Of a stretch of 64,000 nt of DNA, positions 1 through 64,000 are shown one piece after another. This DNA comes from Tubulanus polymorphus. Its lineage: Eukaryota; Nemertea; Palaeonemertea; Tubulaniformes; Tubulanidae. The notes under the pieces were generated by a model that saw nothing but the letters and a program-made list of their open reading frames with translations, had not been told where the DNA came from and did no database searches. The DNA is taken from the NCBI RefSeq assembly GCF_964204645.1, contig NC_134026.1, forward strand, positions 31,000,650 to 31,064,649. Direction: 5' to 3'. Each line of letters opens with the position of its first letter. Position 1 is the stretch's first letter. The translations under genes and the position numbers were made by a program.

Positions 1-2791
1 GACAAGCGTGCTCACCACTGAACCGATAGAACTTAAGTCTAATTAGTCAGTGATTAAACAGCGCTTGATTTCGTTATACAAAATACTATGAGAAACTAGT
101 AACTATTTTAAACAGTTTCTAGTTTCTATAATACACCTTTCACAGAGCTCACAGAGACAATTTGAACTTTGTTAGTAGGATTTAGGGGGGCTAGCGATCG
201 AACTAATGGTTATACACCTTCATATAATCTTTTCAGTCAAACAAACTGTAACAACTAATATTCTATATTATATTCTCTCCTATATTGAGTCACATTATTT
301 CTCTATCACAGAACTTTATAAAGATAAACGTTTAATACTTTTTGGGCTAGTGAGACTATGTTTAGTTAGTACATCTAGCCAAGTGAACTAGCGTCCACGC
401 GACTAGTGACTAAACAGCTTATAAAATACTATAACGAGACAACTTATTTTCAGACGCTGCAAGCGTGCTCAGCATTAGACCTAGAGAACAAGTCAACTAG
501 GCTAAAATATACACCTTTTAACAGTTACACATTTCAGAACAGATACTGAATTCAAAACAACTTACAATGATTTAAGGCAAGCTCATTAAACCACTCAACA
601 TTTACAAGAATATTACTGATCAATAACTATATTAAATTACTGCTTGGCAGATGTAATAAGAATTTACTAACACTTTTACAAAGCAAGTTCTTTCTATCTT
701 AACACACGAATAAAGCTAATATACGTTATATTAATTCCAGCACAGAGCTAACAGAGACAAGATCTTTTTTTGAACGATTTTGTTAGCAAAATTTTGGCCC
801 AATAGAGGTTTTGTTATGAGGCTGATAAAGAGAAAAGTCGTTTTACGATCTTTTCCTTTAAGTTTTCTTATGTGAAGTAATGATTGTGAACTCGTGCGGT
901 GCAGACACAGAACATCGTTTAACGATTTTGTGTCATTTGGATGATTTTTTTTCTTTTCACTTTCAGTTAGATATTAAGCGTTAGAAATCTAAGTTTTTTG
1001 AGAGGAGCTTTTAAAAAAGCTTTTCGACACCTCATTCTTAGTGTATTTTTACACATTCTATTTTTGGGTTTTGTAAACCCTGTAGCGCTCCACTCTCTCC
1101 TTTCTCTCCCGCAATAGAAAAATAAATCAAACTTAGCTTTTTTATATTGCGACAATCATCACTGGGAGGTAGTGCTCTCAGTAGTTCTAGTAGTAGTAGT
1201 TCATTTTCTAGGAGTTCATCTTTTAGTTCTAATAGTTCATTGGACCCTAGTAGTGCCGTAGTTACTAGTAGTAGTTCATTTTCTAGGAGTTCATCTTTTA
1301 GTTCTAATAGTTCATTGGACCCTAGTAGTGACGTAGTTACTAGTAGTAGTTCATCTTCTAGGAGTTCATCTTCTAGTTAGAATAGTTCATTGGACCCTAG
1401 TAGTGCTGTGGTTTCTAGTAGTAGTTCATCTTCTAGTAGTTCTAGTAATTAGTTCATCTTCTCGATGTTCTAGGTCGTGGCTGGTCGACAACTTGGTTCA
1501 TCTTGCATTTGATGCATTCTTCTGACGGTCTCCATAAAAAAACACTTTCTGCGGCTGGAAATAAAGAAAATAGTAGATAATTTCTTGGAATCAGAATGTT
1601 AACGTTTACAATATGAAGCAAAGAAAAAAATATAGTTCAATCTCTGCGAGTAGAAACATGGATTATTACAACAAAATGAAAATAAATTGGGAATACAAAA
1701 AATTACGATTTATGAAAATGATTCTATGAAATTGTTATCAAAGTGTTCACAACAACTTTATTAGATGCAATGTTACTGGATATAAGACAATTACAATCAA
1801 TCCATAATTTAGAATTCAAACTTTCTCACCATGAAAACGGATGTTCTTGTTCTTGTTTTATTTAATTCAGCCCAGCACATCAGGACAGCATACAGGCAGC
1901 ACGGTGGCTCAGACATGAGTGCGGCGATTTAGACAGGGCGCCAACTGCTCTCAAACCTATTGACGCGTTACCGGATTAGGTTGGGAGACTATAGGCAACG
2001 GGCTGGCATTTTTACAGTGACCAATCAGAGAGAGCATCGTCCTTGAATAGATTCACCGCGCGAGGTCGAGGTTGACTCGTTCCGCTCTGGCCGACTCGAA
2101 ACCCTTCACCGCCGCCCGTTCCGCTAATAAACACCGGACTCGAACAGACCCTTCCACATTCATAGTGTATTTCATTATTACGATAGAAAGAATTAATCAA
2201 ATCTTAGAGATCTTAAAATCTAATTCTTAAAGTGGCCCGCCCGTCTCTCACTCGTGACAAAAAAGCATTTTTTCAACTGGATGTGGTTTAGACATTTTAA
2301 AACCCGATTTTCAATTAACTCAGATTTAAGACTGCACTTGGAATCAAGCCTCCAATCGGCTCCGAGAGGCAATATTATATCTCAGACAGTAGCGAGAGAG
2401 TCTGACTGATGTCATTTCGAATTCAAATTCTGGTGTCATCTCTGAATCCTCAAAGTCCCTGACTCGTTGATTCGTGATCAAACTCAATTAGATTCACTCT
2501 CTTATAGTCCCGAGAGGTCTCGGAGCCCGCGCCTCCTCAAAATTGAGAAAATTTTGAAAATTTGCCTGCTCAAATGGCATATTGATACCGGACCCATACG
2601 AAACTAGAAAAATATGGAAATTGTATCGACGGCGTAATCGATTCATTTTAAAAATAATATAGATCAATCTTTCGGACAAATCAGCTGATGTAAAATAAGT
2701 CTCAGTGGGGCTCGAATCGCCAAAAGTTTGTACAGGGCTGTCGAGACTGTGATTAAGAAATAACCGATTCAATATTCAATTCAATTCAATA
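1..2791. other. Gene-free left flank with degenerate repeats
   Basis: No coding exon can be supported here. Between about 1 and 800 two stretches resemble each other imperfectly: phrases such as 'cacagagct.acagagacaa' near 140 and 740, and 'gcaagcgtgctca'-like phrases near 5 and 460. This points to an old duplicated element. Bases 1185-1450 are a Ser-codon-like tandem repeat, listed separately. Bases 2000-2790 precede SNRNP27 and probably hold its promoter, but I see no clear TATA box. Open frames in this stretch lack homology or splice context. Confidence 0.5.
1185..1450. repeat. AGT-rich tandem repeat, about 75 bp unit
   Basis: About three imperfect copies of a 75 bp unit made of 'agtagtagttcat', 'tctaggagttcatc' and 'agttcattggaccctagtag' blocks. 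One frame reads as Ser-rich for about 77 codons, but no ATG, splice sites or homology support a gene. Confidence 0.75.
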
Positions 2792-4592
2792 ATGGGTCGC
2801 AGTAGAAGTCGTTCACCAAATCGTAGAGGTAAAAATCATTCGATTCTCAGCGTTCTGGTTCTCGATTCAAATGCAAGATGAAAATTCAGTTTAATTCAAT
2901 GATTTTGTGAAACTTTTGCGTTAATTAAAGTCTTTGATCGCGCTTAAAATTGCAGAGAAAATGAGTATAATTTTAGTTTGATAGTCGACCGCTAGGCGAT
3001 AGAATAGTCGATTTGTTTTCATTTGTTTCGTCGCCTTTTTGTAGAAACACGAAGAAGATCGAGATCAAGAGAAAGGGATCGAAAACGTGACAGAGACGTT
3101 AGAGATAGAGGTACTTGACTGTTTCATCTGAGAGTGAGAAATTGCCGAAATTCACAACTATATCCATAAAAAATGCAAAAATAGCTACAATGTTACTGAA
3201 AGTGAAAGAAAGCTTGTGGGAATGGAGAAGGCTCAAATAACAATATGCTTTTTAAATTTTAGAATTATCTCCAGTAGTTTTCGAGATATCGCAAATTTAA
3301 GTTTGAAAATTTTGAACGAAAAGTGTCTTCATGTTTCAATACGCTTAAACTGTGATCTAAAAGTCACTACTTGCTATTTACCACCACCTCCTCGTGTGCA
3401 TGCTGTGTGCTGGTCTTTTTGAAACGATTGTAGTCATCAATCAGTATCCAGATGCTTGATGCATAATTCTCATGCTGATGCATAAAGATTTTATATATTT
3501 CATGACACTGAACCCAGGAAATGAACTGTAGGAGTTCAAAGAGTTAACTCTAACTCACAACTGGAAAACTGGTCCAAAAAGAGTGGGTTCAAACAACTGC
3601 TAGAAATAAAATAAATCGGTGTAGAAATGTTTTCTCATTATATTTTACAGACAGGGATCGTTACAATAGAAGGTCAAGGTCGAGGTCACCGGTGATTCTT
3701 CCTCGTAGGAGGTCAAGGTCGCGATCTAGGTAAATATAGGCCTATATCTTACAGGGTTTCCCTGTGTTCTACTCTGCAGAAATGCCTAAGATGTTTTTTA
3801 TTTTTCCTTCAGGGATCGCTCAGAAAAACAGAATGTCAACACATCAGGTCCAACTAATCCGAAATTATTGTCGAAACCTGAAGTCAGCGGTGAGTTTGAG
3901 TTTTATTGAATTGAGAACCCAGTTTTACGCCTTAAATTACAGTTAAAACATTGGAAATAAACTCACTTTAACTCTTTGAATCAAACTAGACCTACGTGTT
4001 CTGTGTTTACAATTGAGTCCTGGTCCACTGTACTTCAATCTCTAAGTGAGGTCTAAAACCTTCAGACCGGTCTTAAGTTCTAAGTTTTGTTATAAAACTA
4101 GAATGAGCTTAGACTGGTCTTAAGTTGCCTTAGATTGGTTATAGAACCAAAATGAGCTTAGACTGGTCTTAAGTTGTTAGATTGGTTATAGAACCAAAAT
4201 GAACTTAGACTGGTCTTAAGTTGTTAGATTGGTTAGAATTAGACTGGTCTTGCTGTGGAAAAGCCTTGACTATGAAACTGGTCCAATACGTATGTTGTAT
4301 CTATTTACAGAGGCAGAAGCAGCTGAAATTTCTCCCGAAGATCAAGAGATGATGAAAGTTATGGGTTTTGGAGGTTTTGATACAACAAAGGTTTCTATTT
4401 CACTGCTGTTATTGAGAACTCTCTTCATGATGTAATTATTATAATATGACAAAACGATTTGCTGTTTACTTTCAGGGTAAACAAGTCGATGGCAATAACA
4501 TTTATCAAGCAAATTTATTACGAAAAAGACGTTACAGACAATACATGAACAGGAGAGGTGGATTTAATAGACCACTAGATTTTATAGCTTAA
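2792..4592 (+). CDS. SNRNP27: U4/U6.U5 tri-snRNP 27 kDa protein
   Basis: Six coding exons: 2792-2828, 3045-3110, 3651-3729, 3813-3889, 4311-4390, 4476-4592. They splice with GT-AG ends and matching phases to 151 residues, against about 155 in human. The N-terminal half is an Arg/Ser-rich domain (opening [13 protein letters not shown], then mixed RD/RE/RS runs). The C-terminal half carries the family block: [19 protein letters not shown], then [19 protein letters not shown] at the stop. The family protein belongs to the U4/U6.U5 tri-snRNP and acts in nuclear pre-mRNA splicing, with roles at 5' splice sites. An AATAAA at 4742-4747 is a likely polyadenylation signal. MRM3 starts 247 bp after the stop on the same strand. 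The ATG is the first in the RS frame. Intron 4 carries a degenerate TTAAG-type foldback repeat. Confidence 0.97.
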
Positions 4593-4741
4593 ATGATGTT
4601 GCGTAACCGTCCTGTGGTGCGAACTTTATGAACTCTGTAGTGTGTCGGTGTCCCCCTAGGGGTCACTGAAGCTCGAAGATACTGATATTTGTGAGAGATG
4701 TTTTATTTAAAAATCGATCTGCTATTATGTAAATGAACGGA

Positions 4742-4747
4742 AATAAA
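4742..4747 (+). terminator. Polyadenylation signal AATAAA of SNRNP27
   Basis: Canonical AATAAA hexamer 150 bp after the SNRNP27 stop codon and about 90 bp before the MRM3 ATG. Confidence 0.6.
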
Positions 4748-4839
4748 TGTTGTAAATAACTTCGATTTTCTTTGTATTCGTTTGTGACTGTAGGTATATC
4801 CCCGCTGGTCACATCTGACGTCATTCGAGGATTTCCAAC

Positions 4840-7026
4840 ATGGCCGCGCCCATGAAAATACACGTTTTATTGAATATTTCTCGGTTTTTACGTTTTCCTA
4901 GTTTGCCTCTGATCGTATGTAGTCGGTTTAACGGTAGAATCAGTAAAGGGAAATTTAGGACGGTTTCCGAGGAGCAGAAACTAAAATTCCAGAGAAAAAC
5001 TGGCGGTAGACTGCGTGATCGTACTGAGTACCAAAATGAACCGATTTACAGCAGCCATAACCAACAAGAACTAAAAACTCCAACTTCAGAACTGAAATAT
5101 TTGAAACTTGAAGATGGGGACCGGCGATTTGTGTAAGTTACGAATTCTCGGTTTAAGTCGGATGTGAGAAGCATGGGTTTTTGGAGCGACTGCTGCAGTT
5201 TGTGTCCCTCTGTTATTACGTATCGCCTATCGGTACAAAAAGCCACACAGTAGAAAGGTGACCTTAGATGCAGTTAGACCGCCAGCATGTAAGCTCTCAG
5301 TACATCCAGTACTCAGAGCGCAGCTAATCGACGGCCACTCTCTGGACTTGATGAAACTTTATGATGAAGTTTTCCTGTCCAAGTTTTGGTCACCTTCCCA
5401 CTTCCCACTTGCGTTATTAGTACAGTTATGGTTGTCTTAGGTACAGACAACTGCAGTCTCTCATACGGTTATATTGAAAATTCAGTCGTTCTATTTTATT
5501 TTCTGTTTTAGTAAAGTTGTCAGCTCCGCAAAATCGAGGAAATATCGCGAGGAAGAAGAGTTAATTCTACTGGAAGGAAAACGACTGATAAATGATGCGT
5601 TATCTTCGGGAGTGAAATTAAAATCTCTTTATTTCACTCGGAAAGATCTGTTAAACGAACTTCAATCTTTATCGCAGTTAGAATACAAATATCAGTTATA
5701 CAAAATACAGTATCAAAGTTTAAAAATCTGGTCAGATGTAAAAACACCATCAGGATTACTGGGTAAATAGTGTAGAACCTATCTGTGCAGTAAAATTCAC
5801 ACATGGCTTCAATCAAACTTATCTTGAACTTGCTGTAAAATGAAATGAATTCTGATTTTGTTTGATCGTAAACTTGGAACTAATTTTGTCTCTCGTACCA
5901 GTTTGTAATAGTAAGGACTGGGCGAGGTTTACTGGTACGTGAAGTTTCTTCGACAGATCATCATCTCAATTATTGATTTCAAGTTTTTTTACTTGCAGCT
6001 GTGTTTAAGAAACCGCCTCCAGTCGCCGCGCCGCAATCACAATTCCCTTTAACCATCGTTTGTGATAACATCAGAGACCCAGGAAATATGGGGACAATCA
6101 TCCGATCAGCTGCAGCAGCTGGATGTCAGAGGATTCTATTCTCAAAAGGTTTTATTTGATATATTCAATTCACTGAATTCTGGGTGGTCACTGACCTGAC
6201 AAAACTTGAGGAATCAGAAAAAAACGGGGACAATTTGGGGAATTCAAATAATGTTATTGTTCTTGATCAATACTTGATTCAATGAAAAATATATGAATTG
6301 TAAGATTTTGAATCTTGAAATTTCTCTGATTCACTCCTGGAATTGTGTTATAACGTGGACAAATCAGCGAAAACTCAGGGGATTTAGGTAACTGGGTGGA
6401 AAGTGGCCTCACAGGAATGTAATGAACGTTTTAAGATAGTTTCAATTGTTAATTGTATTTTTGTAGGATGTGTTGATGTTTGGGAGCCGAAAGTATTACG
6501 TTCTGCAGCCGGTGCTCATTTCAAAATTCCTCTAATCGATAATCTCGAATGGTCGACGATATCCGCTTATATCCGACAAAATTCGGCGGTGTTCCTCGCG
6601 GATATCACTAAAAACAACGACGGAGACGAAATCAATCGCGATCAATTACTAGCGGAACTCGAGAATGAGGAAAACACGTACGAGATTCCGGATTCGGGAA
6701 TTGATAATGATAACGAAATTCGGTCGGAAAACAACGAGGACGATTCATCGTCCGAAACTGAATTTCATAAACACCTCGCTATTTCAAATAAACCGTATTA
6801 CGCTATAAACTACGCTAGGAACGATAGCGTAACGTTAGTGATCGGTGGTGAAACTGAAGGCATCAGTAGCGCCGCCTATAAACTCGTATTTGATAGATTC
6901 GGCGAGAAAGTCTTTATTCCGATGATTAAAGGAATCGATAGTTTGAATTCAGCGATCGCCTGCAGCGTCATCGCCTTCGAGATTAAGAGACAATTTCAAC
7001 AATTGAAAGATAATGAAAACGATTAG
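4840..7026 (+). CDS. MRM3: Mitochondrial rRNA 2'-O-methyltransferase (16S rRNA), SpoU family
   Basis: Four exons, 4840-5132, 5512-5762, 5999-6148 and 6467-7026, give 417 residues (human MRM3 has 420). The N-terminus (MAAPMKIHVLLNISRFLRF) is basic and hydrophobic, as expected for a mitochondrial presequence. Residues about 100-180 form the RNA-binding substrate domain (LLEGKRLINDALSSG, IKIWSDVKTPSG-like). The SpoU/TrmH catalytic domain follows with all three motifs: NIRDPGNMGTIIRSAAAAG (205-223), LVIGGETEGIS (355-365) and IPMIKGIDSLNSAIACSV (383-400). The family uses S-adenosylmethionine and a deep trefoil knot; the human enzyme methylates a ribose in the large-subunit 16S rRNA. An acidic insert at about 290-330, between motifs 1 and 2, varies among orthologues. 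The start is the first ATG after SNRNP27. Confidence 0.96.
6182..6411. repeat. Dispersed repeat family G copy (MRM3 intron 3)
   Basis: Begins 'gggtggtcactg' and ends 'gggtggaaagtggcctca'. Inside it has 'caatgaaaaatatatgaattgtaag' style wording, which recurs near 19675-19915, 24945-25100 and 42375-42490. The ends are weak inverted repeats. It is a non-coding dispersed element. Confidence 0.6.
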
Positions 7027-8018
7027 GAACAATTCACCGACTCTTCCTTCGATTCAACTCTTCCTTCGATTCAACTCTTTCTTCGATTCAACTCTGACAT
7101 CTTCGCAGAATTAGAGAATATATAAATATACAATGGATATTGATTGAGATATTGTTCTGTATTTATTGAGCACCTTTTACTACAATACTTCAATGTATGA
7201 TATGCAAATATATCATTAAGCCAAATTTACAAATGCGATTGTTACTAATATAAAATTGATGAAATCAATTGGATCAATATTAACAGTCAATATTTGTTGC
7301 TATAGAGATTGTTTGAATATTGAGCAGATTTTGGTGGGCGTTGTGTTGCTAATAGTGATGATTATTTTCACATTTCTCATGTTTTGATTTGAAATTAACA
7401 TAAAAACGTGCAGTACAACTTAATTGAATCGTCGCATTATTGAATTTGTCTTGAATTCAATCCGATTTAAGTGTTTATTTGGATAAGTCGTCAACATGTC
7501 CGAACTACGACAAGATAACCAAGTTTGCTGGTGGCGGAAAAGTTCCGTTTTAATAATCTCCTAATGTAAACAGTTAATATATAATTCTATAAAGATGAAA
7601 CAAACAAACAGCAGTTTGATTCAAATGGACGCTTCCTCTCGGTACAAACGTGTTACAAAAAAATCGATACAAATACAAGTACGGTACTTGAGTCTAAAAT
7701 ATCAACTTTAACAGTAAAATAATTCACTATAAAACTGATTTAGCACCTTTATTTCATACTTTCTCAGTTGACTGTGCCGCCTGCCACAAAGCCAATCTTA
7801 GGATTATCATGCGTCACCGAGCAAGGATTATCATTTTATCACATTACCTTTGGATTACCTTTTCCAATTCATGAGATAATGACCGATTGACTGGCCAGCA
7901 ATCTACACGCCCCCTCACAGAGATACAACAGTACCGATCGGCGATCTGAAGCAAGCGCACAGTCTAACGTACAAATCTATATTTACAAAAACCGGTTTTA
8001 ATAAAACAAAATGAGAAT
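7027..8018. other. Convergent intergenic space between MRM3 and CPM
   Basis: AT-rich 3' flanks of two convergent genes. A short tandem 'cgattcaactctt' repeat (three copies) follows the MRM3 stop. No further coding exon was seen. Confidence 0.6.
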
Positions 8019-10920
8019 CTAAACAGTATCGAAGCACATGATGTCATAACTGAAGACGGTTAGAACAATGATTGACAGGTACAATCTGACAGCTGCTGCT
8101 GCTGCTGTCGATGAAGAATGGAATAACGAACTTCCTCCATTGATCTGTAAACTCAGCGTTAAATTCTGTATAACATGTCGTCCTTCTTTAACGTGAATAT
8201 TCACTTTCTCTGAGGAAAAATTGGAATTCTCTGCCTGAAAAATTAACATATGCATGTTTAATAATGAAGTGCTGAATTCGTGGCTGGTTATTTCCAAGAT
8301 GATGTTTTATTCGTGTCTAGTTATTTCCGCGATGTTTAATTTGTGGCTAGTTATTTCCAAGATGATGTTTTATTCGTGTCTAGTTATTTCCGCGATGTTT
8401 AATTTGTGGCTAGTTATCTCCACAGATGCTTTATTCATGGGTGGTTATTTCCACGATGATGTTTTATTCGTGCCTAGTTATTTCTGCTTTTACCTTGATT
8501 TGATAATTTCCCGGTATCAGAATCCTCCAATATTCTCCTTGTCGCGACGTTTTTATGAATCGATGATTTAAACCATTCACAACAATGACAGCGTTAGCGA
8601 CCGGGTTTCCATGCAAATCTTTGACGTAACCATACACACCTCAAAAATATAAATTATCAATGAGGACATGAACATGGATGCTCGGTAGATTAAAATCTGG
8701 GCTGTTGACGATTGTTAAACTGTCAGTCTAACAATCGTCCATTGTTAAACTGAGCCTGAAATTAAACATCATATCACATACCTGTATAAACTTGCTGAAG
8801 AAAATGAATCATTGATTGTTTGTTCCTGTTCCAATGATCTTCTAACTGATTGTTATTGGGATATTTACAACAGGAAATCTCGAGTGTCAGTTCTAAACAT
8901 CCGGCATGGACATAATTATAATCCTGCATGCCACCTATATGTAAAATAGTGAATTAACTTTGAGCGGTTCTAAAATAACAGATCCAGTTTCACAGTTGTG
9001 AGCTATTGAAGTTAAAATTAGTTTATTTTCAATCAAGAGGACTCAAATCTCAACTCAGCAACTGTGGAAGTATGCCCCGGTTAATCTGGATGAGCACGGA
9101 TGATGGATACATACCCGCGACAGTGTACCAGTGAGCACCGTTAGTAATACCGCCCGGGAATATCTCTCCATCGCAGCCGATTGTTGCCATCGTCGGGTGA
9201 TTCGTAGCGTAAACTGACGCGATTCGTTTGAACAATGAATCGTCGGGGGAGGCGTGATATTCAGGTTCATCGTTTACGTAGCTTCCTGAAAATAGATTTC
9301 AAATCCGACCGACTAGCGACACCTGGCGATGGATCCTTGCTTGCCGCAGTAGAGAGAGTCGTTATTACAATAACCATAGCAAATCAAAAGTTCATAAATA
9401 CCTCCTTTTATGTTATCGTACGGATAATTAGCGACTAGGATTCCTCCGTGTAGTTGCGCCGATAAAACAAACGGTATTTCTTTCAACCATTTCATCACAG
9501 CTACAGTTTCAGGTTGTATCGGAGGATGAGGCGTCGAGGATGGCTCGAAGATGTACGGAAAATTCCGGTTCAAATCCTCATTGTTTGCGTTATATCTAAA
9601 CATTGAAAATATTCATCAGAAACGTTGAATAAGAACATAGCTCAGTGCTTAGTCCTATACAGCTCAGTGCTTAAGTAAAAATTTTGCTAGGAAATTTCAG
9701 CAAAAAGTGATCATATTATTAGATAAAATGTTTAATGTAAATACCAGGATGAGGGTTTGTAGCCGCAGTCGGACTGAGATGAAAGTCAGCACTTTTTCCT
9801 GGCATAGCACTTTTTGATTTAGGATTTTGTCTATGATAATTAAGCATCAATCAGGGCCTATCCTAGTTTTTTCCAAAAGCTTTTCAGACTTTGTCCGACA
9901 GACTCATTCGAAACCCTGTTAATAAGTCAATAGGGGTTAATATAACCTGAATTACACAGAGTGTGAATTATCAAACAAATCAAATCAGGGCAACACCATT
10001 AACAACAATAGAGGCAGTTAAAACAAACTAGAACTACGTGTAATTACCTTCCGACAATGTCGTAACAATCACCTTCATGTGCAATTTCAAAACCATCAGG
10101 ATTCATACTAATTAACAAGTGAATTCGAGTTGATTGAATTAATTTCGTAATCGTGGAATTTTTGCCGTATTCACTGAGCAAATAAACAGCTAAATGTAAC
10201 AATAATTCCTTCCCGACCGGCTGAAAAAATTCAACATTTTGAGTTTAGTTTGAATCTAGAGACAAAGAAAATCTGGTTAAAATCAAACTCAAACTGACTT
10301 TGCCACAGTTGGGACAATTATCAGATTCATTACTCATAACCAAATGAAGACAAATACTTTAAATTGGAAATAAAAATTGGGAATCAAAAATAGAGATGAC
10401 TTCAGTGAGGACCTAAACTAGTTTGACTACCGGGTACTTGAATAGATTACCTCATTTCCATGGATATTTCCGACATATTTAATTTCTGGAATGAGTGCAG
10501 AGTGGACAGCAGGACGAGTACCGATAGCTAGAACCCATAATTCACGCCCTGTTCAAAAATTTAAAAACTTAAACATTTAATTATATACAATAATAAGAAC
10601 AGCGGAACTGGATCCTAAACTGTGGAACTGGATCCTGAACTGTGGTACTGGATCCTGAACTGTGGAACTGGATCCTGAACTGTGGAACTGGATCCTGAAC
10701 TGTGGAACTGGATCTTGGATAGTTTTTGATACATACCTTGGACGGATTTGCCAATGCTATAAATGTGAGTTGTATTCGGATATTGTTTGTGAATATTCTG
10801 AAGTAATTGCGACATTGATGCGTATTCATGATATCCAAAATCGACAGAGATTGAATTCACCGAAATCAACAGCAAAACTGTAACAGTATAAAACAAGCAT
10901 AGCTTTGACTGTGACATCAT
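8019..10920 (-). CDS. CPM: Carboxypeptidase M-like, GPI-anchored metallocarboxypeptidase
   Basis: Eight coding exons on the minus strand: 10737-10920, 10451-10548, 10048-10220, 9402-9595, 9115-9285, 8782-8934, 8494-8639, 8019-8234. They give 444 residues (human CPM 443). The order is a signal peptide (about 1-24), an M14 N/E-type peptidase domain, a transthyretin-like domain ([17 protein letters not shown], exon 7) and a hydrophobic tail after Ser/Ala-rich sequence, which reads as a GPI-attachment signal. Zinc ligands are H91 and E94 (GNIHGNE) and H201 (SAQLHGG); NRNFP at 161-165 binds the C-terminal carboxylate; E292 in [10 protein letters not shown] is the catalytic Glu. The family removes C-terminal Arg/Lys from peptides at the cell surface. 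An acceptor at 10926 just before the ATG implies an upstream 5'UTR exon. The GPI tail favours CPM over CPE, CPN or CPD. Confidence 0.93.
8270..8480. repeat. Tandem repeat in CPM intron 7
   Basis: About three to four copies of a compound unit near 60 bp built from 'tggctagttatttccaagatg', 'atgttttattcgtgtctagt' and 'tatttccgcgatgtttaat'. It lies wholly inside the last CPM intron. Open frames across it are artefacts of the repeat. Confidence 0.8.
10603..10713. repeat. 20 bp minisatellite (family B monomer) in CPM intron 1
   Basis: About five and a half copies of 'gaactgtggaactggatcct'. The monomer is the same as in the BDP1 intron array at 20531-20999 and equals the terminal sequence of the dispersed family B foldback elements. 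Confidence 0.9.
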
Positions 10921-10926
10921 GAACCT

Positions 10927-12595
10927 GTTGAAAAAACAATAAACAGAGAAATAAATTTAATATCTTTTGAATAAGACTTCTCATTTTCAGCAATTTTATA
11001 ATCATTTTCTGATCTATAAATCGATGTGTAAAAATTAAACCAAACCCGATGAAAAAAAGGAATGACCTTTTCTATGTTCCACAACAAAATACTATTCTCT
11101 GATGGCAATCCTGCAAATGGACTTAATTCCTTTTACCAGTAGCAGCACTACCTCAGAGTCTGCACCTGCTATCGACGTTACATCACAGGTGGAATCAGAC
11201 ATGATGTTATATATAGATAATTATTGTCATCATGATAATAACTGTTTGCACTATAAACATAACTAATAATAATCTATAAGGGTCGAAACTGTATCACCAT
11301 GGTGATCAATTATACATCTTGTAACGCTGTATTGTGCATTAACATAACAGCTATGATCTCTGATAATATCATCATAAAAGGAAATATCGTTATATATGGT
11401 ATCAATAATATCCATCCCTGTAAACATATTATCTCTCATCTTTATGATAACAAGCTTCATTTAGGCCTATCAGTCTCCTGTATCAACTTAGAACTCAAAC
11501 ATCTAAATCAATGAAAGGTCACATCAGACTCTCCTGCTGGACTCACTGGTCGGTTAGGATTCCCCACAGATGCTCATCATGATAGCTAAGGGGTCCAAAA
11601 TCAAAGATTCGACCCACAGGTATCATACCAATGAAAATTTTGTTCAATCTTTAATTAGGCCTGTTGCGCCGTACCTATAATCGTAAGCTTTTGTAATCTA
11701 ATGACAGGCTGTGGTATTAAAAGCTTACCACCATTAATAGTTAATAAGTACTGATACAGACAGGTTTGGACGGGGTCCTAGGATACTGGTTGGAATATCT
11801 AATTTTGGACCCCTCTTCTATCGATTGTGATCCCGTGGTGGGTTTTTTTCACTTGTTGAGTGACTGAACTCAATACCATACTGAGTAATTAAAGGTCATC
11901 GTCATCCACTAATCAGGGTGTTTGGAACTTAACCTACTAAAATTACTCTGTGAGGAGGAGAGATACAGCAGCTGAGGGTCTAAATGTCATCATCTCCTCA
12001 GGCTCAGCATCTTCGCGGCACATCCGTAATGTGCTGCCCTCTACAGTAAATCATATTTACTAAACGATTTCTGTTTCACAATAACGCTGCGCTACTTCAT
12101 CTATTTTGTATCTGTGTTTGTCCGTAATTATAGCTTTACTGTCAAATTCATGATACGATGGAATGTGTACCGCACGTGGAGATGTTATTGTTTACATACT
12201 CGCATACCACGGTAAGAATACCGATTAGTGTCAAAGCCTAACCGTCAAGTGCTGCCCCTATGCAAAACATTGACGGCAAATATGCGAACTAACATTTTAC
12301 TCGCATGCCACAGTCGGGAATCACCGCGGTCGGGTTAGTTCACTGATTCGCCGTCAATGTAATATATAGAGGCAGCACGTTACGGTAGCCAAGCTCTGAC
12401 TTGACTACATAATCGGGAATAAAGATATTTCCTGATCAAATCCCGGTAGTGGGAAATTCAAAAATGTATGCTCTTACTCAACGTGTATCTTGAAATGTTT
12501 CTTCTCTATGATAGAAATAGCTGTTGCCCAACTGATTCAGGCACCAAAATCACCAAAAATGAAAAATCGAAACATTTATTATTTTCAAAGTCACT
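10927..12595. other. Intergenic, CPM 5' flank to MRPL57 3' end
   Basis: Probably holds the CPM promoter and a non-coding first exon. No coding exon is supported; open frames near 11260-11510 are AT-rich and unsupported. A palindromic element is at 12241-12386, with a related terminal motif at 12024-12043. Confidence 0.5.
12241..12386. mobile_element. Palindromic MITE with about 53 bp inverted arms
   Basis: The left arm from 12241 (accgtcaagtgctgcc...) is the imperfect reverse complement of the right arm ending at 12386 (...ggcagcacgttacggt). Inner parts of the arms (tgacggc...gaactaac) also pair. A single related end occurs at 12024-12043 and another near 13960-13995, so the family is dispersed. 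There is no coding capacity. Confidence 0.7.
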
Positions 12596-13615
12596 TCATT
12601 CCCATCTTTTATTATGATTTAAATGTTCCAAAGCATCAACAAGAAATCGATTTGGACGCATTGATTTTCCTGATATCGCTTCACGCAATTTCCTCCATTT
12701 TTCATCTTGTTTTTCTTTCATCGACCCGTGTTCTTGCTCCTTAAAAACAAACAAGAATCAAATACAGGAAAATTAAGAGACCTTTTCAAACTCAAAACTC
12801 ATCAAACTCTGGTTGGGATCTGTGGGTAACATTTCTAACTTTTACAAGAATAAGCTTATTGGACAAAATAGAGCCTTTGTTAACAGAAATTGCTTTATTG
12901 GACAGTTTATTGGATTTATTTTTGCACAAAATTGAGCGCCCCGACGCATGCCCCTGGACCCAGTTGCCCCAAAAAAGAGATGAAAAAAGGCAAACATGAA
13001 AGATTGAATGAAAGAATTATATGGATTTAAGTGCTTCACCCTGGACACAGTTTAACAACAAGGATTTCAATTACCGGTATCAACTCTAAAATCGATCTCA
13101 TTTCCACATCAATTCAATTTAATTTTCACTTAAACTCATCAGGACCACATGAGTTGCACAGTCGTGGCTTCAGTCCAAAAGTGGTCCAAAAGACTGGTCT
13201 TAAGTTGTTAGATTGGCTTAAGAACTTAGTTGGTTTTAGACTGGTCTTAAAGTCTAAGCTATGCAAATGACCCCTGAATTCAAAGATTCTAAACTTTCTT
13301 ACCCGAGTTAGATATGGAACGGCTAAATATTCTCTATTTTGTTCTTCTAATAAAAGTTGATTGACAGCAGCTCTTTTCTGTGAGATTGTAACTGGTTCAT
13401 ATAAACGATGCTTTCTGCAAAATAGAATAATTCATCAGTTCATATCAAGCAGATCAGTCATTCACTGCAGAATGAGTACCCTCCCTCAGGCCTCACGACG
13501 GTTGGTCCGGTTTTACTTACCCAGTCCAGATGTTGCCTGGCATGATCTTTGCAGGAACATATGGATCTCTAATTTTAGATTTCACAGTTTTTAGAAGATA
13601 CTGTGTCAGACGCAT
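12596..13615 (-). CDS. MRPL57: Mitochondrial large ribosomal subunit protein mL63
   Basis: Three coding exons, 13521-13615, 13303-13414 and 12596-12739, give 116 residues (human 102). Family landmarks line up in order: a short basic N-terminus, PGNIWTGKHR (human PGRQWIGKHR), an AAVNQLLLEEQNREYLAVPY segment, LTREQEHG, and the C-terminal RPNRFLVDALEHLN...KRW. The protein is a small structural component of the mitochondrial 39S subunit. An acceptor (tttcag) directly before the ATG implies a 5'UTR exon upstream, between 13616 and about 13900. Intron 2 holds a family A foldback element at about 13150-13276. The next gene upstream on the same strand is BDP1. Confidence 0.94.
13150..13276. mobile_element. 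Family A foldback element (MRPL57 intron)
   Basis: Begins 'gagttgcacagtcgtggctt' and ends 'ctaagctatgcaaatgaccc', with internal 'aagactggtcttaagttgtt' and 'agattggcttaagaac'. It has the same inverted-end architecture as the copies at 23239, 34721, 40588 and 60279. Confidence 0.7.
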
Positions 13616-14579
13616 CTGAAAGTGAAAATGGAGTGAATTTGTTGAATAAAATGGACGAATTGATTCGATTGGTGCTGGTTGTTTGACCTTCTTGCTTCGT
13701 TTTGACTTACTTTTGTTAATGTGTGCGTCTGTTTCTGTGTTCGAGAAGTTTTTGCCTCTGTTGTTGTTGTTTATTTATTTCTGAAACAACACGATAGTCC
13801 GCGGTTGTCTGTACACTGTCCTTAATCACAGTTATAATTAGCAATCACACCGAAACGAATTTAATTGAATTGGTTTTACCCACGTAACCTTGGCCATACT
13901 TGCTTGCCAGAGCTGCTACTGGCAAGCGAGTAATAGATTAGTTTTCATATTTACCGCTAGCGTTATATTTAGGGGCAGCACCTGACAGTCCAAATCAGAC
14001 TAGTATATTGTATCGTTGTTGTCTAAAACTGATCAAATTCAAATATATTACTTATTTTTAGACTGAAAAAAGAAAATTATTTTCTTAATCTGGCTGATAA
14101 TTACAACAAAAATCATTTTTGTGTTAATTGTATTGCAGAAAAACATCAGTACAACCAACTCTTTCCACAAACCAGTTTTCCATTACCAAATTTTTGACTG
14201 AAGAAAAATAGATTTTTAGATTTCATAAATCTTGAATTTTCAATCTCTAGACACTTTTGAAATTCAGCTTCCTCGGAATGGCAGTATGATAAAAGCAACT
14301 CTTACAACAGTGGAACTCTGGATCCATGGCAACAATAGACTGGCTCCAAAAATATCTCTTCATAAAACAACTTTCAGGCATGGATTTAAATTGTGACAAT
14401 CTCAAAATATTTTTCGTTTTATTAGTAACAGAAAGTTTAGAAGTACAATAATGATGGCATAATGCCCCCAAAACAACATATTACACATCTCTTACCCATC
14501 CCAGCTCCGACTACCCTGGAATTCGCGTAGAACCTCAGAGAGAAGTTACTGGTCCTAGGAGTTCCGAAGCAAACGAAGT
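13616..14579. other. MRPL57 5' flank and BDP1 3' UTR
   Basis: Non-coding space between two same-strand genes. The part next to 14580 is presumably BDP1 3'UTR. Near 13900-13995 there is a fragment with the 'ggggcagcacctgacag' end shared with the 12241 element. An open frame at 14247-14471 has no recognisable features. Confidence 0.5.
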
Positions 14580-17500
14580 TTACTGCAATAAATGACTATA
14601 TGTTCTTGGTGAATTGTTGACGTTTTTATCAGGAGGTACAACAACATCAGTAGCGGCAGCAGCAGCAGCAGCGGCAGCGGCAGTGGGACAGATTTCAACG
14701 TGTAGGTCTTTGAGATAATTGTCTACAGATTGCTGACTAGTGTTCTGAGAAACCGGACTAGCAGCACTGGTAACGGGGTCGCTAGCCCTGGCAGTTGAGG
14801 ATGCTGTTGAATTATCATTGGACACCATATAAACATGTACTAAACCGGAGTCAGAATTATCATCGGACGGTTGACGAACTGTTAGTAAAATCACCTCTCC
14901 TGGTTTTAACGAACTGACATCGACACCGGCGGGAGGTAGCGACTGGTCGGGTACCGGGGGTGGACTCATTAACACACGCGGAGGACTCATTATTCTCGGA
15001 GATTCTATATCCCCCGACGACCCGATACTCTCGGAATGTTTTCGAACTCGCGACATTATCTGTTCAACGTTCATGTATTGGACTTGTTTCGGTGTGTGAT
15101 TCTGGGCGCTCGGCGTTCCAGCCACGACAGGACGACCACACGTCGGCGTACCAGTAGCATCGGCTGACAATACAGTTGATTTCCCCTTATTGTTTGTCTC
15201 CATGGTTTTTCTAGCAAATATAAATGATGAGAATTTTTGTAGAGGAGCCAGTGTCAACTTAGAATCACATCAGTAAACATGGAAACAGGTAGTTATGCGG
15301 TGTAGCAGGTTTAACTGATATTAGAAATCACAAGTTTCGGCAACTTGTGCATAGAGTTGCTTAATCAGGTCAATGAGTTCAATCAATGGAGATTCGAAAG
15401 TATCATTCACTACTACATGAATACTGTTGTTTTACTCATTTACCTGACAAAGCTACTCTATTAGACTAGTAGCGAAAGCTCGCAATCTCAGATCAGATAA
15501 TCGCAAAGGGATCATTCATTTATTACGTACGCATAAAATTTGAATTTTTCTACCCACCCCTCCCCCTCTGTACGCAAAATCGGCCATTTTTTCATATACA
15601 TTAAGCATTACAGTACGCAATTGCACTGACCCCTCCCCCTCCCCTAATGCGTACGTAATAAATGAATGACCCTAAATCAGTTAACCTACAATTACTATCT
15701 ATTTTCACACTTATTTACCTGTTCTTTACGGAATCTGCCGATCCATCTATACTTTCTTCCATTTCTTTCAGAATATCTTCAATTTCCGATTCATTTTCAT
15801 CCGAATTCGAATCACCATCAACTATTGAGAAATAAATATATCAACGATTCACTCCTGTTAGTTTTATCATTATAATTTTGCTAATCTCTAAATCAAGCCC
15901 ACAGCCAGCCCTGTATATGAGGGAGGTTTGATTTTCACAAAAGCGGAACTTTCAGAAGGTGCCCACATGCCATATTTTCAATCGAGGTTTGATCTAAAAT
16001 AGGATGTTTTGATTCAAACAACATTTTCAAATAAACTCTGAAGATGGTTTGAAGGATTGTTTAAATTGATATTGATAGTTTCTCTCAATCATATTCTTCA
16101 AGACTGGAAATAGTCGGAACTATTTACAAACCTGTTTTTTTAATTCGTTTTTTACGCGACCGCGTAGCGACTGTTGTTCCAGTTCCGGCAGTTCCTCCTG
16201 TTCTCGTTTCTTTTTGCTGTTTGCGTTTATTTGATTTTGGTTTTGGTTCGATCTCTTCGTCGGACGACTCGTCAAATATCGATGAATCGAAATTCCGTCT
16301 CTCGGCTGGAAAAATAAAAAAACTATTTATTATCGAAATTCATAGAGTATTTGAAACAGCCACAACAGAATCACAACTATAACAAATTCATCCTTGAAAA
16401 TAATATCATTACAATACGATTGATTATCTGATGAGGCCGAAATTGATTGTGCTATCATTTTTCAAGGATAAATTTTATTTTAGTTCTGAACGTTCGACTC
16501 TCTCTCTCTACTAAAAGAAACGGCCCTTTCTTTGTTAAGTCTTCTATGCATCTTGAGGAAGGTCAAAAATTGTGTGTAAACACAAACAAATCACAAACAA
16601 TTTTTCCGAACATTCCCCCTAAACAGTAAAGTTCAGATCAGTAAAAAGTTTGCGAGTTCAAAACAAATTGAAGAGAACATTTTAAAGGGTGTAATTTCAG
16701 ACATACCTATAGCCATATCAATCAGCGATTTATTTATTCTCTCTTCACGTTTGAATTTATTCTGAATTCAAAATAAAGTAAAAAGAATGAATTCTATTTT
16801 TCGATAAAAACAGAATGAATGATACTATTGAGAGTGATCGGTATTTCTTACCTTCAGTTGAGTTCGTGTTCTCTTTGGAAACATTTTCTGAATCAGCGAG
16901 AAATCTGTACCTAACGTACTGATTGCTTTATAGAATCTTTTAGTTTCTGCAAATGAAATTCAAGAGTTTCGATAAGTAGGTAAAACATGGCAAGGTTTTG
17001 ATGCAATCAGGTTCGATTCCCGGTCGAGGGAGGTACGACCAGGTTCAAACCCCTATATCAAATATACCTCTTTCAGTCCATGTTTTTGTAGGAATATAAT
17101 TTCTGTAACTCAGCGATGTTGTAAAATAATTCTCATCTTCTTCTACGGTATTGGTTTCGTTGATCGGGGATTTAGGGCCATCATTTTCAGCCGGGACGAA
17201 CAAACTAGAAATGTACATCACATTACATCATCAGTACGCACAGGTAGGCTCACCTAGATAGGCACAGGTAGGCTTATCTAGATAGACACTGATAGGCTTA
17301 TCTATCTAGATAGGCACAGGTAGGCTTATCTAGATAGGTACAGGTAGGCTTATCTAGATAGGTACAGGTAGGCTTATCTAGATAGGCACAGGTAGGCTTA
17401 TCTAGATAGATAGGCACAGGTAGGCTTATCTAGATAGGTACAGGTAGGCTTATCTAGATAGGCACAGGTAGGCTTACCTAGATAGGCACTGATAGGCTTA

Positions 17501-20500
17501 TCTATCTAGATAGGCACAGGTAGGCTTATCTAGATAGGTACAGGTAGGCTTATCTAGATAGGCACAGGTAGGCTTACCTAGATAGGCACTGATAGGCTTA
17601 TCTATCTAGATAGGCACAGGTAGGCTTATCTAGATAGGCACAGGTAGGCTTACCTAGATAGGCACTGATAGGCTTATCTATCTAGATAGGCACAGGTAGG
17701 CTTACCTAGATAGGCACAGGTAGGTTTATCTATCTAGATAGGCACAGGTAGGTTTATCTAGATAGGCACAGGTAGGCTTATCTAGATAGACACTGATAGG
17801 CTTATCTATCTAGATAGGCACAGGTAGGCTTATCTATCTAGATAGGCACAGGTAGGCTTACCTAGATAGGCACAGGTAGGCTTATCTAGATAGACACTGA
17901 TAGGCTTATCTATCTAGATAGGCACAGGTAGGCTTATCTAGATAGGCAGAGGTAGGCTTATCTAGATAGACACTGATAGGCTTATCTATCTAGATAGGCA
18001 CAGGTAGGCTTATCTAGATAGGCACTGATAGGCTTATCTATCTAGATAGGCACAGGTAGGCTTATCTAGATAGGTACAGGTAGGCTTATCTAGATAGGCA
18101 CAGGTAGGCTTACCTAGATAGGCACTGATAGGCTTATCTATCTAGATAGGCACAGGTAGGCTTATCTAGATAGGTACAGGTAGGCTTATCTAGATAGGCA
18201 CAGGTAGGCTTACCTAGATAGGCACTGATAGGCTTATCTATCTAGATAGGCACAGGTAGGCTTATCTAGATAGGTACAGGTAGGCTTATCTAGATAGGCA
18301 CAGGTAGGCTTACCTAGATAGGCACTGATAGGCTTATCTATCTAGATAGGCACAGGTAGGCTTATCTAGATAGGTACAGGTAGGCTTATCTAGATAGGCA
18401 CAGGTAGGCTTATCTAAATAGACACTGATAGCCTTATCTATCTAGATAGGCACAGGTAGGCTTATCTAGATAGGTACAGGTAGGCTTATCTAGATAGGCA
18501 CAGGTAGGCTTACCTAAATAGACACTGATAGGCTTATCTATCTAGATAGGTACAGGTAGGCTTATCTAGATAGGCACAGGTAGGCTTATCTAGATAGACA
18601 CTGATAGGCTTATCTATCTAGATAGGCACAGGTAGGCTTATCTAGATAGGTACAGGTAGGCTTATCTAGATAGGCACAGGTAGGCTTATCTAGATAGGCA
18701 CAGGTAGGCTTATCTAGATAGGTACAGGTAGGCTTATCTAGATAGGCACAGGTAGGCTTATCTAGATAGGCACAGGTAGGCTTATCTAGATAGGTACAGG
18801 TAGGCTTATCTAGATAGGTACAGGTAGGCTTATCTAGATAGGTACAGGTAGGCTTATCTAGATAGGTACAGGTAGGCTTATCTAGATAGGCACAGGTAGG
18901 CTTATCTAGATAGATAGGCACAGGTAGGCTTATCTAGATAGGTACAGGTAGGCTTATCTAGATAGGCACAGGTAGGCTTATCTAGATAGATAGGCACAGG
19001 TAGGCTTATCTAGATAGGTACAGGTAGGCTTATCTAGATAGGCACAGGTAGGCTTATCTAGATAGGCACAGGTAGGCTTATCTAGATAGATAGGCACAGG
19101 TAGGCTTATCTAGATAGGTACAGGTAGGCTTATCTAGATAGGTACAGGTAGGCTTATCTAGATAGGCACAGGTAGGCTTATCTAGATAGGCACAGGTAGG
19201 CTTATCTAGATAGATAGGCACAGGTAGGCTTATCTAGATAGGCACAGGTAGGCTTATCTAGATAGGCACAGGTAGGTTTGGAGTGTAGGACACATACCTT
19301 GCCTCATTGAGTATGATACTACCATCAGGTCCGACCGTAAGCTGAGGAGCAGGAGCTGCAGTCTGCTCTTCCTCTTCAAGCTCCTGCTGCTCCTTGCTAT
19401 GAGTTGATTCGTCATTGCCCGCCACCGACGAGCGATCATCTTCCGTTGCCCGAGGCGATGAAGATTCTATTGTTGTATCGTCACTCTCTTTCGATGTTTT
19501 CGCTTTTTTGTTTTTTAATGTGTATCTAGTGAAAAAGACGAGGTGAGTTATAAAACCATTATAACATACAATAAATAGACAATACAGTAAACCTCGCTCA
19601 ACTCTAACTCTGACAAACAACAAAATCATTTTCTGACTTGCAAACATATTTTCCGATACTCGAACTTACGCTTGAGTTTCTGCGGCTTCAAATGTTACAA
19701 TTCATTCATTTTTCATTGAATCCCGTATTGATAAAGAGACATGAATATTGAATATCCAATTTCCCTTAGTTTTCTGATTCCCCCGAGTTTTCCCGTTTTT
19801 ACACTTCAATGATCTATGATTAAGATATCGCAACAGCATATTTTCAAGTTATCAAGACAAAACGACCACTTTCCGCCCGTTTACAAATCCCAAGAGTTTT
19901 CAATGTGATAACTGCATAGGAAATTCTCATTCGAACTAAATAAAGTAGATCAGTCCCAAATGATGTGGATTTAACCCTTCAGTGCGTCTACACCGCAGTG
20001 CGGTGTATGAATCAGTAATAAGTAATTAGTTTTTGTTTTTGTTTTTATTTTTTTAAATGGCAGCACCTGTCAAACATAGTGAAATTCTAGTAACTAACGA
20101 TACACCGCGCCGCGGTGTAGACGCACTCTAGTGGTATTCCTGTTATTCAGCACACTAGGGCGGATTTTTTCAAAATTTTCAAATTATCTCCAGCACTATA
20201 GGGTATTGATTAGTCAGCACTGAAAGGGTTAAGCAGATTTTGAAGCGATTCTTACTTCATAGGGTTTGATGATGGATTCCAGTGAATGAGATCTCTCATT
20301 GTCATTTTAGTTCGATCTGGTGGATTCTCCGGGTCAAAACTCACTTTATAACGAGGAGCACGCGATTTTTTTGGCTGGAAAACAAAAAATGCAAAATATG
20401 AAATTTTGGGAATTCTCTTTCACGCGCTTTCTTATCATAGAAACTAACTTTGTACATGTAATTTCACTAGATTTCAAAGTTTAAAGTCCACAGTCGATTC

Positions 20501-21544
20501 AAGTATAAGCCATTTTGAAGAGTAATTTGAGACATCAGGAACTGAATTCTGAACTGTGGAACTGGACCCTGAGCTGTGGAATTGAGTCCAGAACTGTGGA
20601 ACTGTACCCAGAACTGTGGACCTGGATCCAGAACTGTGGAACTGGACCCTGAACTGTGGAACTGGACCCTGAACTGTGGAATTGAGTCCAGAACTGTGGA
20701 ACTGAGTTCAGAACCGTGGAACTGAGACCAGAACTTTGGAACTGAGTTCAGAACCGTGGAACTGAGTTCAGAACCGTGGAACTGAGTCCAGAACTGTGGA
20801 ACTGAGTCCAGAACTGTGGAACTGAGTTCAGAACTGTGGAACTAGTTCCAGAACTGTGGAACTTGATCCAGAACTGTGGAACTGGGTTCAGAACTGTGGA
20901 ACTGTATCCAGAACTGTGGAACTGGACTCAGAACTGTGGAACTGGGTCCTGAACTGTGGAACTGGACCCTGAACTTTGGAACCCTGAACTGTGGAACCTG
21001 GTGTAAATATTTACCTTGTGAGTTGTGGTAGTTTGAATTTTACTTGTTGATTTTTGAGTATTTTTTACTATGGTCTCCTTTTCAGCAGATGTAACTGTAA
21101 CTACTGCTGCTGCTGCTGCTGCTGTTGCTGCCGACGATACTGTTGTTGTTGTCGCTGATGTCGTTTTCTTTTCAACTATTGCTGCATCAGATTTTTTCAT
21201 CGTTATTGATTTGATGCTGAAAAAACAAAAATGAAAAATGTTTGTAAATATTCCCACAATTATTCTCGGTATTTCTAGACTGAATAATCAACTTACGGGT
21301 TTCGTTGTATAGGTGGAGGAGTTGTTACTACGGCAACCTCTGAATGCGATGTTGCTGCAACTGTTGCTGTGGTAACCACTGTTGCATTGTGACTGATTTT
21401 CTCGCCACTCGAAACGACAGGGCTGACGGCAGGTTTCTTAGCGACGGATGAAGACGTTTCCGCGGTAACGCTTTGACGAGTTGAAACACGACTGGACGAT
21501 TTAAGCGCCAGATTCGGCTTCACTTGAATTCTCGATCTACGCAT
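14580..21544 (-). CDS. BDP1: Transcription factor TFIIIB component B''
   Basis: Ten coding exons: 21297-21544, 21015-21216, 20256-20374, 19298-19525, 17068-17204, 16852-16946, 16707-16761, 16132-16305, 15719-15821, 14580-15210. Phases close to 663 residues. The diagnostic part is the SANT/Myb domain at about 305-352 (TWTERETKRFYKAISTLG, then TDFSLIQKMFPKRTRTQLK and NKFKREER). Upstream lie a DLIHWNPSSNP block and a PDGSIILNEA block, both counterparts of conserved human BDP1 segments. N-terminal Ser/Thr/Ala-rich and C-terminal low-complexity regions, including an alanine run, are family-typical. BDP1 joins TBP and BRF1/2 to recruit RNA polymerase III to tRNA, 5S and U6 promoters. The human protein is far longer; this shorter form resembles the core. 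The gene is divergent from TMEM17. Two introns are largely minisatellite. Confidence 0.94.
15508..15674. mobile_element. Family D MITE (BDP1 intron 9)
   Basis: Terminal inverted repeats 'gggatcattcatttattacg' and its complement ending 'aataaatgaatgaccc', continuing into 'tacgcat' on both sides. Length is about 165 bp and it has no open frame. A second copy in opposite orientation lies at 37590-37757. Confidence 0.85.
16985..17050. repeat. Possible tRNA-derived SINE fragment
   Basis: Contains 'aggttcgattcccggtcgag', a good match to a pol III B box with flanking stem. No convincing A box or cloverleaf is seen, so this is at most a relic. Confidence 0.3.
17237..19275. repeat. 2 kb minisatellite with 24 bp monomer and 100 bp higher-order repeat
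   Basis: Built from 24 bp monomers of the form 'ggcttatctagatagg' plus 'yacaggta', each holding the palindrome TATCTAGATA. In the left half a 28 bp variant (cactgata, extra 'tatc') recurs with three 24 bp monomers as an exact 100 bp unit: the 'ggcactgata' marker falls at 18121, 18221 and 18321, and near 17485 and 17585. The right half is simpler 24 bp repeats with occasional 'tagataga' 28 bp variants. The array fills nearly all of BDP1 intron 4 (17205-19297) and stops about 22 bp from the exon 4 donor. The open frame reading LDKPTCAY repeats is an artefact. Confidence 0.95.
19675..19915. repeat. Dispersed repeat family G copy (BDP1 intron 3)
   Basis: Shares 'aaatgttacaattcattcat', 'ttcattgaatcccgtattga' and 'cgaccactttccgcccgttt' with copies near 24945-25100 and 42375-42490 and, in reverse sense, 6182-6411. 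No coding capacity. Confidence 0.65.
19971..20232. mobile_element. piggyBac-type MITE flanked by TTAA
   Basis: Starts TTAACCCTTCAGTGC and ends GCACTGAAAGGGTTAA, i.e. inverted repeats directly inside TTAA at both ends, as expected for piggyBac target-site duplication. It is 262 bp with internal hairpins around 'acaccgcagtgcggtgta'. A longer relative is at 46575-47000. Confidence 0.75.
20531..20999. repeat. 20 bp minisatellite (family B monomer) in BDP1 intron 2
   Basis: About 23 copies of a 20 bp unit 'gaactgtggaactgrrtcca' with copy-to-copy variation, ending 15 bp before the exon 2 donor. It shares its monomer with the CPM intron array and the family B element ends. Confidence 0.95.
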
Positions 21545-22142
21545 GATGAGATTTCAAGTTTGTGAATTCCTAAAATAGAAATTCAAGCTTTCTTATACGA
21601 CATAGCAGCAGGGGGTACCCAGCAGGGGTATAGAACTATTTCAGACTCCCTGGCCTAATGTGGTTCACTTTTTAATTTTTGTGACGGTGGTAGCAATAAA
21701 TTTTAATTTGATTGCTTTTATCCCAGTTAAAAAGGTCGACGTATGTTTTAGATCGATGTCACTGATTCCCTTACGGATTCTCTGCAGCAGTGATTCATAT
21801 CAGTGATTCCTATCGAGAACTACGTTAAGAATGATGTAAAACATAGGCCTACCCACCACACAAACTTTTGAATTGTGACTGTCATGAATTGAATTGTTTT
21901 TCTAGCGGGAATTCTGTGAACTAACAGTCAGGCCAACCCAACGAGTTCCTACGTTTTACACCAACAACCGGTCTAGGGTTACTACACTCACAAGGCTAAC
22001 CCTAGGGTTTTATAAGCTTCACAACAAGAAGGCTAACCCTAGGGTTTCTACGTTTTACACCCAGGCCAAGCCTAGGGTTAGAGGGCCAGCAATTACAACA
22101 ATAAATTTCAAATTGAATTGAATTGTTGCTAATGAAGCTATA
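21545..22142. promoter_or_regulatory. Divergent promoter region BDP1 / TMEM17
   Basis: 598 bp separate the two start codons, so both promoters must lie here or overlap. No TATA box is obvious. Bases 21949-22085 hold three to four copies of a motif centred on the palindrome AACCCTAGGGTT with neighbouring 'ctacgttttacac' words. Confidence 0.5.
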
Positions 22143-24025
22143 ATGGCGGCTCTACGTAAAACTCTCACTCAATTTACAGATGTTGTTTTTCCTACTCATA
22201 AACTGTCTCAGAGTCTCATTCCTGCGCATCATTTAATCAAATCAGGTAAAATATTTTCCCTTCACGAATTAGGTCCGCATTTCTCTTCTGAAATAGCCTA
22301 GAATCATCATGAATTTTTTGTTTTTGTCTGAAACTAGGCCTATATTTTATTTTCTTCTCATCCGACTCATGTTGGACTCAAACCTCGACTGTCAATGTCA
22401 GTGTCTAATGAAAGTTAAATTAATATTTTGTATTTTTGCAGGGAATGAATATGTATCTAGTTTACCGTTACAAATGGCTCTTTATTTTAACGGATTTTAT
22501 TTTCCGTTCTGGTTCATTTGTGTCATCATGTCATTTGTAATGAAGGTAAGGCATCAGGGAGGGAGGGGCTCAGTCAGTAACCTGTCTGTGGTTTGGTTTA
22601 ACGATCGGATAATTTCACAAACCACATAAGTATAAGCTCATCCAATTTTAAAAAGCTTACCACCAACGATTAGGTAACTAACTAGGAGGGGCTGTAGTGT
22701 AGTTGGTCAAAAGTTGGTTAGAGTTAACCACTGGATAGTCTAGTACCTAGCCGTGGTTCCACAAACAACACCCGTAACAACGACTGGTATTTAGACTAAC
22801 CAATGGATAGTTGATAGTCTATTCGCATCATCGCTATATTATCTTCAATTTTGGAAAACTTACGCAGAAAATAAAGTTACGGAAACTTATGTCGAGAAAT
22901 TTGAGAATTATCTGATTGATGAAATGAATTTATTTTACAGTATAATTACTTATCGATGCTGTATCGAATTATTCTGATCGCGATCATCCTTACGCTGACA
23001 ATTGTTGAAATAGTCCGACTATATATTGGATTCATGGGAAATCTCACTGAAAAGGTAACTATCACTATAAACTCTAGTTAATGCTTCAGTATCTTTCATC
23101 ATCATCAATATCATGGACGGTTAGAGGTCTATTGATGTGCGGCTCTTTTGGCAATAAATAGACATGATTAAGGTGACTGGATTTCTAAAATCTTTCTGCT
23201 TTATCTAAAAGTGCCTTAGTCATTTCTTCTGCCTCTGGGGCCGGTTCCATAGTCATTGCTTAGACTTAAGACCAGTCTAAAACTATCTTAGTTCTATAGC
23301 CAATCTAACAACTTAAGACCAGTTTAGCTTATTTTGGTTTTATAGCCAATCTAACAACTTAAAACCAGTTTAGCTTATTTTGATTTATAGCCAATCTAAC
23401 AACTTAAAAACCAGTCTAAAACTACCTTAGTTCTATAGCCAATCTAACAACTTAAAAACCAGTCTAAAACTACCTTAGTTCTATAGCCAATCTAACAACT
23501 TAAGACCAGTCTTAAGATTTAAGACCACTTTCGGGCTTAAGTCTCGACTATGGAACCAGCCTCTGATTCTTAAAGCATGTACGCAACTTCTAACATACGT
23601 TGGAGGAGAAGATCAGATTCTCTTAACAAATTGAAGATGATTGTCTTGTGATTGTCCTGCTGGATTTCAAAATTGTCTAAACCTGTCACAATGAATTTAT
23701 ATATTTGTAGGTTCCGGAGCTGGCTGGTTGTTGGTTACTGACGATTATCATCCAGTTTCCGTTGACATTGTTCATCTTATTAAACGAAGCCACTTGGATT
23801 TTACCACTAGAGCGCGCCGCTAACATCGTCCTTCTCGCGTTCCTCGTCGTTCAGATGATATCCGGTTATTTCGCGATTCGTTCCATGGTTCATTTACAAG
23901 TGACGAAATTTCATTTGAAACAATTTCATGACCTCGAAGATTTAGACGGCGGTTTGCCTTTATACGAGGAGAACGGCAGTGGAGAAAACATCAGACATAG
24001 AATCAATTCCTCAAATAGAGCTTAG
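22143..24025 (+). CDS. TMEM17: Transmembrane protein 17, ciliary transition zone
   Basis: Four exons, 22143-22245, 22442-22545, 22941-23054 and 23711-24025, give 211 residues (human 198). Family landmarks: VSSLPLQMALYFNGFYFPFW, EIVRLYIGFMGNLTEKVPEL (human EAIRLYLGYVGNLQEKVPEL) and FPLTLFILLNEATWILPLER. Four hydrophobic segments span the protein, and the C-terminus is acidic then basic. TMEM17 acts with other MKS/B9 module proteins at the transition zone as part of the diffusion barrier controlling ciliary membrane content. Intron 3 contains a large family A foldback element at 23239-23567. The start ATG is the only one giving the hydrophilic N-terminus and correct phase. Confidence 0.95.
23239..23567. 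mobile_element. Family A foldback element with internal 47 bp repeats
   Basis: Ends 'ggggccggttccatagtc' and 'gactatggaaccagcctc' are inverted copies. Inside, a unit reading 'aacttaagaccagtctaa' ... 'tatagccaatctaac' is repeated about five times. It lies in TMEM17 intron 3. Confidence 0.8.
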
Positions 24026-24754
24026 ACTTTAAAGAAACTTTGTTCACTTTAGGGTAGATATTTACCGGGTCCCTATTACTCCTTGATTAATGGACAATGA
24101 TTTTAAAGATGCTTGAAACTCGTTTACAAAATGCACGAAACTCCTATCAATTTCGAGAATAGGCAATTTGAAATGTTCTCTTTTAAAACTCCATGAATGA
24201 CTGATCTGTAGAGACCCTGATTTATCATGTCAGTCAAAAATAGTGTGAATTTCAGATGATGTTATAGGTTACTAGTTAGACTAGACTTAAGTGTAGTTGG
24301 TATGTAGCTAATTCAGTCAAGGTAACCCCAGTATATTTTTAAGTCCCAGTTAATGCCGCCTGGACCATAAAACTAGGCCCATTGTATCAAAACAAGTTTA
24401 TAGTCAAATTTCTGATCGATTCAAATGTATATTTAAAGTGTAAAATGTATATTATTTTTGATAGTTATTTTCTTAATAAAAACTTCATATTTCATATAGC
24501 GTTAACTATTTGTGAACTTGTATTTTATGGTTTTTACAACGCGACAAGAAATCTAGTTCCACCTTCACAAATCCAGAATGAAAAAGATGAAATGTATTTT
24601 TAAGTTGGAAAATTTCACAGCGCAAATTTTCACACATGATTCTTTCATCGTGGTTTAACTCGAGATATACAACGCGATAATTTCGCTGGTTTTCGTCCTC
24701 CATAAAATCAATCAATAAATATCAATTATCATCTTATTGTAGACTTTCCATTAA
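24026..24754. other. Convergent 3' flanks of TMEM17 and INO80B
   Basis: AT-rich, with no supported gene. Open frames near 24382-24715 overlap on both strands and look like chance frames in UTR sequence. Confidence 0.5.
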
Positions 24755-27373
24755 TCAAGTTTTTGTTTCTCCCGAATTTTGTTCTAAATTTTTCCGGTAA
24801 CACGCTAAACTACAAAGTCGAACCGAAGTCTTTGAACAATTGTACTTTTTGGGATTATTGCAACCTTCAACACCACACATTTCCTTCGCTTTAGGTGGCC
24901 TGAAAATATATATCAAAATTCCTTAAAAAATCATCGATTCAATTAAGACACAGTGACCACTTTCAGCCAATTTACAAATTCCTCGAGTTTTCCCTGATTT
25001 TTTCATGTTATATCAGAAAATTCCGAGGATTTTCTTTGTTTAAAATGTTACGATTAATTCATTTTTCATTGAATAACGTATTGATAAAGAGATATGCGGT
25101 CAGTAAAATTATCCAAATTTTATCACTACTTACGGTAATGGTTCAGCTGATACAAGTGGATACTGAAATCCATGTGGAATACTGACTCTGATACCAGATT
25201 TATTTGATAAATATCTGACTCGAGGAATATTCATCTTCTTGGAACCTTTCGACTGAAAAACACCCAAACAATTGATACAATCAAACAATCATGTAGTAAT
25301 TTACTCATTATTTTTGTTTAGTCGCCGTTTATAAACTACATTATCAAAATTGCGATGATTTTCAACCCCTTCTGACGATGCATATTACCAAAAATGTATT
25401 TTTGATATTACATAATATGAGAGGAAAGGCAGTACAAGTACTTTTAGGATACAACACCCTCTATTATCATTATCATTATTATTACCATATTTAGTGCTCT
25501 GTACAAGGTACAAATACATGCTCCAAAGCACTTACAGCATATATTGGTTGACACAGACAATAACCGATTTATATGACAGATCCTAGAAGTTTGTAAATCC
25601 CCTAATAATCATGATCATCATCAATAATCATCATAATGTACAAAACAGGTCTCTACAAATGATGACGTGTGTCACATGCACCTCTATGAAGAAGAGGCCA
25701 ATGTTTGTCCCTGTCTTCCTCCCTACGGTTGAGTATGAATAGCATCTTACCCTCATTGCCTTATTCTTTGATTCCTGTTTCTTTAACAGGCGTTCTAATG
25801 TTAATTTCTGCAAAGAAGATGAAATAATCAGATTGTGAAAATAAATTATCTAAACCATCATCTAAAAACTAGTCAAATCATGTTTCAAATTCAAACCTTA
25901 TCTTTCTCCTGTTTTTCATGAGCCTGCTGCCGTCGTCTGCTGGCTGTTTGTTGGCGTCGAGCCAACTGTTCTTTAGTCAATTCCACTGATTTCGTTTCTG
26001 AAACATCAATCAAACGATCATTATCTCCAGTTTTCTAAAATGAAATTTCCCCGACTTTCCCCTGATATTCTGGTAAGAGGCGCCACCCTGTAATCACAAT
26101 TTCTGTACTATTGTTATTAAAAGGGCAGTTAGTGTTTTTACCGATTGGTAACTGTAACAATTCTTTTTCTTTTTTTCCGTGAAGTAACGCTTTCTGACGA
26201 GTTGTCAATAGTTTTTTATCTTTTGATTTTTTCAGTTCGCCATTATCATCTAAATCTCCTTTCTCTAAAGCATCTAACCACTGTTTCTCTTCATCTGAAG
26301 TATCATCATTTTCATCCTTTACTGAAATATCAAGTCAGAAAAAAAAACCATTGAATAAATTTTCATCTCAGGAGAGAAACACAATTTCAAAGTTGATATT
26401 TATTTACCGACCTCCTTTAGATGCCGAGATGGGTAGAACTTCAGCGCTTGCCAGGGCTGTTTTAGTAACGCTGTATAAAACAATACCATCAATTATTAGT
26501 ATAAAATAGTAAACCATATAAACGAAATGAATGATGTCATTCAGAAACTCTTCAGTAAAACTTGCTGCTGGTTATAGTTGTCACAATTATTTTAAAATTT
26601 GGATTCAATAATAGAAGAGACAACTTATCCGTAGCAAGTTTAACTGTAGCTTCAATAACTATATCTATACCTGGTCGTGCCCAAGGTTTCTTTACCAATT
26701 TTGATTTTAAGTTTGATGGCAGGTTTAGGGCTATCGTCATCGACACTGATATATTCAGATGACTGATCCGCTGTTTCGCCATGTTTACTCTTTTTGTGTT
26801 TCTTTTTATGTTTCTTGTGTTTTTTGTGAGGTGGTGTTTCTGTAAGAAATAACATGTAGCCGGTTTTTGTATGAACATAGAATTCAAGCTGGTATGCTAG
26901 ACACAGACACAGACCAGTTCAGCTCCAGCCGACAGGCCAGCAACATCCGACCAATCGGCACCACTCACTACTCCGGGGTGCCTGTGAGAGTGAGTATACC
27001 AGTATACTGGAGGGCTTTTTAACAGACAATCTGTCAAGAGAAGCTTGATGTAGTGGGCCCTAGCTGAGAAAAATTACATTTCTATGAGGAGAGGAGTGAA
27101 AACTAGACTCAGTTCAGTACCCAGTTCACAGACGGACTCTCTCTACTGACTACTCTCCTCACTCAGACTGCTCGCGGCGGTATTATTGTCTAAACTATTT
27201 ATTCTACCTGGCTCTAAATCAAGGCTCGGGGCCGGGCATACGGCAGTTGTATCTACGTCTTCTGATTCTACAACTCCTCTTTTCTTTCCCATTTTGTTCG
27301 ATTTTTTTCCTTGTTTCAGCAATTTATCGGTGTCTTTCACTAAATAGTGCGACGTATGCGACTTCCGGTTCAT
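24755..27373 (-). CDS. INO80B: INO80 chromatin-remodelling complex subunit B
   Basis: Eight exons: 27208-27373, 26671-26839, 26412-26470, 26142-26321, 25897-25997, 25751-25807, 25134-25252, 24755-24899. They give 331 residues (human 356). Order: a basic HKKHKKHKKKHKKSKHG tract, KLKIKIGKETLGT, the PAPA-1-like core (EEKQWLDALEKGDLDDNGEL and LLTTRQKALL), an Arg/Gln-rich helix (TKEQLARRQQTASRRRQ) and a C-terminal HIT zinc finger (CGVEGC, YNCSKT, CSLACYRKNL). INO80B is a nuclear subunit of the INO80 nucleosome-sliding ATPase. Reading phase requires exon 3 to end at the GTCGGT donor (26412), although a better-looking GTAAAT lies 4 bases further on. ATG 27371-27373 opens the frame. Divergent neighbour: the TLCD gene 341 bp away. 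Confidence 0.93.
24945..25100. repeat. Dispersed repeat family G copy (INO80B intron 7)
   Basis: Shares 'gtgaccactttcagccaatt', 'aaaatgttacgattaattca' and 'ttcattgaataacgtattga' with the copy at 19675-19915. Confidence 0.6.
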
Positions 27374-27714
27374 CAATAAAATTAGATTGCATTGAATTGC
27401 TGACTATAAAATAGTCATTTCAAACGGAAACATCGATTATAAGAAAAAAAAATTACTTTAGCTGACATAGTGGCTTACGTTAAAAATCCTTAAATTATTT
27501 GCTTTAAGCATGAACTACTTTAATTATTTTGATATTGAAAATTATTATTTTGATTATTTTTTTTGTTATTTAAACGCGGGTTTCTGTCATCATCGTTTCA
27601 GGTGCGCTCTTATATAACGCACACATGTTCATGTTCTCGTTACATGCGGAAACTTGTCTTGGAGTTTTTCTAGTGCTTATTTATTAGTCTTGGTTGCCAG
27701 CAGTTTTTTGTGTA
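27374..27714. promoter_or_regulatory. Divergent promoter INO80B / TLCD gene
   Basis: Only 341 bp lie between the opposing start codons, so a shared bidirectional promoter is likely. The sequence is AT-rich; no TATA at a convincing distance was seen. Confidence 0.45.
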
Positions 27715-30368
27715 ATGACTGGAAGTATGAATGAGTTGAAATCAGACTCTGCAGCAGCTGCAGCAGATGCTGGAGACAGTTTACTATCCATGCACAATAT
27801 ACGAGTTGTATCTATAATTCTCATGTCGTTCGTATGTTTCCAATGTATCGATCAATTTCTGTACGTTGTATTCGATAAGATTCTTCCTCTGCGAATATCT
27901 GAACGAATTGTAGCCGTTAGAAGCTCGCAATGGCGATTCAACAATATATTTATTTCGTTCATACATTCCTGTTTGTCTGGAGTCGGATCGGTTTTGTGGT
28001 AAGAAAAAGAGCTTTTACTTTTTATTTACCACTTTCTTCTTAGTAGTTAGTATTAGTAATTTCTAATAATACAAAGTTTGCCTTCTTCATGGGTGTGGCC
28101 GGGGCTTGGTTAATCTATATATTAGAAGGGCTTCGTGTAATTTGCGATAAGTCATTACAATTGGTTTTAAACGATACAAATGATGAGTAAGTCTGTCTAA
28201 TTAGTAATGGGAGGGGCTAAGGGGGGCCAGGGCTGTTGAGTAGGGTGAGTGTGTCCGTAAGGGTTAGACTCTTTAACTTGTTGTTAAACATAATGTCTCA
28301 AATTGTATTGTAGTTTTTACTGGTTTCCACACATGGCTGAAAATATGTTCACATCTCACAACATTTATTCAATTTGTCTGGTGTCATTTTCTACTGGTAA
28401 GAACCACTATAGTGCTGGATTTCAGATTCACAACTGTTAAAGAAATCAACTAGATTTAATTGAAGAACTGTTGAATGGGATCTTGTTTATAAATTAGGAT
28501 CAACACTTATTACAATATTGACTTGAGCTTTAGAGTTGAATTGAACCGTGTAGGCCTATGCTGTGCATTTCATATCCTGCAATCTCATTCATTATGAAAT
28601 ATTAATCGGGCATCATGACTTCATTGGTTGATTGAATTAACCACGTTGTCCTAATTCAGGATTTTTTTTGTTGGTTTGTAATCAAGCTAATTGTTTGTCC
28701 TAATTTCAGGATATTTTCTACATGATTTTGTTCATAATACACATGGTGATAGTAAACGTAGTGCTCAAGAAATAATGGGTCATCACGTAGTTGTAAGTTT
28801 GAACCTGTTTTAAATGTGAAATAAATGAAGAACATTTTAAACTTTGAATTCATTGTTAGAATGTTCATGATAAATACAATAGGAAGATAGATTGAATAGC
28901 GAAATTAATGGGTTTATCAGATTAACCAGCTGTTGGATTAATGCCAAATATTTGTGGTTAGATTTTTACCTGTATCAATTCAAATAGTAGTCAATATACA
29001 TAGTAGACAAATCAATATTCAAGTCAAGCTTTTGATTTTGAAAATAATTTCATCCAATTTTCATGGCAGAACCGTTTCATAGAAATTGAGAAAGAAATTT
29101 AGCCTAGCAAATGAGTTCTACGGAGCTGTTCGTCGGTTCATCTCAATAGTGAAATCAATCAGCTGAGAGCCAAGAACCATGAAAAGTTTGTTATAAATTT
29201 AACTTCATGTATCAGAATGCTGTTTTAATTGTGCACTGGTTAAAACTTCATCCACTTTAATCAACTGGAGCCAATTCAACAGTTGTGAGTTGGAGTAAAC
29301 TCAGAGTTAAAAAGTTAGTTTATTTTCAATGAGCAGACTCAAATCTTAATTCACACTGTGGAACTGGGTCCTGTTGGATCCTTGTTTACCTGATCCCCTT
29401 TGCTGAAAAGTGATTAAGTGTTTTTTCTTGTGTTTTAGGTGATGGCTTGTTTTAGTTTTAGTTTATTCGCGCAGAAATACATCACATATAGTTTAGTGTC
29501 GCTATTGGTTGAAGTAAACAGTATATTCCTGCACTCACGACAACTGATGCAGATTGCTAACATTTCACGCTCATCCATGACTTATCGGTTAAACAGTTTA
29601 GTCACAGTTGGTAAGTCATTCAATTCAGTCTAGAAAATATGTGATAATCCACAAGCAGTATTGGACCTGGTGGCATGCTCCTTGCTGCACCAGCAGTATC
29701 GCACCAGGTGGGGTGCTCCATGCTGCACCATCAGTATCGCGCCAAGTGGCGTGCTCCATGCTGCACCAGCAGTATCGCACCAGGTGGGGTGCTCCATGCT
29801 GCACCAGCAGTATCGCGCCAAGTGGCGTGCTCCATGCTGCACCAGCAGTATCGCACCAGATAGCGTGCTCCTTGCTGCACCAGCAGTATCACACCAGATA
29901 GTGTGCTCCATGTTGCACCAGCAGTATCGCACCAGGTGGGGTGCTCCATGCTGCACCAGCAGTATCGCACCAGGTGGGTAGCTCCATGCTGCACCAGCAG
30001 TATCGCACCAGGTAGCTATCGTCCCACCTATTCTCAATCATTTCTTAGTTCTAACTAGCGACACCAGGTGGATACTCATTTGCCACAAGTGGAATCTTTG
30101 ATTGCCACAGTCGACTCCAAACATCAAAACAAATCCACAAATTACACGTTTATAAATGTTTTGTTTGTTTGTTTCAGGTACTTATATATTTTTCCGTATA
30201 TCGACATTGAGTTGGCTGACTCGTTGGATCATGTTGAATAAGGATAGTATACCTATCCCAGCGTTCGCCCTCGGTAGTAGCGGCCTCTTTATAATGACTG
30301 TTATCAATATAGTTCTATTTATTCGTCTATTGAAATCAGACTTTTTTCGCAAAAACAAAGAAAGTTGA
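27715..30368 (+). CDS. TLC domain-containing protein, TLCD1/TLCD2-like
   Basis: Five exons, 27715-27998, 28314-28396, 28710-28792, 29439-29610 and 30178-30368, give 270 residues (human TLCD1 247, TLCD2 264). The TRAM/LAG1/CLN8 domain runs from about residue 65: a WRFNNIFISFIHSCLSG segment, FSTGYFLHDFVHN, IMGHHVVVMACFSFS, LLVEVNSIFLHSRQLMQI (human LLVEVSNIFLTIRMMMKI), then a last helix ending RLLKSDFFRKN (human RLLRSDFCPE). Family members are multi-pass plasma-membrane proteins that limit polyunsaturated phospholipid content. The sequence fits the common ancestor of TLCD1 and TLCD2, so I give no symbol. The ATG chosen is the first in frame; an in-frame Met lies four codons on. Intron 4 holds a 38 bp minisatellite. 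Confidence 0.91.
29667..30013. repeat. 38 bp minisatellite in TLCD intron 4
   Basis: About nine copies of a unit reading 'gctccatgctgcaccagcag' then 'tatcgcaccaggtggggt', spaced 38 bp. It is open in several frames on both strands only because of the repeat. Confidence 0.95.
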
Positions 30369-30750
30369 ATCATAATTTTTTTTTTAGGTTGATATTTTTT
30401 GTCAAATTGTACAGTAAACTGGTTTGCTCAATTCATTATTTAATTAATGAATAGTTTTTCTGATTGTTAAAGTATAAGACCGAGCTGCCTCAGATCTAAC
30501 TGGACCAATAAATACCCTCTCATGTACTCGGAATTCTTGGGCAGACGGAGCAAGGATGGGTCGTCATTATATGAATTTTGAGTATGAAAATTTCTTTTAA
30601 ATGTATTTACGGTCAGGGGGCAGCAAGTGATAATCTGAAGCCGTCTGCTGCGCGGTAAACGCAGTCTGAGATCGATCGACTTATGTTTACTCAATGTGTA
30701 AAACAAGATTACTGTTGTATTTGTAGAAGAGTTTGATACTGTTAAAATAC

Positions 30751-30900
30751 AGCGGAACCTCGTAACAACGAACTCAGAAACAATGATTCATCAGATATAA
30801 CAAATATAGAATTTCGTCGCACATAAGAAAATTCAATCTATCGGTTATAATGAACATATTTTCTGGTCCCGTGAAGTTTGCTGTAACGAGGTTCTACTCT
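30751..30900. mobile_element. pogo/Tigger-like MITE
   Basis: Ends 'cagcggaacctcgtaacaac' and 'gtaacgaggttctactct' form inverted repeats of the CAGTRGAACCTCGTTA type known from pogo-group DNA transposons. There is no transposase frame. A second, more diverged relative is at 52722-52893. Confidence 0.65.
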
Positions 30901-31366
30901 ATTTACTTGTTGTGGTTCAATTATATAGTTGTAGTTCACGTATTTGTAAGATCAAAAGTATTTTTAAAAAGCCAGTTTGCACTGAAATGTTTATTATAAA
31001 GGCAGCTTTGAAGATGGATACTGATTAAATCAATACGTGGTGAACTATAGGTATCAGTATCCTTTTCAGAATGTCTCGATTGATAGAACTTCGAAGTTTT
31101 AATAATTAATTTGTCACATTTTTTATGAAGATTTATTTTCGTAGATCTACTTAGAAGAATTATACATTTTACAAATAACCCTTGATAATTATAAGCTAAT
31201 GCGTAAATGTATCCGTCAAAAAAGGCTAGATATTCTTAATATGCAATGCTCAGGTAGCCTATTATCAGGGTTAACCCGTATCAGATCGGATGGTATTTAT
31301 CAGGGAGTTTTACAAAATGTGGTCAAAACTACCATTTTTGTAAATTTGTTTTGACATAGAACGAAT

Positions 31367-31412
31367 ACATGTAAAATAGCACATCATCAATATGATGTGC
31401 TATTTTACATGT
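31367..31412. repeat. Perfect 21 bp-arm palindrome
   Basis: 'acatgtaaaatagcacatcat' (written here as one arm: acatgtaaaatagcacat + cat) pairs exactly with its reverse complement across a 4-base CAAT spacer. It lies about 580 bp upstream of the first FRZ gene. Confidence 0.85.
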
Positions 31413-31951
31413 GCATACTCAGGTGTGTACATTCTGTTGTTGGTATATCGATAATATGTGTTCCGTCCGATAGGTGGCGGCCATGAAGCTTCTGGCTTGT
31501 ACATGTAGTGTCCACGATAATAAATAAACATCTCTGTGATTGTTATTACTAGTAAACATGCCATTTTTTCGTCGATTTTATTTTTCATGGATCTGAGGAA
31601 ATCAACAGTCGCCAGCCAGTTTATCATCGAGAATTATTTCCCCTGACAAGAGACATTATGATTTTTAATTGAAAATGCAATACAAACACTACAGACATAG
31701 ACATTCATCGGTACACTTTCAAAAACTGATCGTCCACACTTCACTTGGGTTCAGAACATTCGATCAGGATGAGGACTTGCTGTGGCTGATTGCACAGGGA
31801 ACGGTTGGCCCGGGTCTGAAAACTACACTGAAGTCCTCGCGACATTGTAACACGTTTAGTCAAATGAACGACCTCATTATTATTGCAAATGCAACTATCG
31901 TCATTATTGTAATTGTAAATAACTAATAGATACAGAATTCAGCGCTGCCTG

Positions 31952-31962
31952 TATTATATATA
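31952..31962 (+). promoter_or_regulatory. TATA-like box of first FRZ gene
   Basis: TATTATATATA lies about 35 bp upstream of the ATG at 31990. This would imply a very short 5' leader; an upstream intron in the leader cannot be excluded. Confidence 0.35.
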
Positions 31963-31989
31963 CTGCATTGAGTGGGATAGATCAGCAAA

Positions 31990-32559
31990 ATGTCTACGAT
32001 TTGGATTTTGATGTTTATGGCGCTTCATTTTAATGTCAACGATAGTGCCTACATCAAAAGAACTGACACCTGTCAGGATATAACGATTCCGATGTGTAAA
32101 ATAGGATTGTCATACAATCAAACAAAAATGCTGAATGTCTTCAATCGGAACCAAGAAGAAGCTCTTTGGGACTTGTTTTTTTGGCCGCGGATAAATTGCA
32201 GCGATTCCCTGAATGAATTTCTATGTGCACTATACGCACCGCCGTGTTCCTCGGAACCGCCGTGTAAATCGCTATGCGAAGAAGTTACAAAAGCGTGTGA
32301 AGCTGCGATGAATAGCCTGGGATTTCTTTGGCCACACAAACTGAGGTGCGAAAATTTCAAACGGGAAACATCTTGTATCGGAGCCCGAGGTATTGAAAAA
32401 TCTCAAAATCACGGACAGCTGAGTGTGATGACATTGATGGATCTGGAAAATCGTGTTGATTTCCTCGAATCACGAATAGAAAACAGTGAAACATTTCGCG
32501 ATAAAGTAAAAAATTTAGAGCAGCGAATTGAAGCTCTTGAACGCATTTTATTGAAGTAA
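31990..32559 (+). CDS. Secreted frizzled-domain protein with C-terminal coiled coil (copy 1)
   Basis: A single uninterrupted 189-residue frame. Residues 1-20 look like a signal peptide. The frizzled cysteine-rich domain (about 27-132) keeps all ten cysteines in order: [71 protein letters not shown]. Residues 145-189 form a heptad-rich coiled coil (MDLENRVDFLESRIENSE, then [16 protein letters not shown]). Frizzled CRDs bind the Wnt lipid; secreted versions act as Wnt buffers or carriers. No netrin-like domain (as in SFRPs) and no transmembrane segment is present, so this is not a known SFRP or Frizzled. The coiled coil suggests oligomers, which is inference. A paralogue follows 453 bp downstream. 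Confidence 0.87.
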   Translation: MSTIWILMFMALHFNVNDSAYIKRTDTCQDITIPMCKIGLSYNQTKMLNVFNRNQEEALWDLFFWPRINCSDSLNEFLCALYAPPCSSEPPCKSLCEEVTKACEAAMNSLGFLWPHKLRCENFKRETSCIGARGIEKSQNHGQLSVMTLMDLENRVDFLESRIENSETFRDKVKNLEQRIEALERILLK

Positions 32560-33012
32560 CTATTTTAAATAATTCTGTAAAGAAACGATCAAATTTCAAC
32601 AACAACAAAGATATAATCTCTGCGGTTAAATGATCGTTCAACTCATAAATCTTTAATTTCTCTTTTTTGAGTCATTGAATAAAAGATCTTTCTTCAAGAA
32701 CTTCCACAAAAATCTGGTGATCTAGTTTTTTTTCGATTTTTCCTTTCCAACAACTTACACGAACCGGAGTTCGGAGTGAATCTGCTGTAATTTGTGCGGA
32801 TAGGGGTGAATTCTGTTCCCACAGTGTCAACAACAGTTTCGTCATTAATGTTGTCATATTTCCAGGGTAGCGGGTGATCTAATTGCAGAATTTACTAATA
32901 TTGCCTCCTCTAATGACGTATCAAATTGTATGGGTGACCTAAACCTTTATTGGCATTTGGTTAGACTGGTTGCTGGTAGTTGAAGCTGCGCTAAACCGAA
33001 TAGATCCACAAA

Positions 33013-33675
33013 ATGTCTCCAATTTGGATTTTCACGTTTTTTATGTTTTATTTTGGCGTCGGTGAAAGTTTTTTCAGGACAAGTGAAAACTGTGAGAATA
33101 TACAGATGCCACTGTGTAAAGTAGGATTGTCGTACAATCAAACAAGAATGCCGAATATGTTTCATCATCAAAACCAAGAAGAAGCAGGTCTGGAGTTACA
33201 TCAGTTTTTTCCGTTGGTTAAGGTGAGATGCAGTCCGAATTTAAAGGAGTTTCTATGCGCTATGTACGCACCACCTTGTTCTTCTGAACCACCGTGTAAA
33301 TCACTCTGTGAACTTGCAAGAAATGGTTGTGAAACCCTCATGAACAGATTCGGATTTCAATGGCCAGAAAAAATGAACTGTAACCATTTTCGAGATAATG
33401 AACCTTGTATCAGTGGAACTGCGACTCCAGCACCGCCAACAACACAGGAGCCGTCGACTCCACCACCAACCGAGGAGCCCTCTACTCCAGCACCAACCGA
33501 GGAGCCTTTGACTCCTGTGACGTCGAATAAACCGTTGAGCGTGAAATTAATGGATTTAGAAAATCGCGTTGAATTCCTCGAATCGCTGATAGAAAACAGT
33601 GAAACATTTCGCGATAAAGTGAAAAATTTAGAACAGCGAATTGAAGCTCTTGAACGTATTTTATTGAAGAATTGA
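33013..33675 (+). CDS. Secreted frizzled-domain protein with Pro/Thr linker and coiled coil (copy 2)
   Basis: An intronless 220-residue frame with a signal peptide ([19 protein letters not shown]). The ten-cysteine frizzled domain runs from about 26 to 135 ([40 protein letters not shown]). A mucin-like Pro/Thr linker follows ([20 protein letters not shown] repeats, about 140-172), then a 45-residue coiled coil almost identical to that of copy 1 ([20 protein letters not shown] shared exactly). The copies are clear tandem duplicates. The CRD has diverged much more than the coiled-coil tail, and the linker is unique to this copy. The predicted product is a secreted oligomeric Wnt-binding protein; function is inferred from the domain only. 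A short 'tatatatatatac' run lies after the stop. Confidence 0.87.
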
Positions 33676-34149
33676 TTTATAAAATTTGAATGAACAATAT
33701 GTTTATACATAATTATATATATATATACATACACCTAGTGAAAAATACACGTTTGATCCTTACTGATGTACATCATCGAGTTGGAAATTTCGGATATTCT
33801 ATAATATTCTATAATATTTCATATCCATTAATTCTTTCTTAATTATTTTACTGTTTATCCATTCAGTTTTACCGAGGAGGTTTTTCCCATCTTCCTGGTT
33901 TTACCGTGGACAGTAAGAATCCAAACGAAAGATAAGAAAGAATGTACAGCCTAACGGCCAGTATGACTCATAACGGATTTGTGTTTAATCCCTGGAGAAG
34001 CCACGTTCATTCAAACTCTTGCCCTATAGTATATATTCCTTTTTTGTGACAGAAAAATAGCCACGGACTTGAAATTCAGAATTGCTTAAAACAATTCCTG
34101 TCAATGGGCCTTATTAAGAGACTGTGCAATCAGAATGATAGCGGGGATT

Positions 34150-34262
34150 GTTAGTGAATAGTCACCACACCCGACTGGTCACCAGTCACCACACCTGACT
34201 GGTCACCAGTCACCACACCCGACTGGTCACCAGTCACCACACCTGACTGATCACCAGTCACA
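34150..34262. repeat. Short tandem repeat, about 25 bp unit
   Basis: Four to five copies of 'gactggtcaccagtcaccac' plus 'acctg/acccg', directly before the SINE-like sequence. Confidence 0.85.
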
Positions 34263-34304
34263 GCTACACATAACTGGAAACCACACGCAGGCCAATAAAC
34301 AACA

Positions 34305-34380
34305 ACTCATTGGTCTAGTGGTTAGAGCGTCGGACTTGTGCGCCGGTGATCACGAGTTCGCAACCCTACCTAGGTTTAGG
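34305..34380 (+). mobile_element. tRNA-derived SINE head
   Basis: 'tggtctagtggttagagcgt' matches a pol III A box with D-arm, and 'cacgagttcgcaaccc' matches a B box, at tRNA-like spacing. The anticodon arm does not fold convincingly, so this is a SINE or tRNA pseudogene rather than a working tRNA. Confidence 0.6.
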
Positions 34381-34720
34381 GTTAGCTGGCGGATGAGGTA
34401 GAGATTACTTTTTGCGAATACACGTCCTTTCTGAAAGAAACTCCTCGAATAGAGACTAATCCTTAAAAGAGATATCTTGTTTTCCTTTTTATTAATCTCA
34501 GTAACGAATTGTAGCTGCCATCTGTGAAGAATACCGCTCCATTCAGAAAACATTTCTCGCGACAAGAACAAGTAATACACATATACAAATAACATAATAT
34601 ATAGGCTATTGGTCTTTATTTGATGATAATCTTTGGAAGAAATTACATTTATAAAAATAAAGATAAAACGATGACTTGATTGAACATACAGTGCATATTT
34701 ATAGAACTAAGAACTATTGG

Positions 34721-34925
34721 GGCCAGTTCCACAGTCATGTTTTGGCTACAAGACTAACTTCTATAACCGATCTAGCAACTTAAGACCAGTCTAAGCTCAT
34801 TTTAGTTCAATCACCAATATAACAACTTAAGACCAGTCTAAGCTCATTTTGGTTATATATCCAACCTAACAACTTAAGATGATAAGTCTTAAGATTTAAG
34901 ACCACTTTTTGGACTTTTGGTCAAG
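34721..34925. mobile_element. Family A foldback element
   Basis: Begins 'ggggccagttccacagtcat', with internal 'aacttaagaccagtctaagc' units and 'tatatccaacctaacaactt'. The right end is degraded ('aagaccactttttggac'). Confidence 0.7.
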
Positions 34926-35451
34926 CTTTACTTTTGGTAACAGCTTTACTTCATCACTCGCATTGTACCAATGACAAAGAGATTGTACCTTTCCAGGATT
35001 CCAATTTCTAGCTGGTTAATAAAACAAATCTATTGTAGACCTACAGTACATAGACATAATCATTATACACAATATAAAATAATACTTCATACATTAGCTG
35101 TAAACACGAATATCGCACAAATAATATAGTACAGTATAACATAAAGGCAATATAGAAATCCCAAACTAAGAATGAAAAGAGTCTAAAATGTCTCCATGAG
35201 TTTATTATTTAGTTCAGCACATCAACTTTATCTAAATCGCCATCTTCAAGAATAAGTGTTTTCACAACTAGCCGAATAGTCATCTGCTGGAATACCAGAG
35301 TAATACAAGGAATTCAGCACTATCTCATGAAGAGTGCTAGTAGGATCTATCTCCAGGAAACATTGTGGACTTTTTAAATTCTTAGTATCGGATTATCATT
35401 TTTAACAACATGAACTCAGAGTGTTTTAAACAATATTACTCCGATAAATGA

Positions 35452-35570
<119 letters not shown>

Positions 35571-35593
35571 TGTTGTAAGCTGAATATTCATCA

Positions 35594-38500
35594 TTATAAC
35601 ACATGAGACGATAATGGATCGTTTATAACTGGTTGATAATTGTGTTCAACACGAATATTGTGTTGCTTCAAACACCAGCATCTGTACTGCATCAATCTCT
35701 CCAATAATGATCTGAAAATAAATTTGAAAATGTTACATTTTGATCAGTTTAATTTACGATGATTACAGTTAAGTAGACTGCCCTCAACTCAGAGATAACT
35801 GCTCAACCCAGAGATAACTGTTTTACTCAGAGATAACTGTCTACCGGTAACTCAGAGATAACTGTTTAACTCAGAGATAACCATTTAACTCAGATATAGC
35901 CCTGACCTACATTGAACTCAGATATCACTCTCAAGTCGGACCTATTTTTACAGTTTCCAAAAATGTCTGAATTGAGAAGAGTCTACCGTATGATACCCTC
36001 AACCATATCCAACTAATCACTAAGTGAAATTAGATAGAACTGAAAACTAAGATCATGACCTCCACCGCAATCACTTCCTTAAAAACCAAATAAGACCAAA
36101 AAACCCAAATGATAACCTTTAGTTAAGCACACCGTAGTTGAATAATACATACTCAAATCAGACAGCAATCATGTGACCTTTTTACAGCAATGTAGGTTTT
36201 TTACGATAATCCTGATTAAACATGACGATTTATCATTATTTTAGACATAAAAAAGAACAGACAGACTTGCAGATTTGAAGTTAACAATAATCCTGACAAA
36301 ACATGGCGATTTATCATTATTCATGACCTAAAAAAACAGAGTTTCAGAATTGATTTCAATTAATTTCTTACCCTTTATTCAGATCTGCAGATATTTGTTC
36401 TAATGTTCTATTCTTAGTTTCCGGTACGAGAAGAAATATGAACACAACAGCTATCGCGCATATCATACTGTATAACAGGAATGTCACTGATACTCCTAAA
36501 CCATCTACAAATACAAGCAAAATAAATATCCAACAATTACGTAAAGAAGGGCATTATAAGTGACACTTTGAGACAGGAGACTGAATTAAAGACAACTGCT
36601 CAGCTCTAGGGCAAGCAGAGTCTGTACATGTGCCTAAGAATAACGTTATAAAGTATTAGGCTGCAGGATTCAGTTCCGTCGTTGAGCACAAACTACAGTT
36701 AACTCTTCCACTGAGTTAACATCCAGTCAAACTGTGGAACTGAGTTCAGAACTCCTTCAAAGTAAATAGATGAACATAAGTAACTAAACTTACTCATAAC
36801 ATGTAGAAATGTTAATGAAATAATAAGATTCGTTCCCCAATTGAATATCGTCACCAAAGAAATCGCTCTTCCTTTTATAGTGGAAGGAAAAATCTCGCTT
36901 AATATCAACCAAACTCCTACAAAAAATAACAATCAAATTCAGTTAAAATCATTGTCAACTGGATTCAGTTCTCAGTTTTAACAGTTTAAAAACATTGAAA
37001 ATGAACTGATTCTGACTCAGACTGCGGAACTGGAAAAAGATTTTGAAAGAACTCTTGATTCGAAATAATTGTAAATTCACCTGGTCCAAAACTAAATGCA
37101 TATCCAGCAACGAAAACTAACAAAGCTATAAATGAAATCCATTTGGAAATAACAGACTGCATCTGATCCTGGTGCGGTTCAAGAACAGGTGCCGATTCCT
37201 CGAGACTGATGTTTGAACCGATAGTTCTATTGACTGGTATCATAGTAACTCCATCGTGACAAATGACCGACACATCCTCGACTTGTTGTAAAGTAAATGT
37301 AACGATCCCGAGAATGAAAATACTTAAAGCCATTAACGTTGATCCGGACAGTAAGAATTTACGTCTTCCAGCCTTGTCAAACAACGACAGAGACACTACA
37401 GTAGCTATAAACTGAAATATCAATGAAAATCATGCGTTAGATTTTTGATCCTTTACAGGGAACAGTTTCACAAAAAAATCTCCTTGTTAAACTCTTATTT
37501 CATTTCATTTCCTCATTAATCTAGTTCTAATCGATTTAAGAGTTAATCATTTTTGTGATGAGACTGGATCTATAGGAAATACGGTACATTAGGGATCATT
37601 CATTTATTACGTACACATTAGGGTAGGGGAAGGGGTCAGTGCAATTGCGTACTGTAATGTTTAATGTATATGAAAAAATGGCCGATTCTGCGTACATGGG
37701 GGGAGGGGGGTTGAAAAAGTCAAATTTCATGCGTACGTAATAAATAAATGATCCCATAACATTAATTTCAAGTCCAATTCGCTCAGTCGTCACACCACTG
37801 AAGTCATGTCTATATTTGAATCTCAGTTTGTATTTCCAATTCAATTTAAGTCTAAGTCATGATTTCAAGTCAATAATCGCCATAATCATAGTCACAACTG
37901 ACTCCATAATCGGCGAGTTTTCAATGTAATTATTGATAGTTTACCTTGACGATGCCCAGACCAACTGTCGCTAATGTTGCAGCTAGATTTGATTCGAAAC
38001 CCAACGATTGATAAATAGTAGGAGCGTAATATAATACATTAGGCTGACCGCTGAACTGAAATAAAACAATTAAAACTCAGTTAGAATCAATGGATGATCA
38101 GTTTTTGAAAATGTCTGGTTTTTGTAGTTCATTTTCCATTAGAAATGTCTCAGGTGAAGCACTGAACACATGTGAAGTGTGGACGATCAGTTTTTGAAAG
38201 AGTGTTGATAAAATGTCCAATATCTGGTGTTTGTAGTTCATTTTTGATGTTTCAGGTCAAGTCCTTAACACATGTGAAATGTGTGGACGATCAAAAATAG
38301 GAAGGAGACATTAAATGGCTGAGGATTGCACAATCCAGACTTGGGGGTTGGTACATTTTGTCCAGGCAGCAGACTGATACCATCATAGTTCACACCCAGT
38401 ATTTAAAGAATATTGACCAGAAATAGATACCTGTGCTAGGAATACCAGTCCAGCTCCAATAAACATTCTACCCCTCATATTATCAGTTGAGCTAAATAGA

Positions 38501-41347
38501 TCACATACACCATGATTCTAAAAACGAAACAAGACATCAGTTAAAAAGATAACGGTATCTATTGATTTATAAACACTAATACAGATACTGTAGATAGATA
38601 GAAACCTGTTCGATAGTGATTCCGAGTTTCATTGTTTTGAGTTCAGCCGATACATCTGATTCTCCTCTTAATTTCTGTAGTACAACTTCAGCCTGAAATC
38701 AAAACATCATCATTACTGATACAAGTGAGAGAACTTCCCCCCCCCCCCCCCCCATATACAGTGAGTCATCATCGTTGGGACGATTACCCGGTATCATGTT
38801 AACTACTCATTCAAAAGACAACTTTAACTTGGTGCACTGAATTAGAGATTAGGTCTCAAAAAGTCTTAATTCAGCCTGAAGAAGACTTCTGATTTGAAAG
38901 AGCTTTCCCTATGTATACAGTGAAACTTGCAGCTCAAGTTGTCGTAATTGGAATAAACATTATGTTGATGACTTAATAATCCAAATGATGATTTACACTT
39001 AGTTAATTGAATTGGGAAATACAAATTGGGACTCAAACATAGAGACGATTTTAGTCGACTTAACTTGATAACGATTGATAACGACTTACGCTTAGTAAAT
39101 TGAATTTGAAATAAAATAAGGACTCAAAAATAGAGACGACTTATCAAAATGATTTTTGACTGTTTTGATTCTGACCTCTTGATCTTTTTTCTGTAAAAGC
39201 AAAAATCTTGGACTCGAGGGGAGAAAGAACATTCCTATCCCCTGAACAACGGCAGGTATCATCGATAATCCAAACATGTACTTCCTACAAAATCATATAA
39301 CAATTCATAACAAACACGAACATTAAATCAATATTATTGATTCATATAGGAATAATTAAACACTCACCATCCATCTGTTTTATTGATAAATCCATAGTTA
39401 ACAACATACGCTAACAGAAGCCCGACTGTTATACCGAGTTCATTAAATGTGACCAATAAACCTCGTTTATTCTGTTCAATAGAAAACAGTTCGCATTCAA
39501 TCGACTCAATACAAAATTCATCATTCATTCTAAAATACGAAATTGTAACAGATGTTTTTGAATTAATGCTCTAATTACTTACAGCAGGAGCTATTTCTGA
39601 TATGTAAATACATTCGCCTATAGCAGATAATGATACTGCTAAACCTAAAATAAATCTCCCCACTACCTGTAATAGAAACACAGCCATTGCCACAAACTGT
39701 AGTGAATAATATTGATTTATGACAATGAAAGATGGGTTTGAAAACTTACCAGGGACAGAAAGGAAGGAGAAATGACTAGAATGATAGCACCGATAATAAA
39801 CACTATAGAATTCAGAATTATTGTTCGTCTTCGGCCCCAATAATCAATTATAAAACCTAGAAATAGAAGAGTTCCACAGGTCTGCGTTAAAAATACGATT
39901 CTACTTCAGTCAGCAGGGGGTGGGTTAAGGGGTCCTGAGTTCACTCACAGTGGAACTGGATCCTAACTCTAACTCACAACAGGTGGATCAATGGTGTTGC
40001 ATTATGCTCATTTTGGATTAAGTTTAAAATGTGTGGAGTTTATGCCCTGAATCAGGATCAAGTTTCATAGTTGTGAGTTCAGAGTAAACTCTAAATCAAA
40101 ACTGTGGAACTGGATCCAGAGTTCAGAGTAAACTCTAACTCACAACTGTGGAACTGGATCTTGAGTTCAGAGTTAACTCTAACTCACAACTGTGGAACTG
40201 GATCCTGAGTTCAGAGTTAACTCTAACTCACAACTGTGGAACTGGATCCTGCATTTTTTGAATGGCCAAATGCAGTAAAGGGAGATCCACGACGACCGCT
40301 GATCTGGTCTAGAGCAACAACCTGTGCTACAGGTGGAATTCTAGTTACCTCCAAATATAGAACTAACAACTGCCCCGATCAGCATCGAACTGACGACCAT
40401 CTCACGCTGGAAACAATTCAATGAAAACGCCACCTTTAGTTGTAACAACGCACCAGATATTATACCTTCAAATAGAATAAATATCTTATGATAAGTTTTA
40501 AATCCTGCGCTCAGCTGTAGAGTTCAACTGTATGAGATGCTACAATACTCTGTAATACTACGGTAGACTCGACTTGAGGAACCAGGGGCCAGTTGCACAG
40601 TCGTGACTTAAGTCCAAAAGTGGTCTTAAATCTTAAGACTGGGGTTAAGTTGTTAGATTGGCTATAGAACTAAGATATTTTTAGACTGGGCTTAAGTCTA
40701 AGCCATGACTATGCAACCGGCTCCGGTTTATATAACTTACCAACATCATAGCCGAATAACACACCACCAAGAGCTGCCATGAAAGACGCGCCGATAACGT
40801 AGGATGTGATCCTCTGAGATTTAGGGGGTAGTTGTAACTCCTGATAATCCGTCGGTGTATTTTGTAATTCGATTTCATCCGATCCATACTGTAATTGTGG
40901 ATCTTGTAGTAAACCAGCTAGAAATATACAACAGAAATAATACACTGAAATAATCCATCCTGAATATGACAATATGAGACAGATTTAATATCAAATTTAA
41001 ACTCGATTAAGTCATCATTGTATAAGTCGGCTCATTAACCTAAATGGTCTCTATTTTTTGTCCTATTTTGAAAATTTCCTCATTCAATTTACTAAATGTA
41101 AATCATAATTTGGATAATTCATCACATTACTGATGTCATCTCTAGTCCTAGTATTTCTACATTTAAGTCATCATTTGGATTATGTAGTCACATCACTGAA
41201 GTCATCTCTATTTTGAGTCTTATTCAATTTACTGAGTGTAAGTCATAATTTGGATCAGTCGTTGACAATAATGATCATTACAACTACAACGACTGAAGCA
41301 TCAATTTGCATTTTATTTCACATACCAGTAACATCAGTAAGATCCAT
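35594..41347 (-). CDS. Facilitated sugar transporter, GLUT12-like (SLC2A12/SLC2A10 branch)
   Basis: Fourteen exons: 41326-41347, 40741-40917, 40349-40465, 39750-39856, 39583-39666, 39368-39471, 39176-39284, 38606-38692, 38431-38517, 37945-38055, 37081-37411, 36794-36916, 36372-36504, 35594-35711. They give 569 residues (human GLUT12 617, GLUT10 541). MFS sugar-porter signatures appear in order: [43 protein letters not shown] with [91 protein letters not shown] long extracellular loop with glycosylation sites lies between TM9 and TM10, as in the class III GLUT10/12 branch. Twelve helices are expected in the plasma membrane. The 22-nt first exon (MDLTDVT) is inferred from phase and donor only; an alternative first exon may lie at 44663-44748. 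Confidence 0.93.
35774..35935. repeat. Tandem 'aactcagagataactgttt' repeat
   Basis: About six degenerate copies of a 20-ish bp unit inside the last intron of the transporter gene. Confidence 0.75.
37455..37572. mobile_element. Family C foldback element (transporter intron 10)
   Basis: Ends 'aacagtttcacaaaaaaatc' and 'tttttgtgatgagactggat' are imperfect inverted repeats. It is related to the copies at 47803-47893 and 58376-58508. Confidence 0.6.
37590..37757. mobile_element. Family D MITE, second copy
   Basis: Ends 'agggatcattcatttattac' and 'taataaataaatgatccc'. The interior is the reverse complement of the copy at 15508-15674, including the 'aaaatggccgattctgcgta' block and a G-rich tract. 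Confidence 0.85.
38101..38300. repeat. Direct duplication, about 110 bp
   Basis: 'gatcagtttttgaaa' ... 'tttttgtagttcattttcc' ... 'aacacatgtgaagtgtggac' occurs twice in succession. A fragment in reverse orientation lies near 31715-31750. Confidence 0.7.
38737..38753. repeat. Poly-C run (17 nt)
   Basis: Seventeen consecutive C residues in a transporter intron. A 13-C run occurs at 53672-53684. Lengths in such runs are often unreliable in assemblies. Confidence 0.9.
39935..40256. repeat. Tandem family B element ends, about 58 bp unit
   Basis: Four or more copies of 'aactctaactcacaactgtg' + 'gaactggatcctgagttcag' + 'agttaactct', preceded by a more complete family B copy from about 39935. It lies in the intron between exons 3 and 4 of the transporter gene and is intermediate between single elements and the 20 bp minisatellites. 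Confidence 0.85.
40588..40724. mobile_element. Family A foldback element
   Basis: 'ggggccagttgcacagtcgt' and the end 'ccatgactatgcaaccggct' are inverted repeats. The copy is short, with a single internal 'ttaagttgttagattggcta' unit. It ends 16 bp from the transporter exon 2 donor. Confidence 0.8.
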
Positions 41348-42584
41348 CGAACGAACTCCAGTTTATCCCATAGAAATACTCTATTCCTTTTTCAAATACT
41401 CAATTCCTTTTTCAAATGCTCTATTACTTCCACAGGAATCATTGTACAGAGCTACTGCTGAACATCTGTCATTCTTAGAGTACAGCAGTTATTCAAACAA
41501 TATTTCAGCACTGACAATAACTCAGTAATAATCTCGGTAGGCTAACTACAAAGAATATATACTGTTTTGACCCTGTATATGAAATATATACTTGTACTGT
41601 CCAACCTGGATATAACTCTCGAGCCAAATTATGTCCAAAACTGATTCGACTTGAGCAAAGCCTACTGTACGAATTTATCTTATGTTTGTTCATTCTTTTG
41701 TTGATATTTCATAAATATTCATTAATTGCAAATAAAAAATCCAATCAGAATTCTAAAATCTTTCAAAAATTCTTCTCCTGGGTAAAAAAACAATGATAGA
41801 AAATAATGATTGGCTTTTATTGAATTTAATGATTTATTTCAGATATCTAATGCAATATAGAACGACAGATGTGAATAAGAGTCTTCAATACTGGGAGCCT
41901 ACAATCAAATAACAGCTGTTAGGGCTCGTGTTGTTATCAGTTTTTTAACCCTCCGTCTGTAAGAATCAAATTTCCACATATATGATCGAAAACAATGAGC
42001 GACTGAACTTCAATAGTACATTTGTAAACGAGTTATTTTTGATGAATTGATGAGGCCTCTTTTAGAATTCAGCCACTGGAGTTGTTCGGTGACCATTCCA
42101 TTGTGTATTGCATTATAACAATTTCATCATCATCTTGTTTATTATGTTGAAGAAATAAAGTTATTATTACAATTCAATGTGAAAATCATCTATTTCTAAA
42201 TTCACGTTTTAGCGTTTGGACCAAAGGAAAGTTACTAAGGCTGATATTAAACACATTACATTGAGTAACAAGAAATAGAGTAAAAGATCTTACGACCATC
42301 ATTCCTGATGAGATTAAATCATTTCATTACTTATTAACTCAAGGTTAACTCAACTTTTAAGCTTAATAACTCAATTTTTATTTCAAGGTTTGAAATGTAA
42401 CAATTCATTTTTCTTTGAATCTCGTATATGATAAAGAAACACGAGGTCAATTTCGAATTCCCCGAGTTTTTCTGGCCAGTGAAAGGACATGATGTTACAA
42501 ACAACTCAATGGCTAAATAAAGAAATAGTTTTTTACAAAAATGTTCATGAAAATGACTTTGATTATTTCAATATCTATGAATAG
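41348..42584. other. Space between transporter first exon and DNAJC24
   Basis: AT-rich, no coding exon seen. A family G repeat copy lies at about 42375-42490 ('aaatgtaacaattcattttt', 'gaattccccgagtttttctg'). Confidence 0.5.
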
Positions 42585-43034
42585 TCAATTTTGATCGTCG
42601 TAAAGAACTCGAACGCTTAATGAACACGAACAACAGCAGACGATATCAACAGAAAACTGTTTATCACAATCGTTTAATGTATAAAACCCTCCGCATCTAC
42701 ACGGATAAACTAAAACATCGTCGTCATCGGCAACGACGTCAAATTCTGACAATGAAATTGTATCCTGAATCGGGAATTTCTGCGCGAGGCATCTTTGACT
42801 CCAAGCGGCGTCGTATTTATTCCTCATCTCCTCGTCTCGTAATATTTTCCAAGCTTTGTCGATGGCGACGAATTCATCGCGGAGTTCACTCAGTTGTCGT
42901 TCGGTCAAATCGCGATCGTCTTTTCTATCGCGTTTATCCGGATGAAATTCAAGCACTAGTTTCTGATACGATTGTTTTAACGTTTCTTTACTCGCGCCGG
43001 AATCACATTTCAATATCGCGTACAAATCTTCCAT
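42585..43034 (-). CDS. DNAJC24: Diphthamide biosynthesis J-protein (DPH4)
   Basis: A single exon of 149 codons, the same length as human DNAJC24. The N-terminal J domain opens MEDLYAILKCDSGASKETLK and includes the HPD motif (LVLEFHPDKRDRKDD) and AWKILRDEEMRNKYDAAW. The C-terminal CSL/DPH zinc finger supplies its cysteines in YPCRCGGFY and DIVCCCSCSL. The protein stimulates Hsp70 and binds iron in the pathway that makes diphthamide on elongation factor 2. The ATG at 43032-43034 is chosen because an in-frame TGA lies upstream. An acceptor at 43103 and a possible leader exon near 43209-43236 suggest a spliced 5'UTR. The gene may sit in an intron of the transporter gene on the same strand. Confidence 0.95.
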   Translation of the reverse strand: MEDLYAILKCDSGASKETLKQSYQKLVLEFHPDKRDRKDDRDLTERQLSELRDEFVAIDKAWKILRDEEMRNKYDAAWSQRCLAQKFPIQDTISLSEFDVVADDDDVLVYPCRCGGFYTLNDCDKQFSVDIVCCCSCSLSVRVLYDDQN

Positions 43035-43540
43035 TTCGCTCTTAATTCGCGTGAAATGAAAATCTTCCGATTTATGTTTCAAATCCCCTCAAAAATTCCC
43101 TGAAAAGACACGAAATAAAAACCAAAACGTATTTTAAGATTTTGTTTGTTACGCATTTTGAAATGTGAGCCCCATTCACGCGAGTCTACTGCGGCAGTTG
43201 TGTATCCCTACCTTTCTCCTTCGTCGATGTCATTTTATGATAATCCTTTACAGGTTTATTCTCTCTTATTCACTTTGTAAAATTCATACTTTATAAGACT
43301 AGACGACTAACATAAAGATAGTCTCAAAAAATAATCCGTAATGTGTGCAGTCAGTACGTGTTTTGTATGTGACACTGACACAATATTAATCAGTTGGTAA
43401 CATATGTAACCCACCGGTACGCAGCACGCTTATTCAATATTACATCTATCACTCTGTATAAAAATCCCACAATAATTTGATTAAAAGAAGTCCGAAATGT
43501 TAATGATTTATTCAAAGTTTCAACTAAATCCTAATAGTCT

Positions 43541-43710
<170 letters not shown>

Positions 43711-44662
43711 ACTCGTATATATTCAAAGTCAACATTCCGTTTCTAATCCCAGTCACAGTTCCACAAAACAAGGCACGATATTTGTAATACTGCACACGAT
43801 TTACGTTATGCGGAGAGTTGATCAACACGAGAAAATAAACTACTGTTGAAATATACAGTCTTCATAAAGTCATCTTCAGGAATATTAGCGTTATCACACA
43901 ATTATTAGATATATATGTAAATATCTCAATCCAGAACAAAGGGACAAATTGAGTAAATAAGATGTGATTATACAAACTAAGGGTACATACAACATACGAA
44001 CACTTAACAAACTAAACACATTTCAAGCAGAGCAAACTGGAGAACTATCTTTTTATTCTTATTGTGGGGTTCTTATATTATCTTTACAAAATGGACGGAG
44101 TGGTAATCAACCTATCAGTGTCATACTGTGTTAGTTCAGGGAGTACCGGTACATACTATGGTCATTGTCGGGATATCTGGTGTCTTTTTAAATATAGATC
44201 ATGATCTCCTTTTCTATGCCCACTTTATGCAATTTTTCAGAATTAAGAATTAACTATAACTAAAGTGAAGTATACCCTATGAAGCTCTATTAACAGGAAT
44301 CGAGAATGATTAGTTGATTATCTGTTTTTGGTGCCTTTTTTGTTCTTTTCTGTTGGTACTATGGTTGCAAATCAAATTTGGACTGGATCCATCCTGCTCA
44401 CAGGTCTGGGGTCTGAGGGTCTTAACAATTCTTAACAAAGAAAGATTAACTGGCAGCAATAGCCATTTTAGACAGAAATACTTTTTTGAATAATTTTCGA
44501 AAAAATTGTGCCCATTTTCTTTTTCAGAAAATTCCCTTAACAGAATCCATTAGGCTACACACATGTCATTACTACGGAAACAATAATTACCATGGAAATA
44601 AAATCAGGACTTTTTCGGAATTAAAACAGAAAAGTTGAATTGGGAAAAAATAAGAGCTTTAC

Positions 44663-44748
44663 CTGAATCTGAACAGTCACCGGTTAATATAAAATCTATC
44701 TCATCTTCATTAGACATCATCATCGCATCAACAACTTCAAATAATCAT
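44663..44748 (-). other. Putative first coding exon (MMMSNEDEIDFILTG...)
   Basis: Flanked by a good acceptor (catttcag) and donor (ATTCAG|GTAAAG). It carries an ATG cluster at 44715-44723 and 20 acidic codons ending in phase 1. The only downstream minus-strand exon I can join in phase is transporter exon 2 (40917), so it may be an alternative first exon of that gene, skipping over DNAJC24. It could also belong to an unrecognised gene. Confidence 0.35.
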
Positions 44749-45079
44749 CTGAAATGAAATGAGAAAATTAAAACTTGTCCGATGTTGGGGCCATTCACAG
44801 GGGCAGGGGCCGAGTGGTAGCCTTGTATCTAGCTGTTGTTTTTTAGATCTCATCAGATCATCTGGTAGTAATCAGAAATCAGTTTAGGCCTACTATAGAC
44901 CAGAGTAGGGGGCACTTCTAGACTTTGTAACATTTGTTGGACCCAATATGTTATGAAATTGGATTTTATTAATGGCACCAATATCGATCATCATCTCATA
45001 CTAATATATTATTATGGACAAGGTGCTTATTAATCAACGTACAGATGATGCACACAGCACAATCCAATAAATACTCGCC

Positions 45080-45175
45080 AAACGGCACAAGAGGTGAGGG
45101 TGCGAGAGGTGAGGGTGCAAAGGTGGGGGCACGAGAGGTGAGGGCGTGAGAGGTGAGGGCGCGAGAGGAAATGTT
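45080..45175. repeat. Short G-rich tandem repeat
   Basis: Six or so degenerate copies of 'gcgagaggtgaggg', at the 3' end of the unassigned minus-strand frame. Confidence 0.75.
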
Positions 45176-45179
45176 TGGG

Positions 45180-45469
45180 AGAGTGAAGGGTACTACAGAG
45201 AAAAGAAGGACGACAGATCGCGGCTGCTTATGATAGATAGTGATGCTGCTGCTTTCCTTGCTTGGTTGTTGTTTGTTAGAATAGATGAAACGTGGAGATG
45301 TTTTTCGTTTCGGTGATCCGCCTTGCTTTATCCTCCATGGGCCTACGGTTTTGGCCTTAGTATCTGCTTGAATTTGATAAAAATCATAATATGAGATATT
45401 GACCTCGATATATTTCAGCTTGGTCACAACAGAAATCAGAGGAGAGGAGAGTGAATCAAATCGCTTCAT
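45180..45469 (-). CDS. Unassigned Ser/Lys-rich open frame
   Basis: The minus-strand frame starts MKRFDSLSSPLISVVTKLKY and continues with ADTKAKTVGPWRIKQG, SPKRKTSPRFIYSNKQ and SSSITIYHKQPRS. Below about 45180 it runs into a short 'gaggtgagggcg' tandem repeat and loses meaning. There is a faint resemblance to the N-terminal half of OSER1-type proteins, judged by eye only, and their conserved Cys-rich and C-terminal parts are not found. It may be a real exon, a pseudogene or a chance frame. Confidence 0.2.
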
Positions 45470-45965
45470 CGATTCATTATCATTAAATTAGACATACGCA
45501 ACGACCTTCAGCCGGGATACAAGTGCGCATATTGTGCAGAGTTGGATTATCTCGGAGCCAACCCACTTCGGCGACACTCGGAACAGTCCAAACCAAAGAC
45601 TGGTTACGTGTAGAAAACGGTAACCAGTCTCTCCAAACTCGTATCGCCACCTAGTGTCGACCGAGATATACGCGGATTTTTCAAGGATGGAAAGAAAGTT
45701 TTGAGGATAAAATCGTCAAAAAAGAAATATACTGAAATTGATAGAAGCCAAAGTTGCAGCCAGCGCCCGATCCCGGAGGAGGAGAACACCGACACCGTGT
45801 TCATTTAAAGAACAAAATCTGACTCTAATTTATGGCCTATCATCAATCAGCTTCTGCTGGCTGGCCTTGTTTTTGACGTTGCTGGGTCGGGAGGCTGTGG
45901 GGAAGGACAGTGAATGTAGGTTGTAACTGAGTTATAATGGATTGTAGTAAACAGCGTCACTTGTT

Positions 45966-48900
45966 ATGAAAATGTTCCAGTTAAGAAGAATCGGTTTACC
46001 ATCAACCATAGAACGTGTCACAAACTTGATGAGGTAATGCTGGAGAACTTATTGATTGACAAGTTTAAGTATTGAAGTCTCTATTAAAAACTTAACGTGA
46101 CGGGTACCGTATCAGAGTTGTAGTAGGTACTGTTTAAAGCAGTTTTTGATTGCTGCTGTTAATTGACGATTTTTTACAGCTAACATTGCAGCGGTGAATT
46201 TACTTCAATTTTTTCAAAACATGATATTTAAAAAAATTTTTTTTGCTTCTGACGCTGCACTTCCCACGCCACTGCTTTAACTCTGGTTAAGAGCCCTAAG
46301 GCCTAGTGGGTGTGAGTTGCTTCATACTGACTGATTAACTGACACTACTGTTTGTTTTTAATCCCTTACAGTTTAAATGAATCTGAAATATCAGTCGGAC
46401 GAAGTTTAGAAAACGATATCTATTTAGATTCGTCGCAGCTGAAAAACTTCATCTCGAGAAATCATGCGAAATTCACACGATCTATTATCGATGAGAAAGT
46501 TTATTACGTTTTGACTGATTTGAGTTTAAACGGAACTTACGTTAATGATGTGAAGGTAATTTTCAAATCTTGATTTAACGCTTTCAGCGCTGACTAATTG
46601 AATACCCGTAAAATGCTGGAGATAATTTGAAAATTGTACCCTACTAGTGGGTAAGATAATGGACATGCCGCTTTAGCATCTACACCGCTGTGCGGTGTAT
46701 CCTTAGTTACAAGTATTTCACTATTTTTGACAGGTGCTGCCATCTTTCAATAAGGATAAGAAATGATCACTAATAGCGAAGTCATCACTGAGTTATACAC
46801 TGCACTGTGGTGTAGACACACCGCAGTGCTGTGTATTCTTAGTTACAAATATTTCACTATTTTTGACAGGTGCTGCTACGTTTCAATAAGGATAAGAAAT
46901 GAACACAAATAACTATCAATACACCAGTCATCGCTGATTTATACACCGCGCTGTGGTGTAGACACACCGCGCTGCGGGGTAGACGCACTGAAAGGGTTAA
47001 TTGAACTGTATCTGATAGAAATGCAATAAATATTCAGATGTTCTGCGATGAATTTCAGCTCGCCGGTCCATGCACGCTCGTTGAGGGAGATGTTATTAAG
47101 TTCGGCCACGTGCAAGGTTTTAAAATGAAAAAAGGAGCTTACTGTCCTCAACCGCTGACTGAGTTCACATTCCTGGTAAGAGTTAGACTCCTCTCCGATG
47201 AGAAGAGTTGTAAGGGAGGAGCCATCTCTCTCGGTTTGTTATGTCTAAATAATTTGAATACTTTGAAAAGTAACGCTTGAATAAGGTTAAAATCTTCATT
47301 CGATATGAAATGAATTATTTGTTATTTCGATTATTTTCAGTACAGTGAAGTTAAATCTGCGAAAAACGGACTAAAAACCGAATCGACTAAAAATATTTGG
47401 GATATTCCCGTAGAATTACCGCCGATTATTCCTAAAGTTCACATGTACAATGACTTCGTAAATTCAACACGACCTTCACCTTCGTCGGACGTGAAACACG
47501 CGATTATACCCCATTCTACACCTCTGATCGATCTGCAGAATGTTTATAAACATGAAGCTACAGGTTCTAGTCCGCTACAACTCGGTAGTCCGGTGATACC
47601 TTTATTAGATACGGTACCGAGTAGTCCAGTGATACCGCTATTAGACACACTACCCGATAGTCCGGTCATACCAGTATTAGACAGATTAAAACACGAATCA
47701 ATACCTGTGGAAATTAATGATTTATATCAACCGAAGTGTGCTATATCTCTGAATGACAAAGATAATCCCACTAAAGATCTACGGTAAGTTTAGTCTGGAA
47801 AAACCCCAGGGCCCAAATCGATCTACGATAAACTGAATCAATGAAGAAATTAAATCGATTTCAGAGTTAAACCTTTTTGTGAAACTGGGCCCTGGGCCCG
47901 GTTCCACTGTTGTGAGTTAACTCCGAGTTAAAATCAGTTCATTTTCGATGTTTTAACTCTAGAGTCAAATTTAACTCAGAAATGTGGAACTGGATCCAGA
48001 TCGAAAGAAAAACTATGCAAGTTATTTTAAAGTTAATTTGGGGATAATGAATAACAAGGCGAATGCGTAATTCTAGTTTAAGATAAAATCAGTTTCACTC
48101 GTGGATTATTGTTTCATGTAAAATTTGCTGATTTCAGAAATGTGTCGGGAAAAGAGAATACTGGAACCGATACTGATGGTATTTTATATCGAATTCATTC
48201 TTCCGAACAACTCGGATGTCAGATTTATTCATTCAAACTCTTTATTGTATATTGATTTACAGATTGTCTTACGGCGCTGGCTTCACAAGCAATCGATAAT
48301 TTCCATCCAGAGGATAATGATTATTCCTTATCTAGTGACGAAGATATATTCATTGAAAGTACGTTCAATTTGAACCTGCGTTGTTTCAGTTTTATCTCGG
48401 TTCCACGGTTCGTGGTCAAAATTTGAATCGAGAGTCTAAAAACAACTTAGGAATTAAACTACTGTAGACTCTGCTCAGAGTCGGAACAATTCATTGTTGT
48501 ATTGACAACTAGTCAAATTCAAGAAAAATTGTGAAACTGGATGATATTTATTTGTTTATATTTTCTATAGAAGCAGCTGATAATTCAAAACCTGTCCGAC
48601 AACAAACGTCTTCAATAGATCTAGTTATTGAAGAAGTTGTCAATAATCCTGACTCGGTATTAGAACCACAACAAACCGACAAAACCGTACTGAAACCTAA
48701 TACCGGTAATACCGGTACGCAGTCGGCGGTCAAAAGTAAAAAACTGACTGTTTGTTCATCTTCGGCGCAGGATTCTCATCACAAGAAACGTCCCGGAAGA
48801 CCTCGCAAAAACTCAGGTATTTCATTATCTCCAGTTCTGAGAGAAAGTGCTTCCATCTGGGAGATTTTAATGACACTAATCGGTACCTGTTAATCCTTAG

Positions 48901-49549
48901 GTTCAGCGAGTAAAAAACCGAAAACCGATGAATCTCGTTATTACTCAGACGGCAAGTGTTCATATATCGATTGTGATAGTCCAGTTGGAGACCACATTAC
49001 ATGGGTAGGTGAGATTCTTCTCTATTAGATACTGCGGTATTGAAAGCCAGGTTTCAATTGGTCTCTGATTTGGGAATACTCTTCTGGCGCATCCATTTCA
49101 ACCAATAGAGAGTTTGTAATCTGGGGACCTAGATATGCTCTACCTATTCCAGAATAATATGTAAACCTGTAGAGAGTAGAGAGTTTATAATCCAGAGCCC
49201 GGTTTCATAGACTGAGTATCAAAGTTATCCCTAGGGATAACTCCTAAATTTGGGTGACTACCACCATAGTAACACCATGGTTATAACTCACAAATTTCAA
49301 AATGTTCCCAGGGACTATTTTGCTTCCACGTTTATGAACCCCAGCCCAGGTTTACTAAAACTGAATTCCTTATTGGCATATACCCGTACCACTGGTATGC
49401 CTTATGAACTAATTGAGATATTGTATATATATATTTCTACGTAGGTTCAATGCGATGATTGTGATAAATGGTATCATACTGGTTGTGTTGGATGCAGTTA
49501 TCAAAATGTGAAGAGAACTAATACACAATTTCATTGTGGATGTACATAA
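45966..49549 (+). CDS. TCF19: Transcription factor 19 homologue (FHA + PHD)
   Basis: Nine exons: 45966-46033, 46372-46555, 47038-47175, 47341-47783, 48138-48178, 48263-48358, 48571-48816, 48901-49004, 49445-49549. They give 474 residues (human 345). The N-terminus MKMFQLRRIG matches the human MLPCFQLLRIG start. The FHA domain follows (ISVGRSLENDIYL, ISRNHAKF, LTDLSLNGTYVNDVKV, EGDVIKFGHVQ). The middle is disordered and contains three SPVIPLLD repeats. An AT-hook-like KKRPGRPRKNSG precedes the PHD finger (425-473; C425, C430, C443, C446, H451, C454, C471, C473). TCF19 is a nuclear chromatin reader linked to G1/S and proliferation. FHA binds phospho-Thr; PHD binds histone H3 tails. Exon 5 is only 41 nt, chosen by phase. 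A second ATG two codons on is also possible. Intron 2 holds a piggyBac-type element. Confidence 0.92.
46575..47000. mobile_element. piggyBac-type MITE, longer copy (TCF19 intron 2)
   Basis: TTAA + CGCTTTCAGCGCTGACTAAT at the left and GCACTGAAAGGG + TTAA at the right, the same termini as 19971-20232. The interior repeats an 'acaccgcgctgtggtgtaga' hairpin and a 'ttttgacaggtgctgc' block twice. Confidence 0.75.
47803..48002. mobile_element. Two abutting foldback elements (families C and B) in TCF19 intron 4
   Basis: 47803-47893 begins 'gggcccaaatcgatctacga' and ends 'cctttttgtgaaactgggcc' (family C). Directly after it, 47894-48002 begins 'gggcccggttccactgttgt' and ends 'aaatgtggaactggatcc' (family B, with GAGTTAA arms). 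Confidence 0.75.
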
Positions 49550-49605
49550 AACACTAGTCACCGTAGAACGATAACCTGTGCACTCAAACGTGGTGAACGG
49601 ATAAT

Positions 49606-49819
49606 AAGATAAAAACCCACCATCTACAGATTAAAAGAATTTAAGAACAAGAATTTATTTATTCAATCTAAAATATATAGAATACACGACGTTTCGATCT
49701 CCTCACCCTAGAGATCATCGTCAGGTGTGAGAACGTCGTGTCTTATATATATTTTAGATTGAATAAATAAATTCTTGTTTTTAAATTCTTTTAATCTGTA
49801 GATAGTGGGTTTTTATCTT
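49606..49819. mobile_element. Large inverted repeat around a hammerhead-like hairpin
   Basis: The 88 bp left arm (49606-49693) and right arm (49732-49819) are inverted copies with only a few mismatches. The centre carries, on the minus strand, CACAC-CTGACGA-T-GATCTC...GAGATC-GAAAC-GTC-GTGT. This is the arrangement of a minimal type I hammerhead ribozyme (CUGANGA core, stem II, GAAA, GUC, 4-bp stem I), except for one extra T before stem II. Such motifs are known from Penelope-like elements and retrozymes. No reverse transcriptase frame is nearby. Confidence 0.65.
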
Positions 49820-49998
49820 GCTAGTCACTGTTTTTTTACTGTTATTCCAGCTTGATTAAGTCGTTGTTCGGATAAGTCGTTTCATAACTTTCATGTTAGT
49901 CGTGTAAGTCAAAATCGTCGACATCATGATTGTCGCAACAATGACAGCGTAAGCATCAAGGTTGATCGTGTTCAATATCAATATGGAATCATAGTTAG

Positions 49999-50035
49999 AG
50001 CATGGACGTATAAACTAGACTAGTTTATACGTCCA
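49999..50035. repeat. Perfect 18 bp-arm palindrome
   Basis: 'catggacgtataaactag', one base, then its exact complement 'ctagtttatacgtccatg'. It is flanked on both sides by 'ttagagca'-type words (agttagag on the left, ggttagagc on the right). Confidence 0.9.
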
Positions 50036-51079
50036 TGGTTAGAGCAACCGCTCAGAAAGTTATAACAAATTTTAGTTTATTATTTCAACTATCTTATTTT
50101 TTTCTGTGCTTTCCTCGAATGTAACCGGCAATAATTGCATGTTATTGTATTGGATATAGTTTGTGCATGAATCTTTGTGTAAAATACATGAGTAAAGATT
50201 GAAATGTTTTGATAAAGAGTTTTAACCTTTGTATTGAAAAACTGAAAAAAATAGATTTATATCGGTACATAAAAAAAAATATGTTTGAGTTCAATTCTTC
50301 ATTGTACTGCTCGAGGGACCAAATGTGACTCGTACGCCATCTATCGTATACATTAGAAATAATGTGGAATGAGATATTCGCTTCCCAGGGTTTGAATGCT
50401 CCCGCCAATCGACCCCTAGCAAGCGAGGATGGTGACATCGGGCCGGACAAAATTTTCGTTGACAAAAACCACGCCGAGAAATTTGGTGGCAGCACCATAC
50501 GGTCATTTCAGCGATAAGCGGGTGATTTGCTCTGGTACAAGTGTACCTTTTGTCTAATGGTTCTAAATGAGTTTGCGACCAATGGTGAGCGCGCCGCCCC
50601 ATTTTAGTTGGTAGAACTCCCACAGAGTTTGCTAGGCCATTTATTTCATCTTAACTATTAAAATGATGGATGTTCTGTTGAACTTGGTAACTTTTTGGAT
50701 GGTAGCAACGCCGTTATAATCGGCACAAGAATTGGTCCTGTGACACTGATGAACGGCTGACTCCGAGTCCCGCGACTGATATTAAAACAATTTTGATGTA
50801 AGTCCTATGAGTACATCCTCGCTTGCCAGGGGTCCAGTATCACTCCCGAACTCGCTTCCACCAGCCCCCTGGCCTCACGAAGCGTGATTTCATTACTGGC
50901 GCTGTTGCGCATGACGTCATATATCGATTTGCGAAATACTTCCTTGTTCGGTAAAACGTTCGCTGATTGGTCCATTTAACGGGAAAACAAACAGAAGTCT
51001 ACTGTCGGTTTGTTACAAGAACTGTGATCGGTACGACCGGATTCTGGTCGGCTAGTAACGACTCCAACGACTCGTGAGG

Positions 51080-51135
51080 TCAAGGGGTTCGGGGAACAGC
51101 TTTAGCGTAGTGGGTTCGAATCCCTTGACAGGTGA
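51080..51135 (+). repeat. tRNA-like relic
   Basis: 'agtgggttcgaatcccttga' is a good B box with T-stem, and 'gtcaaggg' pairs with 'cccttgac', but there is no A box at proper spacing and no cloverleaf. A further B box on the minus strand lies at about 51615-51630. Confidence 0.3.
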
Positions 51136-52721
51136 AGATGTATGAGTAAGGCATCTGAATATCTCGTTGATGTGACTGAAACTGATCGAGATTTAGATAA
51201 ACCTATTCCAATCCACACATTCAAACCAAGGTGAAATTGTGCCGCTTTCAAGACAAAAATAAAACAAATCAATCTCACAAATTAATGTCACTAATAATTT
51301 ATATTGGTTGTTTTTATGTTATAATCAATAATTATAATAATTATAGTTATTATTTATATTCATATATATAATATATATAATGATATCACAGACATGAAAC
51401 TGATTCAGTAACGTGTATTATTATACCTCACCAATCTGATCATTGACAATCTCTCTCCCCGTATAAAAATAGAAAATAAAAAATTCTTACATGAGATTTT
51501 ACACAAGTAAAACTAACGCAATACGACACAAACATCGCTTGCCAGTGATGCATTTCCATCCATGATTCAAGATTTTCATACAATAGCCTAAAAGATTCTC
51601 ATAGGTAGGTCGTCGACTGGGATTCGAACCTGATGGCCAGATCGAATCCCTGCCGAGGTTATGCGCGGACGTCACCGTTACTGTTCACACGTCACATTGG
51701 ACGTAAGATGGCCGTCAACTTCGACTTTTTAATTCAGTTTAGCAGTTGTGTTCGATTCCGAGAGAGCACGCAGAGACGTCACGTACTATATCAATTTGTG
51801 AAATTCGGAATTATCAGAACATCTTCATATAGACCCGATATACCATCAAAGAGGGGCTTAAACATTTTTGAAAATTTGACAGATAGAAGAAACCTTCAAT
51901 GGATGCATCAGGGCAAAGTTAAGAACAATTTGTCAAACAAAGCTACAACAAATTAAACTATCCAGCAAACATACCAAAATACACGCATCAGCGGTTCAAA
52001 CATAAAGCTGATATTTCACACCGGGAACCAGTCTCATATATAAACTCTAGTCTTTGGTTAAGTCGCCATTTTGGTTACTTCATGCGCTGAATCGGGACAA
52101 TAATTCAAAAACCTATCCGATTTTTTCTTTAGAATACCCGTTTCTTTTTCATGAAACTGGCCCCTGATTTACAGAATATATAAATGATTTGTAATGAAAG
52201 GAAAGATCGCTACCTCGGGTAACGCACGTACAGTTTAAGGAGTCACTAAGTTCATTGACGTATGAATGAAAAACACTAGCCGTAAATATCAACATTTCAT
52301 GATAAACTATGAAGCACGCACATCATTATAGCGTTTTAGTTCTTTGTGTGTCTCAAACATTTTTTAAACAACAAAAAACGAAGGTTTATCAAGAACAAAC
52401 GAAGAATTGAAGAGCGTATTTTTTCCACCTCAAACATCAATAGCAGTTTATCTTTCACTTTTAAGTCTGTCTTCAACGCGATATATCTAACTATATCAAC
52501 TCAATTAATCGTTTGTTCGGGTTCAAAAACTACCGGCAGTTTATCTCTGAAACTATAGATAAGTAAAATACATCCGGATCGCGTTAGTTCAGAACACTTT
52601 AATATTAACTCATTCATACATTCAGCTTTCACATCTGACCGGCCGCAATTCATCAATTATAAAGAAGCTTCGATACTTCAAACTCTTTAGGAATTCGAGC
52701 AACAAAATTGTGCTACAGTAA

Positions 52722-52893
52722 AACTAACTTAATCCGGATGACTCGAGGACCGCCCCCAGATTTCTTCGAATTAAGCAAAATTCGAATTATGAATAACACG
52801 GTTCCAGGTTTTAAATGTACCGAATATTTCATCCGAATTTATTAATGAAAATCCGGATTTAAAAATCCGAATGAAACGAGTTCTACTGTAGTT
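52722..52893. mobile_element. pogo-like MITE, diverged
   Basis: Ends 'tacagtaaaactaacttaat' and 'aatgaaacgagttctactgta' are inverted repeats of the CAGTAGAAC type flanked by TA. Interior blocks 'aaatccggatttaaaaatcc' also pair. No transposase frame. Confidence 0.6.
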
Positions 52894-53308
52894 TAGTATT
52901 AGACCGACGCGACACCTACTCAAACATCGTTCTTATAATTAATAGTATAATTGAGTCGGTTGCAATGACGACAGGAATGGGCTCGACAATCCGAGATGGT
53001 TTATACATATAAATACACTGACTCTGATTGTCTCAGCTTCACGGATCCTTCGTAAAGAATAGTACATTTAGTTACTTCTTGTACAATACATTATAAATAG
53101 ATAAAGACTGACGCTTTGAAGTCATTTGTCGTTATATTATTATAACACACGTACCATACACACACACATACACTTTAAGCTGGCAATAAGTTAGTATTAA
53201 ATATACATAAATACGAGTAACAAAACGACAAAAATAAATGCTGCCTGAAAATTATCGCCGAGATTCATCAATAACTTGGAGAATACAGGCTTTTAGAACC
53301 ACCAGGAT

Positions 53309-53532
53309 GGCCAGCCATCTCGCGTGTAGGGCCAGCCATCTCGCGTGTAGGGCCAGCCATCTCGCGTGTAGGGCCAGCCATCTCACGTGTAGGGCCAGCC
53401 ATCTCGCGGTAGGGCCAGCCATCTCGCGGTAGGGCCAGCCATCTCGCGGTAGGGCCACCCATCTCGCGGTAGGGCCAGCCATCTCGCGGTAGGGCCAGCC
53501 ATCTCGCGGTAGGGCCAGCCATCTCGCGGCCA
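53309..53532. repeat. 20-21 bp minisatellite
   Basis: Eleven copies of 'agggccagccatctcgcggt'. The first few copies are 21 bp ('cgcgtgt'). All frames through it are open artefacts. Confidence 0.95.
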
Positions 53533-54608
53533 ATGCTCGGGCCAATACTTAAATCTATCTTCAGTAGAACATCCTGAGCCGTAGCATTTTAATTTTAGGG
53601 GGGGCAGAGATACCCGAAAAAGGGCAGTTGATATAACAACAATATTTGGAAAAAGGGCACTTTTCCAAAATCCCCCCCCCCCCCGCTAAATACGGCCCTA
53701 TAAAACGGATTTCTATTCTTTGAACTTTGGCCATTTGTACATAACGTGGTTTCTCATCTGACTGACCTTAATCTAGATGGCTGCCAATTAGAAAATATCT
53801 TAAAAATCCCAAAATATGTTAAACATGCCTTGCACTACTATTTCCGGATGGATAAACATAAATGACATTTTTCAGATGTGGCAATTTTAGTTAGAATGTT
53901 ATAGAATTAGCCTTAGTTTGTTTAGTATTCTTCCAACATAAACAGATTGCACTGAAGGGAAATGATAAAATCTACTGAATCTGTCTCCACCAGTCTTTAT
54001 AAAATTTGATCAGCTTTCAAATTTTATCATACACTCAAAACATAAACGGATATTTTTTGACGTTAATCGATTCTGCGACGATTGGACAATGAGTTCAAGT
54101 GGCAATAGCGTTAACGTAAAACAGACAAACAACGTGTGAGATTCGAGTTTTCATTTAAACATTGTTCAAACGCGGTGGTTCAAACTAAGAGATGATCCCT
54201 GAAATCCTATAACAACCCAAAAATACAATGTTCGTATTCCGAACCCAGCGGAGGAACAAGACTGTCTTTTATAAATGCATGTTGAGAACATAACTACTTT
54301 AATTAAAGCCCATTAACTCTAAAACTATGAACGGCTACTGTCACTAAGCTTACGCGGTTTATAACACGAAAATTCGTTGTTTTAAAGGTTAAAGTTTGGA
54401 AGTTCTACCGGGCGGCGATTTCAACGTGTTCACCATCACCACCATTACTGTCGACCCTTATTATTCTGTCACCTTTTCCCGATTGAGAAAGATAGTATTT
54501 CACGATCTCATGCTCTTCTGCTTCTGGTTCGCGATAAACGAACTTCTAGCCGATAATGTGGCCGTATCGGATGTTAACCATATCATGGATTTACACTTAA
54601 CAATTCCT

Positions 54609-57600
54609 TCATTCAATAACGCTATCGTATTTCAGTTGTCCTGATTGGTCCACTAATCTGTGTATTGCAGCAAATGTATACGCCATACGGGCGCTTTCAG
54701 TGTCTATCTTAGGCGGAACGTAGCCCTCGGAATTCAGCGTCGATCCGTCAATTTTTACGTCAAGATTTTGCATCTAAAACGATAAAATGAAAGCATTGAA
54801 TACGATGGAAGTATGAATAAATTGTCATTCAGCAAAGTATCATCAATAAATACCCAGTGAGAACGTTGAAGCAAGATAACGCAACATGATGAAATATCTT
54901 TATGGTCTATGAGAAGAATTCCAAAAAATAATTTAACTGATGCCGTAAAGTTTTGGCCGTTTCCTAATCAGGTGGAATGATGATGACATTCAGCGAACAA
55001 AGTCAATTGTCCAGTTGGACAGTGGCTGTGCCAGTTAAAACTCTGGGTGAAAGATTAGTTAATTTTGAATGTTTTAAAGTAAAATCCTAACTCACAAATA
55101 AGTGTAACTGTGGAACAACTGTGGAACTGGGTCCAGATGATAATTCAAGTTCTAGTCTTCAATTGGGGAATCTAGATTTTAACACCGAATTTGTATGAAT
55201 AACTCGTATTACAAAATCCAATAGGCATTTCCCCGGTTTATTACAGATTGTCACAAGCTCCTCGCGTGATGGGAGCGTTTATGTAATATACATAAAATTG
55301 AGCTTCCCTGTGAATGTAATGTGTTCATACATATTGAATCTGTGACAATGTGCGGGTGTTTGAGAGAGAGCATTACATATCGTAACATTATCCTATTAAC
55401 AAAAGGTCAATGATCATGATGACAAATTATAACGAATGCGGAGTGAAGTATTTCGAATAGTTGTTGAGGTCCTCTAGAATAAGGCGTTGCATAAACGCGC
55501 CCTCGTGTTTGTACTCATGTAGGGACCGATCTCAGAGTGTGAAAGTAGGTTTATATCATTAAACCCTTCTGTCGAGAAAACCACAAAATTTACACTTTCA
55601 CGATAAAATAAACACGATGAAGATTAAACCGGAGTGTGATGTAATGTATACCAAAATAATCATCATATTCATCGAGTACCAATCCCCTCATCAACAGAAG
55701 TTGCTAAAACGTACAGATGTTAGATGATTGTGGCGCCCACTGCTCAACCATCCTTAAACACCTTGGCAAATAAACAGATTAAACTAAAAAGGCTTCGTAC
55801 GATTCGTCCGGTGAGATTAACGCGTTATATTTGATCGGAACCCAAAAACCACATCTATACCGACCCCTGCAGGAGTCTGGTCCCCGATGACCATCTGCTG
55901 CCGTAGTTTTAACAAAACTCATTCGATATCTTTTGTTTTTTTCGAACAGACAAAATGTCAATCATACCACCAACCATTGTGTTCATCGAACCATTTGCGG
56001 TTTGGAACCGAGTCCAATCTGTCCTCGCTAACCACACTCTATACGGAAGCTATCAAACCGTTTCTTCAACGGATTAAGACTTACCACATATTTAAGGTTG
56101 GCAAGGAAGGCTTCAATTCGTTGACTGACTTTCTCTAACTCGCACAAGAACCGGTTTGGATGATGTACTTCACCTTCGGGACACGTATGACTCGGGCACG
56201 GGTTACCGCCCAATGTATATAACGTACAAACTACTCGATGTTCCATTTCATAGACTCGATTTATTATATGTTTGTATTGAGTCATCACTCTCAAACCGCT
56301 ATTTAACGCTATCTGAAAGTTTAAAAACAACAAAATCCCGTGTGAAAAATAGCTTTACGTACATTTCATATGATATATATATTTAACTATGCAGTAAGAC
56401 ATTGAGATATCTAATCCTGGATGTATTTATCTTTAAATAGATACTGATTGTATGCATGGTGCGCAAGACCCATACGCGGCAAGGTTTTATTCATTTCTGC
56501 AATTACATCAATTTGTCTCTTTTAAATGAATGAATGCATTTCAAAATTACAGGTCGGGAAGACACGCAATATCTGATGTAAGAAACACTGGTGTAATCAG
56601 TTCAGAAAACATGTTATCATAAATGAATTTACAAGGTTTTGTATATGAAAGGTTTTTGAGAAGGTGCATGAAACATTATATGATTTTGCCAAAAAGGCGA
56701 CATTTGTTCCAGAATTTGTTCTAATCATGGAGGAACAATGAATTAGTCGATGAGGGTTTGAAGTAATCAGACTGAAACTCCAAGATGAGGGACACCCAGG
56801 CTGAAGAAGATATGCATAAGAGTTGGAAAAGGGAGGGGGTGGAGTGAATGCCGGGGAGGGGGTGGGGTAACTGTGACTCGTATTGCGTGAGCTGCTGCTG
56901 CTGCTGCTACCATTTCGGAAACTCATTGATGGATTTATCCATATTTCCCTCCTATATTTAGACGTCGTTTTCTAGTCTTGTATCCTCGATTTTGACAAGA
57001 ATGTTACATAGTTAATGAGAGAGAGGAATGGGACGTCGTTGACACGCGATCTATTATCTATTTGTGAATATACGGCACTTGACCATCGCTTACGCCTACA
57101 CCAGTCTACAATATTCTATTTATTCTTATGTCAATATTGGCAAATATCAGGGGTGAATTTCTTTCCGTGGAAAAAAAACTTAATTGGGTAAAATTCTGCA
57201 CCGATTTCCAAGGTTGTGACGAGTTAAAATTCAATTCATTTTTGATGACTCTTAGTCAAATATTAACTCCAGAACTGTGAGGAACAAGTTCCAGGATCTG
57301 CAGTTCCACATATTTAATTAATTTCTAACAACTGTGGAACTGAAGGTTAGTTACGTGGTAACCGGATAGTCGGTTTCAATAGACAGGTAACCGTCTAATT
57401 CAAATTGAGAAGAAACACCCTCAATCTGAAGTGAACTACTTAGTGTTTGACGTGTCCACTCAATTATGAGACGGTTTTGAAAATAGCTCATAATACTCTC
57501 ATATTTTCTTCCTCATATTACGGGTTTTCTTTAACCTGAAAAGAATTCTACATTTTTTTCTCTGAGATTAAAATAGTAAAATGAGTTAAAAATGAATAAC

Positions 57601-60600
57601 TTACAGCCAAGTCATCATTAACAGTCGGATTAGTGTGGTCCAATATCACTGGTACTATTTCTGGTAAACCAAAATATTGCGCAAACGTCCGCGCAAAATC
57701 GTCGCAGGATGGATAAGCATCTTTAGGAATTTGATCTCTTTGTCGGTGACACTGTAGAAAAAAACAAAATCACAACATGAAGCATCGTAACCTAATCTTT
57801 AACAAGGTATAAACTAACAGAGAATGAATAAAACAAACAGTCACCAGTCAGAAAAAATCGATAGATATTTATCAAATATTTTTTTCATCTGAAAATAATA
57901 CGAAGCAAAATGAATTGACGCAACGCGCGCCAAGTTGTTCTCCTGGACCACCGTGAAGTATTGAGATATTTATCTGGCACGGGGATCATCATTAAGGTCA
58001 TTCCGTCTAAATTTATGTCCACCGCTGTCTACTTAATTGGTAATTAAGGCTTTTATTTTAATTAAAACTAGACAGCAAGCACGCGACTGAGATTACATTG
58101 TTCTCTTATGTAATGAGTCAGAGGCAGTTTTCTTCACTCGGTCAGGTTTTTACGGTGCACTCCGTCAGTAACTGCCCCTTATTGCACTGAGCGCAACCTT
58201 TATACGACGAACAACTCGAGTGTGTGTATGCTGGAATGGGTCCAGTTACACCCTCGATCGAAACATCCAACTATAGTACGATTTATTCCGATTGCCGATT
58301 TCAAAATCAAACCCCAGCTTCGTTGTAAGGTACACAAACACCGAACAAGCATACGATAACATAACAAGGATCAGGGCCCAGTTTCACAAAAAAGTTTAAG
58401 CCTAAAACGGTTAAGTTTGAATTGTTGTCCTCATTGAAAATACGAAGTAACCAATGGCAATTACAGCAAAAATTTTAGTTAAACTTTTTTTTGTGAAACT
58501 GGGCTCAGAACCAGACTCTTCTAAGAAAGCGAGCGTACCTTACTAATTCTATTTAGATATGTATAACTTGTTACAAATTCTTTTGAAAATCATCTATTTA
58601 AAAGTGCCGTGTCAAAAAGGCGAACTTCTTATCGTAAAGAAGGCCAATTTTAGTTATTACTCCCATTTAATGGAAATATCCCTGGATTAAACCATCCTTT
58701 GGAGGACGCGAGGTTTGCGACCTCGAACTGGAGAACGTGGAGGTGGAGTGGATCCGGGTCTAAGTTTAACGTTACACCTCGGTCGGCAATAACGCGCCCT
58801 TGTAAACCGATATACTTCTTGAATGAAAACAAAAAAAACCACCCGATTTAGGCACACCTTTCCACGTGTTCGTCATCACGCACTGCACGCACGCACACAC
58901 ACACGCACGCACGCACGCACGTAGCTCTATCTTGAATGAACAATTTGATAAAAAATTTCAAATAGTAGAAATTGAAATGGTGTGTCTGAAAAAATTGGAA
59001 AAGTTTTAGGTTGATGAAGTTCTTGTAAATTTTCTAGGAAAGAATGGAAGTATGTTCTACCCTCGATTATCCACCCTAATTATCCACCCTCAATTATCCA
59101 CCCTCAGTTTTCCACCCAAAGTTTGAATCCCTTTTACAAAAATTTTGGTTCATCGTCAATTAAGAAATTGAAGACAAGAATTGACAATGACTGTAATACG
59201 AAGTGTGGGCTTCTGGCTTTTAAGGTTAAAAGTTGACCAGGATCTTGTTTCACAGTTGTGAGTTAGAGTTAACTCTGAGTTAAGATTGGTCCGTTTTCAA
59301 CGAGTTAACTCTGAGTCAAATGCGGAATTGGGACCTTGAGATAACTCAGGTTAAAATCAGAACTTTTTTCAGAGTCAAGTCTTAACGCACACACACACTG
59401 TGGATAGCGGGTCCGGTGTTTTCTTAATTTACAATATTGTTCATCTTCTATCAATAAAGTAAATGCGAATTAATGCGGGTGAAGCGGTCACCAGTCACAG
59501 CTCGAGGACGGGGGTTCGGGAATACTGATGTAATCAATCCGATGGTGTAATACTCTGCAATCATCGCTGATGAATATTGATCATTTGGACAAAACTCGAG
59601 AACGGCGGCAGCGGCTGCAAGTCAGTGTTTCCACGAACGATTAGGTAATATCCCTGTTTTAGGTAAAACCTCTCACTCACTCTCAGTATCAGTGCGTGAG
59701 ATAATGTTCTGAAAAAGACGTAACACCGAGAGACGTGTGAGTTGTTGTTCCAGGGTTGTTTCGGGATCCGATGAGGAATATGACTCACCGATTCCGAAGT
59801 TTTCGGTTGACAAATGACATTGACCGCAATTTAGAAGCTCATCGATATGTATACATATACTTGTATCATTAATTGAAGTATGTTTACATTGCTGATAGTA
59901 GATATGTTCACTACCACCGGCTGATATAAATAAATAATACATCCGCGTGAAGCTAATGTTTACGCTGATTGTGTTTATAATAAGTCATTTAATATAGGTG
60001 ATTCATGACACGAACAAACAGCAGATATCTTCGTTTTTAGACTGAGTCACTCTCACTCTCGGACTGGACGGACACGGTCGGTAACTCGCAGGGCCGCCAG
60101 CCGGGCTGTCGCAGCTCGGTGGGTGATGATGCTAAATTTAGAACAATAGGTTTTTCATACCGGTGATTCATTAAAGAAAAAACTATCTTGACTTAATTTG
60201 TGTGTCACCGTCAGATGATAAATTGGTCACGATACAGAGATTTTGTTTATCACTTCGGTGAGAAAGACTTTTTAGAACTGGGGCCAGGTGCACAGTAAGG
60301 TCTTAAAACGTTCTATCGAGTCGACTCATTTTGGTTCTATAACCAATCCTACAACTTAAGACCAGTCTAAGCTCATTTTGGTTCTATAACCAATCTGACA
60401 ACTTAAGACCACTCTAAGCTCATTATTTGTTCTAAATTTAACACTAAGTCTAAGCTCATTTCGGTTCTCAATTGCCAATCTAACACCACTTTTGGATTCA
60501 AGTCTTGCCGTGGAACTGTCCCCAGGAACGATTACGAGTCTGTTTCGCTAACTAACGTACGTTCTAGAGTCTGTTTCGCAAACTAACTTGTTTTTATGTA

Positions 60601-62274
60601 AGGTTGGTATATATGCATTTATACTTTAACTCGTAATACAATGACACTTGCAATGCCTGCTTTTAGATATATATAATACTGAGTAGGCAATTGTGACACA
60701 ATTATCAAGAGTTTATTTCAGTTTTGCTATAAACATTATTGTGTCGTTTAGGTTACATATATACATAAACATTTGAATGTTTGATGGGCATTGCCGGGAC
60801 ATTCTTGCGTGAATACCTCTGTTTGTACGATTTGACCTTTCGCTGATTGAGAAATTTTACTTTTGTTGGAAATATCAATAAAACTATTTTGCTCAATAGA
60901 CAGAACACGATTGAAACGCGTGCCAAAAATAAATGATTGCCATATCTTTCTTTGTCAGTGATTACGCAAGTTTCGAAAGTCAGTCTAAAAATATTGGTAA
61001 AATGTAATTCAAGATATTTCGCACGTAAAAAGGAAATCCGTCTAGCAGTTCAATAGTTAGATACACATTCCTACGCGCCATACCTACATGTAATTAGTCT
61101 ATACTAGAATATATAGATCACAAAAAATCATCCAAATAAGTCGGGCAAAACTCACTACAGAAAAAACAAACCAACTCAATTAGTTACGTGTCTGCATGTA
61201 CGTGGTAGCATACACGATAAAGCATCTCATCATCCCCCACCGACTGCGGAAATGGTCCGATTAGACCATTTGAGTGCAATAACCCCATGAGCTGAGTACC
61301 GCCTCAATGTTCAACAGAAATATATATATATATAGGTATTTTGTTGATGTTTTTCCAGGCACTTACATAAAACATAACTCTGTCAATGGGGGCGGTACGG
61401 TGAACGTGCTGTTATATACTTACATAGTAAATATACGTATCGTTGGATCTGTACTGTAAATCAAGAACTGCTTGTGAGATCAATTTGATTTGCTTCTCTA
61501 ACATAATACTATCCATGAGATCTATACTCCGCCGAGTGCGTAAAACTGAAACCAGTATCTTAGGAGTCGCAAAGCGTTCCCTGTGTCGTAGAAAGCGTCC
61601 TGAGAGTTTACGAAATTGTTGATGTAATCCTGAAAACGTGAAATGCTTTTGCTGCTGATACGCAATGGCTGCTTCTGACGGTGCTGATGATGGTGGTGTT
61701 TGTGAATTGCGGGAGCTATTGGGAATCGATGCTATATCATGAGTTGAGGTCCGACTGAACGGTACTGCTATCGTACTATTTACTATCAGTAGCGTGGAAA
61801 CTAGCACGGCATAAATACCTAGAATATTAAAACAAAACATTAAACAATCTATTTATACCAGGCATTTTTATAATGATTCATAACTTGAAATGAAATTGGC
61901 ATTTTTTTTCAAATATTGCGGTTGATTAATTTGAGTTTTTTTTAAATTTGTATTTCGAAATAAATGCAATGTTTTAAATAGGTGACGCAATGCAGTTGAT
62001 GTGAATATGGAGAAATATTTCACGAAATAACTTTAAAAAAATGTTATTGACGGAAAGAATAACAATAGACGCACTGCTTGCGGAACAGACTGTAAAAACA
62101 AAAACTATTTTCTAAACAGCATTAACATTTAATGAGGCGGATATTTCCGCGAGCTCCAGTCGAGAATAAGAAAAAAATGCACGTAAAAGTATCTTAAAAA
62201 AACAAATATTAATTAGAAAACTTACCGTGGTAACTTCTGGACATATTTGCTGGAATAAATTCGTATAATTCCAT
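54609..62274 (-). CDS. Secreted helical protein, candidate class I (IL-6/CNTF-like) cytokine
   Basis: Five coding exons: 62226-62274 (or from ATG 62244), 61424-61818, 57605-57751, 56085-56312, 54609-54773. Intron phases are 1, 0, 0, 0. From the second Met (preferred: MSRSYHGIYAVLVSTLLIVN, cut after A24) it has 317 residues. A Ser/Pro-rich then basic stretch ends in RTRR (103), a likely furin site. Predicted helices: A, SIDLMDSIMLEKQIKLISQA (from 104, exon 2); B, ALNSGLRVMTQYKHIINRVY (about 189-221, exon 4); C, FLCELEKVSQRIEAFLANLK (about 242-263, exon 4); D, TESARMAYTFAAIHRLVDQ (about 288-306, exon 5). Exon 3 supplies a loop with two cysteines; exon 4 has four more. Vertebrate long-chain cytokine genes such as IL-6, EPO and G-CSF share the phase pattern and the helix-per-exon layout. 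I recognise no orthologue; the cytokine call is inference. Confidence 0.62.
55020..55137. mobile_element. Family B foldback fragment
   Basis: 'ccagttaaaactctgggtga' at the left and 'aactgtggaactgggtcc' at the right, in the last intron of the cytokine-like gene. Confidence 0.5.
57192..57348. mobile_element. Family B foldback element
   Basis: 'gcaccgatttccaaggttgt' ... 'gagttaaaattcaattcatt' ... 'ttaactccagaactgtgagg' and a second end 'caactgtggaactgaa'. It lies in an intron of the cytokine-like gene. Confidence 0.5.
58376..58508. mobile_element. Family C foldback element
   Basis: 'gggcccagtttcacaaaaaa' and 'ttttttttgtgaaactgggc' are near-perfect terminal inverted repeats, with 'gtttaa' on both sides. 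Length is 133 bp with no frame. Confidence 0.85.
58881..58922. repeat. (CA)n/(GCAC)n microsatellite
   Basis: 'cactgcacgcacgcacacac' followed by more GCAC copies, in the largest intron of the cytokine-like gene. Confidence 0.9.
59228..59415. mobile_element. Family B foldback element
   Basis: 'ggatcttgtttcacagttgt' + 'gagttagagttaactctgag' at the left, with GAGTTAACTC arms and a degraded right end 'cacactgtggatagcgggtcc'. Confidence 0.55.
60279..60524. mobile_element. Family A foldback element
   Basis: 'ggggccaggtgcacagtaag' at the left and 'caagtcttgccgtggaactg' at the right, with about three internal 'acttaagaccagtctaagct' units and 'tataaccaatctgacaac'. Confidence 0.75.
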
Positions 62275-64000
62275 ACTGATTGATAACAGTCCATATAAAA
62301 TAAAGATTTTACGTTGATATATGTAAGGAATGATGTAGTCAGTGTCTGAGAGAGAGAGATATGTTGTTACCCGTCCTGCGAGTTCTATCGCTAATATCAT
62401 ATTTGCCATTTATACTCTTACTATACCGGCTGAATCATTTCATTCACAAAACGACTCCCACGCACGTATCTGATTGGCTGACGCATATCTCTCTGCACGT
62501 GCGCTTTACTACGGGCGGAATAGATTGTGTATATCTTACCTTATACCATCATCGTACAATAACATGATTATTCCCGAATTGAAATATGTCACATTGGAAA
62601 TAGTTTTATATTCTCGCGAACCACGGCTTACAGAGGGGGTGATGATCTTCCACACATCCTTAATAGACAAGGTCATTGGGTCTAAAAACCGAGGAACTTC
62701 TATTAGCGCTGAATGAACGACTTTAAAGTTGTTATTTTTGGTATAGATGTAGATTCTCGCTGTAATTATCTGTTATTTCTCCTCAAAGTGTTTTTTTTCT
62801 TACGGTTGAGTTGAAACTTATTGGCAGAAAAGGCGTCAGAGTTAAAGAGCTCGGCGCGATCAGAGGCCACGGAGCAGTTCTCCGTGTGAGGTTTTTTTTA
62901 TAACCCGTCTACAGTGTGCCGGTATCGTGTCGAGTTTGTCTGGTTTCGCGCATATTTGACCGAATAAAAGCCTTGAGCTAGTGACCGGTATGTATGTCAC
63001 CTAGAAATATAAAAATTAGGAAAAAACCGTTCAACACTCAGACGTACGGGGTTCAATCAGCCGTCTGCGCACAAATTAGTATCTATAATTGATATAGTCA
63101 GTATATCAGATTGAGTCAAATTACTGGTAATTCAATTATTTGACTTTTTCCAGTTGCCCAGATATAAGAGTCGTATAAAGTTGTAACTTTGACTGCGAGG
63201 GTCCCGTAGAACTACAGTCAAAGTAGGCTGCCGTCCCCGTTAACTTCGATACTCACTTGCCAATATTTATCAGAGAAATGATTTGCACAATTTCCATCAA
63301 ATTTGATGAAAACTCCATTATTTGCAACGCTAAATTTGTTATAACGCATTATCATTCATTCACCCAAACGGTGGCATTGTAAAGGACTTTTACTTTTTTA
63401 CAAGATAGAAACACTGTAAATATATATACAACTTTAGTAAAAACTTGGTCAAATCAGGGAGTTGGGGGTGCACTCCCACCTCCCTGGTCAAATTAACGGC
63501 GTTATGAAAACCAAACAGGAGACAGAGAGAGTTCAATAATGTGTAGGTAGGAATTCACAGATAACCTTGCGATTAGGTCGGATAAAAGTACAATCACTAC
63601 AGGTCGATTGATTTGTGATTTTGTGAAGGTCAGATCGGGCGCATACTCGTGTTGGGCGTGGGTTGATGAATCACTGTGCATTATCTAATAATCCTATATA
63701 GATATAGTTACGTAATATACTCCTGTCCGAAGACATCGCATTTCATTTAGGGGGTATTGCTGCCTTTTGTTGGTCGCAGTTGTCCAAAGATTAGCGTAGA
63801 TTTGAATTATTGAGTAGGCGTTGGTCGACACCGGTAAACATCAAAGCGAATTGAACAACTGCGTTTTATTGTTCGAATCCTGTTTGCGATTTCCGCCCAT
63901 CCGCCCGCCGACCCGATCTCTCTTCCGAGATCCGACGACGTTTATTTGCTCGTTATTTAGAATAGTTTCGGAAGTTTGTGTTGCGGGTTTCGAAAAAAAA
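62275..64000. other. 5' flank of cytokine-like gene and right window edge
   Basis: No gene is supported. A TATA box for the cytokine-like gene is at 62408-62414. Near 63246-63325 a minus-strand stretch reads MEFSSNLMEIVQIISLINIG up to a GTGAGT donor and could be a small exon, but nothing confirms it. The last 100 bp are GC-richer and may be another promoter. Confidence 0.45.
62408..62414 (-). promoter_or_regulatory. TATA box of the cytokine-like gene
   Basis: TATAAAT on the minus strand, 134 bp upstream of the first ATG and 164 bp upstream of the preferred one. The spacing allows a leader of roughly 100-130 nt. Confidence 0.5.

Follow-up and report, generated by a model that had tools for sequence, protein, structure and literature searches.

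Gene structure at the locus

The window, a stretch of 64,000 nucleotides (contig C2, 31000650-31064649, within a searched genome comprising 77 contigs and 267.8 Mb), carries on its minus strand, from 62244 to 54609, a gene of cytokine-like plan with five coding exons, defined by reading of the sequence and scripted anchoring of splice sites (Table 1). All four introns are of the gt..ag type and fall in phases 1,0,0,0, and the spliced product of 317 residues comprises an N-terminus that is hydrophobic when read by eye, a pro-region, the motif RTRR and then 214 residues with six cysteines, spaced 15-62-10-5-13. Our preferred start is MSRSYHG at 62244; an in-frame ATG 30 nt upstream explains why the original prediction had extended the gene to 62274. 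That prediction had also proposed five exons with these phases, the same product length, a 19-nt coding part of exon 1 counted from the preferred Met, a cysteine-bearing loop in exon 3 and a TATA box, all of which were recovered here, the last as a consensus match only. In addition, a promoter motif scan recorded two TTC..GAA matches.

Table 1. Coordinates of the cytokine-like gene and its features (positions within the window).
Feature	Position	Strand	Remarks
TATAAAT match	62408..62414	-	Motif scan, consensus match only; some 164 nt upstream of MSRSYHG
Exon 1, coding part: MSRSYH + 1 nt	62226..62244	-	19 nt; phase-1 intron next
Exon 2: remainder of hydrophobic N-terminus, pro-region, RTRR, predicted helix A	61424..61818	-	395 nt; phase-0 intron next
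RTRR, candidate furin-type cleavage site directly before predicted helix A	61529..61540	-	RxRR in 3/4 paralogues
Exon 3: AB loop with Cys1 (first residue) and Cys2	57605..57751	-	147 nt; phase-0 intron next
Exon 4: helix B, BC loop with Cys3-Cys6, helix C	56085..56312	-	228 nt; phase-0 intron next
Exon 5: end of helix C, CD loop, predicted helix D with AAIHRLV motif, stop	54609..54773	-	165 nt

A family of diverged paralogues

When exon 4 was used as a query against its own genome, it returned itself and two further places (E 0.001 and 0.11), around both of which we found matching exons 2-5; these loci are referred to as L004 (near C2:1.217 Mb) and L005 (near C1:3.137 Mb). A fourth member, L029, lies near C2:0.322 Mb and matches the mature protein of L004 with E 4.9e-7 and that of L005 with E 0.002. 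A genome search with L029 as query yielded no fifth member, and the family size of at least four is given as a lower bound, as are all search counts. The three paralogues are 29, 31 and 29% identical to the mature protein of the window gene, and alignment scores of all six pairs lie 24-47 s.d. above those of 500 shuffles.

Gene and protein organization are shared along with sequence. The boundaries between exons 2 and 3, 3 and 4, and 4 and 5 recur in all three paralogues, always in phase 0, and in each of the four members the first of these falls between a Tyr and Cys1. Because three other loci repeat these boundaries, the gene plan is more than chance. All four members also keep the six cysteines (spaced 12-60-7-4-11 in L005) and an FxC that opens helix C (FWC in three of them). 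Helix D carries A[IL]HR in every member, and helix A is preceded by a basic site, RxRR in three members and QKK in L005. A phase-1 entry into exon 2 is required in the window gene, L004 and L005; in L029, exon 2 itself contains an in-frame ATG. A search for exon 1 of L004 and L005 did not identify it; a hydrophobic N-terminus was read by eye in all four members.

Since three diverged paralogues share exon boundaries, six cysteines and a basic site, we conclude from the sequences that the four loci are a real gene family. That the window instead holds a chance chain of exons, or a pseudogene, could draw on the TATA box and start codon being consensus readings, but is scarcely credible given paralogues whose frames are open and whose splice sites, boundaries and cysteines are preserved, and is rejected by the scores of all six pairs.

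Predicted helical structure of the encoded proteins

The four-member alignment resolves into four blocks of 28, 34, 27 and 21 residues, which are free of gaps but for one residue missing in L029. Of 31 prolines and 18 glycines counted, these blocks contain 1 and 2, respectively, and the remainder lie together with the indels in loops of 38-44 (AB), 20-26 (BC) and 14-19 (CD) residues. Column-averaged hydrophobicity shows alpha periodicity in blocks B (p 0.021), C (p 0.015) and D (p 0.029) and, at a borderline level, in A (p 0.066, with a spectrum that peaks at 180 degrees), as against p values of 0.56, 0.99 and 0.90 for the AB, BC and CD loops; these values flatter the case, because the block limits were chosen on the same alignment.

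AlphaFold2 run on exon 4 alone predicted helices at residues 2-34 and 54-74 (mean pLDDT 80, pTM 0.62; the five models ranged from pLDDT 59 to 80), in support of two long helices in this exon, where the original prediction had placed two amphipathic ones. The exon 2 model is poor (pLDDT 49, pTM 0.23), and its helix at 85-124 covers part of helix A while crossing RTRR. The earlier reading of exon 2 stands as regards RTRR; helix A is predicted from the sequence pattern and this poor model, and the last helix ascribed to exon 5 is predicted from the sequence pattern. A search of the exon 4 hairpin with Foldseek gave 175 matches at E<=10 and none at E<=0.001, and the 50 matches listed were mostly unrelated coiled coils and helical hairpins, with no cytokine among them.

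Comparison with known protein families

The original prediction had named clear homology to another family as an outcome that would tell against a cytokine, and no match in Pfam, NCBIfam or the PDB was significant. The Pfam scans of the window protein and of three members (all but L029) each gave two weak matches below the cut-off. The same three members gave two weak matches to unrelated bacterial models in NCBIfam (E 0.008 and 0.017, one member each). Against the PDB, phmmer with the whole protein returned seven matches at E<=10, the best with E 0.41, and profiles built from three and four members returned none at that threshold. No relatives were found in the viral contigs or other genome contigs scanned with the family alignment. 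Our search of the PMC literature found no helical cytokine family of molluscs or annelids, which is not proof that the present family is undescribed.

Scored with hhalign, 14 typed human cytokines ranged from 10.1 to 22.5 and five helical decoys from 9.3 to 17.2. Among the cytokines IL-11 ranked first, with 22.5 over 41 columns; the highest of 95 shuffles reached 22.2, and reversed G-CSF 23.6. The typed cytokines do not stand out from shuffles, decoys and reversed sequences, so that nothing in the sequences speaks for homology to cytokines. Homology may nonetheless exist, since sequence comparison often fails to connect known class I cytokines with one another. A published account describes IL-6 family cytokines as not being conserved across vertebrates (PMC13203501).

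These comparisons also bear on a relationship to class II helical cytokines of the interferon/IL-10 type. The family is predicted to be helical and secreted, with several phase-0 introns and loops of middling length, and class II cytokine genes may likewise have five exons and four introns. The class II fold has six to seven helices, however, whereas four helical blocks were recognised in our alignment, and neither IL-10 (10.1) nor interferon-alpha (13.5) rose above background in hhalign, so that we consider a class II origin improbable.

Several families with six cysteines were set aside on the features of each. Cystine-knot factors such as TGF-beta and the neurotrophins agree in pro-region, RxRR and cysteine number, but CxGxC is absent here and the pattern is helical, while saposin, odorant-binding proteins, crustacean hyperglycaemic hormone and Aplysia attractin are helical six-cysteine proteins with other cysteine spacing.

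JAK/STAT components and receptor searches in the genome

Three STAT_bind matches above cut-off lie within C6:5284818-5285916. The FERM_F2 model gave one match near C2:7.425 Mb (23.2 bits, below its cut-off of 26), from which, continuing along the minus strand, we encountered an exon with FERM_F1 (33.7 bits, over the cut-off of 26.1), then an exon in which HGN replaces HRD, and finally tyrosine kinase exons with HRDLAARN. We take this order to be the layout of a JAK, and the gene accordingly appears JAK-like from its sequence. The presence of a JAK-like gene and of STAT does not in itself tie the window protein to them.

The original prediction had called for a search of the genome for gp130/Domeless-like receptors, and our searches, all of them weak, gave none. 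PF09240 had no matches, controls included. PF09067 had a single 18-bit match below cut-off, around which we saw no receptor features, and its control matched in two prokaryotes, also below cut-off. A human gp130 fragment gave 64 rows; the two stretches inspected proved to be one titin-like and one Ig/fn3 adhesion-like, and no receptor was recovered.

Discussion

In this work we describe a new family of predicted secreted helical proteins with class-I-cytokine-like architecture, whose membership in class I is plausible but unproven. We suggest that the window gene, which has at least three paralogues in this genome, could well encode a secreted signalling protein, a disulfide-bonded four-helix bundle acting via class-I-type receptors on JAK/STAT. 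The precursor would lose its signal peptide and be cut by a furin-type protease after RTRR, and the mature protein of about 214 residues may then fold as an up-up-down-down bundle, with putative disulfides between Cys1 and Cys2 in the AB loop, between Cys3 and Cys6, joining the end of helix B to the start of C, and between Cys4 and Cys5 inside the BC loop. Such a ligand would bridge class-I-type receptor chains and thereby activate JAK and STAT. There is room for another topology, since three features depart from the class I plan, namely the pro-region, a BC loop rich in cysteines and a CD loop that, at 14-19 residues, seems short for an overhand crossover.

In a stronger form of this proposal, which we advance tentatively, the family would be a branch of the class I long-chain helical cytokines in invertebrates that has kept an ancestral five-exon gene, and its four cleavage-activated members would supply the ligands still missing for receptors of the gp130/Domeless or CRLF3 type. 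If it is true, the gene plan of IL-6, growth hormone and EPO predates vertebrates. The original suggestion of an invertebrate class I cytokine holds at the level of architecture, which is repeated in four paralogues, and is in keeping with the predicted helices of exon 4, the JAK-like gene and the STAT matches, but neither sequence nor profile comparison connected the family with a known cytokine, and weak searches gave no receptor. In our view the protein is best read as working in the manner of a class I cytokine; that it belongs to the class carries less support.

The same observations can be arranged differently, into a lineage-specific secreted helical six-cysteine family outside class I, for instance a neurohormone, a growth factor or a protein of the gametes, that acts through a different receptor class and has a convergent gene plan. 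Undetectable similarity to cytokines in Pfam, NCBIfam, the PDB and hhalign, the prohormone-like combination of N-terminal pro-region and basic site, and the cysteine-rich BC and short CD loops are all consistent with such a family. We nevertheless consider it somewhat less likely in light of the four helical blocks, which span 21-34 residues each and of which exon 4 holds two, and of an exon plan that resembles IL-6/GH genes; a JAK-like gene and STAT are also present, though without a tie to the window protein.

With regard to the cytokine-like reading, invertebrates possess JAK, STAT and class-I-type receptors and few ligands, and the present family offers candidates for the missing messengers of this pathway. 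Four related genes of cytokine-like plan, whose products conserve their cysteines and have a candidate processing site, provide concrete sequences for testing, and bear on whether the gene architecture of IL-6, growth hormone and EPO is older than vertebrates.

Comparison with known ligands and receptors places the family in context. Insect Unpaired (Upd), the ligand of Domeless, resembles it in proposed role, as a secreted JAK/STAT ligand outside vertebrates. Pfam includes an Unpaired model, and the scan of all Pfam models with the window protein, L004 and L005 gave no such match. A second point of reference is the ligands, as yet unknown, of the invertebrate IL6R/Domeless-like receptors and of CRLF3, for which the weak searches above gave no corresponding receptor in this genome. 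In one study, molluscs are described as having an IL6R, JAK and STAT module without an IL-6 ligand, IL-6 as found in vertebrates only, and insect Upd is named together with a C-type lectin for which an action on shrimp Domeless has been reported (PMC13203501); another study treats CRLF3 as an orphan (PMC6797617).

The vertebrate long-chain class I cytokines differ from the family by having no detectable sequence similarity to it, and the family differs from them in its RxRR pro-region, in having four of its cysteines within or next to the BC loop and in a short CD loop, its helices being predicted from sequence pattern and from models of single exons. It is unusual for vertebrate class I cytokines to have an N-terminal pro-region that is cleaved at RxRR. 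The likeness lies in the organization of the gene. IL-6/GH-type genes have five coding exons, with a phase-1 first intron just inside the signal peptide followed by phase-0 introns, and class I long-chain genes place helix A in exon 2, the AB loop in exon 3, helices B and C in exon 4 and helix D in exon 5, a plan with phases 1,0,0,0 that is typical of this group, not universal. With IL-6, G-CSF, EPO, growth hormone and IL-12p35 the window gene shares this five-exon plan, its phases and, as predicted, its exon-to-helix layout. In common with IL-6 and G-CSF, its protein also has a pair of cysteines early in the AB loop, and its first coding exon is of the same length as that of IL-6, 19 nt.

Neighbouring and incidental features

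Two adjoining ORFs in the window both appear to encode secreted proteins of similar layout, and the product of a third resembles J-domain proteins that carry a zinc finger of the DPH4/CSL type. Intron 2 of the five-exon gene contains terminal inverted repeats, CAGGGCCCAGTTTCACAAAAAA ... TTTTTTGTGAAACTGGGCTCAG, bounding an element that resembles a short non-autonomous transposon. Directly downstream of the diverged paralogue in L005, and tail to tail with it, lies an ORF of 781 residues carrying HELGHSFGSNHD, a putative ADAM-type metalloprotease. Elsewhere on contig C1, the human gp130 fragment matched an Ig/fn3 array, partly read as L050, in which a unit of about 3.7 kb is repeated in a titin/twitchin-like arrangement.

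Positions of the features (window coordinates unless stated)
Feature	Position	Strand	Predicted content	Basis
ORF, single-frame	31981-32559	+	secreted Frizzled-type cysteine-rich domain, then coiled coil	by eye
ORF, single-frame	33004-33675	+	secreted Frizzled-type cysteine-rich domain, then coiled coil	by eye
ORF	42585-43088	-	J-domain-like	by eye
Inverted-repeat element	58372-58508		transposon-like	by eye
ORF, single-frame	L005 5591-7936	-	ADAM-type
Ig/fn3 array	G000:C1 about 8.39-8.48 Mb		titin/twitchin-like
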